Origin: Iocasia fonsfrigidae
Lineage (GTDB): Bacteria > Bacillota > Halanaerobiia > Halanaerobiales > DTU029
Length of the DNA stretch: 64,000 nucleotides
Direction: 5' to 3'
Assembly (NCBI RefSeq): GCF_017751145.1
Contig: NZ_CP046640.1
Coordinates: forward strand, 1,406,137 to 1,470,136
The position numbers and the translations under genes are program-made. Position 1 is the stretch's first letter, and each line of letters begins with the position of its first letter. The notes below the pieces were generated by a model. It saw only the letters and a program-made list of their open reading frames with translations. It had not been told where the DNA came from and searched no databases. This document shows positions 1 to 64,000 of the stretch, piece by piece.

Positions 1-470
1 GAGAACGAAAATATTACCATCAGGAAATAGGTTATAACAGCCGACTTGATGCCATTCAGGCTGCCATTTTAAGAGTTAAATTGGAGTACCTGACAGAATG
101 GACTGATAATAGGCAGAGGGTGGCTGTCACTTATAACAGTGCATTTAAGGAAAATAAATTAGATGGAATGGTTTCATTACCTGCTAAAAAAATAAGGGAT
201 AGTACTCATGTCTTTCACCAGTATGTGATCAGGACAGGGGATCGAGATAGATTAAAATTATTTTTAGAAAAAAATGGGGTTTCTACTGGCATCTACTACC
301 CCTTACCTTTACATTTACAGAAATGTTTTAAAGGATTAGGGTATCAGGAAGGGGAGTTACCTGTTGCTGAAAAGATCTGTAAACAGGTTCTGGCTTTACC
401 CATAGACCCAGGGTTAAACGATGAAGAAATATCTTATATAGTTAAGTTGTTTGCAAGTAAAATGAGGTGA
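1..470 (+). CDS. DegT/DnrJ/EryC1 family sugar aminotransferase, C-terminal part (cut by window edge)
   Basis: The reading frame is open from base 3, so the gene begins before the window and only about 155 C-terminal residues are seen. The segment YNSRLDAIQAAIL, then the HQYVIR and GIYYPLPLHLQ stretches, is typical of the C-terminal domain of PLP-dependent sugar aminotransferases, which aminate keto-sugar nucleotides. The catalytic lysine lies upstream and is not visible. A UDP-sugar dehydrogenase follows six bases later, so the pair may act on a UDP-HexNAc-uronate, as WbpE and WbpA types do; the exact substrate is inference. An apparent TTG start at base 81 is internal to this frame and is not the true start. 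Confidence 0.88.
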   Translation, partial: ERKYYHQEIGYNSRLDAIQAAILRVKLEYLTEWTDNRQRVAVTYNSAFKENKLDGMVSLPAKKIRDSTHVFHQYVIRTGDRDRLKLFLEKNGVSTGIYYPLPLHLQKCFKGLGYQEGELPVAEKICKQVLALPIDPGLNDEEISYIVKLFASKMR

Positions 471-476
471 ATAAAT

Positions 477-1787
477 ATGGATTTATATAGAAAACTTGTT
501 AATAAGCAAACCAGGATGGCTATCGTTGGACTGGGTTATGTAGGTATTCAATTAGCTGCCGCCTTTGCTAAAAAGGTAGAAGTAATTGGTTTAGACATTA
601 ATACTAAAAAAATAAATCAATATAAAACAGGGATAGATATTACCGATGGGGTTGGGGGTAACCTTCTTGAGAAGACTTCTGTCCTATTTACTACTGATGA
701 AAGTAAGCTAAGTGAAGCCCTGTTTTACATTGTTACTGTCCCTACTCCGGTTAATTGTGATAAAACACCGGATTTAAGGCCGTTAATTGACGCAAGTGAA
801 ATGATAGGCAGAAATATGAACAAGGGGGCTTTTATAGTCTATGAATCAACTGTCTATCCAGGATTGACGGAAGAGGTCTGTATTCCCATCTTGGAGCAGG
901 TATCAGGTTTCCAGTGTAAGAGAGATTTTAAAGTGGGCTATTCACCAGAAAGGATTAATCCCAGTGATCGGGTACATAAACTGGAAACTATTAAAAAAGT
1001 TGTAGCAGGTGTTGATGAAGAGTCTCTAAGTATAATTGCCAGGGTTTATGAATTAGTAATTAAAGCAGGTGTTCATAAAGCAGATAGCATCAGGGTGGCA
1101 GAGGCGGCAAAGATCATGGAGAATTGCCAGCGAGATATTAACATAGCTTTTATCAACGAAATAGCTATGTTTTTAAATAAACTTAATATTGATATAGAAG
1201 ATGTATTAAAAGCCTCAAGAACTAAATGGAACTTTATCGATTTTACTCCTGGGCTGGTAGGTGGACATTGTATTGGAGTAGATCCTTATTATCTTCTTTA
1301 TCAAGCAGAACAGCTAGGCCATCACTTAGAGATTATACGGTCAGGAAGAAGAGTTAATAATAGTGTGGTTAAATATGTAATTGATAATATTATTAAAAAA
1401 CTGCTTGAAGCAGAGATAAAAATAAAAGGAGCAAGGGTTACAATTATGGGTATAAGCTATAAGGAGGATGTTCCAGATCTAAGAAATACTAGGGTAATAG
1501 ATATTATCAGGGGACTTAAAGAATATGGCCTGGAAATAAAGGTGGTGGATCCTGTTATCGAACCGACTAAAGTACAGGAAGAATATAATATTAAACTTGA
1601 GAATCTAGAAGATATAAAGGGGATGGATGTGTTAATTTTTGCTGTTCCACATCAGGGGTTTAAAACCTTAAAGCTTTATGATTTAAAGAAAATGTATTCC
1701 GGGAATAGGCCGGTATTAATAGACCTAAAAGGTATCTTTAATAAAACAGAGGCCCAGAAGATGAAATTCCTATACTGGAGTCTTTGA
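477..1787 (+). CDS. UDP-sugar (UDP-HexNAc) 6-dehydrogenase, TviB/WbpO-like
   Basis: This protein oxidises the C6 hydroxyl of a UDP-sugar to a uronic acid in two NAD-dependent steps. The N-terminal Rossmann motif GLGYVG is at residues 18-23. The catalytic cysteine is C265 in GGHCIGVDPYYL, and a C-terminal UDP-binding domain completes the fold. Its 436 residues match the usual length of the UDP-glucose/UDP-N-acetylhexosamine dehydrogenase family. The GGHCIGVDPYYL form and the aminotransferase upstream favour a UDP-N-acetyl-sugar rather than UDP-glucose, which is inference. The ATG has a GAGGTGA ribosome site formed by the end of the upstream gene, so the two are translationally linked. Confidence 0.93.
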   Translation: MDLYRKLVNKQTRMAIVGLGYVGIQLAAAFAKKVEVIGLDINTKKINQYKTGIDITDGVGGNLLEKTSVLFTTDESKLSEALFYIVTVPTPVNCDKTPDLRPLIDASEMIGRNMNKGAFIVYESTVYPGLTEEVCIPILEQVSGFQCKRDFKVGYSPERINPSDRVHKLETIKKVVAGVDEESLSIIARVYELVIKAGVHKADSIRVAEAAKIMENCQRDINIAFINEIAMFLNKLNIDIEDVLKASRTKWNFIDFTPGLVGGHCIGVDPYYLLYQAEQLGHHLEIIRSGRRVNNSVVKYVIDNIIKKLLEAEIKIKGARVTIMGISYKEDVPDLRNTRVIDIIRGLKEYGLEIKVVDPVIEPTKVQEEYNIKLENLEDIKGMDVLIFAVPHQGFKTLKLYDLKKMYSGNRPVLIDLKGIFNKTEAQKMKFLYWSL

Positions 1788-1837
1788 AAAAAATAAGGGA
1801 TTGTGGATAAGTTTTAAAGTAATTTTAATAATAACGT

Positions 1838-1970
1838 CCGAGAAAATTATAATTCTACCGCTTGTCGTTCCTTCCGGTGTCCTGCCTCCAGTCACTGTTA
1901 CATATTTTTTACTCCGGCGTCCTGCCTACGTAAAAAATATAAAGTCGCTATAGAATTATAATTTTCTCTA
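1838..1970 (+). repeat. Structured dispersed repeat, copy A
   Basis: An outer inverted repeat of 18/18 bases (1840-1857 with 1951-1968) encloses a fixed block CTTGTCG (1861-1867), a first GGTGTCCTGCCT (1876-1887), a perfect 11-bp hairpin (1902-1912 with 1930-1940) whose loop carries GGCGTCCTGCCT (1916-1927), and AGTCG (1943-1947). Copies B and C have the same landmarks at the same distances but different arm sequences. It sits in the 256-base gap between two convergent glycan genes. The remainder of that gap shows no gene. Confidence 0.85.
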
Positions 1971-2043
1971 GGATTGAAGGCTCAGTGTACATTGTCCATT
2001 GTCAATTAAAAACACTCACACTCATTATATACTTTGGATATAT

Positions 2044-2811
2044 TTACATTGTCACTAATGGTTTAAAATTATCTGTTATAGCAATAATTTTACAAGCCTT
2101 TTGAGATAGTTCAACAGATACTTTCATCGTATGCTTATTTAGATCTCTATGACGGATTTGTACATAATTAAAGGGATTTCCAGTATATAGCTTAAATCCA
2201 ACTTTAAGACATTTACGAAAAAAAGTTTGGTCTTCACCCCTATTAATATCATTAAATTTTACTTTATTAAATACATCTCTTTTGATTACCGGTGAGGGTC
2301 CTATGATCCAATTGTGAAAACAGTTTCTTACACCAATATTTGCTATTCCTAATATTTTTGATTCAGGAAAATGCATAAATCTTTCCACTCTGCCGATAAT
2401 CTGGGTATTCACATCTGAAAAACAGTTAATTTGATCTATCAGGTAGTTCGGTCCATAATAATCATCATCATCAAATTTAGCAATATAATCTCCCTTTGAT
2501 TTCTCAATTGCAAAATTTAAACAGGAACCAAGTGTAGTTGATTCATCTAATTGAAAAACCTGTACATTTTGAAAAGACTTACTGTAATCCTGCCATTTTT
2601 GTATATCCAAATTATTATTATTAAGAATAATTATTAGTTCTTTATCCTGATAGTTTTGCTGATTATAATTCATAAATATATTTTTGGAATATTCTGTTTT
2701 ATTAGTAGAAGTTATAATTGAAACCAAACCAGTGGAGTTTAAATTTGTACGATCTGGAGGGGTATATCCAATTATTTTAAAAATATCATTAATATCCATT
2801 TTTTCAATCAT
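2044..2811 (-). CDS. Family 2 (GT-A) glycosyltransferase
   Basis: A nucleotide-sugar glycosyltransferase of the GT-A fold. The N-terminal half has VSIITSTNK followed by ELIIILNNN and then KSKGDYIAKFDDDDYY, the nucleotide-binding and DXD-type metal-binding region. A later HNWIIGPSPVIKRDV and GEDQTFFRKCL resemble the acceptor and catalytic-base region of GT2 enzymes. The start is placed at the ATG preceded by AAGGTGGAGC, giving 255 residues; an upstream in-frame ATG at 2868 has no ribosome site. It runs opposite to its neighbours. Donor and acceptor cannot be told from sequence. Confidence 0.8.
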   Translation of the reverse strand: MIEKMDINDIFKIIGYTPPDRTNLNSTGLVSIITSTNKTEYSKNIFMNYNQQNYQDKELIIILNNNNLDIQKWQDYSKSFQNVQVFQLDESTTLGSCLNFAIEKSKGDYIAKFDDDDYYGPNYLIDQINCFSDVNTQIIGRVERFMHFPESKILGIANIGVRNCFHNWIIGPSPVIKRDVFNKVKFNDINRGEDQTFFRKCLKVGFKLYTGNPFNYVQIRHRDLNKHTMKVSVELSQKACKIIAITDNFKPLVTM

Positions 2812-2855
2812 TGCTCCACCTTCCATAATTGTTGATGATTTAAACAGATAACTTA

Positions 2856-3068
2856 TTATATGACGCAATCTACATAAATGTGTGTCATAAAGTCTTTATA
2901 ATATTTTTCTCTCATTAGAACAAATTGATTTTGCCAACTTATTTTAAAAGTAAATTTCTTAATGGTAAGGAAATTACTTGCAATGAAAAAATGCATAATT
3001 TCCTTACCATTAAAAAAATAGTTATCATTTCTTATAGATTGTATATCACATTTTATTATAAATGACAT
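2856..3068 (-). CDS. Short hypothetical protein or glycan-gene relic
   Basis: A 70-residue frame just upstream of the GT2 gene on the same strand, with no family I recognise. Its C-terminal part (REKYYKDFMTHIYVDC) reads like ordinary protein, but its middle lies over a perfect 18-bp hairpin, and no strong ribosome site precedes the ATG. It may be the tail of a lost glycosyltransferase gene, or simply an open frame in the divergent promoter region of the GT11 gene. Confidence 0.25.
   Translation of the reverse strand: MSFIIKCDIQSIRNDNYFFNGKEIMHFFIASNFLTIKKFTFKISWQNQFVLMREKYYKDFMTHIYVDCVI
2959..3013. repeat. Perfect 18-bp inverted repeat (hairpin)
   Basis: Arms 2959-2976 and 2996-3013 pair over all 18 bases around a 19-base loop. 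The hairpin lies about 100 bases upstream of the fucosyltransferase start, in the divergent region. It has no T-tract typical of a terminator. Confidence 0.7.
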
Positions 3069-3108
3069 ATAGTATTTTTAAAGAAAGTTAAAAAGGAGTT
3101 ATCTAGCC

Positions 3109-3939
3109 ATGAAAATTGTTCGAATAACAGGTGGTTTAGGTAATCAAATGTTTCAGTATGCTTTTTATCTGAGCCTTAAAGAAAGGTTTACAGATGTTAA
3201 GTTAGATATAACACCTTATATTTTAAGTAAATTTCATTATGGTTATGAATTAAGTAAGGTTTTTGGTATAAAGGCAGATTTAGCAATTAATGAGGAAATT
3301 GATTATTTGATAAATAATAGTGATTCAAAATTAAGTACTATATTTATTGAAAGGCAGTTTAATTTTGATAAAGAAGTATTTGAAATAAAGGGAGATGTCC
3401 TATATTACGGTTACTGGCAAACTGAAAAATACTTCAAAAGTATAGATGGAATTATCAAAAAGGAATTTGTTTTTAAAAGGCCGTTAGATAATAAAAATAT
3501 AGAAATTGTAGATCAGATAAATGAAGTAAATTCAGTTAGTCTTCATATTAGAAGGGGAGATTATGTTAGTATTAAAAATGTTGCTCGTATATGTACATTA
3601 GAATATTATCAAAAAGCAGTAAAGTTGATAAAAGAAAAAATAAACAAGCCAGTTTTTTACATTTGTTCTGATGAAATAGAATGGGTAAAAGAAAATATAA
3701 GGTTAGAAGAGAATACAGTTTTTGTTGATTGGAATAAAGGTGAGGATAGTTATAAAGATATGCAGCTTATGAGTTTATGTAAACATAATATTTTAGCTAA
3801 TAGTTCTTTTAGCTGGTGGGCTGCCTGGTTAAATAATAATAAAAATAAGATGGTAATTGCTCCATCAAGATGGTTTAATGATGAGACTGAGAATATAAGG
3901 GATTTAATTCCAGACGGTTGGTTTAAAATTGAGGTTTAG
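3109..3939 (+). CDS. Glycosyltransferase family 11 (alpha-1,2-fucosyltransferase-like)
   Basis: Transfers L-fucose, or a close relative such as L-colitose, from the GDP-sugar to a glycan acceptor in the cytoplasm. The N-terminal GGLGNQMFQYAF and the central HIRRGDY (about residues 146-152) are GT11 hallmarks for nucleotide-sugar binding, and the C-terminal SSFSWWAAWLN motif is also typical. Length (276 aa) is normal. ATG follows AAAAGGAG. ManC is downstream, and Gmd plus an Fcl-like reductase lie 23 kb further on, so the GDP-sugar donor can be made from genes in this window. Colitose as the real donor is possible because a ColD-like enzyme is present. Confidence 0.92.
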   Translation: MKIVRITGGLGNQMFQYAFYLSLKERFTDVKLDITPYILSKFHYGYELSKVFGIKADLAINEEIDYLINNSDSKLSTIFIERQFNFDKEVFEIKGDVLYYGYWQTEKYFKSIDGIIKKEFVFKRPLDNKNIEIVDQINEVNSVSLHIRRGDYVSIKNVARICTLEYYQKAVKLIKEKINKPVFYICSDEIEWVKENIRLEENTVFVDWNKGEDSYKDMQLMSLCKHNILANSSFSWWAAWLNNNKNKMVIAPSRWFNDETENIRDLIPDGWFKIEV

Positions 3940-3996
3940 ATATGAAAGTTTACTTTAGTATAGAAAATATAAAATATGTGAAAGAAGTGAGAGCAA

Positions 3997-5070
3997 ATGA
4001 TAAATGTTTTAATCCTGGCTGGAGGAGAGGGAACCCGTTTTTGGCCTTTAAGTAGGAGGAATAGACCAAAGCAATTTGTACAATTATTAGATAATCAGAA
4101 AAATATGTTACAGCAAACAGTTGAGAGGATTAATAACTTAGTACCTATAGAAAATATTTTTATTGCAACTAATACTGATTATAAGCAAAAAATTCAGGAA
4201 CAAGTAAAGGAAATAAAGGCCGAGAATATTATTATAGAACCATTAAAACGCAACACTGCTGCTGCTATCGGACTTTCTGCCCTTTTTATTGAAAGCAAGT
4301 ATCCTGGTTCTATAATGATTGTTTTACCAATAGATCATTTAATTAATGATGAAGTTAACTTTATTGAAACTATAAAGAGAGCTATTGAAGTAGCGTCATC
4401 TGGTGAAAAGTTGGTTACTTTGGGTATAAAACCAACTTATCCAGAGACTGGTTATGGTTATATTCATATAGGTCAAATTGATCAGGACTTTACATATCAG
4501 GTCTTTAAGGTAAAAAGATTTATTGAAAAACCGGATAGAGCAAAGGCAGAGACTTTTCTAAAGACAGGCAACTATTTTTGGAATAGTGGAATTTTCATCT
4601 GGCAAAACCAGGTTATTCTGGAAAGTATTAAGAAGAATATTCCTCAATTATATGATTCATTACAAAAAATAAAAAGAGTAATCAATACAGACTGGTTCGG
4701 AAAAGTGATTTTAGAAGAATTTAAAGAGCTTACAGCAGTATCTATAGATTCTGGTATTTTAGAGAAGGTAGATAATGTTTATGTATTACCCGGATATTTT
4801 GCCTGGGGTGACCTTGGAAATTTACTTGGCTTAAAATATGTTAAAGAACAAGATGAACGGTGCAATACTATTATTGGTAAGCATTTAGGGGTTGATACAG
4901 AAAATTCAATAATCTATAACCAGGATAAATTAATAACGACTATTGGTTTAAAGAATATGATTATTATAAATACCGAAGATGTTATTCTCATTTGTGATAA
5001 AAAAAGAGCTCAGGAAGTTAAGAAGATTAGAGAAAAATTAGAAAAATGTGGATTAATAGAATATCTGTGA
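3997..5070 (+). CDS. manC: Mannose-1-phosphate guanylyltransferase
   Basis: Makes GDP-mannose from mannose-1-phosphate and GTP, the entry point for GDP-fucose, GDP-colitose and related sugars. The N-terminal GGEGTRFWPLSR followed by RPKQF is the pyrophosphorylase signature, and EKPDRAKAETFL plus YFWNSGIF form the sugar-binding region. With 357 residues it is the short form, lacking the C-terminal phosphomannose isomerase domain of long ManC proteins. It lies between two fucosyltransferase-type genes, so coordinated use of GDP-sugars is likely. The ATG is preceded by GAAGTGAGAG, a weak ribosome site. Confidence 0.93.
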   Translation: MINVLILAGGEGTRFWPLSRRNRPKQFVQLLDNQKNMLQQTVERINNLVPIENIFIATNTDYKQKIQEQVKEIKAENIIIEPLKRNTAAAIGLSALFIESKYPGSIMIVLPIDHLINDEVNFIETIKRAIEVASSGEKLVTLGIKPTYPETGYGYIHIGQIDQDFTYQVFKVKRFIEKPDRAKAETFLKTGNYFWNSGIFIWQNQVILESIKKNIPQLYDSLQKIKRVINTDWFGKVILEEFKELTAVSIDSGILEKVDNVYVLPGYFAWGDLGNLLGLKYVKEQDERCNTIIGKHLGVDTENSIIYNQDKLITTIGLKNMIIINTEDVILICDKKRAQEVKKIREKLEKCGLIEYL

Positions 5071-5076
5071 ACCTTC

Positions 5077-5106
5077 CCATCTAAATTGAATATAAGATTT
5101 AGATGG
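5077..5106 (+). terminator. Hairpin after manC
   Basis: A perfect 10-bp stem (5077-5086 with 5097-5106) right after the manC stop. Only a short T-rich tail follows, so it is a weak or partial terminator, or an mRNA-end structure. Confidence 0.5.
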
Positions 5107-5143
5107 TGTTTTGGGTCTATCTATTAAATTGGAGTGAATAAAC

Positions 5144-6121
5144 ATGAAAAAAATTGCTTTTATACCTAGTAGAGTATTTTATAATAATAGTTTGTTTAAT
5201 CTAGAGAATAAAACATTAAATCGGGATAATGTATTAATGCCTTTTTATATACTGAAGAATAGGTTGCAAGAAATGAATATTGATTTAAATACTATTGACT
5301 TATATAGTGATTATAAAAAATTAGATGCCGTTTTCTTTTTGAATTTAAATATAAATGAAATCAAAAAATGCCAGGCAAATGGTTTAGGTAATAAGTTAAT
5401 ATATATAATGTTAGAACCGCCTGTAGTAAGAGCAGAAAATTCTATAGAGGTTTTAAAAAAAATGGAGAATACTTTTAAATATATAATGACCTGGCAGGAT
5501 GATTTAATAGATAATAGAAAATATATTAAAATAAATTATCCAGAATACTTTGGGGAAGTAAATATTCAAAAGGTAAATTTTGAAAATAAAAAACTCTTAA
5601 CAAATATATCAGGGTACAAATTTTCAACACATCCTGATGAGTTATATAGTAAAAGATTAGAAGTTATAGAGTTTTTTGAAGAAAAATACTCTAATAATTT
5701 TGATTTTTACGGATTTGGTTGGGAAAGAGCTTTAAAAATGTATAAGAATTATCATGGAAGGGTTGAAGATAAAATAAAAACTTATAAAAAATATAAGTTT
5801 GCTTTGTCTTTTGAAAATATGAGGAATATTAATGGTTATATTACTGAAAAAATATTTGACTGTTTTAAAGCTAGAGTAGTTCCTATATATTGGGGTGCTA
5901 ATAATATTGAAGAATTTATTCCTAAAGAATGTTTTATTGATTATCGGAAGTTTATGGATGTTGAGAAGTTATATAAATATATATCGAATGTAAATAAAGA
6001 TATTTATAATCAGTATTTAAGAAATATTGAAAAATATTTAATTTCGGATGAAATTAAACAATTTAATAGTGAAAGTTTTTCTAATAAAATTATAGAAGTT
6101 ATAAATCTTATTGAAAGATAA
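5144..6121 (+). CDS. Glycosyltransferase family 10 (alpha-1,3/4-fucosyltransferase-like)
   Basis: The conserved GT10 donor-binding region is clear around residues 220-255: FALSFENM, GYITEKIFDCF and ARVVPIYWGA. These motifs bind the GDP-fucose phosphates in Helicobacter-type FucT enzymes. The N-terminal half (acceptor domain) is divergent, as is usual. At 325 residues it is in the family range, without C-terminal heptad repeats. Its last 20 codons are duplicated downstream of the adjacent IS66 element because the 337-base repeat that flanks the element begins inside this gene. The coding sequence itself is intact. Confidence 0.9.
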   Translation: MKKIAFIPSRVFYNNSLFNLENKTLNRDNVLMPFYILKNRLQEMNIDLNTIDLYSDYKKLDAVFFLNLNINEIKKCQANGLGNKLIYIMLEPPVVRAENSIEVLKKMENTFKYIMTWQDDLIDNRKYIKINYPEYFGEVNIQKVNFENKKLLTNISGYKFSTHPDELYSKRLEVIEFFEEKYSNNFDFYGFGWERALKMYKNYHGRVEDKIKTYKKYKFALSFENMRNINGYITEKIFDCFKARVVPIYWGANNIEEFIPKECFIDYRKFMDVEKLYKYISNVNKDIYNQYLRNIEKYLISDEIKQFNSESFSNKIIEVINLIER

Positions 6122-6397
6122 AAAAAGTGATGTTTTAAGATAATAATTTATGTAACGAGGAATCTTCTCTGGGGATTTTAATCTCCTTATCCAGAAGAGA
6201 TTCCTTATTTATTTTGTAAACGTGTTCTTTATATTCAGGCTAGATAAAGCTAAAAAAGAAGAATACTTTGATGTAAAAATTACCATGGGCGAGGATATAA
6301 TATAAATCACCTCATGGAAGATGCTCGCTTTATTCAATATGTTGATCTCTATGCTAGACTATTATCATTTAGGAAAAGTTAATTTTACATCTGAATG
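6061..6397 (+). repeat. 337-base direct repeat, left copy flanking IS66
   Basis: By eye identical to 8889-9225. It starts inside the GT10 gene and ends exactly at the left terminus of the IS66 element. It contains the GT10 stop codon, a terminator-like hairpin and a decayed coding relic (from about 6289) that is also seen near 13.2 kb. Confidence 0.95.
6158..6205 (+). terminator. Terminator-like hairpin after the GT10 gene
   Basis: The outer arms AGGAATCT and AGATTCCT pair, an inner GGGGAT pairs with ATCTCC, and a T-rich tail follows. A second identical copy lies in the right-hand 337-base repeat at about 8986-9033. Confidence 0.6.
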
Positions 6398-6447
6398 GTA
6401 AGCGTCAAAACGTCCCCACCTGGAAAAATTGAGGACATTATGATAGG

Positions 6448-8043
6448 CTAATTCTTATGAGGAATCCTGCATTCTTCCGGAATAGATTGAGACCAAGGTA
6501 ATAATTCATCCAATTCATCTATATTTTGTAGATCAATGTTGGGTAGTTTCTCAAAAAGATATTTTAGATAAAAGAATGGTACTAAGTTGTTTGCTTTGGC
6601 GGTCTCTATGATACTGTAAGTAATGGCACTGGCTGTAGCTCCTTTTACCGACTTGGAAAATAGAAAGTTCTTTCTCCCAATAACAAAGGGCTTGATTGCT
6701 CTTTCTGCCCGATTATTACTGATCTCTAGTCTACCATCCAGGAGAAAGGCTTCTAGTTTAGGCCATTGATTGAGACAATATTTAATAGCTTTGCTGAGAC
6801 CACTTTTAGGTAAAGTCTGTTGTTCCTTGATTTTTAGCCATGACAAAAAGGCCTCCAGAACTGGTTTGCTTTGTTCAAGGCGTTTTTGATATCTTTCTTC
6901 AGCTGATAAGTCTTTTAAGTCCCGTTCAATCTGGAAGAGTCGATTGCAGAAATTCAGACCTTCCTCAGCATTAGTTTTTAAGTGAACAGAGCCTTTAGGT
7001 AATGCCTTTAAGGCATCTGTGAAACCACGTCTAGCGTGAGCAAAACATCCGAGCTGGGTGACGTCCTGAACACTATTGTACCCAGCATAGCCATCGGTTT
7101 GAAGAAACCCACTGAATCCAGTTAAGAATTTCTTCGGATGTTCATTAGCCCTGGAAGGTTGATATTCATATAAGTAGATCGGTGGACTGGAAACTCCAGT
7201 AGCATAGAGCCACATATATGATTTGCTTTTAGCTGCTTTACCTTTTTCAGATAAAACCTGAAGTGTAGTTTCATCAGCATGTACGATATCTTCTTTTAAT
7301 AAATATTCATATATTCTATCATATAGATAGTTAAGCCAGTTGTTGGCTCCATGGATTACCCAGTTAGCCAGATTTTGACGGGATAGCTCAATGCCAAAAT
7401 TCTTAAATTGTTTCTCCTGTCTGTAAAGAGGTACTGCTTGAGAATATTTGGTATCCATGATATATGCCAGTAACGATGGAGAGAGAAAACTCCCTTTTAA
7501 AACTGGATTAGGCATAGGAGCAGTAATTACTGGAGTTGTGATATTTTCCTTTTCGCAATTTCTACAGGCATAAACATCACGAACATGTTCAACAACCTTA
7601 ACCTGAGCAGGAATAATCTTTAATTCTTTTCTAATTTCCTTACTCATGACATGAAGTTGCTTACCACATTGCGGACAGATCTGCTCAGCTTCATCTAGAT
7701 GATATTCAATGACTTCAACAGGGAGATCTTCGAAGGACTTTTTCTTTTTGTTTTTGCCCTTACGTCTTTTATATGTAATCTCCTCGAGTTCAGGTTCTTT
7801 GAGACTGACCTTAGCTTCCTGTTCAGCCTCATTGAAAATTGATAACTGATTAGAATTAAATTTTTCACTAGAAGCACCAAATCGTCTTTGTTGGTTTAAG
7901 CGAAATTGCTCCTCATACCAGTTTAATTTAGCTGTCAATTCTTCAATTTGTTGAGCCTGTCTTGCAATTTTATCTTCTAAAGATAGCTCTTGATTTTCTT
8001 CTTTATTAACTTGTATAATCGTTGATTTATCAGTAGTTTTCAT
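6448..8043 (-). CDS. tnpC: IS66 transposase TnpC (DDE)
   Basis: The 531-residue catalytic transposase of IS66. A leucine-rich coiled coil (EDKIARQAQQIEELTAKL) opens the protein. A zinc-binding CPQC and CRNC pair lies near residues 140-185, and the DDE core is represented by HADETTLQ, LQTDGYAGY and NNRAERAIKPF. Full length and no internal stops suggest function. It is the last gene of the element's operon, about 100 bases downstream of tnpB. Confidence 0.97.
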   Translation of the reverse strand: MKTTDKSTIIQVNKEENQELSLEDKIARQAQQIEELTAKLNWYEEQFRLNQQRRFGASSEKFNSNQLSIFNEAEQEAKVSLKEPELEEITYKRRKGKNKKKKSFEDLPVEVIEYHLDEAEQICPQCGKQLHVMSKEIRKELKIIPAQVKVVEHVRDVYACRNCEKENITTPVITAPMPNPVLKGSFLSPSLLAYIMDTKYSQAVPLYRQEKQFKNFGIELSRQNLANWVIHGANNWLNYLYDRIYEYLLKEDIVHADETTLQVLSEKGKAAKSKSYMWLYATGVSSPPIYLYEYQPSRANEHPKKFLTGFSGFLQTDGYAGYNSVQDVTQLGCFAHARRGFTDALKALPKGSVHLKTNAEEGLNFCNRLFQIERDLKDLSAEERYQKRLEQSKPVLEAFLSWLKIKEQQTLPKSGLSKAIKYCLNQWPKLEAFLLDGRLEISNNRAERAIKPFVIGRKNFLFSKSVKGATASAITYSIIETAKANNLVPFFYLKYLFEKLPNIDLQNIDELDELLPWSQSIPEECRIPHKN

Positions 8044-8141
8044 AAGTCTATTATATCATTTTTAGGAGAAAAAAGATACTAAAATTAAGCATAAAAGCTC
8101 TGGTTTTACAATGTTTTTGAGGCTTTTGTCTAAAGTTTGTT

Positions 8142-8498
8142 TTAGATGATTATTCTTTCTTTAACGGCAGGATGAGCACCTTTTTGATGAATAGATAAAC
8201 CATCAAGTAACCACCTGAATTGTCTTTCATCAATCATTACTGTAGAGCCAGTAGTACCATCAGGCCATCTGAATCTACTTTTTTCCAGGCGTTTGTAGTG
8301 TAACCAGAAACCATCATTATCCCATTCCAAAATCTTGAGTTTGTCCTGCTTTCTGTTACAGAAGACAAAGAGGTCATGAGAAAAGGGATTGAGCTTAAAG
8401 CTCTCCTGAACTATTAAGGATAGGCCATTGATTGATTTCCTAAGATCTGTAGGCCCCAGGGATAAATATACTTTATTGATATGATGCTGATTTAACAT
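8142..8498 (-). CDS. tnpB: IS66 accessory protein TnpB
   Basis: A 118-residue protein with the IS66 Orf2 pattern: LGPTDLRKSINGL near the start, LFVFCNRKQDKLKIL in the middle, and a LEKSRFRWPDG segment. It is required for IS66 transposition in studied members, with an unknown biochemical role. Its start overlaps the end of tnpA by 7 bases, which indicates coupled translation. Confidence 0.96.
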   Translation of the reverse strand: MLNQHHINKVYLSLGPTDLRKSINGLSLIVQESFKLNPFSHDLFVFCNRKQDKLKILEWDNDGFWLHYKRLEKSRFRWPDGTTGSTVMIDERQFRWLLDGLSIHQKGAHPAVKERIII

Positions 8499-8818
8499 TG
8501 TTCTTTAAGAATCCTGATAAGAGTTTCAAAAGTATTAGAATCAAAACCTGGAACGACCTCTATGATCGCCTGACCTATAGTTATTTTTATGGTTTTAGTT
8601 TCAGAATTGTTATTTTCTGCTCGGGCAGGGAATACAGCTGTCCATTTAGTTTGACTAGATTCCTGTTCTTTCTTTTCCTTATTAAATTTATGAATATAGT
8701 ATCTTAGAGAATTAATGTTTAGACCATTCTCTTCACACCATTTGGCAGCAGTTAAACTACTTGCTTTGTAATCCTGGATTCTTTCAATCCAGATTTCACG
8801 TTTGTTATTCATCTTCAA
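8492..8818 (-). CDS. tnpA: IS66 accessory protein TnpA
   Basis: A 108-residue helix-turn-helix protein of the IS66 Orf1 type: IERIQDYKASSLTAAKWCEENG followed by INSLRYYIHKFNK is the DNA-binding part, and the C-terminal ITIGQAIIEVVPGFD segment is characteristic. A GAGGTTATTTGAAG leader precedes the ATG. It is the first gene of the element, about 70 bases inside the right end. Confidence 0.94.
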   Translation of the reverse strand: MKMNNKREIWIERIQDYKASSLTAAKWCEENGLNINSLRYYIHKFNKEKKEQESSQTKWTAVFPARAENNNSETKTIKITIGQAIIEVVPGFDSNTFETLIRILKEQC

Positions 8819-8888
8819 ATAACCTCCCTCAGGGAAATTATCTCATAGATTTCGGCTGTAAGGAATGTGGGTTATATTTGACGCTTAC

Positions 8889-9225
8889 ATTTAATAGTGA
8901 AAGTTTTTCTAATAAAATTATAGAAGTTATAAATCTTATTGAAAGATAAAAAAAGTGATGTTTTAAGATAATAATTTATGTAACGAGGAATCTTCTCTGG
9001 GGATTTTAATCTCCTTATCCAGAAGAGATTCCTTATTTATTTTGTAAACGTGTTCTTTATATTCAGGCTAGATAAAGCTAAAAAAGAAGAATACTTTGAT
9101 GTAAAAATTACCATGGGCGAGGATATAATATAAATCACCTCATGGAAGATGCTCGCTTTATTCAATATGTTGATCTCTATGCTAGACTATTATCATTTAG
9201 GAAAAGTTAATTTTACATCTGAATG
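8889..9225 (+). repeat. 337-base direct repeat, right copy flanking IS66
   Basis: Begins immediately after the IS66 right end with the last 20 codons of the GT10 gene, and ends where the original chromosomal sequence continues. By eye it is identical to the left copy throughout, which points to a recent event. Confidence 0.95.
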
Positions 9226-9441
9226 TAAGGTAGAAGCAACCCTACCGTTTTCAAGCTGATTTTGTAACAAATTTTTATATCTTAACATAACATATAATAT
9301 AATAAGGGTCTAACTTCGAGATTATATAAGGGGTGATGAGATACGAAAGCCAATAAGCAGCTCTATTAAATACTAAAATACTTTAATAAATTAAATTCAC
9401 CAATATAATTTTTTAAATTATGGGAAGGGTTGGAGATAGCT
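9118..9441 (+). repeat. Duplicated legB upstream region with coding relic (first copy)
   Basis: Matches 13202-13493 with substitutions and small indels. The first part (to about 9262) is a decayed version of a 46-codon frame that is still open in the second copy. The rest is a leader that ends at a broken legB start. The TAACTTCGAGATTATATAAGG and ACGAAAGCCAAT blocks are kept in both. This marks the left edge of an old cluster duplication. Confidence 0.75.
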
Positions 9442-9540
9442 GTGAAAAAAGTTCTGGTAACAGGGGCAGGGGGTTTATAGGAAGCTATTTGTAGCAGGAT
9501 TACTTAAAGAGGGTAATAGTATAAAGAGCCTTTGATGGTT
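9442..9540 (+). pseudogene. legB 5' relic
   Basis: Starts with GTGAAAAAAGTTCTGGTAAC, which matches the first codons of the intact legB at 13494. It then has small deletions and a substitution that break the GxxGxxG region, and similarity stops after about 33 codons. The segment to 9620 before ptmE shows nothing else. It shows that the first nonulosonate gene set once began with its own legB. Confidence 0.85.
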
Positions 9541-9620
9541 CTACCAGAAACTTTGTGCAGGTAAAATATATTGACAATTATTCAAGTATTAAATGACTTC
9601 AATCTTAAAGAGGGATATAG

Positions 9621-10670
9621 ATGAATATACGAGATCTATTTATAAATGAAGGGATTACAATCAAAGAGGCTATAAAAAAAATAGATGAAACTGCCAATAA
9701 AATTCTATTAATAACCAGGGATACAGTATTAAAGGGTGTAATAACTGATGGAGATATCAGGCGCTGGATTTTGATGAATGGAGATTTAAATGAAAAAGTT
9801 AAATTAATAATGAACCATAATCCAGTCTATCTTATGTGTGGAGAAGAGTCTAAAGCTAAAGACATCATGCGGAAAAAACTGATTGAAGCAATACCTGTAG
9901 TAAATGAAAAAAAGGAAGTTATAAATATAATACTCTGGAAGGATCTTTATGATAAAGAATTAAAATCTTATAATTATATAAGCAGTCCGGTTGTAATAAT
10001 GGCCGGTGGAAAAGGAACAAGGCTGGATCCTATTACCAAAGTATTCCCCAAACCTCTGGTTCCAATAGGGAATATACCAGTAGTTGAAAGGATAATAAAT
10101 AGATTTATAGATTTTGGTTGTGAAAAATTTTATCTTACCATTAATTATAAAAAGAATTTAATTAAAGCTTATTTTAATGATTTAGATAAAAATTATGAAA
10201 TTGAATATATTGAAGAAGAAAAACCATTAGGAACAGCTGGAAGCCTATATTTGCTAAAAGACAAAATAAAGGAACCCTTTTTTGTAAGCAATTGTGATAT
10301 TTTAATAGGTGGTAATTACTATAAAATGCTTAAATTTCATCAAGAAAATAAAAATAAGATTACAGTTATAACTTCTCTTAAATTTTTTACTGTTCCTTAT
10401 GGAGTAATAGAATTAAATGAGGAAAGCATTATCAGGGAAATAAGTGAAAAACCTGAATTTGATTTTTTAATAAATACAGGAATGTATATCTTAGAACCAG
10501 AAACACTAACTGATATACCTGTCAATAAATTTTATCATCTCACTGATTTGATAAAAAATTATATAAAAAAAGGGGAAAGGGTTGGAGCATATCCTGTAAG
10601 TGAAGAGTCATGGCTTGATATGGGCCAATTTAAAGAAATGAAAAAGATGCTGGAAAGCTTAGGTTTTTAG
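9621..10670 (+). CDS. ptmE: CBS-domain sugar-1-phosphate nucleotidyltransferase, PtmE-like (glucosamine-1-phosphate guanylyltransferase)
   Basis: Two CBS motifs occupy about residues 1-115 (LKGVITDGDIRRWIL; EAIPVVNEKKEV). The nucleotidyltransferase domain follows, with MAGGKGTRLDPITKVFPKPL at about 125-144. Campylobacter PtmE has this layout and makes GDP-glucosamine for the GDP-linked legionaminic acid route. Length (349 aa) fits. The gene is followed with overlap by a hybrid relic and then neuC. A frameshifted relic of its 3' end lies after legC at about 15.8 kb, so this is the only working copy in the window. Guanylyl rather than cytidylyl specificity is inference from the context. Confidence 0.87.
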   Translation: MNIRDLFINEGITIKEAIKKIDETANKILLITRDTVLKGVITDGDIRRWILMNGDLNEKVKLIMNHNPVYLMCGEESKAKDIMRKKLIEAIPVVNEKKEVINIILWKDLYDKELKSYNYISSPVVIMAGGKGTRLDPITKVFPKPLVPIGNIPVVERIINRFIDFGCEKFYLTINYKKNLIKAYFNDLDKNYEIEYIEEEKPLGTAGSLYLLKDKIKEPFFVSNCDILIGGNYYKMLKFHQENKNKITVITSLKFFTVPYGVIELNEESIIREISEKPEFDFLINTGMYILEPETLTDIPVNKFYHLTDLIKNYIKKGERVGAYPVSEESWLDMGQFKEMKKMLESLGF

Positions 10671-10984
10671 TGATGGAAGATATCTTGCTAATAGGCGGAG
10701 GAAAATATTGTAAAAGTGTAATAGATACAATAACTCAAGGAGATTTATTTATAAAGGAAGTGTTATCAATGTTTCAAGATAAAGAAAGATTAATTGTTAA
10801 TCATTATAGAATTGCAAGAAAAAGTATAGTTACAAAAAGCAACACAAGAAAAAGGGAAGTTTTTTCAGAGAATAATTTAGCTGTTAAAAGGCCGGGAAAC
10901 GGAATCTCACCAATGAGATGGGATAAAATGATTAAAGATATTGCTAAAAGAAATTATGAAGAAGATGAGCTGATAGAGGGATGA
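10670..10984 (+). pseudogene. Hybrid relic: start of a legH-like acetyltransferase joined to the end of neuB
   Basis: The first about 21 residues (MMEDILLIGGGKYCKSVID) look like the N-terminus of PglD/LegH-type sugar acetyltransferases. From about residue 48, ARKSIVTKSNTRKREVF and KRPGNGISPMRWDKMI match the SAF domain at the C-terminus of the intact NeuB at 16795-17793. A deletion has therefore fused the start of legH to the end of neuB. The frame remains open for 104 codons and overlaps neuC by ATGA, so a small SAF-like protein may still be made. The intact genes would encode about 200 and 330 residues. Confidence 0.85.
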
Positions 10985-12147
10985 AAAAGGTCTGTTTAAT
11001 TACTAGCACCAGAGCAGAATATGGTCTGTTAAGTCCTCTGATGGAAAGTATAAAGAGTGTTAGAGAATTACAACTGCAGTTAATAGTAACAGGAATGCAT
11101 TTATCACCAGAGTTTGGCTTGACATATCAAGAAATAATTGAAGATGGTTACAGGATTGATGAAAAAATAGAAATTCTATTGAGCTCAGATACTCCCATAG
11201 GAATCTCCAAATCTATGGGACTTACTTTAATAAGTTTTTCAGAAACTTATCAGAGATTAAAACCTGATCTGATAGTTGTCCTTGGTGATAGATATGAGAT
11301 ATTTGCAGCAGTTAGTGCAGCCTGTATAACAAAAATTCCAGTTGCTCATTTACATGGTGGGGAAACTACCGAAGGTGCCTTTGATGAAGCCTTTAGACAT
11401 TCTATTACAAAGATGAGCTATTTGCATTTTACCAGTACTAGTGAATATAGAAAAAGAGTAATCCAGCTGGGTGAACATCCTAATAGAGTTTTTAATGTAG
11501 GAGCAATAGGAATTGAAAATATTAAAAAACTAAAACTCCTTTCAAAAAAAGAATTAGAAAAAGATATTAATTTTAAGTTTGGGGAAAGAACTATATTAGT
11601 GACATTTCATTCAGTAACCCTGGAAGAAAATACTTCAAGGGAGCAATTCGAAAATATTTTAGATGCTTTTGATGAAATAGATAATTTAAAAATAATATTT
11701 ACTAAAACAAATTCAGATACAGATGGAAGAATTATTAATAAAATGATAGATAAGTATGTCAGAAAAAACACAGAAAAAGCAATTGGTTTTACATCTATGG
11801 GCCAAATCAGATATTTAAGCACTATGCAATATGTTGATGCTGTTGTAGGTAATTCTTCCAGTGGTATTATTGAAGCACCTACATTTAAGGTTCCTACAGT
11901 AAATATAGGTGATAGACAAAAGGGTAGAATACAGGCTGAGACAGTAATCAATTGTAAGCCAATAAAAAATGATATAATAGCAGTTTTGAAGAAAGCCCTA
12001 TCTGATGATTATAAAGAGGAGATTAGATATGCTAAAAATCCCTATGGAGATGGAAAGGTATCAGATAAAATTATTAATGTAATAACAGAATGGTCATTTA
12101 AAAATATAGATCTTAAAAAGAAATTTTATAATGTTACTATTTATTGA
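10981..12147 (+). CDS. neuC: UDP/GDP-HexNAc 2-epimerase, hydrolysing (NeuC/LegG-like)
   Basis: Removes the nucleotide and epimerises C2 to release a free N-acyl-mannosamine-type sugar, the substrate of NeuB. STRAEYGLLSPL (residues 9-20), GDRYEIFAA, HGGETTEGAFDEAFRHSI and the late VVGNSSSGIIEAPTF are the conserved UDP-GlcNAc 2-epimerase motifs. Length (388 aa) is full. It overlaps the hybrid relic by four bases. A 5' relic of another neuC copy follows neuB at 17.8 kb, so this gene must serve both gene sets. Whether it acts on 2,4-diamino (legionaminic) or plain GlcNAc substrate is inferred from its neighbours. Confidence 0.9.
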   Translation: MKKVCLITSTRAEYGLLSPLMESIKSVRELQLQLIVTGMHLSPEFGLTYQEIIEDGYRIDEKIEILLSSDTPIGISKSMGLTLISFSETYQRLKPDLIVVLGDRYEIFAAVSAACITKIPVAHLHGGETTEGAFDEAFRHSITKMSYLHFTSTSEYRKRVIQLGEHPNRVFNVGAIGIENIKKLKLLSKKELEKDINFKFGERTILVTFHSVTLEENTSREQFENILDAFDEIDNLKIIFTKTNSDTDGRIINKMIDKYVRKNTEKAIGFTSMGQIRYLSTMQYVDAVVGNSSSGIIEAPTFKVPTVNIGDRQKGRIQAETVINCKPIKNDIIAVLKKALSDDYKEEIRYAKNPYGDGKVSDKIINVITEWSFKNIDLKKKFYNVTIY

Positions 12148-12194
12148 ATACATTTCATATAAGTAGCTTAATAATTTTTTTTAATAAATAATCT

Positions 12195-12232
12195 CTACTG
12201 TAAAGTGAAATTATTTTTGCACTTTACAGTAG
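12195..12232. terminator. Bidirectional terminator after neuC
   Basis: A perfect 13-bp stem (12195-12207 with 12220-12232) with A- and T-rich flanks. Nearly the same cassette, including its leader, recurs at 18860-18899 at the end of the second gene set. Confidence 0.88.
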
Positions 12233-12240
12233 GATTATTT

Positions 12241-12280
12241 TTAATGTTTCTCTATTTTTTCCAATATTTCTGCCCCTACC
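12241..12280 (-). pseudogene. Fragment similar to the B12 radical SAM gene
   Basis: About 34 bases closely match 19288-19321 inside the radical SAM gene (minus-strand reading around NIGENRETL). It abuts the 3' end of the MAF-like gene. It is too short to act and marks a recombination join. Confidence 0.4.
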
Positions 12281-13066
12281 TTATAAAATTTCAGTGGGAT
12301 CTTTATATTTTAGGTTATTAATTTTATTTAAAGTTGATGTGCGACTTAAGTTATAAACTTCAATACTGTTTGCATATGCAAGATCAATTAAATATTTAAA
12401 ATCCGCAAGTATTCGAGGAATACATTGGTAGAATACTGATTTTTCATCGCTTATACAAGTTTTTGACTCTCCTCTATGGATATATTCATGCTTATAAACC
12501 GGGATTTCTATTCCTTGAAGGTAAATAGGATTACAACCTAATATAATCGCAAAAGCAAGTACATGAATAGCAACTGTGTTACCCGGCGAATAATGATCTA
12601 TAGTATGATATCGCTTTTGAATCAATTCCTGCAAAGTATCTCTTTCCGGATATATATCAATTAATTCACAACATATAAAACCACGAGAAAACTTACCCGG
12701 ACAAGGTTGATGATTGAAATGACTTTGATCATAGGCAAACCATTTTACTTTTAAATTATTACGCAAAAAATCAATATCTAAATGTTTATTCCGATAGCAT
12801 ACCGAATCAGCAAATATAAAAACTGTTTCTGGAAATGAGTTAATAATATCTGAATGAAATACAGGGTCAGGAAATCCAGTAGTGGCGTTTACCCAATAAT
12901 TAGCTTGAAATAGATCTTTCAAACGAATCGGACCGTCATTGCAAGTAAGATATATACCATCAAATTTTTTATATGGAAAATCCTCTATCGTTGGAGCTAA
13001 TCCAGCCACCAAGCAAGGTTTGTTTTTTTCACGGTCAATGAACCAGTCATAGGATGAGATTTGCAT
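12281..13066 (-). CDS. MAF/DUF115-like putative glycosyltransferase (first copy)
   Basis: A 261-residue Rossmann-like protein. The N-terminal KPCLVAGLAPTIEDFPY and the later SPGNTVAIHVLAFAIILGC followed by YLQGIEIPVY resemble the MAF/DUF115 family of flagellin nonulosonate transferases, and also the general plan of GT42 sialyltransferases. No signal or membrane segment is seen. The start is the ATG behind GGGAGG; an upstream in-frame ATG adds 16 residues without support. A second copy lies at 24359, with about 70% identity by eye. Its place between two nonulosonate gene sets suggests transfer of such a sugar, which is inference. Confidence 0.65.
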   Translation of the reverse strand: MQISSYDWFIDREKNKPCLVAGLAPTIEDFPYKKFDGIYLTCNDGPIRLKDLFQANYWVNATTGFPDPVFHSDIINSFPETVFIFADSVCYRNKHLDIDFLRNNLKVKWFAYDQSHFNHQPCPGKFSRGFICCELIDIYPERDTLQELIQKRYHTIDHYSPGNTVAIHVLAFAIILGCNPIYLQGIEIPVYKHEYIHRGESKTCISDEKSVFYQCIPRILADFKYLIDLAYANSIEVYNLSRTSTLNKINNLKYKDPTEIL

Positions 13067-13201
13067 TTTTTTCCTCCCTTTTTGTGAGTTTACTGTAATG
13101 ATGTTTTTCATCACTAATATTTATTAATTATTATATTTACTTTTAACTAATTATGTTCATAATTTTGTCGAATATTTTGCCATATCTTACTGTAAATTAC
13201 T

Positions 13202-13342
13202 ATGGGTGAAGAGATTAACCATCCAATGGAAAATGCCCACTTTATTCAATATGTTGATCTCTATGCTAACTACTATCATTTAGGAAGAGTTAATCTTACA
13301 CTTGAGTGTAAGGCTGAAGTAGCCCTACTGTTTTCAAGCTGA
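13202..13342 (+). pseudogene. 46-codon relic frame, tail of an unknown gene
   Basis: Open from ATG to TGA (MENAHFIQYVDLYANYYHLG is its central part). Two more decayed versions lie at about 6289-6397 and 9118-9262. There is no ribosome site. The protein is not recognised. It is more likely the 3' end of a lost gene upstream of legB than a functional peptide. Confidence 0.5.
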
Positions 13343-13493
13343 TTTTGTAACAAATTTTATATCTTGACATAACATATAAGTAATAAAGGTCTAACTTCGA
13401 GATTATATAAGGTAATGAGACACGAAAGCCAATTTAATAAATTAAATTTCCCAATATAATTATCTAAATCATGGGAAAGGTTGGAGAATAGCT
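13343..13493 (+). repeat. Duplicated legB upstream region (second copy)
   Basis: The leader of the intact legB, matching the first copy before 9442. It contains TTGACA and AT-rich runs but no -10 hexamer at a good distance, so I do not assign a promoter. Confidence 0.7.
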
Positions 13494-14474
13494 ATGAAAA
13501 AAGTTTTGGTAACAGGAGCAGAGGGTTTTATAGGAAGCCATTTAGTAGAAGGATTACTTAAAGAGGGTAATAGTATAAGAGCCTTTGTATATTATAATTC
13601 TTTTAACACATGGGGATGGTTAGATACATTTCCAAAAGGCAAATTAAAGAAAATAGAAATATTTACTGGAGATATAAGAGATCCAAATGGAGTGCGAAAA
13701 GCGTTTCAAGATATTGACGAAGTATATCATTTAGCCGCTTTGATTGCAATACCCTTTAGTTATTATTCTCCAGATTCATATATTGATACTAATATAAAAG
13801 GAACATTAAACATATTACAAGCAGCAAGGGATTTTGGAACAAGTAGAGTTTTAATTACCTCAACATCAGAAGTATATGGGTCAGCAAGATATGTACCGAT
13901 AGATGAAAAACACCCATTTCAAGGACAATCGCCATATTCAGCAACTAAAATAGGAGCAGATAGATTAGCTGAATCTTTTTATAGAAGTTTTAGTCTGCCA
14001 ATAACAATAGTAAGGCCATTTAATACATATGGCCCAAGACAGTCAGCAAGGGCGGTTATACCAACTATAATAATGCAATTGTTGGCCGGAAAAGAAAAAA
14101 TAAAACTGGGTTCTCTGACCCCAACTAGAGATTTTAATTATGTTAAGGATACAGTACAGGGTTTTATAGAAATTGCAAAATCAGAAAAGACGATTGGAGA
14201 AGAGATAAATATAGCTTCTCAGGAGGAAATATCAATAGGAGATTTAGCGGGAGAGTTAGTAAATCAAATAAATTCAGCTGCTGAAATAGTGTGTGATCAA
14301 GAAAGGATGAGGCCAGAAAAAAGTGAAGTAAATAGATTACTTGGCGCGAATGAAAAAATAAAGAGGCTAACAAAATGGAAGCCGGCTTATACATTCAAAG
14401 AAGGATTAGCTGAAACAATAAGCTGGATAAAAGACAATTTAGATAAGTATAAAGTTGATATCTATAATCTGTAA
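13494..14474 (+). CDS. legB: NAD-dependent nucleotide-sugar 4,6-dehydratase (LegB-like)
   Basis: A short-chain dehydrogenase/reductase acting on a nucleotide-HexNAc, giving the 4-keto-6-deoxy sugar that LegC aminates. GAEGFIGSH near the start binds NAD, STSEVYG carries the serine/threonine pair, and SPYSATK (about residue 147) supplies the catalytic Tyr and Lys. Length (326 aa) is normal. Its gene order with legC and neuB follows the legionaminic acid cluster of Campylobacter. AAGGTTGGAGA precedes the ATG. It is the working copy; a 5' relic lies before ptmE. Confidence 0.9.
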   Translation: MKKVLVTGAEGFIGSHLVEGLLKEGNSIRAFVYYNSFNTWGWLDTFPKGKLKKIEIFTGDIRDPNGVRKAFQDIDEVYHLAALIAIPFSYYSPDSYIDTNIKGTLNILQAARDFGTSRVLITSTSEVYGSARYVPIDEKHPFQGQSPYSATKIGADRLAESFYRSFSLPITIVRPFNTYGPRQSARAVIPTIIMQLLAGKEKIKLGSLTPTRDFNYVKDTVQGFIEIAKSEKTIGEEINIASQEEISIGDLAGELVNQINSAAEIVCDQERMRPEKSEVNRLLGANEKIKRLTKWKPAYTFKEGLAETISWIKDNLDKYKVDIYNL

Positions 14475-14579
14475 CTACTCAGAAGTCAGCATTAAAAAAC
14501 TAGTATATTTATTCGTTCTTACATTTGTTATTGAATTCTGAATAATTGAGGAGAAACTATGATCTAAAGGGGAATTATT

Positions 14580-15767
14580 ATGGAGAAATTGATACCACTA
14601 TCAGTGCCTAATTTTACAGGTAAAGAACTTGAATATGTGACCAGGGCTGTAGAAACAGAATGGGTATCAACTGGGGGAAGATTTATAAAAGAATTTGAAG
14701 AAAAAATAGCTAAATATTTGAAAATTAAAAAGGCTGTTGCCTGTCAAAGTGGTACTGGGGCTCTTCATTTAGCTTTAAGGCTTTCAGGAGTTGGAGCAGA
14801 ACATGAAGTAATAGTACCTACACTTACCTTTATAGCTGCAGTTAATCCTGTTAAATATCAAGGAGCAGAGCCAGTATTTATGGACTGTGATGATACTCTA
14901 AATATGGATTTAGATAAATTAGAGGGGTTTTTTCAAAAAGAGTGCTGTTTAACTAAAGAAGGCTTAATTAATAAAAGAACCAATAAAACTATAAAAGCTG
15001 TGGTAATAGTACATATATTTGGAAACATGATTGATATGGAAAGAATAATGAAAATAGCTAGGAAATACAAATTAAAGGTTATAGAGGATGCAACTGAAGC
15101 ATTAGGTTCGTACTGCACAACAGGAGAATACTCTGGTAAGTTTGCAGGAACCATAGGAGACTTTGGAGCATATTCTTTTAATGGAAACAAGATAATTACA
15201 ACGGGTGGAGGAGGAATGCTTGTAGCTAAAGATATGGTTTTAGTTGAGAAAGCAAAATACTTGTCAGCTCAAGCAAAAGACGATCCCTTATATTATATAC
15301 ATGATGAAATAGGTTATAACTATAGAATGACAAATTTACAGGCAGCTCTTGGTATTGCTCAGTTGGAACAATTGGAAGAATTAATTGAGATAAAAATAAA
15401 AAACTATGGCCTTTATGAAAAAGAGATTCAAAAAATAGAGGGATTAGATTTATTAAGATTTAATAAAGGAACGAGATCAAATTATTGGTTTTATTCTTTA
15501 ATGATAGATAAAGAAAAATACGGGTTTAATAGAGATGAATTATTAAAGAAATTATATCAAAGAAATATCCAGACTAGACCGATCTGGGGACTTATTCATG
15601 AACAAAAGCCATACCTAAAAGATCAGAGCTACAAAGTTAAAAGAGCTAAGTATTATATAGAAAGAGTTTTGAATATACCTTGCAGTACAAATTTAGATAA
15701 ACAAGATATATTGACAGTTATTAATGCATTAAAGGATTTTAAATCTCAAAAAGAGAGATATAGTTGA
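14580..15767 (+). CDS. legC: PLP-dependent 4-aminotransferase (LegC-like)
   Basis: Transfers an amino group to C4 of the 4-keto sugar made by LegB. The PLP lysine is in SFNGNKIITTGGGG (about residue 204), and the EDATEAL segment holds the PLP-contacting Asp. The protein starts LIPLSVPNFTGKELEYV, which is typical of the LegC subfamily, and its 395 residues are the usual length. AAAGGGGAA precedes the ATG. It follows legB by 105 bases and is followed by a relic of ptmE, so the ancestral order was legB-legC-ptmE. Confidence 0.92.
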   Translation: MEKLIPLSVPNFTGKELEYVTRAVETEWVSTGGRFIKEFEEKIAKYLKIKKAVACQSGTGALHLALRLSGVGAEHEVIVPTLTFIAAVNPVKYQGAEPVFMDCDDTLNMDLDKLEGFFQKECCLTKEGLINKRTNKTIKAVVIVHIFGNMIDMERIMKIARKYKLKVIEDATEALGSYCTTGEYSGKFAGTIGDFGAYSFNGNKIITTGGGGMLVAKDMVLVEKAKYLSAQAKDDPLYYIHDEIGYNYRMTNLQAALGIAQLEQLEELIEIKIKNYGLYEKEIQKIEGLDLLRFNKGTRSNYWFYSLMIDKEKYGFNRDELLKKLYQRNIQTRPIWGLIHEQKPYLKDQSYKVKRAKYYIERVLNIPCSTNLDKQDILTVINALKDFKSQKERYS

Positions 15768-15888
15768 ATGTACAAGATATATATAAGGGAGAACCTGTAG
15801 GAGTATATCCTGTTAGCAAAGAGTATGGCTTGACATGGGGCAATTCAAGGAAATGAAAAAAATGCTTAAAAGATTAGATTTAAAGTAA
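15768..15888 (+). pseudogene. ptmE 3' relic
   Basis: Reading with one base restored gives KGEPVGVYPVSKE, then WLDMGQFKEMKKMLKRL, which matches the last 35 residues of the intact PtmE at 9621-10670. The rest of the gene has been deleted against the end of legC. It proves a second ptmE once lay here. Confidence 0.88.
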
Positions 15889-15899
15889 AGGAGTAATAA

Positions 15900-16742
15900 A
15901 TGGTGAATAATATATTTACGATAGGCTATTTTGCAGACGGTAAATGGGCTCATGAAGCATTCAAATTGTTAATAAATGATAAAAACATTGAAATAAAATT
16001 TATTTGTGTTAGATATGAAACCACAGATCTGACATTAAAGAACTTTGCTAAAAAATATAATATCGACTATTTAAAGCATAAAGACATTAACTCAAAAGAA
16101 TTTTTAAATCAGCTAAAGAAATATAAGTGTGACCTGTTTGTATCAATGTCTTTTAATCAGATTTTTAAAAAAGAGATCATAAATACTCCTGAATTTAAAA
16201 CCATTAATTGTCACGCTGGTAAATTACCTTTTTACAGAGGAAGAAACATATTAAATTGGGTGTTAATAAATGATGAAAAAGAGTTTGGAATCACAGTGCA
16301 CTATGTTGATGAAGGAATTGATACAGGAGACATAGTATTACAGGAAACTTATCCTATAACAGATGAGGATGATTATTCAACATTGTTATCTAGAGCATAT
16401 ACTGAGTGTGCAAACATACTTTATAAAGCTATAAAGATTATACAAAGCCAGGATATTAAGCTAATGAAGCAAACAGATATACATCCAGTAGGTTTCTATT
16501 GTGGAAAAAGGAAAGAGGGCGACGAGATAATAGATTGGAATCAAAATAGCAGAGAATTGTTTAATTTTATCAGAGCATTATGTGAGCCAGGGCCAATGGC
16601 CAGGAGTACGCTAAGGGATAAAGTGATAAAAATAAACAAATCAAAGCTTGTTAAAAATGCACCTAACTATAAAGGGATTGTTGGACAAATAGTCGGTAAA
16701 AACCAAAGCGGATTTATAGTAAAAACAAAGATTCGACATTAG
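15900..16742 (+). CDS. Sugar N-formyltransferase, frameshifted near the C-terminus
   Basis: A methionyl-tRNA-formyltransferase-fold enzyme that should transfer a formyl group from N10-formyl-tetrahydrofolate to a sugar amine. The catalytic NCHAGKLPFYRG (Asn and His) and GIDTGDI (Asp) are present, and a C-terminal OB-like domain follows. The frame stops at 16742, but shifting by one base at about 16730 continues as DSTLEIIEYEYAEKIRIGDR and ends with TGA at 16796-16798, overlapping the GTG start of neuB. The original gene was therefore about 299 codons and coupled to neuB; the current form lacks about 20 residues. It takes the place where legH would stand, suggesting an N-formyl instead of N-acetyl product. 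Confidence 0.85.
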   Translation: MVNNIFTIGYFADGKWAHEAFKLLINDKNIEIKFICVRYETTDLTLKNFAKKYNIDYLKHKDINSKEFLNQLKKYKCDLFVSMSFNQIFKKEIINTPEFKTINCHAGKLPFYRGRNILNWVLINDEKEFGITVHYVDEGIDTGDIVLQETYPITDEDDYSTLLSRAYTECANILYKAIKIIQSQDIKLMKQTDIHPVGFYCGKRKEGDEIIDWNQNSRELFNFIRALCEPGPMARSTLRDKVIKINKSKLVKNAPNYKGIVGQIVGKNQSGFIVKTKIRH

Positions 16743-16794
16743 AAATAATAGAATATGAGTATGCTGAAAAAATAAGAATAGGGGATCGGTTAGC

Positions 16795-17793
16795 GTGAAA
16801 AAAACCCTTATAATAGCAGAAGCAGGTGTTAATCACAATGGTTCATTAGAAATAGCTAAACAGCTTGTAGATAAAGCCAAAGAAGCTGGCGCAGATATAG
16901 TTAAGTTTCAGACATTTAAAGCTGAAAAACTAGTCTCAAAATATGCTGGAAAGGCAGAATATCAAAAACAAACAACGGATGCTTGTGAAAATCAATATAA
17001 TATGATTAAAAAATTAGAATTAGACTTAAACATGCATAAAGAGTTAATAGAATATTGTAAGTTAAAAGAGATAAATTGTTTATCATCCCCCTTCGATATA
17101 GATAGTATAAAACTTCTAACTAAATTTGGCATTGACATTATTAAAATTCCTTCTGGAGAAATAACCAACCTACCCTATTTAAAAGAAATTGGAAAGTTAA
17201 AGAAGCGAGTTATTTTATCAACGGGAATGTCAACACTTGGAGAAATTGAAAAGGCGTTAAATATTTTGATTGTAAATGGAACAAATGATGTTGTTGTTTT
17301 ACATTGTAATACAGAGTACCCAACCCCTATGAAGGATGTTAACTTAAGAGCTATGAGAACTATTAAAGAAGCTTTTAAAATAGAAGTAGGATACTCAGAC
17401 CATACATTAGGAATAGAGGTTCCAATAGCTGCAGTGGTAATGGGTGCATCTATTATAGAGAAGCATTTCACATTAGATAAAAGAATGGCAGGTCCTGACC
17501 ACAGAGCGAGCTTAGAGCCCCATGAATTTAAAGCAATGGTTAATGCTATTAGAAATATCGAAAAGGCATTGGGAAATGGAATAAAGAAGCCATCGGACTC
17601 CGAGCTTCCAAATATTAATGTTGTAAGAAAAAGTATAGTTGCAAAATGCAATATAAAAAAGGGTGAAACTCTTTCAAAGAGTAATATAACTGTAAAGAGA
17701 CCAGGAAATGGTATATCACCAATGAGGTGGGATGAAATGATTGGTAAGGCCGCAAAAAGAGATTATTTGGCAGACGAGATGATAGAGATATAA
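16795..17793 (+). CDS. neuB: Nonulosonic acid synthase (NeuB/LegI-like)
   Basis: Condenses phosphoenolpyruvate with a six-carbon N-acyl sugar to make a nine-carbon sialic-type acid. IAEAGVNHNGS at the start, VKFQTFKAEKL, the STGMST loop and GPDHRASLEP are the conserved TIM-barrel features, and the C-terminal SAF domain ends with KRPGNGISPM. The 332 residues are full length. The GTG start overlaps the restored stop of the formyltransferase. It is followed by a neuC relic and then the CMP-synthetase. A second NeuB at 22088 is only distantly alike. Confidence 0.94.
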   Translation: MKKTLIIAEAGVNHNGSLEIAKQLVDKAKEAGADIVKFQTFKAEKLVSKYAGKAEYQKQTTDACENQYNMIKKLELDLNMHKELIEYCKLKEINCLSSPFDIDSIKLLTKFGIDIIKIPSGEITNLPYLKEIGKLKKRVILSTGMSTLGEIEKALNILIVNGTNDVVVLHCNTEYPTPMKDVNLRAMRTIKEAFKIEVGYSDHTLGIEVPIAAVVMGASIIEKHFTLDKRMAGPDHRASLEPHEFKAMVNAIRNIEKALGNGIKKPSDSELPNINVVRKSIVAKCNIKKGETLSKSNITVKRPGNGISPMRWDEMIGKAAKRDYLADEMIEI

Positions 17794-17890
17794 AAAAATT
17801 GTGTGATTACTGGTACCAGGGCAGAATATGGACTGTTAAGACCTTTGATGAAAAGAATAGAGAGCTACAAAGACCTTAAGTTGCAGTTAA
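17794..17890 (+). pseudogene. neuC 5' relic
   Basis: Restoring a couple of bases lost near the start gives ITGTRAEYGLLRPLMKRI and DLKLQLI, matching the N-terminus of the intact NeuC at 10981. Similarity ends at about 17890. This completes the ancestral order neuB-neuC-neuA. Confidence 0.87.
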
Positions 17891-17945
17891 TATCCCCAAA
17901 AACAAATTGCAATATTTTGAAATAAATTTAAGGGGGAAAGGTTTC

Positions 17946-18638
17946 ATGAGTAAAATCCTAGCACTTATACCTGCGAGAGCGGGTTCTAAGGGAGTAAAAA
18001 GTAAAAACATTAGAGAATTAGCTGGAAAACCACTTATAGCATATACTATTATGGAAGCTATTAAGAGTAATATATTTGAAGATATTATTGTATCTACTGA
18101 CTCAGAAAAAATAGCAGATATAGCAAGAAAATATGGTGCAAATGTGCCTTTCTTAAGACCCAAAAAATTCGCTTTAGATGATTCGTCTACAATTGATGTA
18201 ATTATACACTGTTTTAATTTTATGAGAAATATAGGGAAAGAATATCAGGAAGTTATATTACTTCAACCAACATCTCCATTAAGAAGGGCTCATCATATAA
18301 AAGAAGCTTATCAGCTTTTTAATAGTAAAAATGCTGATTTTATTATAAGTGTATGCAAGTGTGGACATCCACCACTTTGGGCTAATACAATGGATAAGGA
18401 TTTAAAAATGGATAATTTCATTCGAAAAGAAGTAAAAAATATGAGGAGACAAGATTTACCCCAATTTTATCAAATAAATGGTGCTTTATATTTAGCAAAA
18501 GTCGATAAACTGATTGAAGAAAAAGGTTTTTTAGGTAAAAATAGCTATGCTTATATAATGAGTAGGGAAAATTCAATAGACATAGATACCGAAATAGATT
18601 TTAGATTTTGTGAAGTTATTATGGGAGCAGTTGTGTAG
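17946..18638 (+). CDS. neuA: CMP-nonulosonic acid synthetase (NeuA/LegF-like)
   Basis: Activates the nonulosonic acid with CTP. IPARAGSKGVKSKNI near the start is the nucleotide-binding signature, and LLQPTSPLRRAHHI plus the late IDIDTEIDF are typical of the CMP-sialic acid synthetase family. Length is 230 residues when begun at the ATG behind AAGGGGGAAAGG; the frame extends 13 codons further upstream without support. It is the only CMP-synthetase seen, so it probably serves both NeuB proteins. Substrate specificity (legionaminic, pseudaminic or a formylated form) cannot be fixed from sequence. Confidence 0.92.
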   Translation: MSKILALIPARAGSKGVKSKNIRELAGKPLIAYTIMEAIKSNIFEDIIVSTDSEKIADIARKYGANVPFLRPKKFALDDSSTIDVIIHCFNFMRNIGKEYQEVILLQPTSPLRRAHHIKEAYQLFNSKNADFIISVCKCGHPPLWANTMDKDLKMDNFIRKEVKNMRRQDLPQFYQINGALYLAKVDKLIEEKGFLGKNSYAYIMSRENSIDIDTEIDFRFCEVIMGAVV

Positions 18639-18718
18639 CCCAATTTTTGGATATTTTAATAACTTCTCATATATTATAAATTATTTAAAGTGGGGGACAT
18701 TGAATAGAAAAACATTTA

Positions 18719-18829
18719 GAAGATGATATAAATTTATTAACTTATGGTGATGGTGTTACTGATATTGATATAAATGAAGTTATAGAGTTTCATAAAAGAG
18801 CAGGTAAGACAGTAACATTTATCATATAA
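18719..18829 (+). pseudogene. Glucose-1-phosphate cytidylyltransferase (rfbF) fragment
   Basis: The frame reads INLLTYGDGVTDIDI followed by EVIEFHKRAGKTVT, the central motif of RfbF enzymes that make CDP-glucose. Both ends of the gene are missing. It suggests a lost CDP-dideoxysugar branch. Confidence 0.8.
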
Positions 18830-18859
18830 AGAGCTTAATAATTTTTTTTAATAAATAAT

Positions 18860-18899
18860 CCTACTGTAAAGTGAAATTATTTTTATACTTTACAGTAGG
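18860..18899. terminator. Bidirectional terminator between convergent genes
   Basis: A perfect 13-bp stem (18860-18872 with 18887-18899), near-copy of the one after neuC, including the AT-rich leader upstream. Confidence 0.88.
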
Positions 18900-18943
18900 A
18901 TTATCTTTTTGCGCTTTCTATTTAATCCAGTCTCTATATAGAA

Positions 18944-20332
18944 TCAGATTTGTCTAAATCCTCTAAAACTGACATCTTTTTTTATATATAAATCTTTTGC
19001 TTGTTGTAATGAAAACTCAAATTTTTTATTATAATAATTAGTCATCAATTTTTTATTTGCTTCCAATAACGCTTTATGAAATTCATCATCGGTTAATTCA
19101 GTAAAATTTACTGCTAACAAATCAGAATTTACGTGTTTGTATTCATAAAAATCCTCAACATCTCTTAATAACCCTTTTTCAATTGCATAATAATAAAGTG
19201 GTGAACCTGGATAAGGTGTAACAGGCCTTATAGTTCTAAACTGGGTGCAATCATCATATTTTAATAAAAATTCTACTCCTTTATTTAATGTTTCTCTATT
19301 TTCTCCAATATTTCCAAATATAATGTTATAACCTGGGCTTATTCCAACTGCCAAAGTTGCCTCTATCCCCTCAACAATTTGTTTTGTTGTAAGGACTTTA
19401 TTCATATTCTTTAATATTTGATCATCCATAGCCTCGATTCCGTAATTAATAAACACACATCCGCTTTTTTTCATTAATTTTAAAACATCTTTTTTTGCAA
19501 AATTTAAGCGTCCATTACAGGACCATTTTATATTCAAATTATTTTTTAGAAAATCATTACATAAGCTTTCTACTCTTCTAACAGAAGACATTAATAATTC
19601 ATCACTAAAAATAATATAATTAATCCGATATTCTTTTTGTAGATATTTTATTTCATTTATAATTGACTCATTACTTCGTGGTCTGAACCCTTTATCCATT
19701 CTATAACAAAAGTTGCAATTAAAAAGACAGCCTCTGCCTGATAAAACGGGCATTACGAAATCCGTTCTACTGCTATGAGGTGGTCTAATTAAACGATAAT
19801 ATTCAATAGGAAATAATTCGTAGGCGGGAATAGGCAGCGTATCCAGATCTTTAATTAATGGACGCCTTTCAGTTACAATGATATCCGAACCATCTCGATA
19901 GGCTATGCCTTTTACCTGGCTTAAATCCTTTTTATTACCAACTGTTTCGAGAAGCTCAACCATTGTTTCTTCGCCTTCTCCAATAACTACATAGTCAGCT
20001 TGAGTCTTTTTCATAAAATACTCCGGCTCAGGGGAGGGACCATGCCCTCCCAATATATATATTGGTCTATTTTTTGAATTGTTGATTGCTTCAGATATTC
20101 TTAATAATTTTCTATATTGGTAATAACCGGCAATTATTCCTACTCCGATTACATCAAAATAATTATTGTTTAGATATTCTGTCAAATGTTCATCAGGATA
20201 GTGGTAATAATCTTGATTATAAATCACTATTTCATATCCTCTAATCTTTAAAACTGATGCTATATATGCTATTCCTTGTGGAAACCAATGTATATATGAA
20301 TCATTATCATAAACAACTAATAAAATCCTCAT
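18944..20332 (-). CDS. B12-binding-domain radical SAM protein
   Basis: An N-terminal cobalamin-binding Rossmann domain (about residues 1-135, with GVGIIAG and ILGGHGPSPEPEYF) precedes a radical SAM core with GCLFNCNFC (CxxxCxxC, about residue 200) that binds a 4Fe-4S cluster and SAM. Length (462 aa) is typical of class B enzymes, which often methylate or rearrange unreactive carbons. The ATG follows a GGGGAGGAAA site. It lies among glycan genes, so modification of a sugar or lipid is plausible but unproven. At least two relics of similar genes occur in the window. Confidence 0.88.
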   Translation of the reverse strand: MRILLVVYDNDSYIHWFPQGIAYIASVLKIRGYEIVIYNQDYYHYPDEHLTEYLNNNYFDVIGVGIIAGYYQYRKLLRISEAINNSKNRPIYILGGHGPSPEPEYFMKKTQADYVVIGEGEETMVELLETVGNKKDLSQVKGIAYRDGSDIIVTERRPLIKDLDTLPIPAYELFPIEYYRLIRPPHSSRTDFVMPVLSGRGCLFNCNFCYRMDKGFRPRSNESIINEIKYLQKEYRINYIIFSDELLMSSVRRVESLCNDFLKNNLNIKWSCNGRLNFAKKDVLKLMKKSGCVFINYGIEAMDDQILKNMNKVLTTKQIVEGIEATLAVGISPGYNIIFGNIGENRETLNKGVEFLLKYDDCTQFRTIRPVTPYPGSPLYYYAIEKGLLRDVEDFYEYKHVNSDLLAVNFTELTDDEFHKALLEANKKLMTNYYNKKFEFSLQQAKDLYIKKDVSFRGFRQI

Positions 20333-20409
20333 TTTCCTCCCCTTTTATTTTTATTTACTCAATTTTACAGTAAAAAAAGTCGCTAAAAACAATTGATTGA
20401 GTTATTTAC

Positions 20410-21504
20410 CTATAGAAATAAAATATCAGGCATTTGCTTATTGAAAACATTTTTATCTAATCTTTTCAAACTAGTTAGATTTGTTGTTACAAAGTCAACT
20501 GCACCCAGAAAATCATTATTCATTAAAAAATTTCTGATATCAATGTCATCAATCCCGATTTTTTTTCGAGTTTCAAATAAATTAACATTAACTACTGGAT
20601 TTAACACACTCCATTCCTCATCAATTTGGATAATATTAATATTGCTTGCTGCAAATCCTGTAAACAGCCCTGCTTCTGCAGTCATAATACATGCATTTGC
20701 ATGTTCACAAAGCGCCAATTCCTCTTCAAAGGGCATACTATGATCATATTCAAAATATAATTCATTTTCGATATTTAAAGATAAGAGCGGACAACCCAAA
20801 TTTAAAACAAATATACCTCTCTTAATAAATTCTTGGGCCAGGTTAGATAAAACAGAAAAATTACTATTACGCTGCACTTGTTTATTTTTAAAATTCCTGG
20901 TCCGGATAATAATTTTTAGACCTTGATATTGGAGGAACTTTTTTAGACCGTCAATTTGAATCCTTGTTAATAAAGACTCTTCATCGCTAAAATTCATATA
21001 TAAAGACTTATCCAATATCATCTGCTTTAGGTTATTAAATTGCAGTTTATACCACTTAAATGTATTACGCTCTGAAGCTTGAAAGGTTGAAACATCAAAA
21101 AATACGTAAACTCGAATATATTCAAATTCTGAAAAGTATTCACTCAATTTTTTTAGGCATTTTTCCTCTAAACCACTCTCAACATAATACTTTTGCTGTC
21201 TGTCGCCAAGATATTCCAGCATTGTTGGATACATATCATTTACCCACTTTGGATTAACTACAGCCAAATAATCAGCATTTGAAAACAAATACTTAAATTT
21301 ATTTGGAGTAATTACAATAATTTTGTTATTATTTATATTTTTTTTATATAAATAGATTTGAGCGTTTCTTAATACAGCTGAATTCACTTCATTAAAATCA
21401 AAATTAATAACAATATTTTTAGAGTTGTTATTCATCAAAAAATCCTCTGAATTCACTTTATTAAAATCAAAATTAGTAACAATATTTTTAGAGTTGTTAT
21501 TCAT
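20410..21504 (-). CDS. Unrecognised GT-B-like protein (first copy) with duplicated N-terminus
   Basis: Not assigned to a named family. The C-terminal half, with HANACIMTAEAGLFTGFAAS followed by INIIQID, resembles the donor-side motif of GT-B enzymes such as heptosyltransferases, where an Ala/Glu/Ser-rich loop meets the nucleotide. No membrane segment is seen. A paralogue lies at 23300 with about 65-70% identity by eye. The first 23 codons are a tandem copy of the next 23, each with its own ribosome site and ATG (21504 and 21435). The upstream site (AAGGAGGA) is stronger, so I begin there, but the downstream start matches the paralogue. Confidence 0.6.
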   Translation of the reverse strand: MNNNSKNIVTNFDFNKVNSEDFLMNNNSKNIVINFDFNEVNSAVLRNAQIYLYKKNINNNKIIVITPNKFKYLFSNADYLAVVNPKWVNDMYPTMLEYLGDRQQKYYVESGLEEKCLKKLSEYFSEFEYIRVYVFFDVSTFQASERNTFKWYKLQFNNLKQMILDKSLYMNFSDEESLLTRIQIDGLKKFLQYQGLKIIIRTRNFKNKQVQRNSNFSVLSNLAQEFIKRGIFVLNLGCPLLSLNIENELYFEYDHSMPFEEELALCEHANACIMTAEAGLFTGFAASNINIIQIDEEWSVLNPVVNVNLFETRKKIGIDDIDIRNFLMNNDFLGAVDFVTTNLTSLKRLDKNVFNKQMPDILFL

Positions 21505-21517
21505 TAAAAAATCCTCC
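21380..21517 (-). repeat. 69-base tandem duplication of a translation start
   Basis: Units 21380-21448 and 21449-21517 differ at only a few positions. Each includes ribosome site, ATG and the first codons of the GT-B-like gene, and the length is a multiple of three, so the frame is kept. Confidence 0.93.
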
Positions 21518-21537
21518 TTCACTAAACGTTTCTTCTG

Positions 21538-21760
21538 TCATTATTAATTAATGGACACCTTTCATTTAAAACGATATCTTGTTGATAACAATAAACTAAC
21601 TTTTTTACCTTTTCCAGTGACTATATTAATTGGTCTTGTGAGCCTTTTTCAGGAAATATTCAGGCTTTAAAGAGGGTTCATTACTCTCCACTTTTACTGA
21701 AAACAACTATTAATCTGCTTAAAATTACTATATGCCACTTATAATAAAACGTGTATTGAC
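21538..21760 (-). pseudogene. Decayed B12 radical SAM gene fragment
   Basis: Minus-strand pieces such as KPEYFLKKA and a segment matching the ERRPLIKDL region of the gene at 18944 are recognisable, separated by stops and deletions. It implies a second radical SAM gene once preceded the GT-B-like gene. Confidence 0.55.
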
Positions 21761-21767
21761 TCACAGA

Positions 21768-21785
21768 GATTCCGTAAACGGAATC
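21768..21785. promoter_or_regulatory. Perfect dyad near TTGACT
   Basis: GATTCCGT and ACGGAATC pair around AA, nine bases after a TTGACT hexamer. It could be an operator for the downstream neuB gene. The rest of the gap to 22087 shows no gene. Confidence 0.35.
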
Positions 21786-22087
21786 ATATATTCTTTTATG
21801 TTCCGATTTTAAGTTAGGAACAAGTTTGCCGGTTTGGGTACAGGCTATATAATGTAATTTATTTTGTGTAATAGATGAGTAGAATGCTTCATATTAATAA
21901 CTAAACCTTCGCGGTAGAATATTGATTATTAAATCTTACCTGAGGTCAAATATGACAGAGACTAATTTTAGTAAAGCAGTAGTAGGAAAAAGAAAGATTA
22001 ATTAATTTAATAGTCAACAAAAATTTTAGGGATATTATCAAGGGTTATATTTGTTTTGCTGATTAATAGTATTAAGGAGATTATAGA

Positions 22088-23131
22088 ATGAATAAATTAA
22101 GAATAGGTAACAGAATAATAGGGGATGGATATAAACCATTTATTATAGCTGAGATAGGTATAAATCATGAAGGAGATTTTAGTAAGGCAAAAACTATGAT
22201 TAAAGATGCTTATGAGAGTGGTGCTGAGTGTGTGAAGTTTCAAATGCATATTATAGAAGATGAAATGACTAAGTCTGCTAAAAATGTAATACCAGGTAAT
22301 GCCGATGAATCCATCTGGGAGATAATGGATAGGTGTTCATTAACAAAGGAGGAACATGTTAAATTAAAAGAGTATGTTGAAGAATTGGGTATGATATATT
22401 TATGTACTCCATTTTCTAGAGCAGCAGTAGATGTATTAGAAGAAATGAAAGTTTTGGCCTATAAAATAGGATCAGGTGAATGTAATAATTATCCTTTAAT
22501 TGAACATATATCTTCATTTGGTAGACCAGTTATTTTAAGTACGGGGATGAATAATATAGAAAGTATATTAAAAAGTGTGGATATTTTAGAAAAATATGGG
22601 ATTGAGTATTCTTTATTACATTGTACATCAATGTACCCTACTCCTTATGATAAGGTTAGATTAGGAGGAATAGATGATTTAAGGACTAATTTTCCTAATG
22701 CTATTTTAGGATTAAGTGATCATTCATTGGGTAATTATACAGCTTTTGCGGCAGTTGCTCTGGGGGCTGCAATTATTGAAAAGCATTTTACTTCTAATAA
22801 GGCCTGGTCAGGACCTGATGTACCAATATCACTTAATTCCAAGGAACTTTATGATTTAATAATTGGGTGTGAAGCAATATATCAAGCAATTGGTGGTAAG
22901 AAAGAAATATTACAGGACGAAAAGCCAACTATAGATTTTGCATATGCCTGTGTTGTAGCTATAGATGATATAAAAGAAGGAGAAAAATTATCTAAAGAAA
23001 ACATATGGGTTAAAAGACCCGGAACTGGAGAGATAAAGGCCAAAGATTTTAACAATTTACTAGGCAAGCAAGTTAATCAAGATATATCAAGGGATATACA
23101 ATTAGAATGGAGTATGATTAAAGATGATTAG
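22088..23131 (+). CDS. Second N-acylneuraminate/nonulosonic acid synthase (NeuB family)
   Basis: FIIAEIGINHEGDFSKA at the start, VKFQMHIIEDEM, STGMNN and the C-terminal SAF domain (VKRPGTGEIKAKD) mark a full-length NeuB of 347 residues. It differs clearly from the 16795 copy and has the N-acetylneuraminate-synthase-like opening GDGYKPFIIAEIG, so it may make another nonulosonic acid. The ATG follows AAGGAGATT. A 39-codon neuC relic overlaps its 3' end, so a neuB-neuC operon stood here. The free-sugar substrate would now have to come from the neuC at 10981. Confidence 0.92.
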   Translation: MNKLRIGNRIIGDGYKPFIIAEIGINHEGDFSKAKTMIKDAYESGAECVKFQMHIIEDEMTKSAKNVIPGNADESIWEIMDRCSLTKEEHVKLKEYVEELGMIYLCTPFSRAAVDVLEEMKVLAYKIGSGECNNYPLIEHISSFGRPVILSTGMNNIESILKSVDILEKYGIEYSLLHCTSMYPTPYDKVRLGGIDDLRTNFPNAILGLSDHSLGNYTAFAAVALGAAIIEKHFTSNKAWSGPDVPISLNSKELYDLIIGCEAIYQAIGGKKEILQDEKPTIDFAYACVVAIDDIKEGEKLSKENIWVKRPGTGEIKAKDFNNLLGKQVNQDISRDIQLEWSMIKDD

Positions 23132-23243
23132 GAAGATGGTGTTTTTGATAGGAATGCGAGCAGATTTTGGTAAGATGAAACCTCTTATTAATCTTAGTGA
23201 AGAGTCTGCTGATTTGTTTGTTAAGGGTATGCATACATTATAA
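23124..23243 (+). pseudogene. Second neuC 5' relic
   Basis: Starts with ATG inside the neuB end and reads MVFLIGMRADFGKMKPLI, then FVKGMHTL before a stop. These are the first motifs of hydrolysing 2-epimerases. It differs from the relic at 17794 and so came from a different neuC. Confidence 0.82.
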
Positions 23244-23299
23244 AAGACATCTAAATGTATGGAAAATCTCAAGTGTTTTTGTCTTAGGAAGGATTGTTT

Positions 23300-24325
23300 A
23301 TGAATAATAAGATCCAAAATATTGTAATAAATTTTGATTTTGGAGAAGTGAATAGGGCTGTGTTTCGAAACGCTCAAATCTATTTATATAAAAAAAATAT
23401 AAATAATAAGAAAATTACCGTCATCACTCTAGATGAATTTAAATATTTATTTTCAAATGCTGATTATTTGGCTGTAATTAATAAAGAGTGGTTCAATATT
23501 AGTTATAGGACAGTATTGGAATATCTCGATGATAGACAGAAAAAATACTATGTCGATTCCGGTTTGGAGGAAAAATGTGTAAATAAATTACATGAATACT
23601 TACCAGAATTTGAATATATTCGAGTTAACGATTATTTTGATGTTTCCAATTTTCAAACTACGAAATGTGATCTTACTAATTGGTTAAAACTGCAATTTAA
23701 TAACCTAAAGCAGATGATATTGAATAAATCTTTATATATGAATTTTATTGATGAAGAATCTTTGTTAGCCAAGATGCAAGTTAATGGTATAAAAAGATAT
23801 CTTAATTATAACGGTCCCAAAATTATTATAAGAACAAGAGATTTTAAAAATAAAGCAATAGTTCATAATAGTAAATTTCCTATTTTTTATAACATGGCAA
23901 AAAAGTTAATCAAAAAAGAAATTTTTATTTTGAATTTAGGTTGTCCACTATTATCTTTAAATATCGAAAATGAATTATATTTTGAATATGATCATAATAT
24001 GACCTTTGAAGAGGAATTAGCACTTTGTGAACATGCAAATGCATGTGTTATGACTGCAGAAGCAGGGCTGTTTACAGGATTTGCAGCAAGTAATATTAAT
24101 ATTATCCAAATTGATGGAGAATGGAGCGAGGGACATCATTTGATAAAAGTAAGTTTATTTGATACCCGAAAAAAAATCGGGATTGAAGATATTGATATTC
24201 GACGTTTTGTAACTAAAAATAATTTTTCGGGTGCAGTTGATTTTTTATGTAAAAAACTAGGTAACTTAAAAAGAATAAGTTTTGCATCTAGGAAAAATCA
24301 ATTGCCTGATGTTTTATATTTATAA
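23300..24325 (+). CDS. Unrecognised GT-B-like protein (second copy)
   Basis: Paralogue of the gene at 20410, without the N-terminal duplication. It has the same architecture: an N-terminal domain with IVINFDFGEVNRAVFRNA, a basic centre (KIIIRTRDFKNKA) and a C-terminal HANACVMTAEAGLFTGFAAS loop like that of GT-B transferases. Length is 341 residues from the ATG behind AGGAAGGA; a TTG two codons earlier is less likely. It is followed 33 bases later by a MAF/DUF115-like gene, and this neighbouring pair recurs, split, elsewhere in the locus. A role in transferring a sugar from the NeuB pathway is inference. Confidence 0.6.
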   Translation: MNNKIQNIVINFDFGEVNRAVFRNAQIYLYKKNINNKKITVITLDEFKYLFSNADYLAVINKEWFNISYRTVLEYLDDRQKKYYVDSGLEEKCVNKLHEYLPEFEYIRVNDYFDVSNFQTTKCDLTNWLKLQFNNLKQMILNKSLYMNFIDEESLLAKMQVNGIKRYLNYNGPKIIIRTRDFKNKAIVHNSKFPIFYNMAKKLIKKEIFILNLGCPLLSLNIENELYFEYDHNMTFEEELALCEHANACVMTAEAGLFTGFAASNINIIQIDGEWSEGHHLIKVSLFDTRKKIGIEDIDIRRFVTKNNFSGAVDFLCKKLGNLKRISFASRKNQLPDVLYL

Positions 24326-24358
24326 GAAAATAAAGAGTGTAAAACCAGGGAGGTTAAA

Positions 24359-25141
24359 ATGCAAATTAAATCATATGATTGGTTTATTAATCGTGAAAAT
24401 AATAAACCTTGTTTAGTGGCAGGAACAGCTCCAACTATCGTTAATTTTCCCTATAGAAGATTTAAGGGTATTTATATCACTTGTGGGGATGGACCAGTTC
24501 GTTTGAAAGATTTATTTCAACCGCATTATTGGGTAAATGCTAATAACATTTTTCCAGTCCCAGAATTACATTTAGATATTATTAACTCATTTTTGGAAAC
24601 AATTTTTATCTTTGCAGACTCAGTAACATATTCGCGTCAACATATAAATCTAAGCTTTTTAGAAAATGAATTAAAAGTTAATTGGTTTGCTTATGATCAA
24701 CGACATTTTAACCATCGCCCTTGTGGTACTAATCTTTTTTGCTGTGAATTACTAGATATATATCCAGATAGAGATACTTTACAGGAATTGATTCAAAAGC
24801 GATATAAAACTGTAAACCACTATTCATCAGGCGATACTGTTGCTATTCATGCACTTGCTTTTGCGATTATATTAGGTTGTAATCCTATTTATCTTCAAGG
24901 AATAGAAATCCCACTTTATCAGCATGAATATATCCATAGAGGAGAGTCACCAACTTGTATAAGTGATAGAAAATCAGTATTTTACAAATGCATTTCTCGA
25001 ATACTTGCCGATTTTAAATATTTAATTGATGTTGCCTATGAAAACGATATTGAAGTTTATAACTTAAGTCACACATCAACTTTAAATCAAATTGATAGCC
25101 TAAAATATATGGATCCACTAAAATGTTATTCTAGGAAATGA
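24359..25141 (+). CDS. MAF/DUF115-like putative glycosyltransferase (second copy)
   Basis: Begins MQIKSYDWFINRENNKPC and continues LVAGTAPTIVNFPY, the nucleotide-binding-like opening shared with the first copy. HYSSGDTVAIHALAFAIILG followed by YLQGIEIPLYQHEY is the core motif. The start is backed by GGGAGG. Length is 260 residues. After the stop, another frame reads THIEELIEKFNKNMHIIS, so the gene may once have been about 25 residues longer and been cut by a frameshift. Confidence 0.65.
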   Translation: MQIKSYDWFINRENNKPCLVAGTAPTIVNFPYRRFKGIYITCGDGPVRLKDLFQPHYWVNANNIFPVPELHLDIINSFLETIFIFADSVTYSRQHINLSFLENELKVNWFAYDQRHFNHRPCGTNLFCCELLDIYPDRDTLQELIQKRYKTVNHYSSGDTVAIHALAFAIILGCNPIYLQGIEIPLYQHEYIHRGESPTCISDRKSVFYKCISRILADFKYLIDVAYENDIEVYNLSHTSTLNQIDSLKYMDPLKCYSRK

Positions 25142-25287
25142 TTTGGAGACTCATATTGAAGAATTAATAGAAAAATTCAACAAAAATATGCACATAATTA
25201 GTTAAAAGAAAATATAATAAATAACAAATATTAGTGATGAAAAAATATATTAGTTGACAATATGCTGAAAATTAGGAGGATCAATAC

Positions 25288-26457
25288 ATGAAAAAATATA
25301 AATTATCAGATAATACATGGTCATATAAAGAAATTGAAGCAATAAATCGTGTAATTAAATCAGATAGATTTACAATGGGAAAAGAAGTTAAAGAATATGA
25401 AAAACAATTTGCGGAAAAAATTGGAAGCAAATATGCTGTTATGTCAAACTCCGGTTCTTCAGCAAATTTATTGGCTATAGGAGCATTGGTATATTCTGGG
25501 AAACTATTATCAGGCGATGAAGTGATTGTTCCTGCTGTATCATGGAGTACTACTTACTTTCCAGTTGCTCAACATAATTTAAAATTAAGATTTGTAGATA
25601 TTGATGCAGATACGTATAATATTGATGTAACAAAGGTGGAGAGTGCAATAACAGATAGAACAAAAGCAATTCTTTCTGTAAATTTGTTAGGCAACCCAAA
25701 CGAATATAAAGAAATTTTACAAATTTGTAAAAAACATAATTTAATTCTTATAGAAGATAGCTGTGAATCATTAGGTGGCAAGTACAAAGATAAATTATTG
25801 GGAACATTTGGTTTACTAGGGACTTACTCAACATTTTATTCCCATCATCTGTGTACAATGGAAGGTGGTGTAACAGTAACGAATGATGAAGAACTTTATC
25901 ATTATTTATTATGTATTAGAGCCCACGGTTGGACAAGAAATTTACCTAATGATAGTAAAATATATTCTAAGAATAATGATGACTTTTATGAGCAATTTAA
26001 TTTTATTATGCCCGGTTATAATTTGCGCCCTTTAGAAATGGAAGCAGCAATAGGAATAGAACAATTAAAGAAGTTAGACAAGATAATTGAACAACGGAAA
26101 AAGAATGCTCGATATTTTTTAAAGCGTATTAGAGAAGTAAATAATATTAAACCACAAATGGAAATTGAAGAATCTTCTTGGTTTGGTTTTGGAATGGTTA
26201 TTGGTGAAAATTTAGATTTGCGTAAATGTGTTGTTGAGGCTCTAAAGAAAAATGATATAGAAGTAAGACCAATTGTTGCAGGGAATTTTACTAAGAACTT
26301 TGCAGTAAAATATTTGGATTATACAATTTATAAAAAATTGACAAATGCAGATATAATTCATCATAATGGTTTATTTGTTGGTAATCACAGCAAGAATATT
26401 CGAGAAGAAATAGATATACTAATTAATGTTTTGAAAGGAGTCTTAAATGATAGATAA
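25288..26457 (+). CDS. ColD/E1-type PLP 3-dehydratase (GDP-4-keto-6-deoxymannose 3-dehydratase-like)
   Basis: An aspartate-aminotransferase-fold enzyme of 389 residues. The position of the PLP lysine is taken by histidine: H187 in FYSHHLCTMEGG. That change separates the 3-deoxygenating enzymes (ColD, and E1/RfbH) from ordinary sugar aminotransferases. It lacks the iron-sulphur cysteines expected of E1. Its neighbours Fcl/ColC and Gmd act on GDP-sugars, so GDP-4-keto-3,6-dideoxymannose, the colitose precursor, is the likely product. A GGAGG site precedes ATG, and the gene overlaps the next by 11 bases. Confidence 0.83.
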   Translation: MKKYKLSDNTWSYKEIEAINRVIKSDRFTMGKEVKEYEKQFAEKIGSKYAVMSNSGSSANLLAIGALVYSGKLLSGDEVIVPAVSWSTTYFPVAQHNLKLRFVDIDADTYNIDVTKVESAITDRTKAILSVNLLGNPNEYKEILQICKKHNLILIEDSCESLGGKYKDKLLGTFGLLGTYSTFYSHHLCTMEGGVTVTNDEELYHYLLCIRAHGWTRNLPNDSKIYSKNNDDFYEQFNFIMPGYNLRPLEMEAAIGIEQLKKLDKIIEQRKKNARYFLKRIREVNNIKPQMEIEESSWFGFGMVIGENLDLRKCVVEALKKNDIEVRPIVAGNFTKNFAVKYLDYTIYKKLTNADIIHHNGLFVGNHSKNIREEIDILINVLKGVLNDR

Positions 26458-27382
26458 ATATGCTAAAATATTTATTGCTGGACGAAATGGAATGGTGGGT
26501 TCATCAATAGAAAATGGATTTAAAAAAAGGGGATATAAAAATATTATAGGCCTAAGTTCAAGTGAATTAGATTTAACTAAACAATTAGCTGTGAAAGAAT
26601 ACTTTTTAAATCAAAAACCAGAATATGTCATTTTAGCAGCAGCAAAAGTCGGCGGAATAATGGCAAATATGCAATCACCTGCTGAATTTTTATACGATAA
26701 TTTAGCTATACAGAATAATGTTATACATTATGCTTATAAATATAAAGCAAAAAAACTTTTATTCTTAGCTTCTTCATGTATATATCCTCGTATGTCACCT
26801 CAGCCTATGAAAGAAGAGTATTTGATGGATGGAAAATTAGAACCGACCAATGAAGGATATGCAATTGCAAAAATTGCAGGTTTAAAAATGTGTCAAATGT
26901 ATAATAAGCAATATAATGTAGATTTTATTAGTGTTATGCCATGTAATGTTTATGGAATAGGTGATAATTTTGATCTAGAAAAATCTCATGTTGTAGCTGC
27001 TTTAATCAGAAAATTTCATGAAGCAAAATTAAAAAAGAAAAAATTTGTAGAGGTTTGGGGTACTGGGAATGCCCGTCGAGAATTGATATTTAATGAAGAT
27101 TTAGCAGATGCTTGTTTATTTTTATTTGAATCTTATACAGGAAACGATCTTTTTAATATAGGAACTGGTATAGATATTTCAATTAAGAAATTAGCTCATC
27201 TTATTAAACAAGTTGTAGGATATAAGGGAATTATTAAATTTGATATAACAAAACCAGATGGTATGCCACAAAAATTATTAGATGTTTCACGGCTAAGGGA
27301 TGCTGGATGGATTTATAAAACTAGTTTGGAGGAAGGGTTAAAGAAGACATATAGTTGGTTTCTTGAACAGCAAGGCAATTAA
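26447..27382 (+). CDS. GDP-L-fucose synthase / GDP-L-colitose synthase-like epimerase-reductase
   Basis: An SDR-fold protein of 311 residues. GRNGMVGSS near the start binds NADPH, AAKVGGIMANMQSP and SSCIYPR are characteristic of GDP-fucose synthases, and YAIAK carries the Tyr-Lys pair. The family does a 3,5-epimerisation and 4-reduction; ColC relatives do a 5-epimerisation and 4-reduction on the 3-deoxy sugar. The overlap with the ColD-like gene favours the colitose role, but fucose production is not excluded. Confidence 0.88.
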   Translation: MIDKYAKIFIAGRNGMVGSSIENGFKKRGYKNIIGLSSSELDLTKQLAVKEYFLNQKPEYVILAAAKVGGIMANMQSPAEFLYDNLAIQNNVIHYAYKYKAKKLLFLASSCIYPRMSPQPMKEEYLMDGKLEPTNEGYAIAKIAGLKMCQMYNKQYNVDFISVMPCNVYGIGDNFDLEKSHVVAALIRKFHEAKLKKKKFVEVWGTGNARRELIFNEDLADACLFLFESYTGNDLFNIGTGIDISIKKLAHLIKQVVGYKGIIKFDITKPDGMPQKLLDVSRLRDAGWIYKTSLEEGLKKTYSWFLEQQGN

Positions 27383-27559
27383 TATTCTATTCTCCCAAAT
27401 TAGCTATACATTTGGGATGCTTATGTTTGTAAGAAAGGAATAACTATTACTTCTAGTTGAAGTACGACTGTTAGAAAAAATGTAAAAGCGACTAAATCTG
27501 ACAGTTTTTTATAGGAGTTTGAGTTGATATATATTTTGATTTGATAAGGTGGTGAGTAT

Positions 27560-28588
27560 ATGAAGAGAGCATTAATAACTGGTATTACTGGACAGGATGG
27601 TTCATATTTGGCAGAGTTTTTATTAGAGAAGGGTTATGAAGTACATGGAATTATAAGAAGAACATCTGTATTGAATACCCAAAGAATTGACCATATATAT
27701 CAGGATCAACATGGTAAAGGTGTCATGTTATTTTTGTATTATGGGGATATGGTTGACTCCAGTAGTATTAGCAGGTTAATGGCAAAAATAAATCCTGCTG
27801 AAATATATAATCTTGCTGCCCAAAGCCATGTAGCAGTATCTTTTGAAATTCCGGAATATACAGCGCAAGTAGATGCACTTGGAACACTGAGGCTGTTGGA
27901 AGCAATTAAGAATCTAGGGATAGAAACACGTTTTTATCAAGCCTCAACCAGTGAACTATATGGAAAAGCATGTAAGGTTCCCCAGAATGAAAATACACCT
28001 TTTTATCCCCGTAGTCCCTATGCTGTGGCTAAATTATACTCTTATTGGATTGTAAAGAATTACCGGGAAGCCTATGGTATGTATGCGGTTAATGGTATTT
28101 TATTTAATCATGAGTCACCCCGTCGTGGAAAGCATTTTGTTACCCGTAAGATAAGCAGAGCAGCAGCCAGGATAGCTAAAGGGCAGCAAAAAAAGTTATA
28201 TCTTGGAAATCTAAATGCAAAACGTGATTGGGGATATGCCAGGGATTATGTAGAGATGATGTGGATGATGTTACAGCAGGAAAAACCGGAAGATTATATT
28301 GTGGCTAGCGGAGAAACTCATACAGTTAGAGAATTTGCAGAACTGGCCTTTAAATATGTAGGAATAGATTTAGAATGGTCTGGTAAGGGGATAGAAGAAA
28401 AGGGAATTGATAAACAAACTGGAGAGATAATAATTCAAGTTGATCCTAGGTATTTTAGACCAACAGAAGTAGATATACTAATCGGTGATTCATCCAAGGC
28501 AAAAGAAAAATTGGGTTGGGAGCCGAAACTAACCTTTAATGAATTGGTTAAAATTATGGTAGAATCTGATTTAAGAATTATTGAATAA
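27560..28588 (+). CDS. gmd: GDP-mannose 4,6-dehydratase
   Basis: Converts GDP-mannose to GDP-4-keto-6-deoxymannose, the shared precursor of fucose and colitose. [15 protein letters not shown] binds [12 protein letters not shown] and SPYAVAK are the catalytic elements, and [16 protein letters not shown] is the diagnostic Gmd segment. Length (342 aa) is normal. GGTGGTGAG precedes ATG. The 177-base gap before it holds a CCCAAAT/ATTTGGG hairpin (about 27396-27417) without a strong T-tract. Confidence 0.96.
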
Positions 28589-28739
28589 AAGGGTATGTTA
28601 AGGGGGGATAAATAAAAAATTGGCTGGAAAGCAAAAATCGGTTTATGTGAAGCTATAATAATGACCTATGAGTATATATAGTGAAGTAAATGCAAGCAGA
28701 TAATTAAAGAGACGAGGCAGGGTATTTATCATAATTCAC

Positions 28740-28817
28740 TTGACAGTGAGAATGGTTTTCAATATAATTAGATTAAGAAAGGGATTTTTTATACTTAATT
28801 GAAAATTGTTCTCAATA
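28740..28817 (+). promoter_or_regulatory. feoAB promoter with two Fur-like boxes
   Basis: TTGACA (28740-28745) and TATAAT (28763-28768) are spaced by 17 bases. The box TGAGAATGGTTTTCAAT (28747-28763) fills the spacer, and a second, inverted-looking box (28799-28817, TTGAAAATTGTTCTCAATA) lies downstream. Binding there would block RNA polymerase, which fits iron repression. Confidence 0.8.
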
Positions 28818-28835
28818 ATAATGGAGGGTGAGATT

Positions 28836-29057
28836 ATGACATTAGCTGAAGTAAGAAGGGGAGAGAGGTTTAATATAAAATATATTCCAGATGATTTAGT
28901 AAGGGTACAGGCATTGAGGTTTGGTATATCTGAAGGTGCTGTTCTTTCATGTCATGAAAAGGTGCCGGGAGGACCAGTTATTATTAAAAGGAATCTTCAG
29001 GAAATAGCAGTTGGTAGAAACCTGGCCAGTAATATTATTATAGAAAAGGAGAATTAA
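28836..29057 (+). CDS. feoA: Ferrous iron transport protein A
   Basis: A 73-residue SH3-like protein that partners FeoB. MTLAEVRRGERFNIKYI, LRFGISEGAVLSCHEKVPGG and the late VGRNLASNIII are typical. The start is the ATG behind GGAGGGTG; upstream frame belongs to the regulatory region. The stop is one base before feoB. Confidence 0.92.
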   Translation: MTLAEVRRGERFNIKYIPDDLVRVQALRFGISEGAVLSCHEKVPGGPVIIKRNLQEIAVGRNLASNIIIEKEN

Positions 29058-29058
29058 T

Positions 29059-30918
29059 ATGGCCTGTCATCACAAAAATAGCCATCACAAATTAGACCTG
29101 GAAGACAGCAGTAAAAAACTTGTCCTGGTAGGCAACCCGAATGTGGGGAAATCTATCTTTTTTAATTACCTGACAGGTATTTATGTAGCTGTTTCAAATT
29201 ATCCGGGCACAACCCTGGATATTACTAAAGGGAGGTATCAGGACTTTACTGTTCTTGATACACCTGGTGTTTATGGTGTTTCTTCCTTTAATGATGAGGA
29301 GATAGTGGCCAGGGATGTTATTATGGCAGCAGATATAGTGGTGAATGTAGTTGATGCTGTTCATTTAGAAAGGGATTTATTTCTTACCCAGCAGATAATT
29401 GATATGGGTATTCCTGTTATTATTGCCCTTAATATGATGGATGAGGCAGAAAAAAATGGTTTATCAATCGATATAGATAGATTAAGCAGTGAATTGGGTG
29501 TCCCAGTTATACCAACAACAGCTGTCAGTGGAAAGGGGTTATCTGAGCTTAAGGCCTCTTTAAATAGGGCTAGAGTAGGTGAGAGTATTTTTGAAAAGCA
29601 TAATGAGTTAACAGAAAAGCTAGCTAAGATGAATGAAGAAACTACCTCTACAAGGGATGCCTTATTAATATTAGAGGGTGACCCACATCTGGCAGATAGA
29701 TATAGGCTTAAGCCAATGAATTTTCGGGAAGAAATTTATAGAATCAGAAGAAAAAGGGTAGATCAAATTATTGATAATGTTGTCAGTGACCTCAATGATG
29801 GTAAAGGTGTTAAAGCTACTTTAAGTAGGATGATGGTTAATCCAGTAACAGGTGTTCCCCTCTTGTTGATTACCCTGTATATCTTATATCAGTTAATAGG
29901 AGTTTTTATTGCTCAGACAGTGGTAGGTCTTACAGAAGAGGCATTCTTCCTGGAAATCTATGAACCATTTATAAGGAATCTAGTCAGCAGGGTAATACCA
30001 GCTGCTTCTTTTACGAGTAAGTTACTTATTGGTGAATTCGGTATTTTGACAATGGCGGTTACCTATGTTTTTGGATTATTATTACCTTTAGTAATCGGGT
30101 TTTATTTCTTTCTATCTATACTTGAGGATTCGGGGTATATGCCCAGGATTGCAGCCCTTGTAGATAGGACCTTGACTTCTTTAGGGCTTAATGGAAGGGC
30201 GATTATCCCCATGCTGCTTGGCTTTGGTTGTGTTACAATGGCAACGATAACTACCAGACTGCTGGGGTCAAAGAGGGAACGTATTATTGCTATATTCTTA
30301 TTAGGATTAGCTATCCCCTGTTCTGCCCAACTTGGTGTAATTGTTGGTTTGATTTCCCCCTTAGGAGTGAAGTATTTTTTGATCTATGTATTTGTTCTTC
30401 TGTTAGTTTATGTCTTATCAGGTACATTCCTGAATAAGGTTTTACCAGGGAAGTCAACTGACTTATTAATAGATTTACCCCCTTTACGAATACCTAGGAT
30501 TGGCAATGTTTTAAATAAAACCCGCATAAAATCTTTTGCCTTTATTAAGGAAGCAGGCCCTATCTTTGTACTGGGTGCTGTGATAATTACTGTCTTACAG
30601 GAAACAGGTATTTTAATATATATACAGGAGCTGGTTGCTCCTATAACTATAGGTTGGTTGAGATTGCCCCCTGAGGTGGCTACTGCCTTTGTAATGGGTA
30701 TAATTAGGCGTGATTTTGGTGCTGCTGGGCTTAATTCACTGGCTATGACCCCTTCCCAGACAACAGTAGCCCTTATTACGATAACCCTATTTGTACCCTG
30801 TATTGCAGCGATGATGATCATGGTTAAGGAGAGGAACTGGAAAGAGGCTACGGCTATCTGGTTTGGCAGCTGGTTTACAGCTTTTATTGTTGGTGGTTTG
30901 GTAGCATTATTTATTTAG
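29059..30918 (+). CDS. feoB: Ferrous iron transporter B
   Basis: A GTP-gated ferrous iron permease in the inner membrane. The G-domain motifs are GNPNVGKS (G1), YPGTTLD (G2 region), DTPGVYG (G3) and NMMD (G4). A helical linker follows, and from about residue 270 there are some eight or more hydrophobic segments with two related gate blocks (FLSILEDSGYMPR and the later AAGLNSLAM). The N-terminus is His-rich (CHHKNSHHK), which may bind metal. At 619 residues it is a short-form FeoB. Regulation by the Fur-like boxes upstream is inferred. Confidence 0.97.
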   Translation: MACHHKNSHHKLDLEDSSKKLVLVGNPNVGKSIFFNYLTGIYVAVSNYPGTTLDITKGRYQDFTVLDTPGVYGVSSFNDEEIVARDVIMAADIVVNVVDAVHLERDLFLTQQIIDMGIPVIIALNMMDEAEKNGLSIDIDRLSSELGVPVIPTTAVSGKGLSELKASLNRARVGESIFEKHNELTEKLAKMNEETTSTRDALLILEGDPHLADRYRLKPMNFREEIYRIRRKRVDQIIDNVVSDLNDGKGVKATLSRMMVNPVTGVPLLLITLYILYQLIGVFIAQTVVGLTEEAFFLEIYEPFIRNLVSRVIPAASFTSKLLIGEFGILTMAVTYVFGLLLPLVIGFYFFLSILEDSGYMPRIAALVDRTLTSLGLNGRAIIPMLLGFGCVTMATITTRLLGSKRERIIAIFLLGLAIPCSAQLGVIVGLISPLGVKYFLIYVFVLLLVYVLSGTFLNKVLPGKSTDLLIDLPPLRIPRIGNVLNKTRIKSFAFIKEAGPIFVLGAVIITVLQETGILIYIQELVAPITIGWLRLPPEVATAFVMGIIRRDFGAAGLNSLAMTPSQTTVALITITLFVPCIAAMMIMVKERNWKEATAIWFGSWFTAFIVGGLVALFI

Positions 30919-30944
30919 TTTCTTTATATTTATTAAATTGAGGG

Positions 30945-31100
30945 GTGATTATTATCAATTGCACAGCAGATGGCCATCGTATTTGTCCACAATGTGCTTA
31001 TAAAATAAAGGATCCGGAAGAATACCGCTGTCCCAGGTGTAATAGGTTATTATTATTAAAGTGTTCGGAATGTAAGAAATGTTCATTTGGAAGGAAATAA
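30945..31100 (+). CDS. 51-residue Cys-rich zinc-ribbon-like protein
   Basis: Follows feoB by 26 bases. The frame, from a GTG, has cysteines in CPQC, CPRC and CSECKKC, spaced like a zinc ribbon or a small metal site. No membrane segment is present, so it differs from the common FeoB-associated Cys-rich membrane protein. The start is uncertain: GTG lies within the ribosome-site-like GAGGGGTG, and an ATT just after it would have better spacing. Confidence 0.65.
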   Translation: MIIINCTADGHRICPQCAYKIKDPEEYRCPRCNRLLLLKCSECKKCSFGRK

Positions 31101-31180
31101 TGATAAAGTTAATTAAGGATTAAGATTTTGTTTGAAATTATTATCTGCTGGGTTTATAATATGACAGAGGGGGTTGTCTT

Positions 31181-31624
31181 ATGATTGAGAAGGGACAGAT
31201 TATAAATACAAATGATAGTATGGCAACAGTGCGGATAAGGCGGCATTCTCTGTGTAGTAAATGTACTAATAAATGTGGTCTTGCTCGACAGGACAGTCAT
31301 GAGGTTGATGAAATTGAAGTTGAGGTTGATAATGAAATTGGTGCCAGGGTAGGTAATCAGGTTAAGATAGAGATGGGTGAGCAGTCACTGGTTTTAAGTT
31401 CTTTAATAGTCTATCTTTTCCCTTTAGTTGCCTTGATAGCCGGTTATTTTATAGCTGCCTATTTTGCCTCTTATTTTACTACGTTATCTTCTGAGACAGC
31501 AGGGATAATTGGTTCACTTGTTTTAACAGTGGTTTCATTTATCATTTTAAGATATGCAAATAGGATTTTTGCCAGACACAGGGATTTTCAGCCTCATATA
31601 ACAGATATTATTGGTTCTGACTAG
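31181..31624 (+). CDS. RseC/SoxR-reducing-system family membrane protein
   Basis: A 147-residue protein with an N-terminal beta-rich domain carrying the cysteine set LCSKCTNKCGL and two membrane helices (about 65-90 and 95-118). This is the RseC/MucC arrangement, linked in other bacteria to electron supply for SoxR reduction or to envelope-stress signalling. ATG follows GAGGGGGTTG. It sits between feo and a terminator; a redox role next to iron uptake is reasonable but unproven. Confidence 0.88.
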   Translation: MIEKGQIINTNDSMATVRIRRHSLCSKCTNKCGLARQDSHEVDEIEVEVDNEIGARVGNQVKIEMGEQSLVLSSLIVYLFPLVALIAGYFIAAYFASYFTTLSSETAGIIGSLVLTVVSFIILRYANRIFARHRDFQPHITDIIGSD

Positions 31625-31635
31625 TTTTAATAATA

Positions 31636-31663
31636 AAACCACCTTTTTTACAGGTGGTTTTTC
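31636..31663. terminator. Intrinsic terminator between convergent genes
   Basis: AAACCACCT pairs with AGGTGGTTT around a T-rich loop, with T-tracts on both strands. It can serve the RseC-like gene and the XRE-cupin gene. Confidence 0.92.
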
Positions 31664-31665
31664 TC

Positions 31666-32220
31666 TTAGACAGGGTAATACATTGTTAGGTAAGCTATGG
31701 TAGTTTTTTCAGTAATATTTGTATATATATGTTTTTGGTCTGCATTAAAATGGATAGAATTGCCGGTTTTTATTGTGTATTCTTTTTCTCCAGTAGTCAA
31801 TTCCAGAATACCTTGATGAATAAAAATGTATTCTTCCACACCAGTAGTATGGGCTTCAGATTGGTGACTATAATGGGGTTCTAAGTCTAGAATATACATC
31901 TCTAATTTTCTCTGTTTGTCATAGGGGAATATGGGGTAGACACGGTATTTATTATTTTCATCAATGATTGGCTTAATCTCAGAAGGTGACACAATGGTGG
32001 TTTCTTGTTTATCTTCTTCAATGAAAAAAGAAAATGATACATTTAGACCTTTGGCTATCCGCCAGAGGGTATTTACTGTTGGACTTGATTTTCCCCTTTC
32101 AATTTGACCCAGCATTGATTTACTTACCCCTGTTAAGTCTTCCGCCTGGCTTAAGCTGTAGCCCTTGCTCTGCCTTAGTTTATGAAGCTTTTTTCCGATC
32201 AATAATTCAGGATTATTCAT
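31666..32220 (-). CDS. XRE-family regulator with C-terminal cupin domain
   Basis: The N-terminal helix-turn-helix (LRQSKGYSLSQAEDLTGVSK followed by MLGQIERGKSSPTVNTLWRI) binds DNA, and the C-terminal cupin (about 75-184, with HQSEAHTTGVEEYIFIHQG) should bind a small ligand. Many relatives (PuuR, SinR-like) control amine or amino-acid genes. It is divergent from azlCD, and a 16-base perfect palindrome lies between them, so it likely controls azlCD. The start is ATG with a GGGGAGAT leader. Confidence 0.9.
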   Translation of the reverse strand: MNNPELLIGKKLHKLRQSKGYSLSQAEDLTGVSKSMLGQIERGKSSPTVNTLWRIAKGLNVSFSFFIEEDKQETTIVSPSEIKPIIDENNKYRVYPIFPYDKQRKLEMYILDLEPHYSHQSEAHTTGVEEYIFIHQGILELTTGEKEYTIKTGNSIHFNADQKHIYTNITEKTTIAYLTMYYPV

Positions 32221-32279
32221 TTTATCTCCCCACTTTTATTTTAACGTATAGGTTATGTGATTTTGAAATTGCGGATAAC

Positions 32280-32396
32280 TCTTTGTTTCCCTTGTCGTGT
32301 GCTCCAGCGTCCTGCTTACGCTTACTGTCAAGAAATTATCTTCCGGTGTCCTACCTCCAGACAATTTCTAGAGTCGTTCAACAAATATATTTGTCT
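32280..32396 (+). repeat. Structured dispersed repeat, copy B
   Basis: Has CTTGTCG (32291-32297), the first 12-mer AGCGTCCTGCTT (32306-32317), an 11-bp hairpin with one mismatch (32331-32341 with 32359-32369) holding GGTGTCCTACCT, and AGTCG (32372-32376). The outer left arm is eroded; only TTTGTT still faces AACAAA. It lies between the divergent XRE-cupin and azlC genes. Confidence 0.82.
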
Positions 32397-32480
32397 GGTT
32401 AATAGCTTATTGACTAACTATGTGTAATAAATAGTTTGAGTGTTGTGCATTTTAACATACTATGATATAATATATTAATC

Positions 32481-32496
32481 ATACAATATATTGTAT
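32481..32496. promoter_or_regulatory. Perfect 16-base palindrome upstream of azlC
   Basis: ATACAATATATTGTAT is self-complementary and lies 46 bases before the azlC start, among TATAAT-like hexamers. A likely operator for the divergent XRE-cupin regulator. Confidence 0.6.
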
Positions 32497-32541
32497 AGAA
32501 TACCATTATATTATACATTATAAAGGGGGTAGAAGCAAGTC

Positions 32542-33285
32542 ATGGAAGTTGTTATAAGTGAAAAGATAAAAGATAGGGATAATTTTGTGGCTGGAGTAAG
32601 AAAAGGACTAACAATTGCTTTTGGTTATATACCAATTGCCATCGCTTTTGGAATACTTGCCCGTTCTAATGGGATACCACTACATATTATCATCGCTATG
32701 TCTATTATTGTTTATGCTGGTGCCAGTCAATTTGTGGCTGTCAAGTTAATAGCCTTAAATGCAGGATTATGGGGGATTGTTCTGGCCACATTTATTTTAA
32801 ATCTGCGTCATTTTTTAATGTCTGCTTCAGTCTCACAGAGAATCAATAAAAAGACAGCTACTGGATTACTGGCGATTATATCCTTTGGTATAACTGATGA
32901 ATCCTTTTCTTTAATATCATTAAGTGAGGAAAAGGTATTAGATGATAAATATGTCTTTGGTATTAATTTAATTGCTTATCTATCCTGGGTAGCTGGTACA
33001 GTAATAGGTGTATTTATGGGTACGACTTTACCAGAGATTATTCAATCAAGTATGGGAATAGCACTCTATAGTATGTTTATTGGTTTATTAATTCCTGCCT
33101 TAAAAAAATCCAGAAAGGTAAAAATTATTGCGCTTATTTCAATAGTCATAAGTTCTTTGATGTATTGGGGACCTTCTTTTGTTAGTTCTATTTCTGATGG
33201 GTGGAAGATAATCATTGCTACTATTACTGCTGCTGGAATAGCTGCTTTTTTCTTTTCAGATAAAGAAGAGGGGTGGAAAAGATAA
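32542..33285 (+). CDS. azlC: Branched-chain amino acid exporter large subunit AzlC
   Basis: A 247-residue inner-membrane protein with about seven or eight hydrophobic segments. GLTIAFGYIPIAIAFGILA, YAGASQFVAVKL and NLRHFLMSAS are the conserved AzlC blocks. Relatives export valine, leucine, isoleucine or analogues with AzlD. AAAGGGGGTAG precedes the ATG. It abuts azlD directly. Confidence 0.94.
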   Translation: MEVVISEKIKDRDNFVAGVRKGLTIAFGYIPIAIAFGILARSNGIPLHIIIAMSIIVYAGASQFVAVKLIALNAGLWGIVLATFILNLRHFLMSASVSQRINKKTATGLLAIISFGITDESFSLISLSEEKVLDDKYVFGINLIAYLSWVAGTVIGVFMGTTLPEIIQSSMGIALYSMFIGLLIPALKKSRKVKIIALISIVISSLMYWGPSFVSSISDGWKIIIATITAAGIAAFFFSDKEEGWKR

Positions 33286-33588
33286 ATGAATTACTGGCTG
33301 TTAATTATTGCTATGGGGGCTGTAACATACATTCCCAGAATGATACCAATGGTATTTTTGCGTGATATAGAACCCTCCCCCTTTGTAAAGAGGTTTTTGA
33401 ATTATATACCCTATGCTGCTTTAACTACCCTGATCTTTCCTGGAATATTATATTCAACTAATAATCTCTTTTCAGCACTTACCGGTGGTATAGTATCTAT
33501 CATCACAGCTTTTTATAAGGAAAATCTGCTGTTAATAGTCTTTGCCGGGATTGCCAGTGCTTTTGTAATTGAGATAGTATTATTTTAA
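33286..33588 (+). CDS. azlD: Branched-chain amino acid exporter small subunit AzlD
   Basis: A 100-residue membrane protein with three or four segments and the AzlD opening MGAVTYIPRMIPMVFL. Begins at the base after the azlC stop, so the two are co-translated. It forms the export complex with AzlC. Confidence 0.92.
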   Translation: MNYWLLIIAMGAVTYIPRMIPMVFLRDIEPSPFVKRFLNYIPYAALTTLIFPGILYSTNNLFSALTGGIVSIITAFYKENLLLIVFAGIASAFVIEIVLF

Positions 33589-33594
33589 TATAAA

Positions 33595-33631
33595 TAGCTA
33601 AAGGAGGGATTTTTTGTCCCTCCTTTGGCTA
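33595..33631 (+). terminator. Strong hairpin after azlCD
   Basis: A 15-bp stem with one G-T pair (33595-33609 with 33617-33631). The T-run is in the loop rather than the tail on the plus strand. Confidence 0.8.
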
Positions 33632-33694
33632 TATGAATATATTTTAGTAATAAAAAATCTCCATAGTAGAAATCAAAAATTAGGAAGGAGGTTT

Positions 33695-34756
33695 TTAACT
33701 TATTTTGTTAATATTGTTTTTGGTGTTATTAATTAGCATTTCTTTTGTAATTATGTCTACAGGTATTTCATAAACATCTGAATTTGGTTTTTGTTTTTTA
33801 ATCAAATAATTAAAAAGTTCTTTAATTATTTGGTATCCTTGTTTTTTTTCACTTTGTGCAATTACAAAATCAACAACACCTTCTTTTAATAGCATTTCAT
33901 TTTCAGGTACTAAATCATGACTAATTATTTTAATGTCATCTAATTTTCCTGCTAAGGATAGGGCATTTTTTATTCCGCCACTACAACTTCCTGATAAATA
34001 TATTCCTTTTAGATTTGGATATTTATTACAGTATTCTAGTGTGATTTTAAAAGCGGTTTCTCTTTGGTCCTGATTTTCCTGTATATCTACAATGTTAATA
34101 TTATGATTATTATTTTCTATATGTGAACAAAATCCGGATAATCTATCAGGATGACAGGATAGATTTTTTGAACTAATAATAACTGCAACATCTCCGCCAG
34201 AAGGAATTAACTTTTCCATTAAATCAGCAGCAACTCGACCAGCTTTTACGTGATCTTGTCCTACATAGCGAATTTCATTAATTCCCTCTAATTTTGAGTT
34301 GAAAGTAAGTATAGCAATGCCTTTATCAGCTAATTGATTTGCTTTATTAATTACTTGGGTATCATCAATAGGTAAAAATGCAATTCCTTTAACATTCATA
34401 TTTTCAAATTCTGTTAAAATACTTATAAGTTCTGCAGGCTGTAAGGTGGTTAGCATTTTAACAATAATCTTTATTCCAAATGGTGCAAACTCTCTCTCGG
34501 CTTTCTTGATACCTTGTAAAAGCACTTGTATAAAGGGGTTATAATCAGGAGTTAGTATTACTCCTAATTTGACAGGGTCTTTGGAATTGACAAGTGCTTT
34601 TCCTAATAGATTAGGTTTATAATTCAATTCATCAATAATAGCTTGAATTCGTTGGCGAGTTTCTTTTTTTACACCAGGTCGGTTATGGATAACTTTGTCT
34701 ACTGTTGACCTTGAAACATTTGCTAATTTCGCAATATCTTTCATTGTTACTGTCAA
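33695..34756 (-). CDS. LacI-family transcription regulator
   Basis: An N-terminal helix-turn-helix (MKDIAKLANVSRSTVDKVIH) with hinge NYKPNLLGKALV, followed by a periplasmic-binding-type sugar domain (LGVILTPDYNPFIQVLLQG; ISHDLVPENE). Length is 353 residues. The start is a TTG placed eight bases behind AAGGAG; an ATG four codons later is an alternative. It is divergent from the ketose operon, whose upstream region has four similar dyad-like sites, so it most likely represses that operon until a ketose or its phosphate binds. Confidence 0.93.
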   Translation of the reverse strand: MTVTMKDIAKLANVSRSTVDKVIHNRPGVKKETRQRIQAIIDELNYKPNLLGKALVNSKDPVKLGVILTPDYNPFIQVLLQGIKKAEREFAPFGIKIIVKMLTTLQPAELISILTEFENMNVKGIAFLPIDDTQVINKANQLADKGIAILTFNSKLEGINEIRYVGQDHVKAGRVAADLMEKLIPSGGDVAVIISSKNLSCHPDRLSGFCSHIENNNHNINIVDIQENQDQRETAFKITLEYCNKYPNLKGIYLSGSCSGGIKNALSLAGKLDDIKIISHDLVPENEMLLKEGVVDFVIAQSEKKQGYQIIKELFNYLIKKQKPNSDVYEIPVDIITKEMLINNTKNNINKIS

Positions 34757-34836
34757 TTTTATTTCTCCTTTATCAAATATTTACAATATTTATGATAACA
34801 CAATTCAAAAGATATGTCTAGTTAGTCATATAAAAA

Positions 34837-35113
34837 ATAATACTCGAGCACAATAAATATAAAAATTGTCTTGATTTACCCCTTATTTAATAAAATTTTA
34901 TTTGACAAGAAGCTGTAATTGTAGTAAAATAACACCATAATAACACACGTGCTCATTATGATAATTAGCTAATTACTAACAAGGAAAACCATAGCCATCT
35001 TAATTACTATCTATAATTATACACGAGCTCAATATAATAAATTAGCTCATTTTATTATTTGACACAAAACAACAAATGTGCTGATATAAGATCTATAATA
35101 ACATACGTGCTCA
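34837..35113. promoter_or_regulatory. Four repeated LacI-type operator sites
   Basis: Cores of the form ACACGTGCTCA occur at 34842-34852 (ACTCGAGCACA), 34945-34955 (ACACGTGCTCA), 35021-35031 (ACACGAGCTCA) and 35103-35113 (ATACGTGCTCA), each inside an AATAA/TTATT-rich frame with a central CG. A degenerate half-site is near 35077. Such sites suit LacI-family dimers and would allow looping. The rest of the 740-base gap holds no gene. Confidence 0.75.
34902..34930 (+). promoter_or_regulatory. Sigma-A promoter of the ketose operon
   Basis: TTGACA (34902-34907), a 17-base spacer and TAAAAT (34925-34930). An operator core starts 14 bases after the -10 element, so repressor binding would stop transcription. 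The leader to the first gene is about 560 bases long. Confidence 0.7.
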
Positions 35114-35496
35114 AAAAAATAGATTAATAGTTTTTTGGTGGCTTTTTCTTTGTGGAGCAGGGGCCTGGCTGTTTGTTTTGTGGATTGAATGATTGTTATT
35201 TAAAAATATAAGTGTAAATTTAATAATTATAATATGTGTGGTATATGTGGTATAAGTTAATTATTAATATTAAGACTACACAATATCTACAGAGATTAGA
35301 TTTAGTCCATTATTATGTATATTATTACTTAAAATAAGTAGCTAAACGCTCATATTTCTTAAAGATATCTGTGGATTTTATTTTTTCTATAAGACAGATA
35401 AGATTATAAGAAAGTAAGATATGAGGTTATAAGGTTAAAACTAGAAACTGTGTGTTAGATAAAATAATGTATATATAATAAAGGAGGCAAAATATT

Positions 35497-36372
35497 ATGA
35501 AATTTGGGACTTTATATGCTTATTGGAACACTGAATGGGACTGTGATTATGCGATATATGCTGAAATTGCAAAAAAAGTGGCTGAAATTGGATTTGACGT
35601 TTTAGAAATTAGTGCTGATCACATTTATAGGATGCCGGAGAGTGAGTTGCAAAAATTGAATGATCTAGCAGAAGAATATGGTTTAATACTTACTGCAAAT
35701 AGTGGGCCATCTAAAGAATATGACCTTGCTTCATCGGATCCAGTAGTACGAAAACAAGGAATTGAATATTTTAAAACAATCTTAAAAAAAATGGAAATAA
35801 TTAATTCAAAAATATTAATTGGAGCCATCTATTCATACTGGCCATCCGATTTTCTTGAGACTGATAAAGAGGCTGCCTGGGAAAGAAGTATTGATTGTTT
35901 AAAAGAAATTAGTAAAACTGCAGAAGAATTAGAAATTGAGATTTCTCTTGAGGTTTTGAACAGAAATGAAACATATATTTTGACAGATTGTAAAGAGGCA
36001 ATTGAGTACTGCAATAAAGTAGGCAGCAAAAATGTTAAAATTCTTTTAGATACATACCATATGAATATTGAAGAAGATAATATTCCAGATGCAATCAAAA
36101 TGGCGGGAGATTTGTTAGGACATTTGCACGTAGGTGAATGTAATAGAAAACTACCAGGAATGAATAATAGTATTGATTGGGATGGAATAGGTGAAGCTTT
36201 GAAAGACATAAATTACGATAAGGCTGTAGTTATGGAACCCTTTTTATTAAAAGGCGGTTCTGTTGGAGAGGATATTAGAGTATGGAGAGACTTAAGTGAT
36301 AATGCTGATCAGGCCACAATGGATAAATATATTACAGATTCTTTAAGATTTTTAAAGAAAACTTTGGAATGA
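35497..36372 (+). CDS. Ketose 3-epimerase (D-psicose/D-tagatose 3-epimerase-like)
   Basis: A TIM-barrel sugar isomerase of 291 residues. It opens MKFGTLYAYWNTEWDCDY, has LEVLNRNETY (metal-ligand Glu), ILLDTYHMNIEEDN (Asp), HLHVGECNR (His) and VVMEPF (Glu), the four metal ligands of D-psicose 3-epimerases. It would interconvert D-fructose/D-allulose or D-tagatose/D-sorbose. AAAGGAGGC precedes the ATG. First gene of the operon behind the operator region. Confidence 0.92.
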   Translation: MKFGTLYAYWNTEWDCDYAIYAEIAKKVAEIGFDVLEISADHIYRMPESELQKLNDLAEEYGLILTANSGPSKEYDLASSDPVVRKQGIEYFKTILKKMEIINSKILIGAIYSYWPSDFLETDKEAAWERSIDCLKEISKTAEELEIEISLEVLNRNETYILTDCKEAIEYCNKVGSKNVKILLDTYHMNIEEDNIPDAIKMAGDLLGHLHVGECNRKLPGMNNSIDWDGIGEALKDINYDKAVVMEPFLLKGGSVGEDIRVWRDLSDNADQATMDKYITDSLRFLKKTLE

Positions 36373-36393
36373 TAAAGGAAATGGGGGTGAATT

Positions 36394-37341
36394 ATGCCAG
36401 AAGTATTAATTATGGGGGAAATGCTTGTCGAAATTATGAGGCCTGATGTAGGTATTGAACTGTATAAACCAGGACTTTTCAAAGGACCTTATCCAAGTGG
36501 GGCACCGGCAATTTTTATTGATACAGTTGCTAGATTGGGACATGATACAGCAATTATTGGTGGTGTAGGAAAAGATGATTTTGGCAAAAGTCTTTTAGAC
36601 AGATTTAAAAGAGATGGTGTGAACTGTGACTATGTATTGCAAAGTGAAGAACGAGCTACTGGTGTAGCATTTGTAACATATTTTTCTGATGGATCTAGAA
36701 AATTTATTTTCCACATGGGAAATACACCTGCAGTTGAAGCAAAGATGCCTGATGTAAGTAGATTAAAAGATGTAAAATACTTTCACATTATGGGATGTTC
36801 ACTGATGAGTAATAAAGATTTTGCCCAAGAAATATTGAAGACTATGAGGGCTTTGGTGAAACAAGGTACTAAGGTATCCTTTGACCCTAATATTCGTAAA
36901 GAATTATTGACAGACGATAGTATATATGCTGTTGTTAACGAGGTTGTAACAAATACAAGTGTTTTTCTCCCTGGAATAGAAGAACTACTTATGATTACAG
37001 AAGAAAAAAATATCAAAGAAGCAATTAAAAAAAGTTTTCGAAATCCAAACTTAGAGGTTTTAGCTTTAAAAAATGGATCTAAAGGATCTACTATTTATAC
37101 GCGGAATCAAGTTGTGGAAATGGGGGTTTATGAAGTAGAGCAGCTTGATCCTACTGGGGCAGGAGATTGCTTTGATGGGGCTTTTATAGCAGGTTTAGTA
37201 GATGGAAAGAATGTGCTGGATGCTGCTAAGATGGGAGCTGCAGCTGGTGCTATAAACGCTGCTGCTTTTGGACCTATGGAAGGTGACATTAGTATAGAAA
37301 CAGTTAATAAAATAATAAAAGATAATAAGGTGAAAAAATGA
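36394..37341 (+). CDS. PfkB-family sugar kinase
   Basis: A ribokinase-fold kinase of 315 residues: MGEMLVEIMRPDVG at the start, SGAPAIFIDTVARLG for sugar binding, and DPTGAGDCFDGAF with the catalytic Asp and anion hole near the C-terminus. It probably phosphorylates the ketose made by the epimerase, giving the substrate for the GatY-type aldolase after a further step. Its stop overlaps the start of the broken gatZ by ATGA. Confidence 0.92.
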   Translation: MPEVLIMGEMLVEIMRPDVGIELYKPGLFKGPYPSGAPAIFIDTVARLGHDTAIIGGVGKDDFGKSLLDRFKRDGVNCDYVLQSEERATGVAFVTYFSDGSRKFIFHMGNTPAVEAKMPDVSRLKDVKYFHIMGCSLMSNKDFAQEILKTMRALVKQGTKVSFDPNIRKELLTDDSIYAVVNEVVTNTSVFLPGIEELLMITEEKNIKEAIKKSFRNPNLEVLALKNGSKGSTIYTRNQVVEMGVYEVEQLDPTGAGDCFDGAFIAGLVDGKNVLDAAKMGAAAGAINAAAFGPMEGDISIETVNKIIKDNKVKK

Positions 37342-38133
37342 GTAATTCATTAAGAAGTCTGATTGAAAAGAGGCACAGGGAATGATACTAGCATGAGACT
37401 AGCTGACGACTCTGCAGAAGATAAACTTTCAGATGAAGTAATTGCAAAAAGAGGTTCCATACTATATGGAGGATGTGAAGAGGCCTATCAAGAATTATTA
37501 AAGAATAATGCAGATATCCATCATTATGATCGATCAAAAGCAAAAGAGTTATGCAAATACATTAACAACTATGGTAAAATTGTCTTAGAAGGGCATTCAA
37601 CTGATTATCAATCTTCAAAAAGTTTAAGAGAAATGGTTGAAGATGGTATTGCTATACTAAAAGTTGGACCGGCCTTAACGTTTGCTTTAAGAGAAGGTTT
37701 ATTTACTTTAAGTATGATAGAAAAAGAATTAATTTCTCCAGAAAATAGAGCAGATTTTATGGAAACATTGGAAAAAGTAATGAGACACAGTCCTGAAAAT
37801 TGGAAGAAACATTATTCTGGATCCCAAAAAGAATTAAAATTACAACGCAAATTTAGTTTTTCTGACCGCTGTAGGTATTATTTTGCTAAACCCGAAGTTA
37901 TTGATGCCATTAATAAGTTGTTTGAAAATTTACAGTCAGTAGATATCCCGTTAGGTATGCTTCGGCGGTTCATGCCTATGCAGTATATAAAGGTAAGAAA
38001 TGGGAAACTAGCATTAAATCCAAAGGAGTTAGTTTTAGATAGTGTAGTGGAATTGATTGAATCTTATAATTATGCTACAAAACATAATTATATGGTAGCA
38101 GAAATTTTATTAACTAGACAAGTTGTGTTTTAG
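37338..38133 (+). pseudogene. gatZ/kbaZ (tagatose-bisphosphate aldolase subunit) with deletions
   Basis: The true start, ATG at 37338, gives SNSLRSLIEKRHRE and then a stop. From 37396 another frame reads DTSMRLADD, DEVIAKR and then LEGHSTDYQSSKSLREMVE, AILKVGPALTFALREGLF and MPMQYIKVRNGKL, all GatZ motifs. About 120 residues after the start and a second block after VIAKR are missing compared with the normal length of about 420. The 256-codon remainder still has an open frame but begins without a proper site, so the product is unlikely to work. GatZ normally stabilises GatY. Confidence 0.88.
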
Positions 38134-38151
38134 TAAAGAAAGGAGGGGCCT

Positions 38152-38235
38152 ATGAGCAGTGACGTAAAATTAGAGCTGAAGGGAATATGCAAAAGTTTTA
38201 CACTAGTAGGTCATTATAAAATAAATACATTATAG
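38152..38235 (+). pseudogene. 5' relic of a sugar ABC transporter ATPase gene
   Basis: Behind a strong AAAGGAGGGG site, the frame reads MSSDVKLELKGICKSF, the opening of RbsA/XylG-type ATPases, and then runs into unrelated codons and a stop. Walker A is absent. An intact ATPase gene lies at 39612, so an older copy or a rearranged order existed. Confidence 0.8.
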
Positions 38236-38300
38236 AAAGTGAGGTAAGATTTTTAATGAAACAAGCATTTGAAAAAATATCAAAAAACAGGAGGCTAAAA

Positions 38301-39218
38301 ATGAAAAAACTATTTATAGTATTTATGATTATTGGAATGGTTACTTTATTAACGATTACTTCTTTTGCTGAAGATAAGTATGTTATTGGTGTTACAATGA
38401 AGACTTTACAGGATGAATATTCTAGAAAACTTGGAGATGCTATTAAAGAACGTGCAGAACAATATGATAATATTGAATTATTGTTAGTTGATGCCCAAGC
38501 GGATTTATATAAACAATTGACTCAAGTAGAGGATTTTATAGTAAGAGGTGTAGATGTTATTGTTTTAAATCCTCAAGATGCTGGGGGAGGTTCATTGGCT
38601 GTTAAGAGGGCTAATGAAGCGGGGATTCCATTAATAGAGGTTAATACAGTTACAAATAATACAAATTATGTATCATATGTTGGTTCATCTGATACAGCAG
38701 CTGGAAAAATTCAAGGTGAATATATCTATAAAAGGCTTAATGGAAAGGGAAATGTAGTATTATTATATGGTAATATGGGACAATCTCCTCAAATTTTAAG
38801 GGAAAAAGGTTTAATAGAAACTTTGCTATCAAAACCTGACATTAAGTTAGTTTCTGCTCAAACAGCCAATTGGCAAAGGGCTCAGGCAATGTCTATTACA
38901 GAAGATTGGTTACTAAAATATGATGATATTGATGCTATTTGTGCACAAAATGATGATATGGCTATGGGGGCTTTAAGGGCTGTTGAAGCATTAGGTAGAA
39001 AAGATATTGTAATTGCAGGTGTAGACGCTATAGATGATGCATTAAAAGCAATTGACGAGGGCCGTTTAGATGCAACAGTTCTTCAAGATGCTATTGCCCA
39101 AGGATATAAAACAGTTGATGTTGCATTAGAAGTGGCTAAAGGTAATGAAGTAGAAGAGGAATATATCATACCATTTAAATTAATAACAAAAGATAATGTG
39201 AAAGAATATATTAAATAG
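38301..39218 (+). CDS. Sugar ABC transporter substrate-binding protein (RbsB-like)
   Basis: A secreted periplasmic-type binding protein of 305 residues. It starts MKKLFIVFMIIGMVTLL, a signal peptide ending near SFA-ED. The mature part, VIGVTMKTLQDEYSRKL, VDVIVLNPQDAG and AICAQNDDMAMGALRAVE, is the type I sugar-binding fold. The ATG is backed by AGGAGG; an upstream in-frame ATG would add 15 residues before the signal. It probably feeds the ATPase and permease downstream. Confidence 0.93.
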   Translation: MKKLFIVFMIIGMVTLLTITSFAEDKYVIGVTMKTLQDEYSRKLGDAIKERAEQYDNIELLLVDAQADLYKQLTQVEDFIVRGVDVIVLNPQDAGGGSLAVKRANEAGIPLIEVNTVTNNTNYVSYVGSSDTAAGKIQGEYIYKRLNGKGNVVLLYGNMGQSPQILREKGLIETLLSKPDIKLVSAQTANWQRAQAMSITEDWLLKYDDIDAICAQNDDMAMGALRAVEALGRKDIVIAGVDAIDDALKAIDEGRLDATVLQDAIAQGYKTVDVALEVAKGNEVEEEYIIPFKLITKDNVKEYIK

Positions 39219-39234
39219 TTTACAAAATATTCAA

Positions 39235-39286
39235 TGGGAAATCCCTATTTAATTATATAAATATTTATAATATTAGGGGTTTCCCA
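39235..39286 (+). terminator. Hairpin after the binding-protein gene; long gap
   Basis: A 13-bp stem with one G-T pair (39235-39247 with 39274-39286) around an AT-rich inner stem. It may limit read-through so that binding protein is made in excess. The rest of the gap to 39611 has only scraps, such as KAINKGVTKIYLDEL, which may be a class II aldolase relic. Confidence 0.65.
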
Positions 39287-39611
39287 AATGATTATAAATG
39301 AGTACTTTAAAGCAATAAATAAAGGTGTAACAAAAATATATTTAGATGAATTATTAATGTAAAAATTAATACTACAGGATTATTTGAAGTTATGGCAAAA
39401 GAGATTAGCAAACTTTTATTAAATACTGATATAACCTAGGGCCATATGCGGAAAGTTAGTCCTGCTTGGGATACTTAGTATTACTAAAAAGAGTACTATG
39501 GAAGGAATTGCATCAAAAAAGTATTGTAGATTATTTTAAAAAAATGAGAATTAATTAAGATATGTCTTGCAATGTTATGCTATTCATGAGCATTTTGAGA
39601 GGTGGTTTATT

Positions 39612-41123
39612 TTGAAAAGATCTGATTATATTTTAGAAGCGAAAAATATAACAAAAGTATTTAATAATACCAAGGTTTTAAATAGTGTGAATTTATCTGT
39701 GAAAAGAGGAGAAGTTCATGCATTATTAGGTGAAAATGGAGCTGGTAAATCTACCTTAATGAAAATTATTATGGGTGAGCATAAGCCTGACGGCAAATCA
39801 GAAATCTTCTTTAATAATCAAAAGGTGGATATAAAAAACCCTTCTGAAGCACTAAAAACTGGCATTTCAATGATATATCAAGAATTAAGCTCAATATCTG
39901 ATATGACTATAGAAGAAAACATATTTTTAGGGAGAGAGATACTGCATAAAGGTTTACCATTTATAGACAAGAAAAATCTCTTTATGAAAACTCAAAAACT
40001 ACTGAGTATGTTTGATCTAAATTTAAATCCAAACACAAAAACAAGGCAATTAAGTGTGGCCCAAAAACAAATGATAGAAATAATTAAAGCAGTCTCTTAT
40101 GAAGCTAATTTAATTATTATGGATGAACCTACTTCTTCGCTCAGTGATAAGGAAGTAGAAAAACTTTTTGAGGCAATCAATAATATTAGAAAAAGAGGAG
40201 TTTCGGTAATATATATATCACATAAGTTAGAAGAATTATTTGAAATTGCTGATAGAGTAACAGTACTAAGAGATGGCAGTTATATTGGAACAGAGGAGAC
40301 GAAGAATGTTTCTAAAGAAAAATTAATTGAAATGATGGTAGGTAGGAAGCTTGAAAACTTATTTCCCAAGAAGAAAGCTGAAATTGGGAGTATATATTTT
40401 GAAGTTAGAAATTATAACAAAATGAATATATTTAAAAATATTAATTTTCATGTTAAAAAGGGTGAAATATTAGGGTTTGCAGGTTTAATTGGTGCAGGAA
40501 GAACAGAGTTAGCTAGGGCAATATTTGGTTTAGATGAAGTTGATGATGGAGTTTTGATTTTAGATGGTAAAGAAATAAAAATAGATTCATCAAAAGATGC
40601 AATAGATAAAGGAATTTATATGCTTAGTGAAGATAGGAAAGAACTGGGGTTAGTTTTATGTAGATCAATTAAAGAGAATATTAGTCTTCCTCATTTCGAT
40701 AAAACTTTTATAGATTTTAAATCTGAAAATACAAAATGTGTTGACGTTACAAAAAGAACGAATGTAAAAATGAATAATCTTGATCAAAAAGTAAAATATC
40801 TTAGTGGAGGTAATCAACAAAAGGTAGTTTTATCAAAATGGCTTATAAAAAAACCTAAAGTTCTAATTTTAGATGAACCGACTCGAGGAATTGATATTGG
40901 AGCTAAGGCAGAAATATATAATATTATTTCTGATCTAGCAAATGAGGGAATATCAATAATTCTTATTTCATCGGAATTACCTGAGTTAATAGCTTTAAGC
41001 GATAGGATATTAGTTATGAGTGAAGGTGAAATAACTAAAGAGCTAAAAAGAAATAGTTTTGAAAATGAAGCTTTTTCACAAGAATCAATATTAAAACATG
41101 CTATAGGAGGGGGACCAAATTAA
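39612..41123 (+). CDS. Sugar ABC transporter ATPase (RbsA-like, two domains)
   Basis: Two tandem nucleotide-binding domains in 503 residues. The first has GENGAGKST (Walker A) and LIIMDEPTSSL (Walker B); the second has the degenerate GLIGAGRTELARAIFG and then LSGGNQQKVVLSKWL with LILDEPTRGIDIG. This is the ribose/xylose/galactoside carbohydrate importer type. The start is TTG behind GAGAGGTGG; an upstream ATG in frame has no site. It overlaps the permease start. Confidence 0.94.
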   Translation: MKRSDYILEAKNITKVFNNTKVLNSVNLSVKRGEVHALLGENGAGKSTLMKIIMGEHKPDGKSEIFFNNQKVDIKNPSEALKTGISMIYQELSSISDMTIEENIFLGREILHKGLPFIDKKNLFMKTQKLLSMFDLNLNPNTKTRQLSVAQKQMIEIIKAVSYEANLIIMDEPTSSLSDKEVEKLFEAINNIRKRGVSVIYISHKLEELFEIADRVTVLRDGSYIGTEETKNVSKEKLIEMMVGRKLENLFPKKKAEIGSIYFEVRNYNKMNIFKNINFHVKKGEILGFAGLIGAGRTELARAIFGLDEVDDGVLILDGKEIKIDSSKDAIDKGIYMLSEDRKELGLVLCRSIKENISLPHFDKTFIDFKSENTKCVDVTKRTNVKMNNLDQKVKYLSGGNQQKVVLSKWLIKKPKVLILDEPTRGIDIGAKAEIYNIISDLANEGISIILISSELPELIALSDRILVMSEGEITKELKRNSFENEAFSQESILKHAIGGGPN

Positions 41124-42082
41124 TGTTTGAGAATATACTTTCCGCAGATAAGAAATTATTATTAAGAAAATATGGACTATTATTAGGAATGATTATATTA
41201 ATAATGGTATTGAGTTTAGTGTCAGATGCTTTTTTGAATTTTAGAAATATAATTAATATATCTAGACAAGTTTCTATAAATGGAATTATAGCTATTGGAA
41301 TGACTTTTGTAATATTGACTGGAGGGATAGATCTTTCAGTAGGTTCTTTAGTAGCAGTTTCTGGTGTTATTGGTGGAAGTATAATAAGTCAACATCCTGA
41401 TATGGTATGGCCAGCTATATTAGCATCTGTTTTTGTATGCAGTATTTTTGGGTTAATAAATGGAATTGCAGTTACTAAATTTAATATTGCACCGTTTATT
41501 ATAACTTTATCTACAATGACAATATCTAGGGGATTTGCTTTAGTATATTCTAATGGTAGACCTTATATTTTTGATTCTGATTCTTTTTCTGTAATAGGAA
41601 ATGAATATATAGGATTTGTGCCGCTCCCTGTTATAATATTAATTGTTATTTTTATATTAGCAATGGTATTACTTAGATTTACTAGATTTGGTAGATATGT
41701 ATATGCTATAGGTGGTAATAAAGAAGCAGCTAGAGCTTCAGGTATAAATGTTAATAATGTAGTTACTAAAGTATACGTTCTAATAGGCGCCTTATCTGGT
41801 TTAGCAGGAATAGTTTTGGCTTCTAGAATAAACTCTGGGCAACCTGCTATTGGTAGTGGATATGAATTAGATGCTATTGCATCTGTTGTTATTGGTGGAA
41901 CAAGCCTCAATGGAGGTATTGGGAAAATAACTGGTACGGTATTGGGTTTTTTACTGATAGGGATTATTAATAATGGATTAAATTTACTTAATGTTTCTTC
42001 ATACTGGCAACAAATTGTTAAAGGGATTATTATAGCCAGTGCAGTCTTGTTTGATCAATATACAAAAAAAACTAATAGTTAA
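41123..42082 (+). CDS. Sugar ABC transporter permease (RbsC-like)
   Basis: A 319-residue inner-membrane permease with about eight to ten segments. GIIAIGMTFVILTGGIDLSVG, AVTKFNIAPFIITLSTMTI and the C-terminal VIGGTSLNGGIGKITGTVLG are hallmark blocks of the family. The ATG overlaps the ATPase stop (TAATG). It forms the membrane channel of the ketose importer. Confidence 0.94.
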   Translation: MFENILSADKKLLLRKYGLLLGMIILIMVLSLVSDAFLNFRNIINISRQVSINGIIAIGMTFVILTGGIDLSVGSLVAVSGVIGGSIISQHPDMVWPAILASVFVCSIFGLINGIAVTKFNIAPFIITLSTMTISRGFALVYSNGRPYIFDSDSFSVIGNEYIGFVPLPVIILIVIFILAMVLLRFTRFGRYVYAIGGNKEAARASGINVNNVVTKVYVLIGALSGLAGIVLASRINSGQPAIGSGYELDAIASVVIGGTSLNGGIGKITGTVLGFLLIGIINNGLNLLNVSSYWQQIVKGIIIASAVLFDQYTKKTNS

Positions 42083-42263
42083 ATTAACGTCATAAAAATT
42101 TTTGATTATTTTTAGAGAGTAAGAATACAGAAGATATATATATATATTGAATTTTATATTAAAGTAGTTTGATAGAATTTAATAAAAATAGTGAGAGACA
42201 TAAAATGCTCAGCAGTTTAACTGTAGGTTTGATTTTGGGCAAAATGAAAGGAATGTAAATTAT

Positions 42264-43139
42264 ATGCCATTAATAAGCTCTACCAAATTATTGTTAAAAG
42301 CTCAGAAAGGTGGTTATGCTATAGGGGCTTTTAATGCTGAAAATATGGAGATGATTCAAGCTATAGTTGAAGCAGCAGAGGAATTAAGTTCTCCGGTAAT
42401 TATCCAGACTACACCGTCTACGGTTGCTTATGCCAATGTAGACATGTATAGAGCTATGGTAAATACAGTAGCCAACGATGTATCTGTACCTGTTGTTATG
42501 CATTTAGATCATGGCAAAAGTTTGGACTTATGTAAGCAAGCTATAGAAGCGCAATACACCTCTGTGATGTTTGACGGCTCCACCTTGTCTTTTGAAGAAA
42601 ATATGTTATTGACTCGAAAAGTAGTAGATACTGCAAAACCGAAAGGAATCCCGGTAGAAGCTGAGTTGGGAACTGTAGGTGGAAAGGAAGATGATCATGA
42701 GGTATCAGATAAAGATGCCCTCTATACAAATCCGAAGCAAGCCAAACAATTTGTGGACCGTACTGGTGTGCAGTCATTAGCTGTTGCCATTGGAACAGCT
42801 CATGGTTTTTATAAACAAGAACCAAGATTAGACTTTGATCGTCTTAAAGAAATACGAAAAGCTATAGATATACCACTTGTATTACATGGTGCATCAGGTG
42901 TATCTGATGAATCAGTAATGAAATCGATCCAACTAGGAATTTGTAAAGTTAATTTTGCTACTGAATTACGCGTTGCTTTTACTAAAGGTGTCAATAAAGT
43001 GCTTGAAGAAGCTCCAAATATATATGATCCTAAGAAATATTGTGCGGCTGGTCGAGCAGAAGTGAAAAAATTAGTGAAAGAAAAGATTATAATATGTGGC
43101 TCAAAAAAGAAAGCCCAGGCAAATGCCTTTATCAGTTAA
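42264..43139 (+). CDS. Class II ketose-bisphosphate aldolase (GatY/KbaY/Fba-like)
   Basis: A zinc aldolase of 291 residues. HLDHGKSLDLCKQAIEA contains the zinc ligands and catalytic Asp, VEAELGTVGGKEDDHE and VAIGTAHGFYK follow, and LVLHGASGVSDE and KVNFATELR close the barrel. It cleaves fructose- or tagatose-1,6-bisphosphate (or a 1-phosphate) to triose phosphates, the end of the operon's pathway. With gatZ broken it may act alone, as Fba-type enzymes do. AAAGGAATG precedes the ATG. A 182-base gap separates it from the permease. Confidence 0.93.
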   Translation: MPLISSTKLLLKAQKGGYAIGAFNAENMEMIQAIVEAAEELSSPVIIQTTPSTVAYANVDMYRAMVNTVANDVSVPVVMHLDHGKSLDLCKQAIEAQYTSVMFDGSTLSFEENMLLTRKVVDTAKPKGIPVEAELGTVGGKEDDHEVSDKDALYTNPKQAKQFVDRTGVQSLAVAIGTAHGFYKQEPRLDFDRLKEIRKAIDIPLVLHGASGVSDESVMKSIQLGICKVNFATELRVAFTKGVNKVLEEAPNIYDPKKYCAAGRAEVKKLVKEKIIICGSKKKAQANAFIS

Positions 43140-43192
43140 TTGATTAATTACTTGGGTATCTTAAACAGGGTTTTTATATTGAATTAGGAAAG

Positions 43193-43221
43193 TTGACTTA
43201 TGAGTGCTAGTATAATATAAT
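43193..43221 (+). promoter_or_regulatory. Promoter of the folate operon
   Basis: TTGACT (43193-43198), a 17-base spacer and TATAAT (43216-43221), placed just before the ZTP riboswitch. Confidence 0.8.
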
Positions 43222-43239
43222 TATCAATATAAAATATCG

Positions 43240-43346
43240 ATATCAATCATATAACTGGCGGAAGTGGGGCTAACCACGAGGGAGTATGGTTGTTGAAATG
43301 TCGACCGCCTGGGCATATTTTTTGCTCAGGCGGTTTATTTTTTATT
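43240..43346 (+). ncRNA. ZTP riboswitch (pfl motif) with terminator
   Basis: ACTGGCGGAAGTGGGGCTAA, CCACGAGGGAG and CCGCCTGGGCA are the conserved blocks of the ZTP-sensing pfl RNA. CCGCCTGGGCA (43305-43315) also pairs, with one G-T pair, with TGCTCAGGCGG (43323-43333), and a T-tract follows: an intrinsic terminator. When ZTP rises on 10-formyl-THF shortage, the aptamer should hold the CCGCC strand and let transcription enter folE. This fits the folate genes downstream. Confidence 0.95.
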
Positions 43347-43379
43347 AAAGGATTAATTGTGATCTATTGATAAAGGAGA

Positions 43380-43982
43380 ATGACAGTGGCAATAGATAAA
43401 ACAAAGATAGAAGAACATATACGCGGGATTTTAATGGCTTTAGGAGAGGATCCAGAACGTGAAGGCCTTTTAGAAACTCCTGCCCGTGTGGCAAGGATGT
43501 ATGAAGAGATATTTGAAGGAATAAGCTACACAAATGATGAAATTGCCGAGATGTTTAATAGGACCTTTGAAGATGATCTATATATATCTGAATACAACAA
43601 GGAAATTGTAATGCTGCGGGATATTGAAATATTTAGTTTTTGTGAGCATCATCTTGCACTTATGTATAATATGAAGGTGGCTGTGGCTTATATACCTAAT
43701 GGTAAAATACTAGGGTTAAGTAAGATAGCAAGAATAGCCGATATGGTGAGCAAAAGACTACAGCTTCAGGAGCGGATTGGATCGGATATAGCTGAAATAA
43801 TGCAGAAGGTAACAGAAACAGAGGATGTTGCTGTCCTAATCGAAGGCCAGCATGCATGTATGACTGCCAGAGGCATTAAAAATACTAATGCAGTTACAGT
43901 GACAACAACTTTATGCGGGAGATTCAACACTGATCAGTGCCTAATGGACAAGCTTATGGTGCTGTATAATAAGATACTATAA
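43380..43982 (+). CDS. folE: GTP cyclohydrolase I
   Basis: Makes 7,8-dihydroneopterin triphosphate from GTP, the first step of folate synthesis. [11 protein letters not shown] holds the zinc Cys and catalytic His residues, and [16 protein letters not shown] is the second metal/substrate motif (usually EARHLCM). [12 protein letters not shown] is conserved. Length (200 aa) is normal. AAAGGAG precedes ATG. First gene behind the riboswitch. Confidence 0.95.
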
Positions 43983-44010
43983 ATGTAATGGATAGAAGGA
44001 GAGATTTTGT

Positions 44011-44079
44011 ATGACAGTGACAAGTCGTGCAGGCTTTGTGTTTCTTGTAGAAGTATTGATGAGTGTAACGGGTTTATGA
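44011..44079 (+). other. Short frame or gene relic between folE and folP
   Basis: Behind a GAAGGAGAG site an ATG opens a 22-codon frame. A shifted frame reads DSDKSCRLCVSCRSIDECNG, a cysteine-rich stretch that looks like real protein. A frameshifted relic of a small gene is more likely than a functional peptide. Confidence 0.35.
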
Positions 44080-44141
44080 ATGGGGAAAAGTCTGGGTTTA
44101 AGTACTAGTGATTTTTTAGTTTATAGTAAGGGAGAATTAAC

Positions 44142-44960
44142 ATGAGTGATAAATTAAGCATAGCAAACAAGGTATGGGAATGGGGAAAACGAACCTATAT
44201 AATGGGTATCTTGAATGTTACACCTGATTCATTTTCAGATGGCGGAAGATTTTTTGATATTGACGCTGCATCGGAGCATGTCGCTCAAATGGTAGATGAA
44301 GGAGCCCATATCATTGATGTAGGAGGAGAAGCTACAAGGCCGGGGTTTGCTGTGCCAATATCGGCTGAGGAAGAGGTCGAAAGAGTAATTCCTGTAATTC
44401 AAAGACTTTCAAAAGAGATCGATCTGCCGATATCAGTCGATACATACAAGGCTAAAACAGCAGAGCTTGCAGTTAAAGCCGGGGCCCATATGATCAATGA
44501 CATATGGGGGCTGAAGAAAGACCCTGAAATGGCCGATGCTGCGGCTTCATGTAAAGTACCTATCTGCATTATGCATAACAGAACTAATACGGAGTATGAT
44601 AATTTAATGGAAGATATTTTGTTTGAATTGGGAGAAAGTATTGAGCTGGCTATAAAAGCGGGTATAAAGGATGAAAATATTATTTTGGATCCTGGAATAG
44701 GTTTTGGAAAGACATGGGAGCAGAATTTAACGGTAATGAGAAATCTGGAGATGCTAAAAAAGCTTGGATATCCCATACTTCTTGGTGCATCAAGGAAAAA
44801 TTTTATTGGTAAAACTCTGGGCCTGGAAGTGCATGAAAGACTGGAGGGCACCTTAGCAGTTATATCAATTGGCATTATGAAGGGTGTAGATATTGTAAGA
44901 GTACATGATGTACTGCAGAATGCAAGGACAGCGGTTATAACAGACAGAATAGTGAGGTAA
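44142..44960 (+). CDS. folP: Dihydropteroate synthase
   Basis: Joins dihydropterin pyrophosphate with p-aminobenzoate. YIMGILNVTPDSFSDGGRF is the diagnostic opening, IIDVGGEATRPGF follows, and DPGIGFGKTWEQN, LLGASRKNFIG and VRVHDV mark the TIM-barrel pterin and phosphate sites. Length (272 aa) is typical. It is the sulphonamide target enzyme. AAGGGAG precedes the ATG; folB follows closely. Confidence 0.96.
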   Translation: MSDKLSIANKVWEWGKRTYIMGILNVTPDSFSDGGRFFDIDAASEHVAQMVDEGAHIIDVGGEATRPGFAVPISAEEEVERVIPVIQRLSKEIDLPISVDTYKAKTAELAVKAGAHMINDIWGLKKDPEMADAAASCKVPICIMHNRTNTEYDNLMEDILFELGESIELAIKAGIKDENIILDPGIGFGKTWEQNLTVMRNLEMLKKLGYPILLGASRKNFIGKTLGLEVHERLEGTLAVISIGIMKGVDIVRVHDVLQNARTAVITDRIVR

Positions 44961-44966
44961 TTGCAT

Positions 44967-45347
44967 ATGGATAGGATAATTATTAAGGATTTGCAGGTAT
45001 ATGCTTATCATGGAGTTGCGCGGGAAGAAAAGATTAACGGGCAGATGTTTTTTGTTTCCCTGAAGATTGGTGCGGATCTGGAAAAAGCAGCAACGACTGA
45101 CAATTTGAATAATACACTGAGTTATACCGAGATATGCAATACTGTGCAAATAATACTGCAATCCAGGAAATATAATTTGATTGAGTCCGCTGCCATGAGA
45201 ATAATTGAGCATCTATTCAGGACATATACAAATATTAATGAGATATGGATTTTGTTGAAAAAACCGTGGGCGCCAATGGGATACCATCTCAAGTATGCGG
45301 CGGTAGAATTAGAACGCAAGCGTGGTGACAGAAATGAGTGGTATTGA
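44967..45347 (+). CDS. folB: Dihydroneopterin aldolase
   Basis: A 126-residue tunnelling-fold aldolase that makes 6-hydroxymethyl-dihydropterin. MDRIIIKDLQVYAYHGVARE has the family's conserved YHGV, and LLKKPWAPMGYH holds the catalytic lysine region. The start is the ATG behind GAGGTAATT; a TTG two codons upstream is possible. Its end overlaps folK. Confidence 0.93.
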   Translation: MDRIIIKDLQVYAYHGVAREEKINGQMFFVSLKIGADLEKAATTDNLNNTLSYTEICNTVQIILQSRKYNLIESAAMRIIEHLFRTYTNINEIWILLKKPWAPMGYHLKYAAVELERKRGDRNEWY

Positions 45348-45822
45348 TGTTACTACATATATTGGATTAGGCTCAAATATCGGAAACAGAGAGGAAAATC
45401 TTAACCAGGCAGTGGATATGCTTAGAAATGCCGTAGGTATCAAGGTTACTGCGGTTTCTACATACTTTAATACCGCTCCTGTAGGCTATATGGAGCAGCC
45501 GGATTTCTTAAATGCAGTTGTCGAGGCATCAATAGATTTTACAGCGTATGAATTGTTGGAACTGTGCAGAAATATTGAGAAAAAATTGAAGAGGGAACGT
45601 ATAACTCATTGGGGGCCCCGTACCATAGATGTGGATATTTTAATTTTTGGAGATCTTATTTTAGAGGATGAGATGTTAATCATTCCACATCCAAGAATGC
45701 ATGAAAGAGAATTTGTGCTAAAGCCTTTAACTGAAATAGCTCCAGGAGTGATACACCCGGTCTGTAACAAGAGTATAAGCGAATTGTATAATGAAATTTT
45801 ACTCAAGAGTAGATATGGATGA
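45334..45822 (+). CDS. folK: 6-hydroxymethyl-dihydropterin pyrophosphokinase
   Basis: Activates the pterin with ATP for FolP. TYIGLGSNIGNREENL opens the fold, GYMEQPDFLNAV follows, and RWGPR-like HWGPRTIDVDILIFGD with IPHPRMHEREFVL are the HPPK signatures. Length from this ATG is 162 residues; a GTG four codons upstream also fits. It overlaps folB by 14 bases and folA by four (ATGA), so the operon is tightly coupled. Confidence 0.95.
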   Translation: MSGIDVTTYIGLGSNIGNREENLNQAVDMLRNAVGIKVTAVSTYFNTAPVGYMEQPDFLNAVVEASIDFTAYELLELCRNIEKKLKRERITHWGPRTIDVDILIFGDLILEDEMLIIPHPRMHEREFVLKPLTEIAPGVIHPVCNKSISELYNEILLKSRYG

Positions 45823-46316
45823 ATCTTATAGTTGCGGTTGATCCAAATTGGGCAATAGGGTTTAATAATGAATTACTTGTTAAAATTCCACAGGACCAAA
45901 AATTTTTCTATGAAGAAACCATGGGAAAGGTAGTGATCATGGGAAGAAAAACCTTAGACAGTTTTCCAAACGGATTACCTTTGAAGGGCAGAACCAACAT
46001 CATATTAACAAAAAACGCCAACTTGCAGGTGAAAAACACGTTGCTGGTTCATTCATTGGAAGAACTTTTGGAAGAACTTAAAAAATATAATAGTAAAGAT
46101 GTTTACGTAATAGGAGGAGAAAGTATTTATAGGCTTTTACTGCCTTATTGTGATACGGCTCTTGTCACAAAAATATTCCGTTCCTTTGATGCCGATACGT
46201 ATTTTCCTGATCTGGATGAGATGAGTGAGTGGAAAATTGTTGCTGACAGCGAAAAACAGATCTATTTTGATTTAGAATATATATTTCTAAAATATAAAAA
46301 AATTAAGAAAAATTAG
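45819..46316 (+). CDS. folA: Dihydrofolate reductase
   Basis: Reduces dihydrofolate with NADPH. NLIVAVDPNWAIGFNNELL is the conserved start, VVIMGRKTLDSFP is the NADPH/substrate motif, and VYVIGGESIYRLLL carries the double-glycine loop. Length (165 aa) is normal. Last gene of the folate operon, followed by a strong terminator. Confidence 0.96.
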   Translation: MNLIVAVDPNWAIGFNNELLVKIPQDQKFFYEETMGKVVIMGRKTLDSFPNGLPLKGRTNIILTKNANLQVKNTLLVHSLEELLEELKKYNSKDVYVIGGESIYRLLLPYCDTALVTKIFRSFDADTYFPDLDEMSEWKIVADSEKQIYFDLEYIFLKYKKIKKN

Positions 46317-46347
46317 GTGTGGTTATAAACTGCACCTAATTTTTTTG
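46310..46347 (+). terminator. Intrinsic terminator of the folate operon
   Basis: AAATTAGGTG (46310-46319) pairs with CACCTAATTT (46333-46342) and a T-tract follows. Confidence 0.95.
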
Positions 46348-46356
46348 CTTTAACTT

Positions 46357-46407
46357 TTAAAGTTGAGTTTAATAATGTCACCGGGTAGAGAAGGAAATAT
46401 AAAAAAA
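46357..46407 (-). pseudogene. Fragment of a second bioY 3' end
   Basis: The minus strand reads IFPSLPGDIIKLNF, close to the TSLPGDIIKLL segment of the intact BioY. Nothing else of the gene remains. Confidence 0.65.
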
Positions 46408-46497
46408 CTAAATTTACACATTTACAAAAATACACATATATTATTTTATCTAGTCTATCATATTTAGTTTAACTTTAAATTCTTGGAGGAGCTTAAT

Positions 46498-46545
46498 ATG
46501 ATTAAGAAGAATAGCAAAACTATAGTTGTTTTAGGATTGTCTTAA
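46498..46545 (+). other. 15-codon frame with strong ribosome site
   Basis: TTGGAGGAG is followed by an ATG encoding MIKKNSKTIVVLGLS, then a stop within the end of bioY. It looks like the first codons of a lost exported protein, truncated against bioY. Confidence 0.35.
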
Positions 46546-47078
46546 TAGTTTTGCAGACTCCTATATATCTTTGGGGCAATGAGTGAGACAATAAGTAATT
46601 TAATAATATCACCTGGTAGTGATGTAAAAAGCCCTATCTGTAATGTTTTATTGATAGTAATGCTGGCGCCCACAACATAATTAAGTATAATATAAAGGTA
46701 TGGTAAACCGATGATGTAAATAACGATTATACCAGTTAAACCAGCTATAATTGAACGTTTAAAGTTTAATTCTCCATTTTCAGTGAGCATTCCGATAACA
46801 TATGCTCCTGCAATAAAGCCCAGTAAATATCCAAATGAAGGCTTAAGGATATAGCCTGGACCACCCCCTTCGGTAAAGATAGGGATTCCAATTAGACCTA
46901 TAAATACATAAAGCAGCTGGCTTAAGGGAGCCAGTTTTTTCCCCAGTATAAGGCCAGCCATAAAGACAAAGAATACCTGTAGGGTTATAGGAACATAGGG
47001 TATAGGAATCCGGATAAAAGCCCCAATTGCTGTTAAAGCAGCAAAGATAGCCACTAAAACCATTTCTTTGGTTTTCAT
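46542..47078 (-). CDS. bioY: Biotin transporter BioY
   Basis: The substrate-binding membrane subunit of an ECF-type biotin importer. The 178-residue protein has about six hydrophobic segments; IPYVPITLQVFFVFMAGLIL, GGPGYILKPSFGYLLGFI and LPGDIIK are conserved BioY blocks. AAGGAAGTG precedes the ATG. It follows bioB on the same strand with a structured repeat in between, and probably belongs to the same BirA-controlled unit. Confidence 0.95.
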   Translation of the reverse strand: MKTKEMVLVAIFAALTAIGAFIRIPIPYVPITLQVFFVFMAGLILGKKLAPLSQLLYVFIGLIGIPIFTEGGGPGYILKPSFGYLLGFIAGAYVIGMLTENGELNFKRSIIAGLTGIIVIYIIGLPYLYIILNYVVGASITINKTLQIGLFTSLPGDIIKLLIVSLIAPKIYRSLQNY

Positions 47079-47128
47079 TATTTAACACTTCCTTTTTTAA
47101 AATTTACAGTTACGTATAATTCTGAAGA

Positions 47129-47256
47129 CCGACAAATATATTTACTTACCTTGTCGCGTGCTACGGCGTCCTGCCTCCGCTTGCTGTCGAAAAATTGTCT
47201 TTCGGCGTCCATGCCTTCAGACAATTTCTAGAGTCGTCCAGTAAATATATTTGTCT
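47129..47256 (+). repeat. Structured dispersed repeat, copy C
   Basis: Perfect 16-bp outer arms (47131-47146 with 47240-47255), CTTGTCG (47150-47156), GGCGTCCTGCCT (47165-47176), an inner hairpin (47192-47200 with 47219-47227) whose loop has the same 12-mer with one extra A, and AGTCG (47232-47236). It lies between bioB and bioY, antisense to their transcript. Confidence 0.85.
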
Positions 47257-47259
47257 GTT

Positions 47260-48273
47260 TTATGATGATTTGTTTTTGATTAATTTAGGATAGCCGTTAG
47301 ACCACTTAAGTCCAAGGTCATTAATCATGACAATATCTTCTGCTGTCTTTCTGCCTGATGTTGTAAGGTAATCCCCTGTTAGCATCCCATTGATGCCTCC
47401 GATTAGGCCGAGTGCCTGTAGGTCCCTTAAGTTAGCTTCCCTACCACCGGCATAACGGATGTCTGTTTTGGGTAGGATAAACCTATATACCGCTATAGTC
47501 TGTAAAATATCCAGAGGAGGAAGGGATTCTTTATCGGCTAGGGGTGTTCCAGGAATGGGATTTAGGCTATTAAGTGGTACAGAGTCAACCCTAAGTTCTT
47601 TTAATAGAAAAGCCATTTCTAATCTCTGTTCTCTGGATTCACCTAGTCCCAGGATACCTCCACTGCAGACCTCTAGACCTGCTTCTTGGGCTATATGTAT
47701 CGTTTCAATTCTTTCCTGATAGCTGTGGGTTGTACATGTTTTTTCAAAATAGCTTGGGGCTGTTTCCAGATTATGATGGTAGCGTTCAACACCACTTTCT
47801 TTTAGTTTAAGGGCTGCCTCTTTATTAAGGAGTCCCAGTGAAACACAGAGCTTGAGATTAGTCTTTTTCTTCACTTCTTTGATTATACTTATAATATTTT
47901 CAAAATCACCATCAATCCCTCGTCCAGTAGTAACAAGGGAGAAACGATCTGCACCAGCTGCTTCTGCCTGGTAGGCTGCTTTTAATATCTCTTTTTTAGA
48001 TAAAAGCTGGTGTGTATTAATATCTGTTTGGTGGTAAATAGACTGAGCACAGAAGGAACAGTCTTCACTACATCTACTGGAACGGGCATTTACAATTGAA
48101 CAGAGGTCTACCTGCCTACCTTTGAATTTCTCACATATTATGCCTGCCATTATAAGTAAAATATTAATGTTTTCTTTTTTAAGCCTGCTAAGATAATCGG
48201 CGTCACCTTTATTGATGTCTTTATCTTGAATAACCTTTTGACTTAACTCTAATATTTTATTGATATCTTTGAT
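47260..48273 (-). CDS. bioB: Biotin synthase, probable AUC start
   Basis: A radical SAM enzyme that inserts sulphur into dethiobiotin. CSEDCSFC is the 4Fe-4S site, YHHNLETAPSYF and VCSGGILGLGE are conserved, and RYAGGREANLRDLQ lies near the end. Starting at the first ATG (48150) would lack about 40 N-terminal residues. The frame continues upstream with KILELSQKVIQDKDINK and ADYLSRLKKENI, which aligns with the normal BioB N-terminus, up to an in-frame TAG. The only candidate at good distance from GGGGGTG is an ATC at 48273. This gives 337 residues, the normal family length. Confidence 0.88.
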   Translation of the reverse strand: MKDINKILELSQKVIQDKDINKGDADYLSRLKKENINILLIMAGIICEKFKGRQVDLCSIVNARSSRCSEDCSFCAQSIYHQTDINTHQLLSKKEILKAAYQAEAAGADRFSLVTTGRGIDGDFENIISIIKEVKKKTNLKLCVSLGLLNKEAALKLKESGVERYHHNLETAPSYFEKTCTTHSYQERIETIHIAQEAGLEVCSGGILGLGESREQRLEMAFLLKELRVDSVPLNSLNPIPGTPLADKESLPPLDILQTIAVYRFILPKTDIRYAGGREANLRDLQALGLIGGINGMLTGDYLTTSGRKTAEDIVMINDLGLKWSNGYPKLIKNKSS

Positions 48274-48304
48274 TTGCTAGCACCCCCTAAATAATACAGC
48301 TATA

Positions 48305-48357
48305 ATAATAATATAAATATGATTATTTGTCAACCAAAATAATCAATTGGTTAACAA
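48305..48357 (-). promoter_or_regulatory. bioB promoter with BirA operator
   Basis: On the minus strand TTGACA (48333-48328), 17 bases and TATTAT (48310-48305) form a promoter. TTGTCAACC (48327-48335) and GGTTAACAA (48349-48357) are BirA half-sites 13 bases apart and cover the -35 element. Biotin-bound BirA should repress. Confidence 0.88.
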
Positions 48358-48445
48358 TATACGATTATTTGTAAAAATAATAATTTTATTATATAATTTT
48401 AGAGAATATAAGTTTATATAATATAAAATGTTGGAGGAGAGTAGT

Positions 48446-50956
48446 ATGCGGGAAAAACTATTTTTAGTCCTGGACAATTATAAAGAGAAGGCGTTAAAGA
48501 GAAGGAGCGATTATAATCTTTTACCACGACCTTTAACAGAGGATGAAGTTGCTGTTTTGATTAAAGGCTTAGAACTTGAGGGTCTTGATCAGGTGGAATA
48601 TACAATCTTTGAAACAGAAAAGACAAATCAAATACTTATTAGATTTCTTTCTGAAGAGGTTAGAAGGGGTACTTTCCCTTCTTCATATGTAAAAGCAGAG
48701 GGGTTGGCTAAGATAGTTAAAGGTCAGTTAGTGTCACCATATCTTTCATCTAAAGAGGCTTTAAAACTTTTGAAAGAAATGAAAGGTGGGGCTGCTGCGG
48801 TACAATTGGTTAAGCTGCTTGAAGATGGGGTCTTTGTTAATGAAATAATTGAAATACTGAAGAATACTGTGCTAGTAAATAAAGAAGACTTTGAACGACT
48901 GACTAAAATGAGTTCTAAAATACCTGAAATAAAAAACTTAATTAGAAGTTGGGCAGAGAGGTGTTTTGCTGCTGACTGGAAATTACCTGAGTCTTATCAG
49001 GGTTTGTGTATTAAGATTGGTAATAATATTACTACCGGACATCTCAGTCCTTCAAAACATGCTGGTTCTAGAACAGACCAGCCGCGCCATGCCCAGTTTA
49101 TTATGGAAGGCAGGGAAGATGAGGAGGATTTCCTTGATCGACTAGATAAACTGCATAATGAATCTGAGGATATTATCCTGGTAGCTGGTGTGGCCCTCGG
49201 AGAGGGTTCCTCCCGTAAGTCAGCAACATATACTGTTTTACAGGTCTTAGGAAAATCAGTTGTTGGTGAACCAGAGAAAAAACAGGGAGGGGTTGTAATA
49301 GCCAAAAGTATGGCCCCTATTTTCCAGAATTCTCTAATAGCTTCTGGTATTTTACCGCTTATTGCTGATACTGATGGAATTAATGAAGGTGATAGTCTGG
49401 AGCTTGATTTAAATAAGAAGAGGCTGCTGGTAAATGGAAGTAATGAAATAGAGATAGAACTGCCGGTTGAATATAAACTAAATAAGATTGCTGCTGGTGG
49501 TATGACTTACTTTGATGCTGGTAATGAACTGCAGAAATGGGCTGTGCAATATTGTAAAGATAATGATGTAGCTATTACAGATAAAAGTAATAAAAATGTA
49601 ACAGATGTTAATACTGTACCTAGGCAGACCCTGGCCCAAAAGATAGTTACCCGGAACAGACTAGATGGTAAAAGTAGTATCATTCCTGGTGAGACTGCTG
49701 AGGTAAGAATCAGGGGGGTTTATTCACAGGATACTACCGGGCCGATGACAATAGAAGAGTATCAGTCCATGGCCGGGGGTAAGTTCGGCGCCGAATTTGT
49801 AGTTCAATCCCTCTGTCATACAGGTGAATGTCCTTCCAGTGAGGAAAGGGATAGACATCGTTTTATTGATCAGTTTATTACTGCCAGGGGTGGTGTTTGT
49901 CTTAAACCTGGTGAAGGTATTATTCATACTATTGGTAATAGATTTGTCCTCCCTATAGATGTTATAGTTGGTGGGGATTCACATACCAGAACCCCCAGGG
50001 GCTTATCTTTCCCGGCTGCTTCTGATATTGTTGCTGGGGCCATGAAATATGGTAAACAGGATTTAACCATGGACGAATCTGTCAGGGTTATTTTTAAAGG
50101 GAAACCTATTAAAGGGATAACAGCCCGTGACCTGGTATCTACCTTAGTAGTTTTCGCAGAAAAAACAGTTGGTAAAGGAATATATAATGGGAGAATAATT
50201 GAAATGGAGGGTTTAGAGTTTTTAGACCCTGATGAGAGATATATTATGACTAATGCAGTGGCCGAGAGGAGCGCCTCTGCTGGTACTATCCCTTCTGATG
50301 AAAAGACGATTGAGGCTATTAAAAAGAATTTAGCATACCTGAAATCCAGGAGTGATGCTGATAGCTCTCCTTCAGTCAGGGATACTATCAAGACTATTGA
50401 AGAATACCTTAAAGACCCGGTATTATTAAGGGCTGATGAGGGTGCTGAATATGCAGCAACTATTGAAATACCTTTAGATGAGGTTGTTGAACCACTGGTT
50501 GCTAAACCACATCATCCGGATAATGTTGCTTCTTTATCAGAAGTTGCTGGCACTGAATTAAATGAGGTCTTTATAGGTAGTTGTGTAGGCGGTGATATCG
50601 AAAGCATCAGGTCGGCAGCCAGGATTATTGAGGGACATCAGGTGCCACATGATATTAACTTTGTTGTTGGACCAGCTTCATTAGATATCTATTCTAAACT
50701 GGCTGAAGATGGGACTCTAACTAAATTAGCAGCTGCCGGGGCTACTATTATCATGCCGGGTTGTGGACTTTGTATGGGTAATAAACGTCGTATTGGTTCT
50801 GGTTCTACTGCCTTAACAACAACTACTCGTAATTACCAGTCCAGGATTGGACCGGCTGATTCGAAAACATACCTGGGTAGCGCCCATGTGGCAGCAATGG
50901 CTGCTGTACTGGGTAGATTCCCTACTGTGGAAGAATACTTTAAGATGTTTAAATAG
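48446..50956 (+). CDS. acnB: Aconitate hydratase B-type
   Basis: An iron-sulphur enzyme that isomerises citrate and isocitrate. The 836-residue protein has the AcnB domain order: an N-terminal helical HEAT-like domain, then the swivel domain (GNNITTGHLSPSKHAGSRTD), then the catalytic domains with GDSHTRTP, the cluster cysteines in FIGSCVGGDIES and MPGCGLCMGNKRRI. The start is the ATG behind GGAGGAGAG; an earlier in-frame ATG at 48428 is before that site. It stands alone and ends in a terminator. Its relatives in many bacteria also bind mRNA when iron is scarce. Confidence 0.95.
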   Translation: MREKLFLVLDNYKEKALKRRSDYNLLPRPLTEDEVAVLIKGLELEGLDQVEYTIFETEKTNQILIRFLSEEVRRGTFPSSYVKAEGLAKIVKGQLVSPYLSSKEALKLLKEMKGGAAAVQLVKLLEDGVFVNEIIEILKNTVLVNKEDFERLTKMSSKIPEIKNLIRSWAERCFAADWKLPESYQGLCIKIGNNITTGHLSPSKHAGSRTDQPRHAQFIMEGREDEEDFLDRLDKLHNESEDIILVAGVALGEGSSRKSATYTVLQVLGKSVVGEPEKKQGGVVIAKSMAPIFQNSLIASGILPLIADTDGINEGDSLELDLNKKRLLVNGSNEIEIELPVEYKLNKIAAGGMTYFDAGNELQKWAVQYCKDNDVAITDKSNKNVTDVNTVPRQTLAQKIVTRNRLDGKSSIIPGETAEVRIRGVYSQDTTGPMTIEEYQSMAGGKFGAEFVVQSLCHTGECPSSEERDRHRFIDQFITARGGVCLKPGEGIIHTIGNRFVLPIDVIVGGDSHTRTPRGLSFPAASDIVAGAMKYGKQDLTMDESVRVIFKGKPIKGITARDLVSTLVVFAEKTVGKGIYNGRIIEMEGLEFLDPDERYIMTNAVAERSASAGTIPSDEKTIEAIKKNLAYLKSRSDADSSPSVRDTIKTIEEYLKDPVLLRADEGAEYAATIEIPLDEVVEPLVAKPHHPDNVASLSEVAGTELNEVFIGSCVGGDIESIRSAARIIEGHQVPHDINFVVGPASLDIYSKLAEDGTLTKLAAAGATIIMPGCGLCMGNKRRIGSGSTALTTTTRNYQSRIGPADSKTYLGSAHVAAMAAVLGRFPTVEEYFKMFK

Positions 50957-51000
50957 ATATTAATTAAGTTTTAATACTTGATGTTTATAGGGTATATATA

Positions 51001-51030
51001 AATGGTGCTTGAATTCAAGCACCATTTTAT
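51001..51030. terminator. Bidirectional terminator after acnB
   Basis: A perfect 26-base palindrome centred on GAATTC (51001-51026) with T-rich tails on both sides, shared by acnB and the anti-sigma gene. Confidence 0.9.
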
Positions 51031-51046
51031 TATATTACTTTAATTT

Positions 51047-52201
51047 TTACTGTCTTTTCTTTTTATAAAGGTAATAGGCAAGTAATCCTATTAAGAGATA
51101 AGGTAAGGCTGCCCCTATACTGGCTATCATATTATAGAAGCTATTTGTCATTCTATGCAGGGCATTTTGCAGTGCTTTAAAAATTCCCCAGTCAGTTGGC
51201 AGGTTTTTAACTTCTTCAAATTCTACTTCAATGGTACTTAAATCAACCTGATTATCAAGGTATTTCATCCGTCCTTTTAGTCTTTCTATTTCTATGCGGA
51301 CCCGGTTCAGTTCTTTCTCAATATTGAGTATTTCTTCCACAGTACTGGCTTTATCCAGTAATTGCTGATATCTTTTCTGCTGGGCCAGATAATTTTCCAG
51401 TCTGATATCTATGTCGATATATTCCTCGGTAACATCATTAGTGGAAATAGATTGGTAGCTAACACTGGCAAAATCTTCGCTGCTTAATTTCTCTAAGGTT
51501 GGATTAAAATTATCAGCAGGAACCCGCAGCTGGTACCAGCTAAAACGCCTGTCATTTGCATCTGTCCATTCCCTGGAGTCAGCTATATAAGTGTTATATT
51601 GCCTACTTAATTCGACAATATACTGGTGGGCCACTTGAATATCATCTATTTCAAGGTTTAGTCTGGCGGTTTTTATTATTTTACGCTGTTCAGTGCTAAT
51701 TTCATTATCAGGGGCAGCTGCCAGGTTTTTATCCATTTTTATTTCCTGGGTAGCTATTTCCGGTGAGGATTGCCTGTAAATACCACCGTATCCATTACTA
51801 TCTGAAGGATTAAAATAGTTCTGCTGATCGATATTATTACCCGGGTTATTCAGGACAAAAGTCAGGGCAATAACAGCAATGATAGCAATAGCGCTCACCA
51901 GCCCGGCCGGGACTCTAAGGGGAGTGAAAAAGTATTTTTTTAATCTATTAACTATACTGTCCTGTTTATTCTCTTTTTTATCTTTTTTATTGATTTTATT
52001 CATAATAGAAAGCAGGAGGTCTTCAGGTGGGGCGATATTTTTTAAGTTTGTCAGTTGATTGTAGTTTTCCTGATATTCGGCTAGCTCTGCCCTGCATTCT
52101 TCACATTCTTCAAGGTGTTTTTCTATGATTGTATATTCCTCTTTGTTTAGACTGTTATCAATATATAGGGGCAGTAATTCCTTTATTTTTTCATGTCTCA
52201 T
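51047..52201 (-). CDS. Membrane anti-sigma factor with zinc-finger and DUF4349-like domain
   Basis: The N-terminal HLEECEEC motif (HxxxCxxC) is the zinc-binding anti-sigma fold. A membrane segment follows at about residues 97-117 (SAIAIIAVIALTFVL). The extracytoplasmic part has the DUF4349 pattern with a long coiled coil (VEEILNIEKELNRVRIEIER), and a final membrane helix (LPYLLIGLLAYYLY) lies before a basic tail. It probably holds the ECF sigma factor upstream at the membrane until an envelope signal releases it. Its start overlaps the sigma stop by four bases. Confidence 0.92.
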   Translation of the reverse strand: MRHEKIKELLPLYIDNSLNKEEYTIIEKHLEECEECRAELAEYQENYNQLTNLKNIAPPEDLLLSIMNKINKKDKKENKQDSIVNRLKKYFFTPLRVPAGLVSAIAIIAVIALTFVLNNPGNNIDQQNYFNPSDSNGYGGIYRQSSPEIATQEIKMDKNLAAAPDNEISTEQRKIIKTARLNLEIDDIQVAHQYIVELSRQYNTYIADSREWTDANDRRFSWYQLRVPADNFNPTLEKLSSEDFASVSYQSISTNDVTEEYIDIDIRLENYLAQQKRYQQLLDKASTVEEILNIEKELNRVRIEIERLKGRMKYLDNQVDLSTIEVEFEEVKNLPTDWGIFKALQNALHRMTNSFYNMIASIGAALPYLLIGLLAYYLYKKKRQ

Positions 52202-52797
52202 ATCTCTTTCCTCCTTCTTGATATTTTTGATAGCTCATCTCTAAGCTTACGGCGAGCTCTGGATAATCTTGATTTGACTGTACCTGCTGGAAGACCAAGG
52301 ATCTTAGAGATTTCATCATAAGTAAATCCCTGAATATCCCTGAGAACTAAAGACTCTCTGTATTCAATACTAAGCTTGCTTAAGGCTATTTCTATATCCC
52401 TAAACTGTTCATTTTGTATTGATCTTTCTTCAGGTTGATAGTTACTATTATTATCACTTACCCGTTCTGTTTCCTTTCTTTCTTCAGCAATACTATCAAG
52501 ACTACTATGTTTCAACTCTTTCTGACGTTTCCTTAATTCATCCCGGCAGTGATTGCCGGCAATACTAAATAACCAGGTAGAAAAACTTGACTGTCCTTTA
52601 AATTTTTCTAAGTTTTGATATACCTTAATAAATATCTCCTGGGTAATATCGCTGGCGTCATCTAGATTGCTTAACATTCTTAGTACAGTATTATATACTT
52701 TTTTTTGATAACGGAGCACAAGTTCCTCAAAGGCACTTTCATCATTATTTCTGAATTTCTTGATAAGTTCTTTATCTGATATCTCCACTACCTTCAC
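52198..52797 (-). CDS. ECF sigma factor (SigW/RpoE-like)
   Basis: A 199-residue sigma-70 protein. Region 2 is FEELVLRYQKKVYNTVLRML with DITQEIFIKVYQNL and STWLFSIAGN; region 4 is YRESLVLRDIQGFTYDEISK with LPAGTVKSRLSRARRKLR. Between them is a charged linker. The ATG has AAAGGAGTGA. It is co-translated with its anti-sigma factor. Confidence 0.95.
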   Translation of the reverse strand: MKVVEISDKELIKKFRNNDESAFEELVLRYQKKVYNTVLRMLSNLDDASDITQEIFIKVYQNLEKFKGQSSFSTWLFSIAGNHCRDELRKRQKELKHSSLDSIAEERKETERVSDNNSNYQPEERSIQNEQFRDIEIALSKLSIEYRESLVLRDIQGFTYDEISKILGLPAGTVKSRLSRARRKLRDELSKISRRRKEI

Positions 52798-52939
52798 TCC
52801 TTTCTATTTATTTAGACGAAATTAATTTGTTTTTGTTCCAGAAAGCAAGCAAATAATATGTATTTCTATAATATATTATATCTTTTGATTTAGTATTTTA
52901 CAATTGTAGGAAGTATTTTTATTGCGTATGGGATGGTTT

Positions 52940-53060
52940 ACCACAAAGTTGCACTGACCCAGCACTCCCAGTATCACACATTAAGGTTGCAGTATCAGGC
53001 CATTGAGGTCAAGCTCGTGCTTCCCGAGAATTTCACCTGGGAGTAATTATACTGGGTAAA
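52940..53060. other. GC-richer segment with nested inverted repeats, unexplained
   Basis: ACCCAG (52957-52962) and ACTCCCAG (52964-52971) pair with CTGGGAGT (53037-53044) and CTGGGT (53052-53057), and CTCG/CGAG arms lie inside. Base composition is clearly higher in GC than the flanks. No gene or known RNA is recognised; a transposon fossil or small RNA is possible. The rest of the 468-base gap is AT-rich and featureless apart from the next entry. Confidence 0.4.
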
Positions 53061-53182
53061 AGTTAAGTCCTTTCTCAGATGTTGTTTTATTGTAATATTT
53101 TATGATAAAATGAAAGTAATAAAATATAATTATAAAGTCCTGAATAAGTCAAATAAGTTAAAGAGAAAGGATGTGTCTATTA

Positions 53183-53272
53183 ATGAAGATTGAAGTAAAT
53201 ATATTGCCTGATGGAGGATTGGATTTAGCTGAAGGATTTATGGGAGAAGAGGGGGGCAAAATATTATGCTAA
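53183..53272 (+). CDS. 29-codon peptide or DUF2997-like relic
   Basis: Reads MKIEVNILPDGGLDLAEGFM and ends seven bases inside the HAD gene. The opening recalls the small DUF2997 proteins (hydrophobic strand, PDG, then GF.G), but it is cut short. An AGAGAAAGGATG leader provides a moderate ribosome site. It could be a coupling leader. Confidence 0.35.
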   Translation: MKIEVNILPDGGLDLAEGFMGEEGGKILC

Positions 53273-53922
53273 AGGCAGTAATTTTTGATTTTGATGGTAC
53301 TCTTTTTGATACCAATGATATGATTATAGAAAGCTTTACCTATGCTATTAAAAAAGTATTGGGTTATAATATATTACCAACTGAGATTTATAATGTCTGG
53401 GGACGACCTTTAAAAGAACAGATGGAGAGATTTGGAAGAAATAATTGTCAGGAGCTTGTTAACACATATCGTCATTATTATTATCAGATTAGTGATAAAT
53501 TAAAGGTATTTCCTACTGGCTTAGAAACAATAGACTACTTGAAGGATCAGGGTTATTATGTTGCTATACTAACTAATAAAGGTAGGGGTGGTTTGATAAA
53601 TGGGCTAGAAATGTTTAACTTAACAGACAAAATTGATATCTATTTAAGCAAAGATGACCTTAATAAACCCAAGCCTGATATAGAAGGGTTCAAAATAATC
53701 ATGGATAGTTTAAAACTTAGACCAGAAGAGGTGTTAATGGTTGGTGATAGTCCATCAGATATTATTGGTGGAAAAAATGCTGGTATCAAGACAGTTCTGG
53801 TTTCTTATACCTGTTTTAAATTAAAAGAAGTGATGAAATTAAATCCAGATTATTTTATTGACCAGCTTAATGACTTAATTGATATAGTTGAATCAGACCA
53901 GAAACATTGCTTTTCATTGTGA
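53266..53922 (+). CDS. HAD-family phosphatase (Gph/PpaX-like)
   Basis: A 218-residue haloacid-dehalogenase hydrolase. VIFDFDGTLFDTND is motif I with the nucleophile Asp, VAILTNKGRGG is motif II, and KPKPDIEGF with VLMVGDSPSDIIGGKNAG are motifs III and IV. A helical cap lies at about 15-80. It could hydrolyse phosphoglycolate, pyrophosphate or a sugar phosphate. Start ATG is placed behind a G-rich GAAGAGGGGGGC. Confidence 0.9.
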   Translation: MLKAVIFDFDGTLFDTNDMIIESFTYAIKKVLGYNILPTEIYNVWGRPLKEQMERFGRNNCQELVNTYRHYYYQISDKLKVFPTGLETIDYLKDQGYYVAILTNKGRGGLINGLEMFNLTDKIDIYLSKDDLNKPKPDIEGFKIIMDSLKLRPEEVLMVGDSPSDIIGGKNAGIKTVLVSYTCFKLKEVMKLNPDYFIDQLNDLIDIVESDQKHCFSL

Positions 53923-54044
53923 ATAATATCTTGATTTAAAGTTTCAATATGAATCTTTTGTTTCTTTATTAATAAGGAAACGGAAATTTCAGTTAAAATG
54001 GCTATAGTTTGCGTTAAAGCAGATTGTGGTCATTTATTTTTTGA

Positions 54045-54180
54045 TATTGAGAAGATTAAAGGGTTTTATTAAAATTTTTTAATCTTTTTTTAATTTTAAT
54101 CTAATTTTTTTAATGTAAAATATATATAATGTTATTAATTTTGTAGATTAGGATGTTTTTATAGTGTATGTTCGAAAAGC
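54045..54180 (+). promoter_or_regulatory. Four-repeat regulator-binding motif upstream of the two-component genes
   Basis: TTTTAATC (54077), TTTTAATT (54088), ATCTAATT (54099) and TTTTAATG (54108) lie at 11, 11 and 9 base steps, followed by TAAAATATATATAATG. The same block at the same spacing lies upstream of the ArnC-like gene. Direct repeats at one helical turn suit an OmpR-family dimer chain. The rest of the 430-base gap has no gene. Confidence 0.75.
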
Positions 54181-54376
54181 CGTTGTGATACAAGTCACTG
54201 ATATTTTTTGAAAAAGACCCTTATAATAAAAAATAAATGCTATGTTTGATTGATAACAGTATAATATAAGTATAGAAATTATTATAGTGTAATACTAAAG
54301 ATGAATTTAATTTGAAAATATGAAAATTTGTTTTTGGGGAAATAGAGTATAAGTGGAGAAAGGGGAGGTGATAGAG

Positions 54377-55051
54377 GTGAGGATTTTAATAGTTGAGGAT
54401 GAATATCATTTGGTGGAAGTTTTACAGAAGGGTTTAAAAGAAGATGGTTATGCAGTTGATATAGCAAATGATGGGCAAGAAGCAATAGATTTAGCCACTG
54501 TAGTACATTATAATTTAATTATTTTAGATTTAATGATTCCTATCAAAAGTGGGATAGAAGTATTAAGAGAATTAAGAGAGGAAGGTAATAAAATTCCTGT
54601 TATAATTCTTACAGCTAAAGATTCATTAGAAGATAAGGTGTTAGGTTTGGATATAGGTGCAGATGATTATTTAACCAAACCTTTTGCTTTTGCTGAATTA
54701 AGAGCTAGAATTAGAGCTTTACTTAGAAGAAAGCTAGGAGAAAGTAATAATGTCTTAAAAGCAGATAATTTAGTATTAGATACTATTAGCCATAAAGTAA
54801 GTAGGGCAGGGAAAGATATTGACTTAACTGTTAAAGAGTATGCCGTTTTAGAATATTTAGTTAGAAATCGTGGACAAGTTCTTAGTAGAACCCAGATAGA
54901 AGAACATGTTTGGGATTACAGGTATGGTAATAATTCTAATATTGTGGATGTGTATATTCGTTATTTACGAAAAAAAATTGATCAAGGTTTTGATGAAAAG
55001 TTAATAGAGACTGTTAGGGGACGGGGCTATAGATTGAGAGTGGTGGAGTAA
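54377..55051 (+). CDS. OmpR-family response regulator
   Basis: The receiver domain has RILIVEDEYHLVEVL with the acidic pair, LIILDLMIPIKSG with the phospho-accepting Asp, and ILTAKD plus YLTKPFAFAELRARI. The winged-helix domain follows, with LTVKEYAVLEYLVRNRGQVL and VDVYIRYLRKKID. Length is 224 residues from the GTG behind GGGGAGGTGATAG; the frame extends eight codons upstream. It overlaps the kinase gene by one base. The four-repeat motif upstream suggests autoregulation. Confidence 0.95.
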   Translation: MRILIVEDEYHLVEVLQKGLKEDGYAVDIANDGQEAIDLATVVHYNLIILDLMIPIKSGIEVLRELREEGNKIPVIILTAKDSLEDKVLGLDIGADDYLTKPFAFAELRARIRALLRRKLGESNNVLKADNLVLDTISHKVSRAGKDIDLTVKEYAVLEYLVRNRGQVLSRTQIEEHVWDYRYGNNSNIVDVYIRYLRKKIDQGFDEKLIETVRGRGYRLRVVE

Positions 55052-56448
55052 TGATTAATAGACTAAAGAATTTTTTTTCAAGAATTAAGGTCAGGCTTAC
55101 TTTCTGGTATATTATTATCTTAGCTTTAGTTTTAATAATATTCAGTGGAGCACTTCATTTGAGTATGAAAAATTATATTATTGATAGAGTAAGAAATCAA
55201 CTACAGATCCAGGCAGAGATGGTTTTAGAAGAAGCTAAAGAAGAGGAAGAAGAAGATTATGATGAAATATTCTCAGATGAACTAGAAGAAGAATTAGAGG
55301 AGATGGTTTATAAAGATATTATTAGGGCTTTTTATAATCAAGCTGGAGAGCTGGTTTTAGGGGAAAATATTGAAAATGTAACTCCAAAAATAATTAATCC
55401 TTCTCAATCTAAATTTTTAATTAGAGGGAATGGTGATGATTTTGTAGTAGTAACTGTAGAAACTAAAGATAAACAAGGAAATATAGGGTATTTGAGATTA
55501 GCAAGTTCCTTAGCTGATGAAGTAGCCACATTAAATAGGTTGATAACTATATTGATATTCGGGATACCATTAACTTTACTATTGGCTAGTGGTGGTGGTT
55601 ATTTCTTAGCCTATAAAGCCTTAAAGCCTATTGATCAGATTAGTAGGACTGCCCAAGCCATAAGTCATAGTAATCTTTCAAAAAGAATAATAGCCGAGAA
55701 TGATAATGATGAAATAGGGCGCTTAACAGCTATTTTAAATGATTTATTAGATCGTCTGGAAGAGGCTTTTAGTAGAGAGAAGAGGTTTACCAGTGATGCT
55801 TCCCATGAATTACGAACCCCGATTGCTATAATTAGGGCACATAGTGAAGAAAATTTGAAAGAAGGGCGCTCTCTTAAAGAATGCCAACATGCCTTAGAGA
55901 TTATTCAAAAGCAGACTGACTATATGAGTCACTTAGTAGGACAGTTATTATTGTTAGCTCGCAGTGATACCAAGGAATTATCTATTGAAAATGAGAATTT
56001 AGACCTGACAGAACTACTTGAAATAGTGGTTGAAGAAATGCAAGAGTTAGCACTTAGAAAAGGTATAAATTTAGCAATGAATATTGAACAGGGCCTTGCA
56101 ATATATGGTGACCAGAGTATGTTAACTCAGCTCTTAATAAATTTTTTAGATAATGCTATTAAATATACACCTGGCGGAGGAAAGATATATATTAGTGCTA
56201 AAGTTCAAAATAATCAGATTAAGATTGTGATTAAAGATACTGGTATTGGTATTTCTAAAGAAGACCAGGCTTATATCTTTGATAGATTTTATCGGGCAGA
56301 TAAGTCTCGTTCTAGAGCTAGCGGTGGTAGTGGACTGGGTTTGTCAATTTGTCAATGGATTGTTAAAATTCATCATGGTAGTATTAAAATTGAAAGTGAA
56401 GTTAATCAGGGAAGTACATTTACTATTTTTCTTCCACAAAGTAAATAA
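55051..56448 (+). CDS. Sensor histidine kinase
   Basis: A 465-residue membrane kinase. A first membrane helix is at about 16-36 (TFWYIIILALVLIIF). The extracytoplasmic loop is markedly acidic (EEAKEEEEEDYDEIFSDELE), which may bind cations or cationic peptides. A second helix lies near 165-188, then HAMP, then SHELRTPIAIIRAHSE with the phospho-His, and ATPase boxes LLINFLDNAIKYT, DTGIGIS and GGSGLGLSI. The acidic sensor and the shared motif with the lipid-modification operon resemble PhoQ/PmrB-type envelope sensing, which is inference. Confidence 0.95.
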   Translation: MINRLKNFFSRIKVRLTFWYIIILALVLIIFSGALHLSMKNYIIDRVRNQLQIQAEMVLEEAKEEEEEDYDEIFSDELEEELEEMVYKDIIRAFYNQAGELVLGENIENVTPKIINPSQSKFLIRGNGDDFVVVTVETKDKQGNIGYLRLASSLADEVATLNRLITILIFGIPLTLLLASGGGYFLAYKALKPIDQISRTAQAISHSNLSKRIIAENDNDEIGRLTAILNDLLDRLEEAFSREKRFTSDASHELRTPIAIIRAHSEENLKEGRSLKECQHALEIIQKQTDYMSHLVGQLLLLARSDTKELSIENENLDLTELLEIVVEEMQELALRKGINLAMNIEQGLAIYGDQSMLTQLLINFLDNAIKYTPGGGKIYISAKVQNNQIKIVIKDTGIGISKEDQAYIFDRFYRADKSRSRASGGSGLGLSICQWIVKIHHGSIKIESEVNQGSTFTIFLPQSK

Positions 56449-56517
56449 GTGAGTTGAGTATACCCTGCTTTATTTACAGTCAGTATATCCAGATTATGAA
56501 GATTTGAGGTGATCAAA

Positions 56518-56736
56518 TTGGCTAGAATTATTCCAATATATTTTTTCGGTTTAGTTATAAATTCAATGATTTTTTTGATTTATTCAATTGTTTATATAAT
56601 TCAGGATTATGGTGGGATAAATATTGATTTTAAAAAGGGAGTTAAATTTATATTGTTAAGTTGGTTAGTTTATCCTTTATTATTTTACTCTATTTATAAA
56701 ATAATTTGTTATGATAATAAAAATATATTTCATTAG
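56518..56736 (+). CDS. Small two-helix membrane protein of unknown function
   Basis: A 72-residue protein with two hydrophobic segments (about 6-29 and 43-62) around a short loop (DYGGINIDFKKG). No family is recognised. The TTG start lies behind GAGGTGATC; a GTG three codons earlier is inside that site. It follows the kinase by 69 bases and precedes a terminator, so it may belong to the two-component operon. Confidence 0.6.
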   Translation: MARIIPIYFFGLVINSMIFLIYSIVYIIQDYGGINIDFKKGVKFILLSWLVYPLLFYSIYKIICYDNKNIFH

Positions 56737-56776
56737 ACAATTTAAAACAAGAATTAGAGGAAAGTTATTTTATTAT

Positions 56777-56808
56777 AGAGACATTTAAATTGTCTCTGTT
56801 TTTTTTAT
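56777..56808 (+). terminator. Intrinsic terminator
   Basis: AGAGACA and TGTCTCT pair around an AT loop (56777-56797) and a T-tract follows. Confidence 0.92.
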
Positions 56809-57011
56809 TGTTTAAATCTAATAGCATAAACTAGAAAAAGTTGTTATTTTTGCAGGGTTATTACATAGGATTGTAGAATATATAAAAGAAGTGTAGCTAA
56901 TAACATGGAGATATTCTTAGAATAAATTTATAGGATTGTTGCTACATAATAGTAAAATGTTGTAATAAATTAATTGTATATACATAAATCATGTGGGGGA
57001 TATGATTTTTT

Positions 57012-58295
57012 ATGAAGTATTTTGATACTACTAACCAGGATTGGTTTAATTATGTATCACAATCTGGCATGTCTAATGGTCTCATTCAATTTGTTTTAAA
57101 GACAGCCGGGAAGATAGATTACGCTTTGTTGAAAAAAGCTGTCTATCTTTCTTTTTATGCAGAACCAGTACTGGGATGCCGTTTTATGGAAAAAAACCAG
57201 CTTCCATTATGGAAGACTATTGATGAATTTGAAGTATGTAAGTTGATAATTACAGACAATGTTCAAAGGGCAGTTGATAATTTTCTTGCTGAAATTATTT
57301 TTTCACCTGAGGTACCTCAGGTCAAAACCTGTCTAATTCGTGGAAAACATGCAGATACCATTTGTATTAAGATAAATCATTCAGCCTGTGATGGGTCAGG
57401 GGCAAAATATTACCTTAATTTACTGACAAAAATATATACAGAACTAAAAAGGGATGAAGATTATATACCTGAACAGAGGATATATGATAGAAGTACAAAG
57501 AGACTTTATGAAGCTTTAGAAATTGATAATAAAGAAAGATTTTTTCAACCTGAAGTGGTAAATCTTACATCTACATGGAGTTTTCCAGCGGAAAATATTT
57601 CTGATCAGTCTGATGTATTTGTATATGATAATAGGAGACTGGCAGGAGGGGAATTAAGAAACCTGTATTACTACTCTAGAAAATATAATGTGACTATAAA
57701 TAACATTATTTTAGCTGCATATTTTATATCTTTACTGGAATTCATTGATACTGATGATAAGTTTAAGGAGATACAATTTATGGTAGACCTAAGGCGGTAT
57801 TTACCAGAGGTGTCGAGAGACATGATAAATAACTTTTCTGCAATAGTAAATGTTAATTTACCAGTGAATGCAAATAAAGGCTTTCTTGAAATGCTAAAAA
57901 ACACTAATTCTGCTATGAAAGATCTTATGTCCCGAAAACCTGATATTCACGGAGCTATAGGTAGTGATTTGATGATGGAAGAAGGCTTTAACATTGTAAA
58001 AAATTTTATAAATGAGGATTGGAATACTATAAAGAAGACTGGTAAATGTACACCAATGATTTCTAATCTAGGTATTTTGAGTTCTAAGTTATTATATTTT
58101 GGGAACATAGCTATAGACGACATATATTTAATAACACCAGCTTTTCATTCGCCTGCCTTTATGCTGGGAATAGGTACATATAATGACTGTTTAACTTTAT
58201 CAGCAAGTTATTATAAGGGTGGTATTTCAGAAGAAAAGGTCAAGCTATTATTGGATAGCGTTATTACAATTTTAAAATCTTTAAAAAGTGATTAG
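57012..58295 (+). CDS. Condensation-domain/CoA-acyltransferase superfamily protein
   Basis: A 427-residue stand-alone protein of the chloramphenicol-acetyltransferase/condensation fold. The active-site motif is INHSACDGSGAK (HxxxD with a second-position Ser instead of His). The N-terminal part (LIQFVLKTAGKIDYALLKKA followed by EPVLGCRF) is like PapA or alcohol acetyltransferases. No carrier-protein or adenylation domain is nearby, so it likely uses acyl-CoA to modify a lipid or alcohol. GGGGGATATG precedes ATG. The EFR1 gene follows by 95 bases. Confidence 0.75.
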   Translation: MKYFDTTNQDWFNYVSQSGMSNGLIQFVLKTAGKIDYALLKKAVYLSFYAEPVLGCRFMEKNQLPLWKTIDEFEVCKLIITDNVQRAVDNFLAEIIFSPEVPQVKTCLIRGKHADTICIKINHSACDGSGAKYYLNLLTKIYTELKRDEDYIPEQRIYDRSTKRLYEALEIDNKERFFQPEVVNLTSTWSFPAENISDQSDVFVYDNRRLAGGELRNLYYYSRKYNVTINNIILAAYFISLLEFIDTDDKFKEIQFMVDLRRYLPEVSRDMINNFSAIVNVNLPVNANKGFLEMLKNTNSAMKDLMSRKPDIHGAIGSDLMMEEGFNIVKNFINEDWNTIKKTGKCTPMISNLGILSSKLLYFGNIAIDDIYLITPAFHSPAFMLGIGTYNDCLTLSASYYKGGISEEKVKLLLDSVITILKSLKSD

Positions 58296-58390
58296 AACTA
58301 AAGGCCCTTACAAGAAAGTAAAAGCCCAAATAAATTCTTAAAAGATTTCATTTGAGCTTGAAAATATGATTAATTTAAGGAGAAACATGA

Positions 58391-59236
58391 ATGAAAATAG
58401 ATAAATTGACTAATATATTTTTTTCAGCTACTGGAACAACAAAAAAAATAATTAAATCTATATCTAAAGGATTAAATATCAAAGAAATTCGGGAAATAGA
58501 TTTAACAAAATCAAATAATCGTGAAAGATTTAATCTGGAGTTTCAAAAAAATGAATTATTAATTATTGGAATACCAGTATATGCTGGAAGGGTTCCTGAT
58601 TTTTTGATTTCAATATTAAAAAAATTAAAAGGAAATCAACCAGTTATATTAGTGTCTGTATATGGTAATATAGATGAAGGGTTAGCTCTTGAGCAGTTAA
58701 AAGATTTATTAGGAAAAAGAGGTTTTAAAATAATTGGTGCAGCCTCATTTATAGGTGAACATTCTTACTCATGTAAAGAATTTAGAATAGCTCATGGGAG
58801 ACCTGATAAGCAGGATCTTAATCAAGCTAAAAAATTCGGGGAAAAAATATTAAGTAAATTTATTAAAAATAGTAACATTAAAGATATTCCAGAAATAAAA
58901 TTAGATATCGATAAAAGTTTATTTTCTCATTTGTTATCTATAATTTTACCTATAATTTCTTTACCTCAATATGGATCTAAAAAGTTTATAAAAAAACCAT
59001 ATTTAAATACAAATAGATGTAATCATTGTCAAATTTGTGTTGAACTATGTCCTATGAAAGCTATAGATAAGAAAACATTGAAAATAGATGATAGTAAATG
59101 TATACGTTGTATGTCATGTGTAAAAAATTGTCCACAGGAAGCAAGAAAAATAGAATATAAAATACCATTTTTAGTAAAAAAGTTCTTTGAATTAAATAAA
59201 AGTAATGAACGTAAAACCCCTAATATTTATCTTTGA
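58391..59236 (+). CDS. EFR1-type flavodoxin/2[4Fe-4S] ferredoxin fusion
   Basis: A 281-residue electron carrier. The N-terminal flavodoxin-like domain (FFSATGTTKKI, GIPVYAGRVPDFL, VSVYGN) binds FMN. Two ferredoxin motifs lie near the C-terminus: CNHCQICVELCP and CIRCMSCVKNCP. AAGGAGAAAC precedes the ATG. It probably feeds electrons to an unknown reductase; the condensation-domain gene is its neighbour, but no direct link is known to me. Confidence 0.88.
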   Translation: MKIDKLTNIFFSATGTTKKIIKSISKGLNIKEIREIDLTKSNNRERFNLEFQKNELLIIGIPVYAGRVPDFLISILKKLKGNQPVILVSVYGNIDEGLALEQLKDLLGKRGFKIIGAASFIGEHSYSCKEFRIAHGRPDKQDLNQAKKFGEKILSKFIKNSNIKDIPEIKLDIDKSLFSHLLSIILPIISLPQYGSKKFIKKPYLNTNRCNHCQICVELCPMKAIDKKTLKIDDSKCIRCMSCVKNCPQEARKIEYKIPFLVKKFFELNKSNERKTPNIYL

Positions 59237-59349
59237 AATATTCGAGATGACTTATATTTATTCCTTGCTATTGATAGAAAATAGTCCTTTGATAACATGT
59301 ATATAGTTCTATTGGCTTATAGAAAAGTGTTAAGGGGGGGAATTAACAT

Positions 59350-60207
59350 ATGTTAAATTTTAAAACATTAGAAGACACAAGCATTGAAATTTTACATGAT
59401 GTTTTTGTAAAGGCATTTTCAGATTATCAGGTAGAAATTAATTTGCCTCTATGGAAGTTTAATAATATGCTACAAAGGAGAGGCTACTCTGCTCAAATTT
59501 CTGTAGGAGCGTTTAAAGGTACTGAACTAATAGGGTTTATTCTCAACGGAATTCGTAATTGGAAAGGTAAAACTACTGTATATGATTGTGGAACAGGAGT
59601 AATACCCGAATATCGAAAACAAGGTATTACAAGTAATATGTTTAACAAGGTTTTAAGCCTTCTTCATAATAATAATATTGAGCATTATTTACTTGAAGTA
59701 ATTCAATCTAATAAACCGGCAGTTAATCTTTATAAGAAGCAGGGTTTTTTAATCACCAGGACTTTTTCATGTTTTCGACGCGAGAAGAATTTTATTAAAG
59801 ATGTACCGATTTCTTCTGTAAAATATGAATCATATAATATTGATCAAATAAATTGGAAGTTATTTAAATCATTCTGGGATTTTAAACCGTCATGGCAAAA
59901 TTCGATTGAGTCAATTATAGCAGTTTCTAATTCATTTGAGGTAATTATTGCACAAATTGCTGAAGATACTGTTGGATATGGGATAATTGATACAATCACA
60001 GGGGATATCCCTCAGTTATCAGTTCATATGGATTATTGTCGCCAAGGAATTGCTTATAATATTTTAAAAAGATTAATACAGTACACAGAATCACAAAATA
60101 TAAATTTTATTAATATTGATAATAAATGCCTTAGTATCTTTAAATTTCTTCAAAACTTAAGGTTTGAAAATTTTATAGACCAGTATGAAATGATATTGAA
60201 TATTTAA
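59350..60207 (+). CDS. Two-domain GNAT acetyltransferase-like protein
   Basis: The N-terminal GNAT domain (about 1-150) has VIPEYRKQGITSNMFNKVLSL, the acetyl-CoA loop, and NKPAVNLYKKQGF, motif B. The C-terminal 130 residues look like a second, degenerate GNAT domain (LSVHMDYCRQGIAYNILKRL). A strong AAGGGGGGGAAT leader precedes the ATG. Substrate is unknown. Length (285 aa) fits the tandem GNAT type. Confidence 0.85.
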   Translation: MLNFKTLEDTSIEILHDVFVKAFSDYQVEINLPLWKFNNMLQRRGYSAQISVGAFKGTELIGFILNGIRNWKGKTTVYDCGTGVIPEYRKQGITSNMFNKVLSLLHNNNIEHYLLEVIQSNKPAVNLYKKQGFLITRTFSCFRREKNFIKDVPISSVKYESYNIDQINWKLFKSFWDFKPSWQNSIESIIAVSNSFEVIIAQIAEDTVGYGIIDTITGDIPQLSVHMDYCRQGIAYNILKRLIQYTESQNINFINIDNKCLSIFKFLQNLRFENFIDQYEMILNI

Positions 60208-60303
60208 AAACAGAGAAGCAAGGGCTGCTTTTGCTTCAGATATGTTATCTATCTGCTTTATCAGAGTTGTACCCAAATTTACTATGAAATGAGGAGAAAT
60301 ATT

Positions 60304-61338
60304 ATGTTTCAATCATTAAAAAAATTATTTGTGGCATTTTTTATATTCATATTAATTTTAGTTAATAGTGCTACCGGGCAATGCACTCAGAATGAAATGC
60401 ATACCGGTGGCAGCGTGGTAAGTACCGATGAATTAGGTAATGCAAAAATTTCCGAATCACAGTCAATATTATTAAATCCAATTGAAGTCAAGCGTGATGA
60501 CGGCTCAATTGTTCAATACTATCTTCATTTAAAAAACCCTAAGAGTCATACAAGGACACTCCTTGTTATTCTACAAGGATCAGATTGTAATAGTATTAGA
60601 AAAATCAAAGCAATCCCCAGGCTAAGGAAGGTGTATCTCGATGCCGACTTATTGACAGTTGAGAAATACGGAATCACCGAGGCTCTCAGTTATAGTGATG
60701 AAGTGGAACGAAAAGATTGTCCTGAGGTTTATCTTTTGCATGATCATCCGGAACAGCGTGCATCTGATCTCGATAAAGTAATTTGCACATTGCGTAAAAA
60801 TTATCATTACTCAAAAATAATTGTCATGGGTGGTAGTGAAGGAGCGATAGTAGCAAATATTATTACTGCACAAGCAGATTATATCGATGCTACAGTGGTA
60901 TTTGGCAGTGGTGGAAGGTTTTTTCTTGATGATCTTTTGTATAGTATGAAATTTAGTGGATTAAGCAAAGAAGAATTAAATAGAAACATTGAAGGGTTTA
61001 AACAGTTTGCAGAACATATTCTGTCACATGAACCCTTTGAACTTTCCATGAGCAATCATGGTTATTTGTGGTGGCGAAAAATGCTGTCACTTGATCAAGA
61101 AGAGTTGCTTGCTAAGATTGAAACACCAGTATTAATTCTTCAAGGTGAAGAAGATCAATCAGTATCGCCAACAAAAGCAACTGAGATGGTAAAATCTCTC
61201 CAGGCAAAAGGCAAGACTAATATCGATTACTATTTATATCCCGCTTATAATCATTCTTTAAATTTATCATCTGATGATAACTCATTTGAAAGGGTAATCG
61301 AAGATATAAAGAATTGGCTTAGTAATAAGGTGTTATAA
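60304..61338 (+). CDS. Exported alpha/beta hydrolase
   Basis: Starts MFQSLKKLFVAFFIFILILV, a signal peptide, with a cysteine soon after (SATGQCTQ) that may be a lipoprotein site, though the lipobox is poor. The hydrolase core has TLLVILQGSDC, VMGGSEGAIVANI (nucleophile Ser), ILQGEEDQSVSPTKA (acid Asp) and a C-terminal NHSLN (His). 344 residues. The start is the ATG behind GAGGAGAAA; the frame has an ATG five codons upstream. Probably an envelope esterase or peptidase. Confidence 0.85.
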   Translation: MFQSLKKLFVAFFIFILILVNSATGQCTQNEMHTGGSVVSTDELGNAKISESQSILLNPIEVKRDDGSIVQYYLHLKNPKSHTRTLLVILQGSDCNSIRKIKAIPRLRKVYLDADLLTVEKYGITEALSYSDEVERKDCPEVYLLHDHPEQRASDLDKVICTLRKNYHYSKIIVMGGSEGAIVANIITAQADYIDATVVFGSGGRFFLDDLLYSMKFSGLSKEELNRNIEGFKQFAEHILSHEPFELSMSNHGYLWWRKMLSLDQEELLAKIETPVLILQGEEDQSVSPTKATEMVKSLQAKGKTNIDYYLYPAYNHSLNLSSDDNSFERVIEDIKNWLSNKVL

Positions 61339-61385
61339 TGATATTGTTAATATAGCAGGAAAAGTATTGACATGGAGGGATCAGT

Positions 61386-61754
61386 TTGAAAATAAGGGAA
61401 TTTTCTCGAAAAACAGGTTTAACTACATATACACTAAGGTATTATGAAAAAATAGGCTTATTACAACCAGAAAGAGATAATGCTAATCATAGAGATTATA
61501 ATGAAAATGACCTGGATTGGATAGACTTGCTACAAAAATTGAAGAGTACTGGTATGCCCTTAAAAGATATCAAAGAGTTTTCTAACTTAGTTTTAACTGG
61601 AGATAATACTATTCCGCAAAGGATAAAAATTTTGGAGAAGCATCAAGAAAAGGTAATAGAACAATTAACTGAATTTAATGACTGTCTTGATAAAGTTAAT
61701 TTTAAGATTAAATATTATAGGGGAGTGTTGAAAAGTAATATCAGGGAAGCGTAG
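61386..61754 (+). CDS. MerR-family regulator
   Basis: A 122-residue protein: winged helix-turn-helix IREFSRKTGLTTYTLRYYEK followed by IGLLQPERDNANHRDYNEND, then a dimer coiled coil (EKHQEKVIEQLTEFNDCLDK). It lacks the SoxR-type cysteines. The start is TTG behind GGAGGGATC. Regulators of this form often sit beside an aldo/keto reductase; here only the 3' half of one remains downstream. Confidence 0.92.
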   Translation: MKIREFSRKTGLTTYTLRYYEKIGLLQPERDNANHRDYNENDLDWIDLLQKLKSTGMPLKDIKEFSNLVLTGDNTIPQRIKILEKHQEKVIEQLTEFNDCLDKVNFKIKYYRGVLKSNIREA

Positions 61755-61859
61755 CATAAAACCCTTGACTTAGAGTAAACTCTAAGAAATTCATAAGCTC
61801 TAATCAAACCCTCTTGCACAAGTTCGTCATGGAGCACAGACCTTTTAGATTGTGCAAAA

Positions 61860-62321
61860 ATGTTCGCTTCCAGAAAAAATTGCAGTGCTATTGAACACAA
61901 TTTAAATATTTTTGAAAGTGCTGAAGCTATAATTGATATATGTGAATCTAATAATTTAGCAAGTATCAATAGAAGTCCTTTGGCTATGGGACTATTATCT
62001 AGTAAATTTAATATAAATACAAAACTCCCCCAAAATGACGTAAGGGGTGCTGGTCATGAATGGGTACAGTATTTTGAAGATGGCAAGCCTAAACAGGAGT
62101 TCTTGGATAAATTGTCTTCAGCAAGGGAGATATTAACAAGTGGTGGCCGTAGTCTTGTACAGGGTGCTTTGGCCTATATCTGGGCAGTAGGTGATAACAC
62201 TATTCCTATTCCCGGGTTTAGAAATGTAAAGCAGGCTGAAGAAAATGCACGAGCTATGGAATTTGGTCCATTATCTAAAGAACAAATTAATGAGATAGAT
62301 TACATATTGGGACGAAAATAA
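61860..62321 (+). pseudogene. Aldo/keto reductase, 3' half only
   Basis: LNIFESAEAIIDICESNN, LASINRSPLAMGLLSSKF and the late IPIPGFRNVKQAEENARAM are the C-terminal NADPH-binding half of aldo/keto reductases. The N-terminal half with the catalytic Tyr and His is missing. The 105 bases before it match nothing I recognise. It has an open frame but no ribosome site. Confidence 0.85.
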
Positions 62322-62327
62322 CTTGCG

Positions 62328-62359
62328 AAAAAACCTCTGGATATAAACCAGAGGTTTTT
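62328..62359 (+). terminator. Intrinsic terminator after the reductase relic
   Basis: AAAACCTCTGG pairs with CCAGAGGTTTTT around ATATAAA. Confidence 0.93.
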
Positions 62360-62467
62360 CTTGATGAAAACCTGGAGAATGCAGTCCAGAACAGATTAAG
62401 GAATGCCACGGTTAGCGGTTAAGGTGATTTCAAAAAATTATTTACGGAATCTTTGCTGAATACTAAA

Positions 62468-62505
62468 GAAAAGCCATGATGATTGTAATTTCATCATGGC
62501 TTTTC
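62468..62505. terminator. Second strong hairpin
   Basis: A 15-bp stem (GAAAAGCC...ATGATGA with TCATCAT...GGCTTTTC) and a T-rich tail. It isolates the lipid-modification operon from upstream reading. Confidence 0.85.
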
Positions 62506-62619
62506 TATTTCCCTGGGGCTAAGGTTTTTTATTTCTTGGAGTAATTGCAACTACGTTTAGTTTCTTTCCTAAATTTTTTGTGTAAGTCTTTTTTCTTTTC
62601 TTAAGTTTTTAATCCATAT

Positions 62620-62830
62620 TAAAAAGTTAAAGGGTTTTATTAAAATTTTTTAATCTCTTTTTAATTTTGGTCTAATTTTTTTAATGTAAAATATATATGA
62701 TGTTGTTAATTTTGTGAATTAGGAAATTTTATAATAAAAGAATAAACGGCATGCACAGGATTTGATTGATTCACGGCATAAATAAATAGATTTAGCAGTG
62801 TATGTTCGGAAAGATATATAATTTCAGGTA
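62620..62830 (+). promoter_or_regulatory. Four-repeat regulator-binding motif upstream of the ArnC-like operon
   Basis: TTTTAATC (62648), TTTTAATT (62659), GTCTAATT (62670) and TTTTAATG (62679) repeat at 11, 11 and 9 bases exactly as upstream of the two-component genes, followed by TAAAATATATATGATG. A further shared block, GTGTATGTTCG, lies at about 62798. The remainder of the gap is AT-rich without a gene. Confidence 0.75.
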
Positions 62831-62866
62831 GTATATATTGAATATTTTACAGTAAGGAGCGATATT

Positions 62867-63592
62867 ATGAAGGATTATCAAGTAAAATTATCAGTAGTTG
62901 CACCAGTCTATAATGAATATGGTAATTTAAGACCATTAACTGAAAAGATTATAGAAGCAATAAGTAATGAGTTTGAATCCTTTCAAATTATATATATTGA
63001 TGATGGGAGTGTTGATGGGAGTAGTGAGTTGCTTGACCAGCTAGCTGAAGAATATGAAGAGCTTAAAGTATATCACTTTACTGAGAATAATGGTCAAACC
63101 GCAGCTTTTGCAGCAGCTTTTAAAAAGGCTGAGGGAAGGTTGGTGGCTACATTAGATGCTGATTTACAAGTTGATCCAGCAGATATTATGAAGTTGTTAA
63201 CTAAGATTAAAGAATATGATCTAGTCTGTGGAGTAAGGGTAGACCGAGAAGATACAATTATTAAGAAAATATCATCTAAGATCGCGAATGGATTTAGAAA
63301 TTACTTGACTGGTGAAGAAATTATTGATACAGGATGTCCTTTGAAATTATTTAGGAGTGAAGTGGTTAAGGATTATAATTTATTTGAGGGAATGCATCGT
63401 TTTTTCCCCACTTTAGCTAAGATGAAAGGCTATAGTGTTGTAGAAGTCCCAGTTAAGCATTACCCTAGACATGAGGGTGAATCCAAATATGGTATTAGCA
63501 ATCGTCTTTGGGTTGGTTTAAAGGATACTTTAGCTGTAAGATGGATGAAAAAAAGGCAGATAAGTTATCAGATTAAAGGAGAAGATAATTAA
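62867..63592 (+). CDS. Polyprenyl-phosphate sugar transferase, GT2 (ArnC/DPM1-like)
   Basis: Attaches a sugar to undecaprenyl phosphate on the cytoplasmic face. SVVAPVYNEYGNLRPL opens the GT-A fold, IIYIDDGSVDGSSELL and LVATLDADLQVDPADI hold the metal-binding DXD (DAD), and DTGCPLKLFRSEV is close to the ArnC acceptor region. There are no C-terminal membrane helices, so it is the soluble DPM1-like form. 241 residues; AAGGAGCG precedes ATG. It overlaps the LAB_N gene by one base. Confidence 0.92.
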   Translation: MKDYQVKLSVVAPVYNEYGNLRPLTEKIIEAISNEFESFQIIYIDDGSVDGSSELLDQLAEEYEELKVYHFTENNGQTAAFAAAFKKAEGRLVATLDADLQVDPADIMKLLTKIKEYDLVCGVRVDREDTIIKKISSKIANGFRNYLTGEEIIDTGCPLKLFRSEVVKDYNLFEGMHRFFPTLAKMKGYSVVEVPVKHYPRHEGESKYGISNRLWVGLKDTLAVRWMKKRQISYQIKGEDN

Positions 63593-63861
63593 TGCTGTGG
63601 ATAGTTATAGGGTTAATTGGACAAGTAATTTTCTCTTTAAGGTTTATTATTCAGTGGTTAGCATCAGAGAAAGCTAAAAAAAGTATTGTTCCTGATGTTT
63701 TCTGGTATTTAAGCATTGCAGGTAGTCTTACATTATTAACTTATGCTATCCATCAAAAAGACCCAGTTTTTATCTTAGGACAGGCTGCAGGTTCATTTAT
63801 CTATTTAAGGAATTTAGTCTTAATCAAGAAAAATAATGAAAGAGAGGGGGCTAAATATTAA
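63592..63861 (+). CDS. LAB_N (lipid-A-disaccharide synthase N-terminal-like) membrane protein
   Basis: An 89-residue protein with about three membrane helices and the LAB_N pattern LIGQVIFSLRFIIQWLASEK, FWYLSIAGSLTLLTYAI and FILGQAAGSFIYLRNL. Stand-alone LAB_N proteins often sit with a GT2 and an ArnT-like gene. Its role may be to help handle polyprenyl-linked sugars; that is inference. Confidence 0.93.
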   Translation: MLWIVIGLIGQVIFSLRFIIQWLASEKAKKSIVPDVFWYLSIAGSLTLLTYAIHQKDPVFILGQAAGSFIYLRNLVLIKKNNEREGAKY

Positions 63862-63886
63862 AAGCACAAAAATTTCTAAAAAGAAA

Positions 63887-64000
63887 ATGATGCTGTCTTT
63901 GCTAGTAATAGTTTTATTTTGTGGATTGATTTATATTCCCTCAGCATTTCATCGTGATTTACATTATCGTGATGAATTAAGATATGTAGAGGTTGCTCGA
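63887..64000 (+). CDS. ArnT-like GT39 glycosyltransferase, N-terminal part (cut by window edge)
   Basis: Starts MMLSLLVIVLFCGLIYIPSA, a membrane helix, then HRDLHYRDELRYVEVAR. The DELRYVEVAR segment is the conserved catalytic loop of ArnT/PMT-type transferases, which move a sugar from undecaprenyl phosphate to lipid A or another acceptor. The ATG has a weak site; an in-frame ATT at 63857 sits at ideal distance from GAGAGGGGG and could be the real start. Confidence 0.85.
   Translation, partial: MMLSLLVIVLFCGLIYIPSAFHRDLHYRDELRYVEVAR

Follow-up and report, generated by a model that had tools for sequence, protein, structure and literature searches.

LegH is the 4-amino N-acetyltransferase of the legionaminic acid (Leg) pathway (PMC13317340). 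In the window, which is the whole stretch of 64,000 nucleotides analyzed here (C1:1,406,137-1,470,136 of the single-contig, 3.93-Mb genome of Iocasia fonsfrigidae), a Leg operon carries a formyltransferase gene in the LegH position. What does this enzyme do in the slot of an acetyltransferase, and which nonulosonic acid (NulO) would the operon provide?

A formyltransferase in the LegH position

The open reading frame begins with ATG behind an AAAGGAG ribosome site at 15887-15893. It is flanked by the genes of LegC and NeuB, and a 3' scrap of ptmE also lies between them (Table 1). Pfam searches of the protein encoded at 15900-16742 matched Formyl_trans_N (PF00551) at 1.9e-24, with 86.9 bits for a cut-off of 26.1, and Formyl_trans_C (PF02911) at 2.3e-10, with 41 bits for a cut-off of 21.1. 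Neither PglD_N nor hexapeptide repeats were found in it by Pfam, which excludes it from the LegH family. N103, H105 and D141, the catalytic triad of the superfamily, are invariant across the alignment of 29 family sequences. The formyltransferase fold with an intact Asn-His-Asp triad, which the initial annotation had read from the letters, is therefore confirmed. Three further formyltransferases are encoded in the genome: PurN, Fmt and one inside a second Leg cluster. As Fmt and PurN have genes of their own, the housekeeping roles in formyl transfer are covered elsewhere.

The family profile matches ArnA (7e-43), WbkC (2e-29) and, over the core only, PseJ (2e-17). Among the raw matches, Fmt structures, with the same fold, rank first, and the models align to the folds of ArnA and WbkC. 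The formyltransferase domain of ArnA, a UDP-Ara4N 4-N-formyltransferase, has the same two-domain fold and Asn-His-Asp triad and acts on a 4-amino nucleotide sugar, as is proposed for the slot enzyme. However, the identity is 22-25%, the substrate of ArnA is a pentose, and ArnA is fused to a decarboxylase; the window protein lacks the dehydrogenase domain and fails the ArnA equivalog NF005998 (133.9 bits, cut-off 777). The GDP-perosamine N-formyltransferase WbkC (PDB 5vyr, 5vyu) formylates a GDP-4-amino-4,6-dideoxyhexose, which comes nearest to the substrate proposed here. The window-family model aligns to WbkC over 239-246 residues (Z ~25), whereas WbkC is ~24% identical, has a structure of ~245 residues and modifies a manno sugar for the O-antigen. 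PseJ makes a 4-formamido intermediate and would thus work alike in the sister pathway. It is named in the PDB (6ci2, 6ci4) as the formyltransferase of the pseudaminic acid (Pse) pathway, but it has 192-217 residues, matches in the catalytic core only and belongs to another pathway with another stereochemistry. LegH, a PglD-family enzyme, shares with the slot enzyme the operon slot and the proposed acceptor nitrogen, but it has an unrelated hexapeptide fold and takes its acyl group from acetyl-CoA instead of formyl-THF.

Table 1 Features of the two Leg operon copies in the window.
Feature	Position	Strand	Evidence
Copy A upstream region and legB 5' scrap	9105..9534	+	81% DNA identity to 13194-13587
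Copy A legC 3' scrap, directly 5' of ptmE	9563..9620	+	DNA identity to copy B
PtmE-like CBS and nucleotidyltransferase protein, intact	9621..10670	+	PF00483 3e-37, CBS; 59% to L057 PtmE
Copy A LegH slot: LegH N-terminus (~20-28 residues) fused to NeuB C-terminus	10670..10984	+
NeuC/LegG hydrolysing 2-epimerase, intact	10981..12147	+	TIGR03568 5.6e-146
Copy A downstream block	12150..12263	+	87% DNA identity to 18815-18929
LegB 4,6-dehydratase, intact	13494..14474	+	TIGR04180 2.9e-154, above cut-off
LegC aminotransferase (4-amino sugar), intact	14580..15767	+	TIGR04181 8e-145, above cut-off
Copy B ptmE 3' scrap	15768..15892	+	15777-15892 78% DNA identity to 10561-10677; PtmE matches
Slot formyltransferase, frame 0 part	15900..16742	+	280 codons, catalytic N103, H105, D141
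Remainder of formyltransferase	16721..16798	+	-1 frame, TGA 16796-16798 overlapping neuB start
NeuB/LegI NulO synthase, intact	16795..17793	+	TIGR03569 1.7e-154, above cut-off
Copy B neuC 5' scrap	17794..17907	+	L180 NeuC residues 3-40, 55%, E 3e-9
CMP-NulO synthetase, NeuA/LegF-type, intact	17949..18638	+	PF02348 4.8e-25; 53% to L057 NeuA
Copy B downstream block	18815..18929	+	87% DNA identity to 12150-12263

Exchange of LegH and the formyltransferase among Leg operons

Relatives were searched in one genome per species, and sampling by phylum added three loci. In the scan of 84,980 species, 29 loci encode relatives at 42-70% identity, and the next proteins are Fmt-like at 35% or less. The relatives come from several bacterial phyla and one Asgard archaeon. 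The plasmid and phage collections yielded Fmt-like matches only, all below 36% identity to the slot formyltransferase. A phylogenetic tree that admitted only formyltransferases of sufficient length, with PseJ and the Halorubrum enzyme left out, placed 32 slot enzymes, including that of the window, in a single clade (support 99).

LegH and the slot enzyme take the same position, x, in five operon layouts: B-C-E-[x]-I-G-A, B-C-G-I-[x]-E-A, B-C-[x]-I-G-E-A, A-I-G-[x]-E-B-C and B-C-[x]-E, where B is LegB or PglF and C, E, I, G and A are LegC, PtmE, NeuB, NeuC and NeuA. The layout B-C-E-[x]-I-G-A holds the slot enzyme in loci L057, L059 and L070 and LegH in L180, L187 and L198. In A-I-G-[x]-E-B-C, the slot is occupied by the formyltransferase in L083 and by LegH in L195, two loci that are sisters in the NeuB tree (support 100). 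L055 and L175, which are also NeuB-tree sisters (support 95), differ at the slot as well. The hexapeptide gene that L083 carries away from the slot, which resembles one just 5' of the window (see below), was not counted as LegH, because L195 has such a gene besides its slot LegH. At 9470-9793 of L055, right after the slot formyltransferase, lies a truncated LegH-like hexapeptide gene of 107 aa, perhaps a second LegH remnant.

Slot formyltransferase alone was found in 26 clusters, LegH alone in 36, both in two (L062 and L069) and neither in seven. Fisher's test gives 7.6e-11 for this distribution, a value that pools formyltransferase-anchored and LegC-anchored samples of related clusters and ignores their kinship. 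The well-supported branches provide four independent pairs, mostly in the expected direction (median p 0.125). In the LegC-anchored set, full-length LegH is present in 34 of the 41 complete clusters that lack the slot enzyme (35 with the L179 fusion) and in none of the three that have it, the window included; the LegH calls come here from BLAST with a small set of references, so where LegH is missing from a single cluster, a divergent gene may have been overlooked. L174, L177 and L178 lack LegH, and their only similar gene is a distant match of PseH type. The fusion in L179 (G160) is a 561-aa open reading frame that apparently joins a hexapeptide LegH to NeuB.

Two diverged copies of one operon in the window

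The Leg cluster of the window consists of two adjacent, diverged copies of one operon, A (9105-12263) and B (13194-18929), with reciprocal gene loss. Besides the blocks given in Table 1, collinear DNA pairs 9563-9642 with 15703-15785 (77% identity) and 10812-11085 with 17621-17892 (74%). Copy A retains ptmE and neuC, and copy B retains legB, legC, the formyltransferase (apart from the frame break described below), neuB and neuA. Each pathway gene is thus intact exactly once across both copies; the other copy has a scrap of it or lacks it.

The homology of the two copies ends after ptmE, where copy A has a scrap of legH and copy B has the formyltransferase, up to whose ribosome site the ptmE scrap of copy B runs. 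Residues 1-20 of the full-length LegH of L180 match 10673-10732 at 70% (E 1e-5), and the PglD_N match of the scrap lies below the cut-off (E 5.7e-4). The frame then enters a 3' fragment of neuB, which matches the C-terminus of TIGR03569 at 1e-15. The intact form of copy B is likely visible in L057 and L058, which have the order legB-legC-ptmE-formyltransferase-neuB-neuC (with neuA in L057), and the LegH version of that operon is found in L180 as legB-legC-ptmE-legH-neuB-neuC-neuA. With the exchange seen in five layouts and again inside the window, the view that the formyltransferase between legC and neuB stands in the LegH position is strongly supported.

A second Leg cluster and a second formyltransferase clade

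According to the initial annotation, legH survives only as a scrap. This is true of copy A in the window, but the genome has an intact LegH at C1:3,782,420-3,783,058. It belongs to a second Leg cluster at C1:3.766-3.786 Mb (L045 1-20000, that is, G000 C1:3,766,000-3,785,999), in which a PglF-like dehydratase, LegC, LegH, the second formyltransferase, a PIG-L deacetylase, NeuB and NeuC follow one another. A separate LegH elsewhere in the genome had been named as evidence against an N-formyl product; it does exist, but in a cluster of another type. Since that cluster is a separate one of the PglF type, its LegH tells no more than that acetylation is possible elsewhere or in trans. The search for PIG-L genes in the genome gave a single one, next to the second formyltransferase, and none in the window cluster. 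Another candidate for LegH, a hexapeptide gene just 5' of the window (C1:1,404,759-1,405,379, 248 aa), was set aside as the PglD_N search did not retrieve it; the UDP-sugar dehydrogenase gene that comes next, inside the window, suggests by analogy another amino-sugar pathway.

The PIG-L-linked formyltransferases (FT2) form a separate clade (support 98), and the window enzyme falls outside it. FT2 accompanies LegH in L198, L203, L206 and L208; together with PIG-L, it accompanies the slot enzyme in L063, L066, L072, L075 (where the slot enzyme is damaged), L082 and L085. FT2 probably acts at the other nitrogen. On the simplest reading of these gene contents, LegH or the slot enzyme would acylate the nitrogen at C4 (N7 in the NulO), and at the C2 nitrogen (N5) the PIG-L deacetylase and FT2 would exchange acetyl for formyl. 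The 5-N-formyl-legionaminic acid of Halorubrum sp. PV6, whose Leg cluster has a predicted formyltransferase (HrrPV6_1050), fits the PIG-L/FT2 type; the doubly charged peptide masses given for it lie 151.0 apart, which amounts to 302 Da (PMC6137143). It differs from the slot system in that the formyl group is at N5 and LegH and a NeuD homolog are kept (PMC6137143).

Taken jointly, we consider it rather likely that LegH and the formyltransferase have replaced each other at this slot several times, also in the window, and that Leg clusters carry two interchangeable acyl modules, namely LegH or the slot enzyme at N7 and an optional PIG-L and FT2 pair at N5. If so, the clusters would provide Leg5Ac7Ac, Leg5Ac7Fo, Leg5Fo7Ac (the second cluster of this genome) and Leg5Fo7Fo (L066, L072 and L085).

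A third formyltransferase group (~39% identity) lies beside PseI and PseG in genomes of the same order (L048 8768-9655 and L049 9859-10746) and is likely the Pse counterpart.

Proposed biosynthesis of 7-N-formyl legionaminic acid

The gene content of the window indicates a possible pathway. The PtmE-like enzyme, whose only intact gene in the window is that of copy A, is predicted to supply the sugar nucleotide, which would be GDP-type by analogy with Campylobacter. LegB and LegC would convert the nucleotide-linked GlcNAc to the 4-amino-4,6-dideoxy sugar. The slot enzyme, replacing LegH, would then move the formyl group from N10-formyl-tetrahydrofolate onto the 4-amino group, catalyzed by Asn-His-Asp. 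LegG would free the 2-acetamido-4-formamido-6-deoxy sugar, to which pyruvate would be added by LegI, and activation by LegF would yield CMP-Leg5Ac7Fo (7-N-formyl legionaminic acid) for surface glycans. As LegH is the 4-amino N-acetyltransferase and is replaced at its slot, Leg5Ac7Fo is the predicted product. The substrate, the regiochemistry and the product, like present activity, are predictions from gene context and homology; for the family as a whole, we consider it quite likely that the slot enzyme N-formylates the 4-amino group in place of LegH to give Leg5Ac7Fo. The N-formyl NulO suggested in the initial annotation gains independent support from the exchange at the LegH slot, both in the five layouts and in the window.

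N-formylated NulOs are already known. Pse5Ac7Fo, a chemically demonstrated 7-formamido NulO, is reported from Pseudoalteromonas distincta KMM 638 (Muldoon 2001, as cited in PMC3210612) and has pseudaminic stereochemistry, whereas the sugar proposed here is legionaminic. 5-N-formyl-Leg (PMC6137143) and the formyltransferase named PseJ in the PDB are likewise known. In the mainly open-access literature searched, we found a formyl group of Leg only at N5 (Halorubrum, PMC6137143) and none at N7; nor did we find mention of Leg5Ac7Fo or 7-N-formyl-Leg, or of LegH being replaced by a formyltransferase. The family, the slot exchange and the prediction of Leg5Ac7Fo appear undescribed so far, and the chemistry itself is familiar. 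If the prediction is true, a common, previously unassigned enzyme family changes a known sugar pathway, and N-formylated legionaminic acid can be predicted from sequence in bacteria of many phyla and an Asgard archaeon. The recurrence of the replacement across phyla suggests an overlooked, widespread N-formylated surface sugar. Clusters now read as ordinary legionaminic acid clusters would have their surface sugar misassigned by one acyl group, with a mass signature of ~14.016 Da less per acetyl-to-formyl exchange.

Frame break near the 3' end of the formyltransferase gene

The intact homolog of L057 (Alkaliphilus MAG, 301 aa) aligns by residues 4-279 to 15903-16730 in frame 0 (70%) and by residues 277-301, the true C-terminus, to 16721-16795 in the -1 frame (60%). 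The frame is lost near 16721-16730, and the -1 frame encodes 22 residues, DSTLEIIEYEYAEKIRIGDRLA, before the TGA, which overlaps the neuB GTG at 16795-16797. Such an overlap of stop and start codons is the usual sign of translational coupling. The alignment agrees with the one-base frameshift that had been placed near 16730 and with the ~22 codons gained on restoring the frame.

All 28 other aligned family members read through the end motif in a single frame. This terminal G-D/T-R-L motif is common to most relatives, and one Gly in it is conserved to at least 90%. The window protein, whose open frame is ~22 residues short, lacks the final β-strand and the nearly invariant Gly. The strand is located at 282-290 in the model of L057 and is absent from the model of the window protein, for which the confidence at the C-terminal end is 82-87, as compared with 95-97 for L057. 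The window enzyme does not show a complete C-terminal strand and G-D/T-R-L motif in one frame, as an intact family member would. As its end motif is present only in the -1 frame, the window gene is a broken or mis-sequenced family member. No unbroken close copy of it was found by a DNA search of 61 related genomes. Read in the shifted frame, the missing tail has hardly changed, and 280 open codons with the invariant residues persist together with the stop/start overlap. The break is therefore a very recent mutation or a sequencing or assembly error, as had been supposed at first reading, and we regard activity and inactivity of the enzyme in the sequenced strain as about equally probable.

Alternative explanations

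A real inactivating mutation may have started the decay of the gene, in which case the cluster of this strain would yield no Leg or, by way of the second-cluster LegH, an acetylated one. This explanation applies to the strain, not to the family, and does not conflict with the replacement of LegH. The loss of the last strand and its Gly, a cassette rich in scraps and the presence of LegH elsewhere argue for decay; against these stand the 280 open codons with all invariant residues, the persistence of the 22-codon tail and of the overlap with neuB, and the intactness of every other pathway gene exactly once. In addition, the LegH of the second cluster may prefer a different nucleotide sugar, given that this cluster is of the PglF type. 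We consider such decay possible but somewhat doubtful. Programmed -1 frameshifting, which would yield a longer form next to the 280-aa protein, was rejected as extremely improbable: the -1 frame does continue the protein and the stretch is A-rich, but inspection by eye revealed no slippery heptamer of the canonical form X XXY YYZ in it, and none of the 28 aligned relatives needs a frameshift.

Could the formyltransferase instead act at the second nitrogen, carried by C2 in the hexosamine and by C5 in the NulO, or modify the NulO after its completion, as has been proposed for the 5-N-formyl-Leg of Halorubrum, with LegH working in trans? Formylation at C2 requires prior deacetylation, for which the window cluster has no PIG-L; moreover, it is the PIG-L-linked clade that accompanies LegH, and the slot clade that excludes it. 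We therefore regard action at the other nitrogen as unlikely, even with a demonstrated 5-N-formyl-Leg in Halorubrum, whose cluster has a candidate formyltransferase (PMC6137143), and with an intact LegH in the second cluster of this genome. A paralog of methionyl-tRNA formyltransferase that has no part in sugar synthesis is hardly credible. The best single-sequence PDB match is the Fmt of Bacillus anthracis, which has the same two-domain fold, but the window protein reaches 138.3 bits with TIGR00460 (equivalog cut-off 201.5), the genome has a separate Fmt, and the slot enzymes, which are linked to Leg operons, form a clade apart from Fmt. N-formylation of the 4-amino group thus remains the preferred role of the slot family.

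Other features of the glycan region

A direct repeat of 342 bp (99.7% identity; 6061-6402 and 8889-9229) surrounds three minus-strand open reading frames and is related to the region 5' of the Leg cassettes. The three-gene block (6448-8818) resembles an IS66-type element, but the flanking repeat far exceeds a target duplication. Inside the glycan island, paralogous pairs at 20402-21446/23290-24333 and 12283-13079/24347-25129 share 79-80% DNA identity, with opposite orientations within each pair; two proteins tested from these pairs gave no Pfam match. A second, divergent NeuB-family gene at 22088-23131 is 37% identical to the Leg NeuB, has a DegT aminotransferase and a sugar epimerase nearby, and belongs to another sugar pathway.
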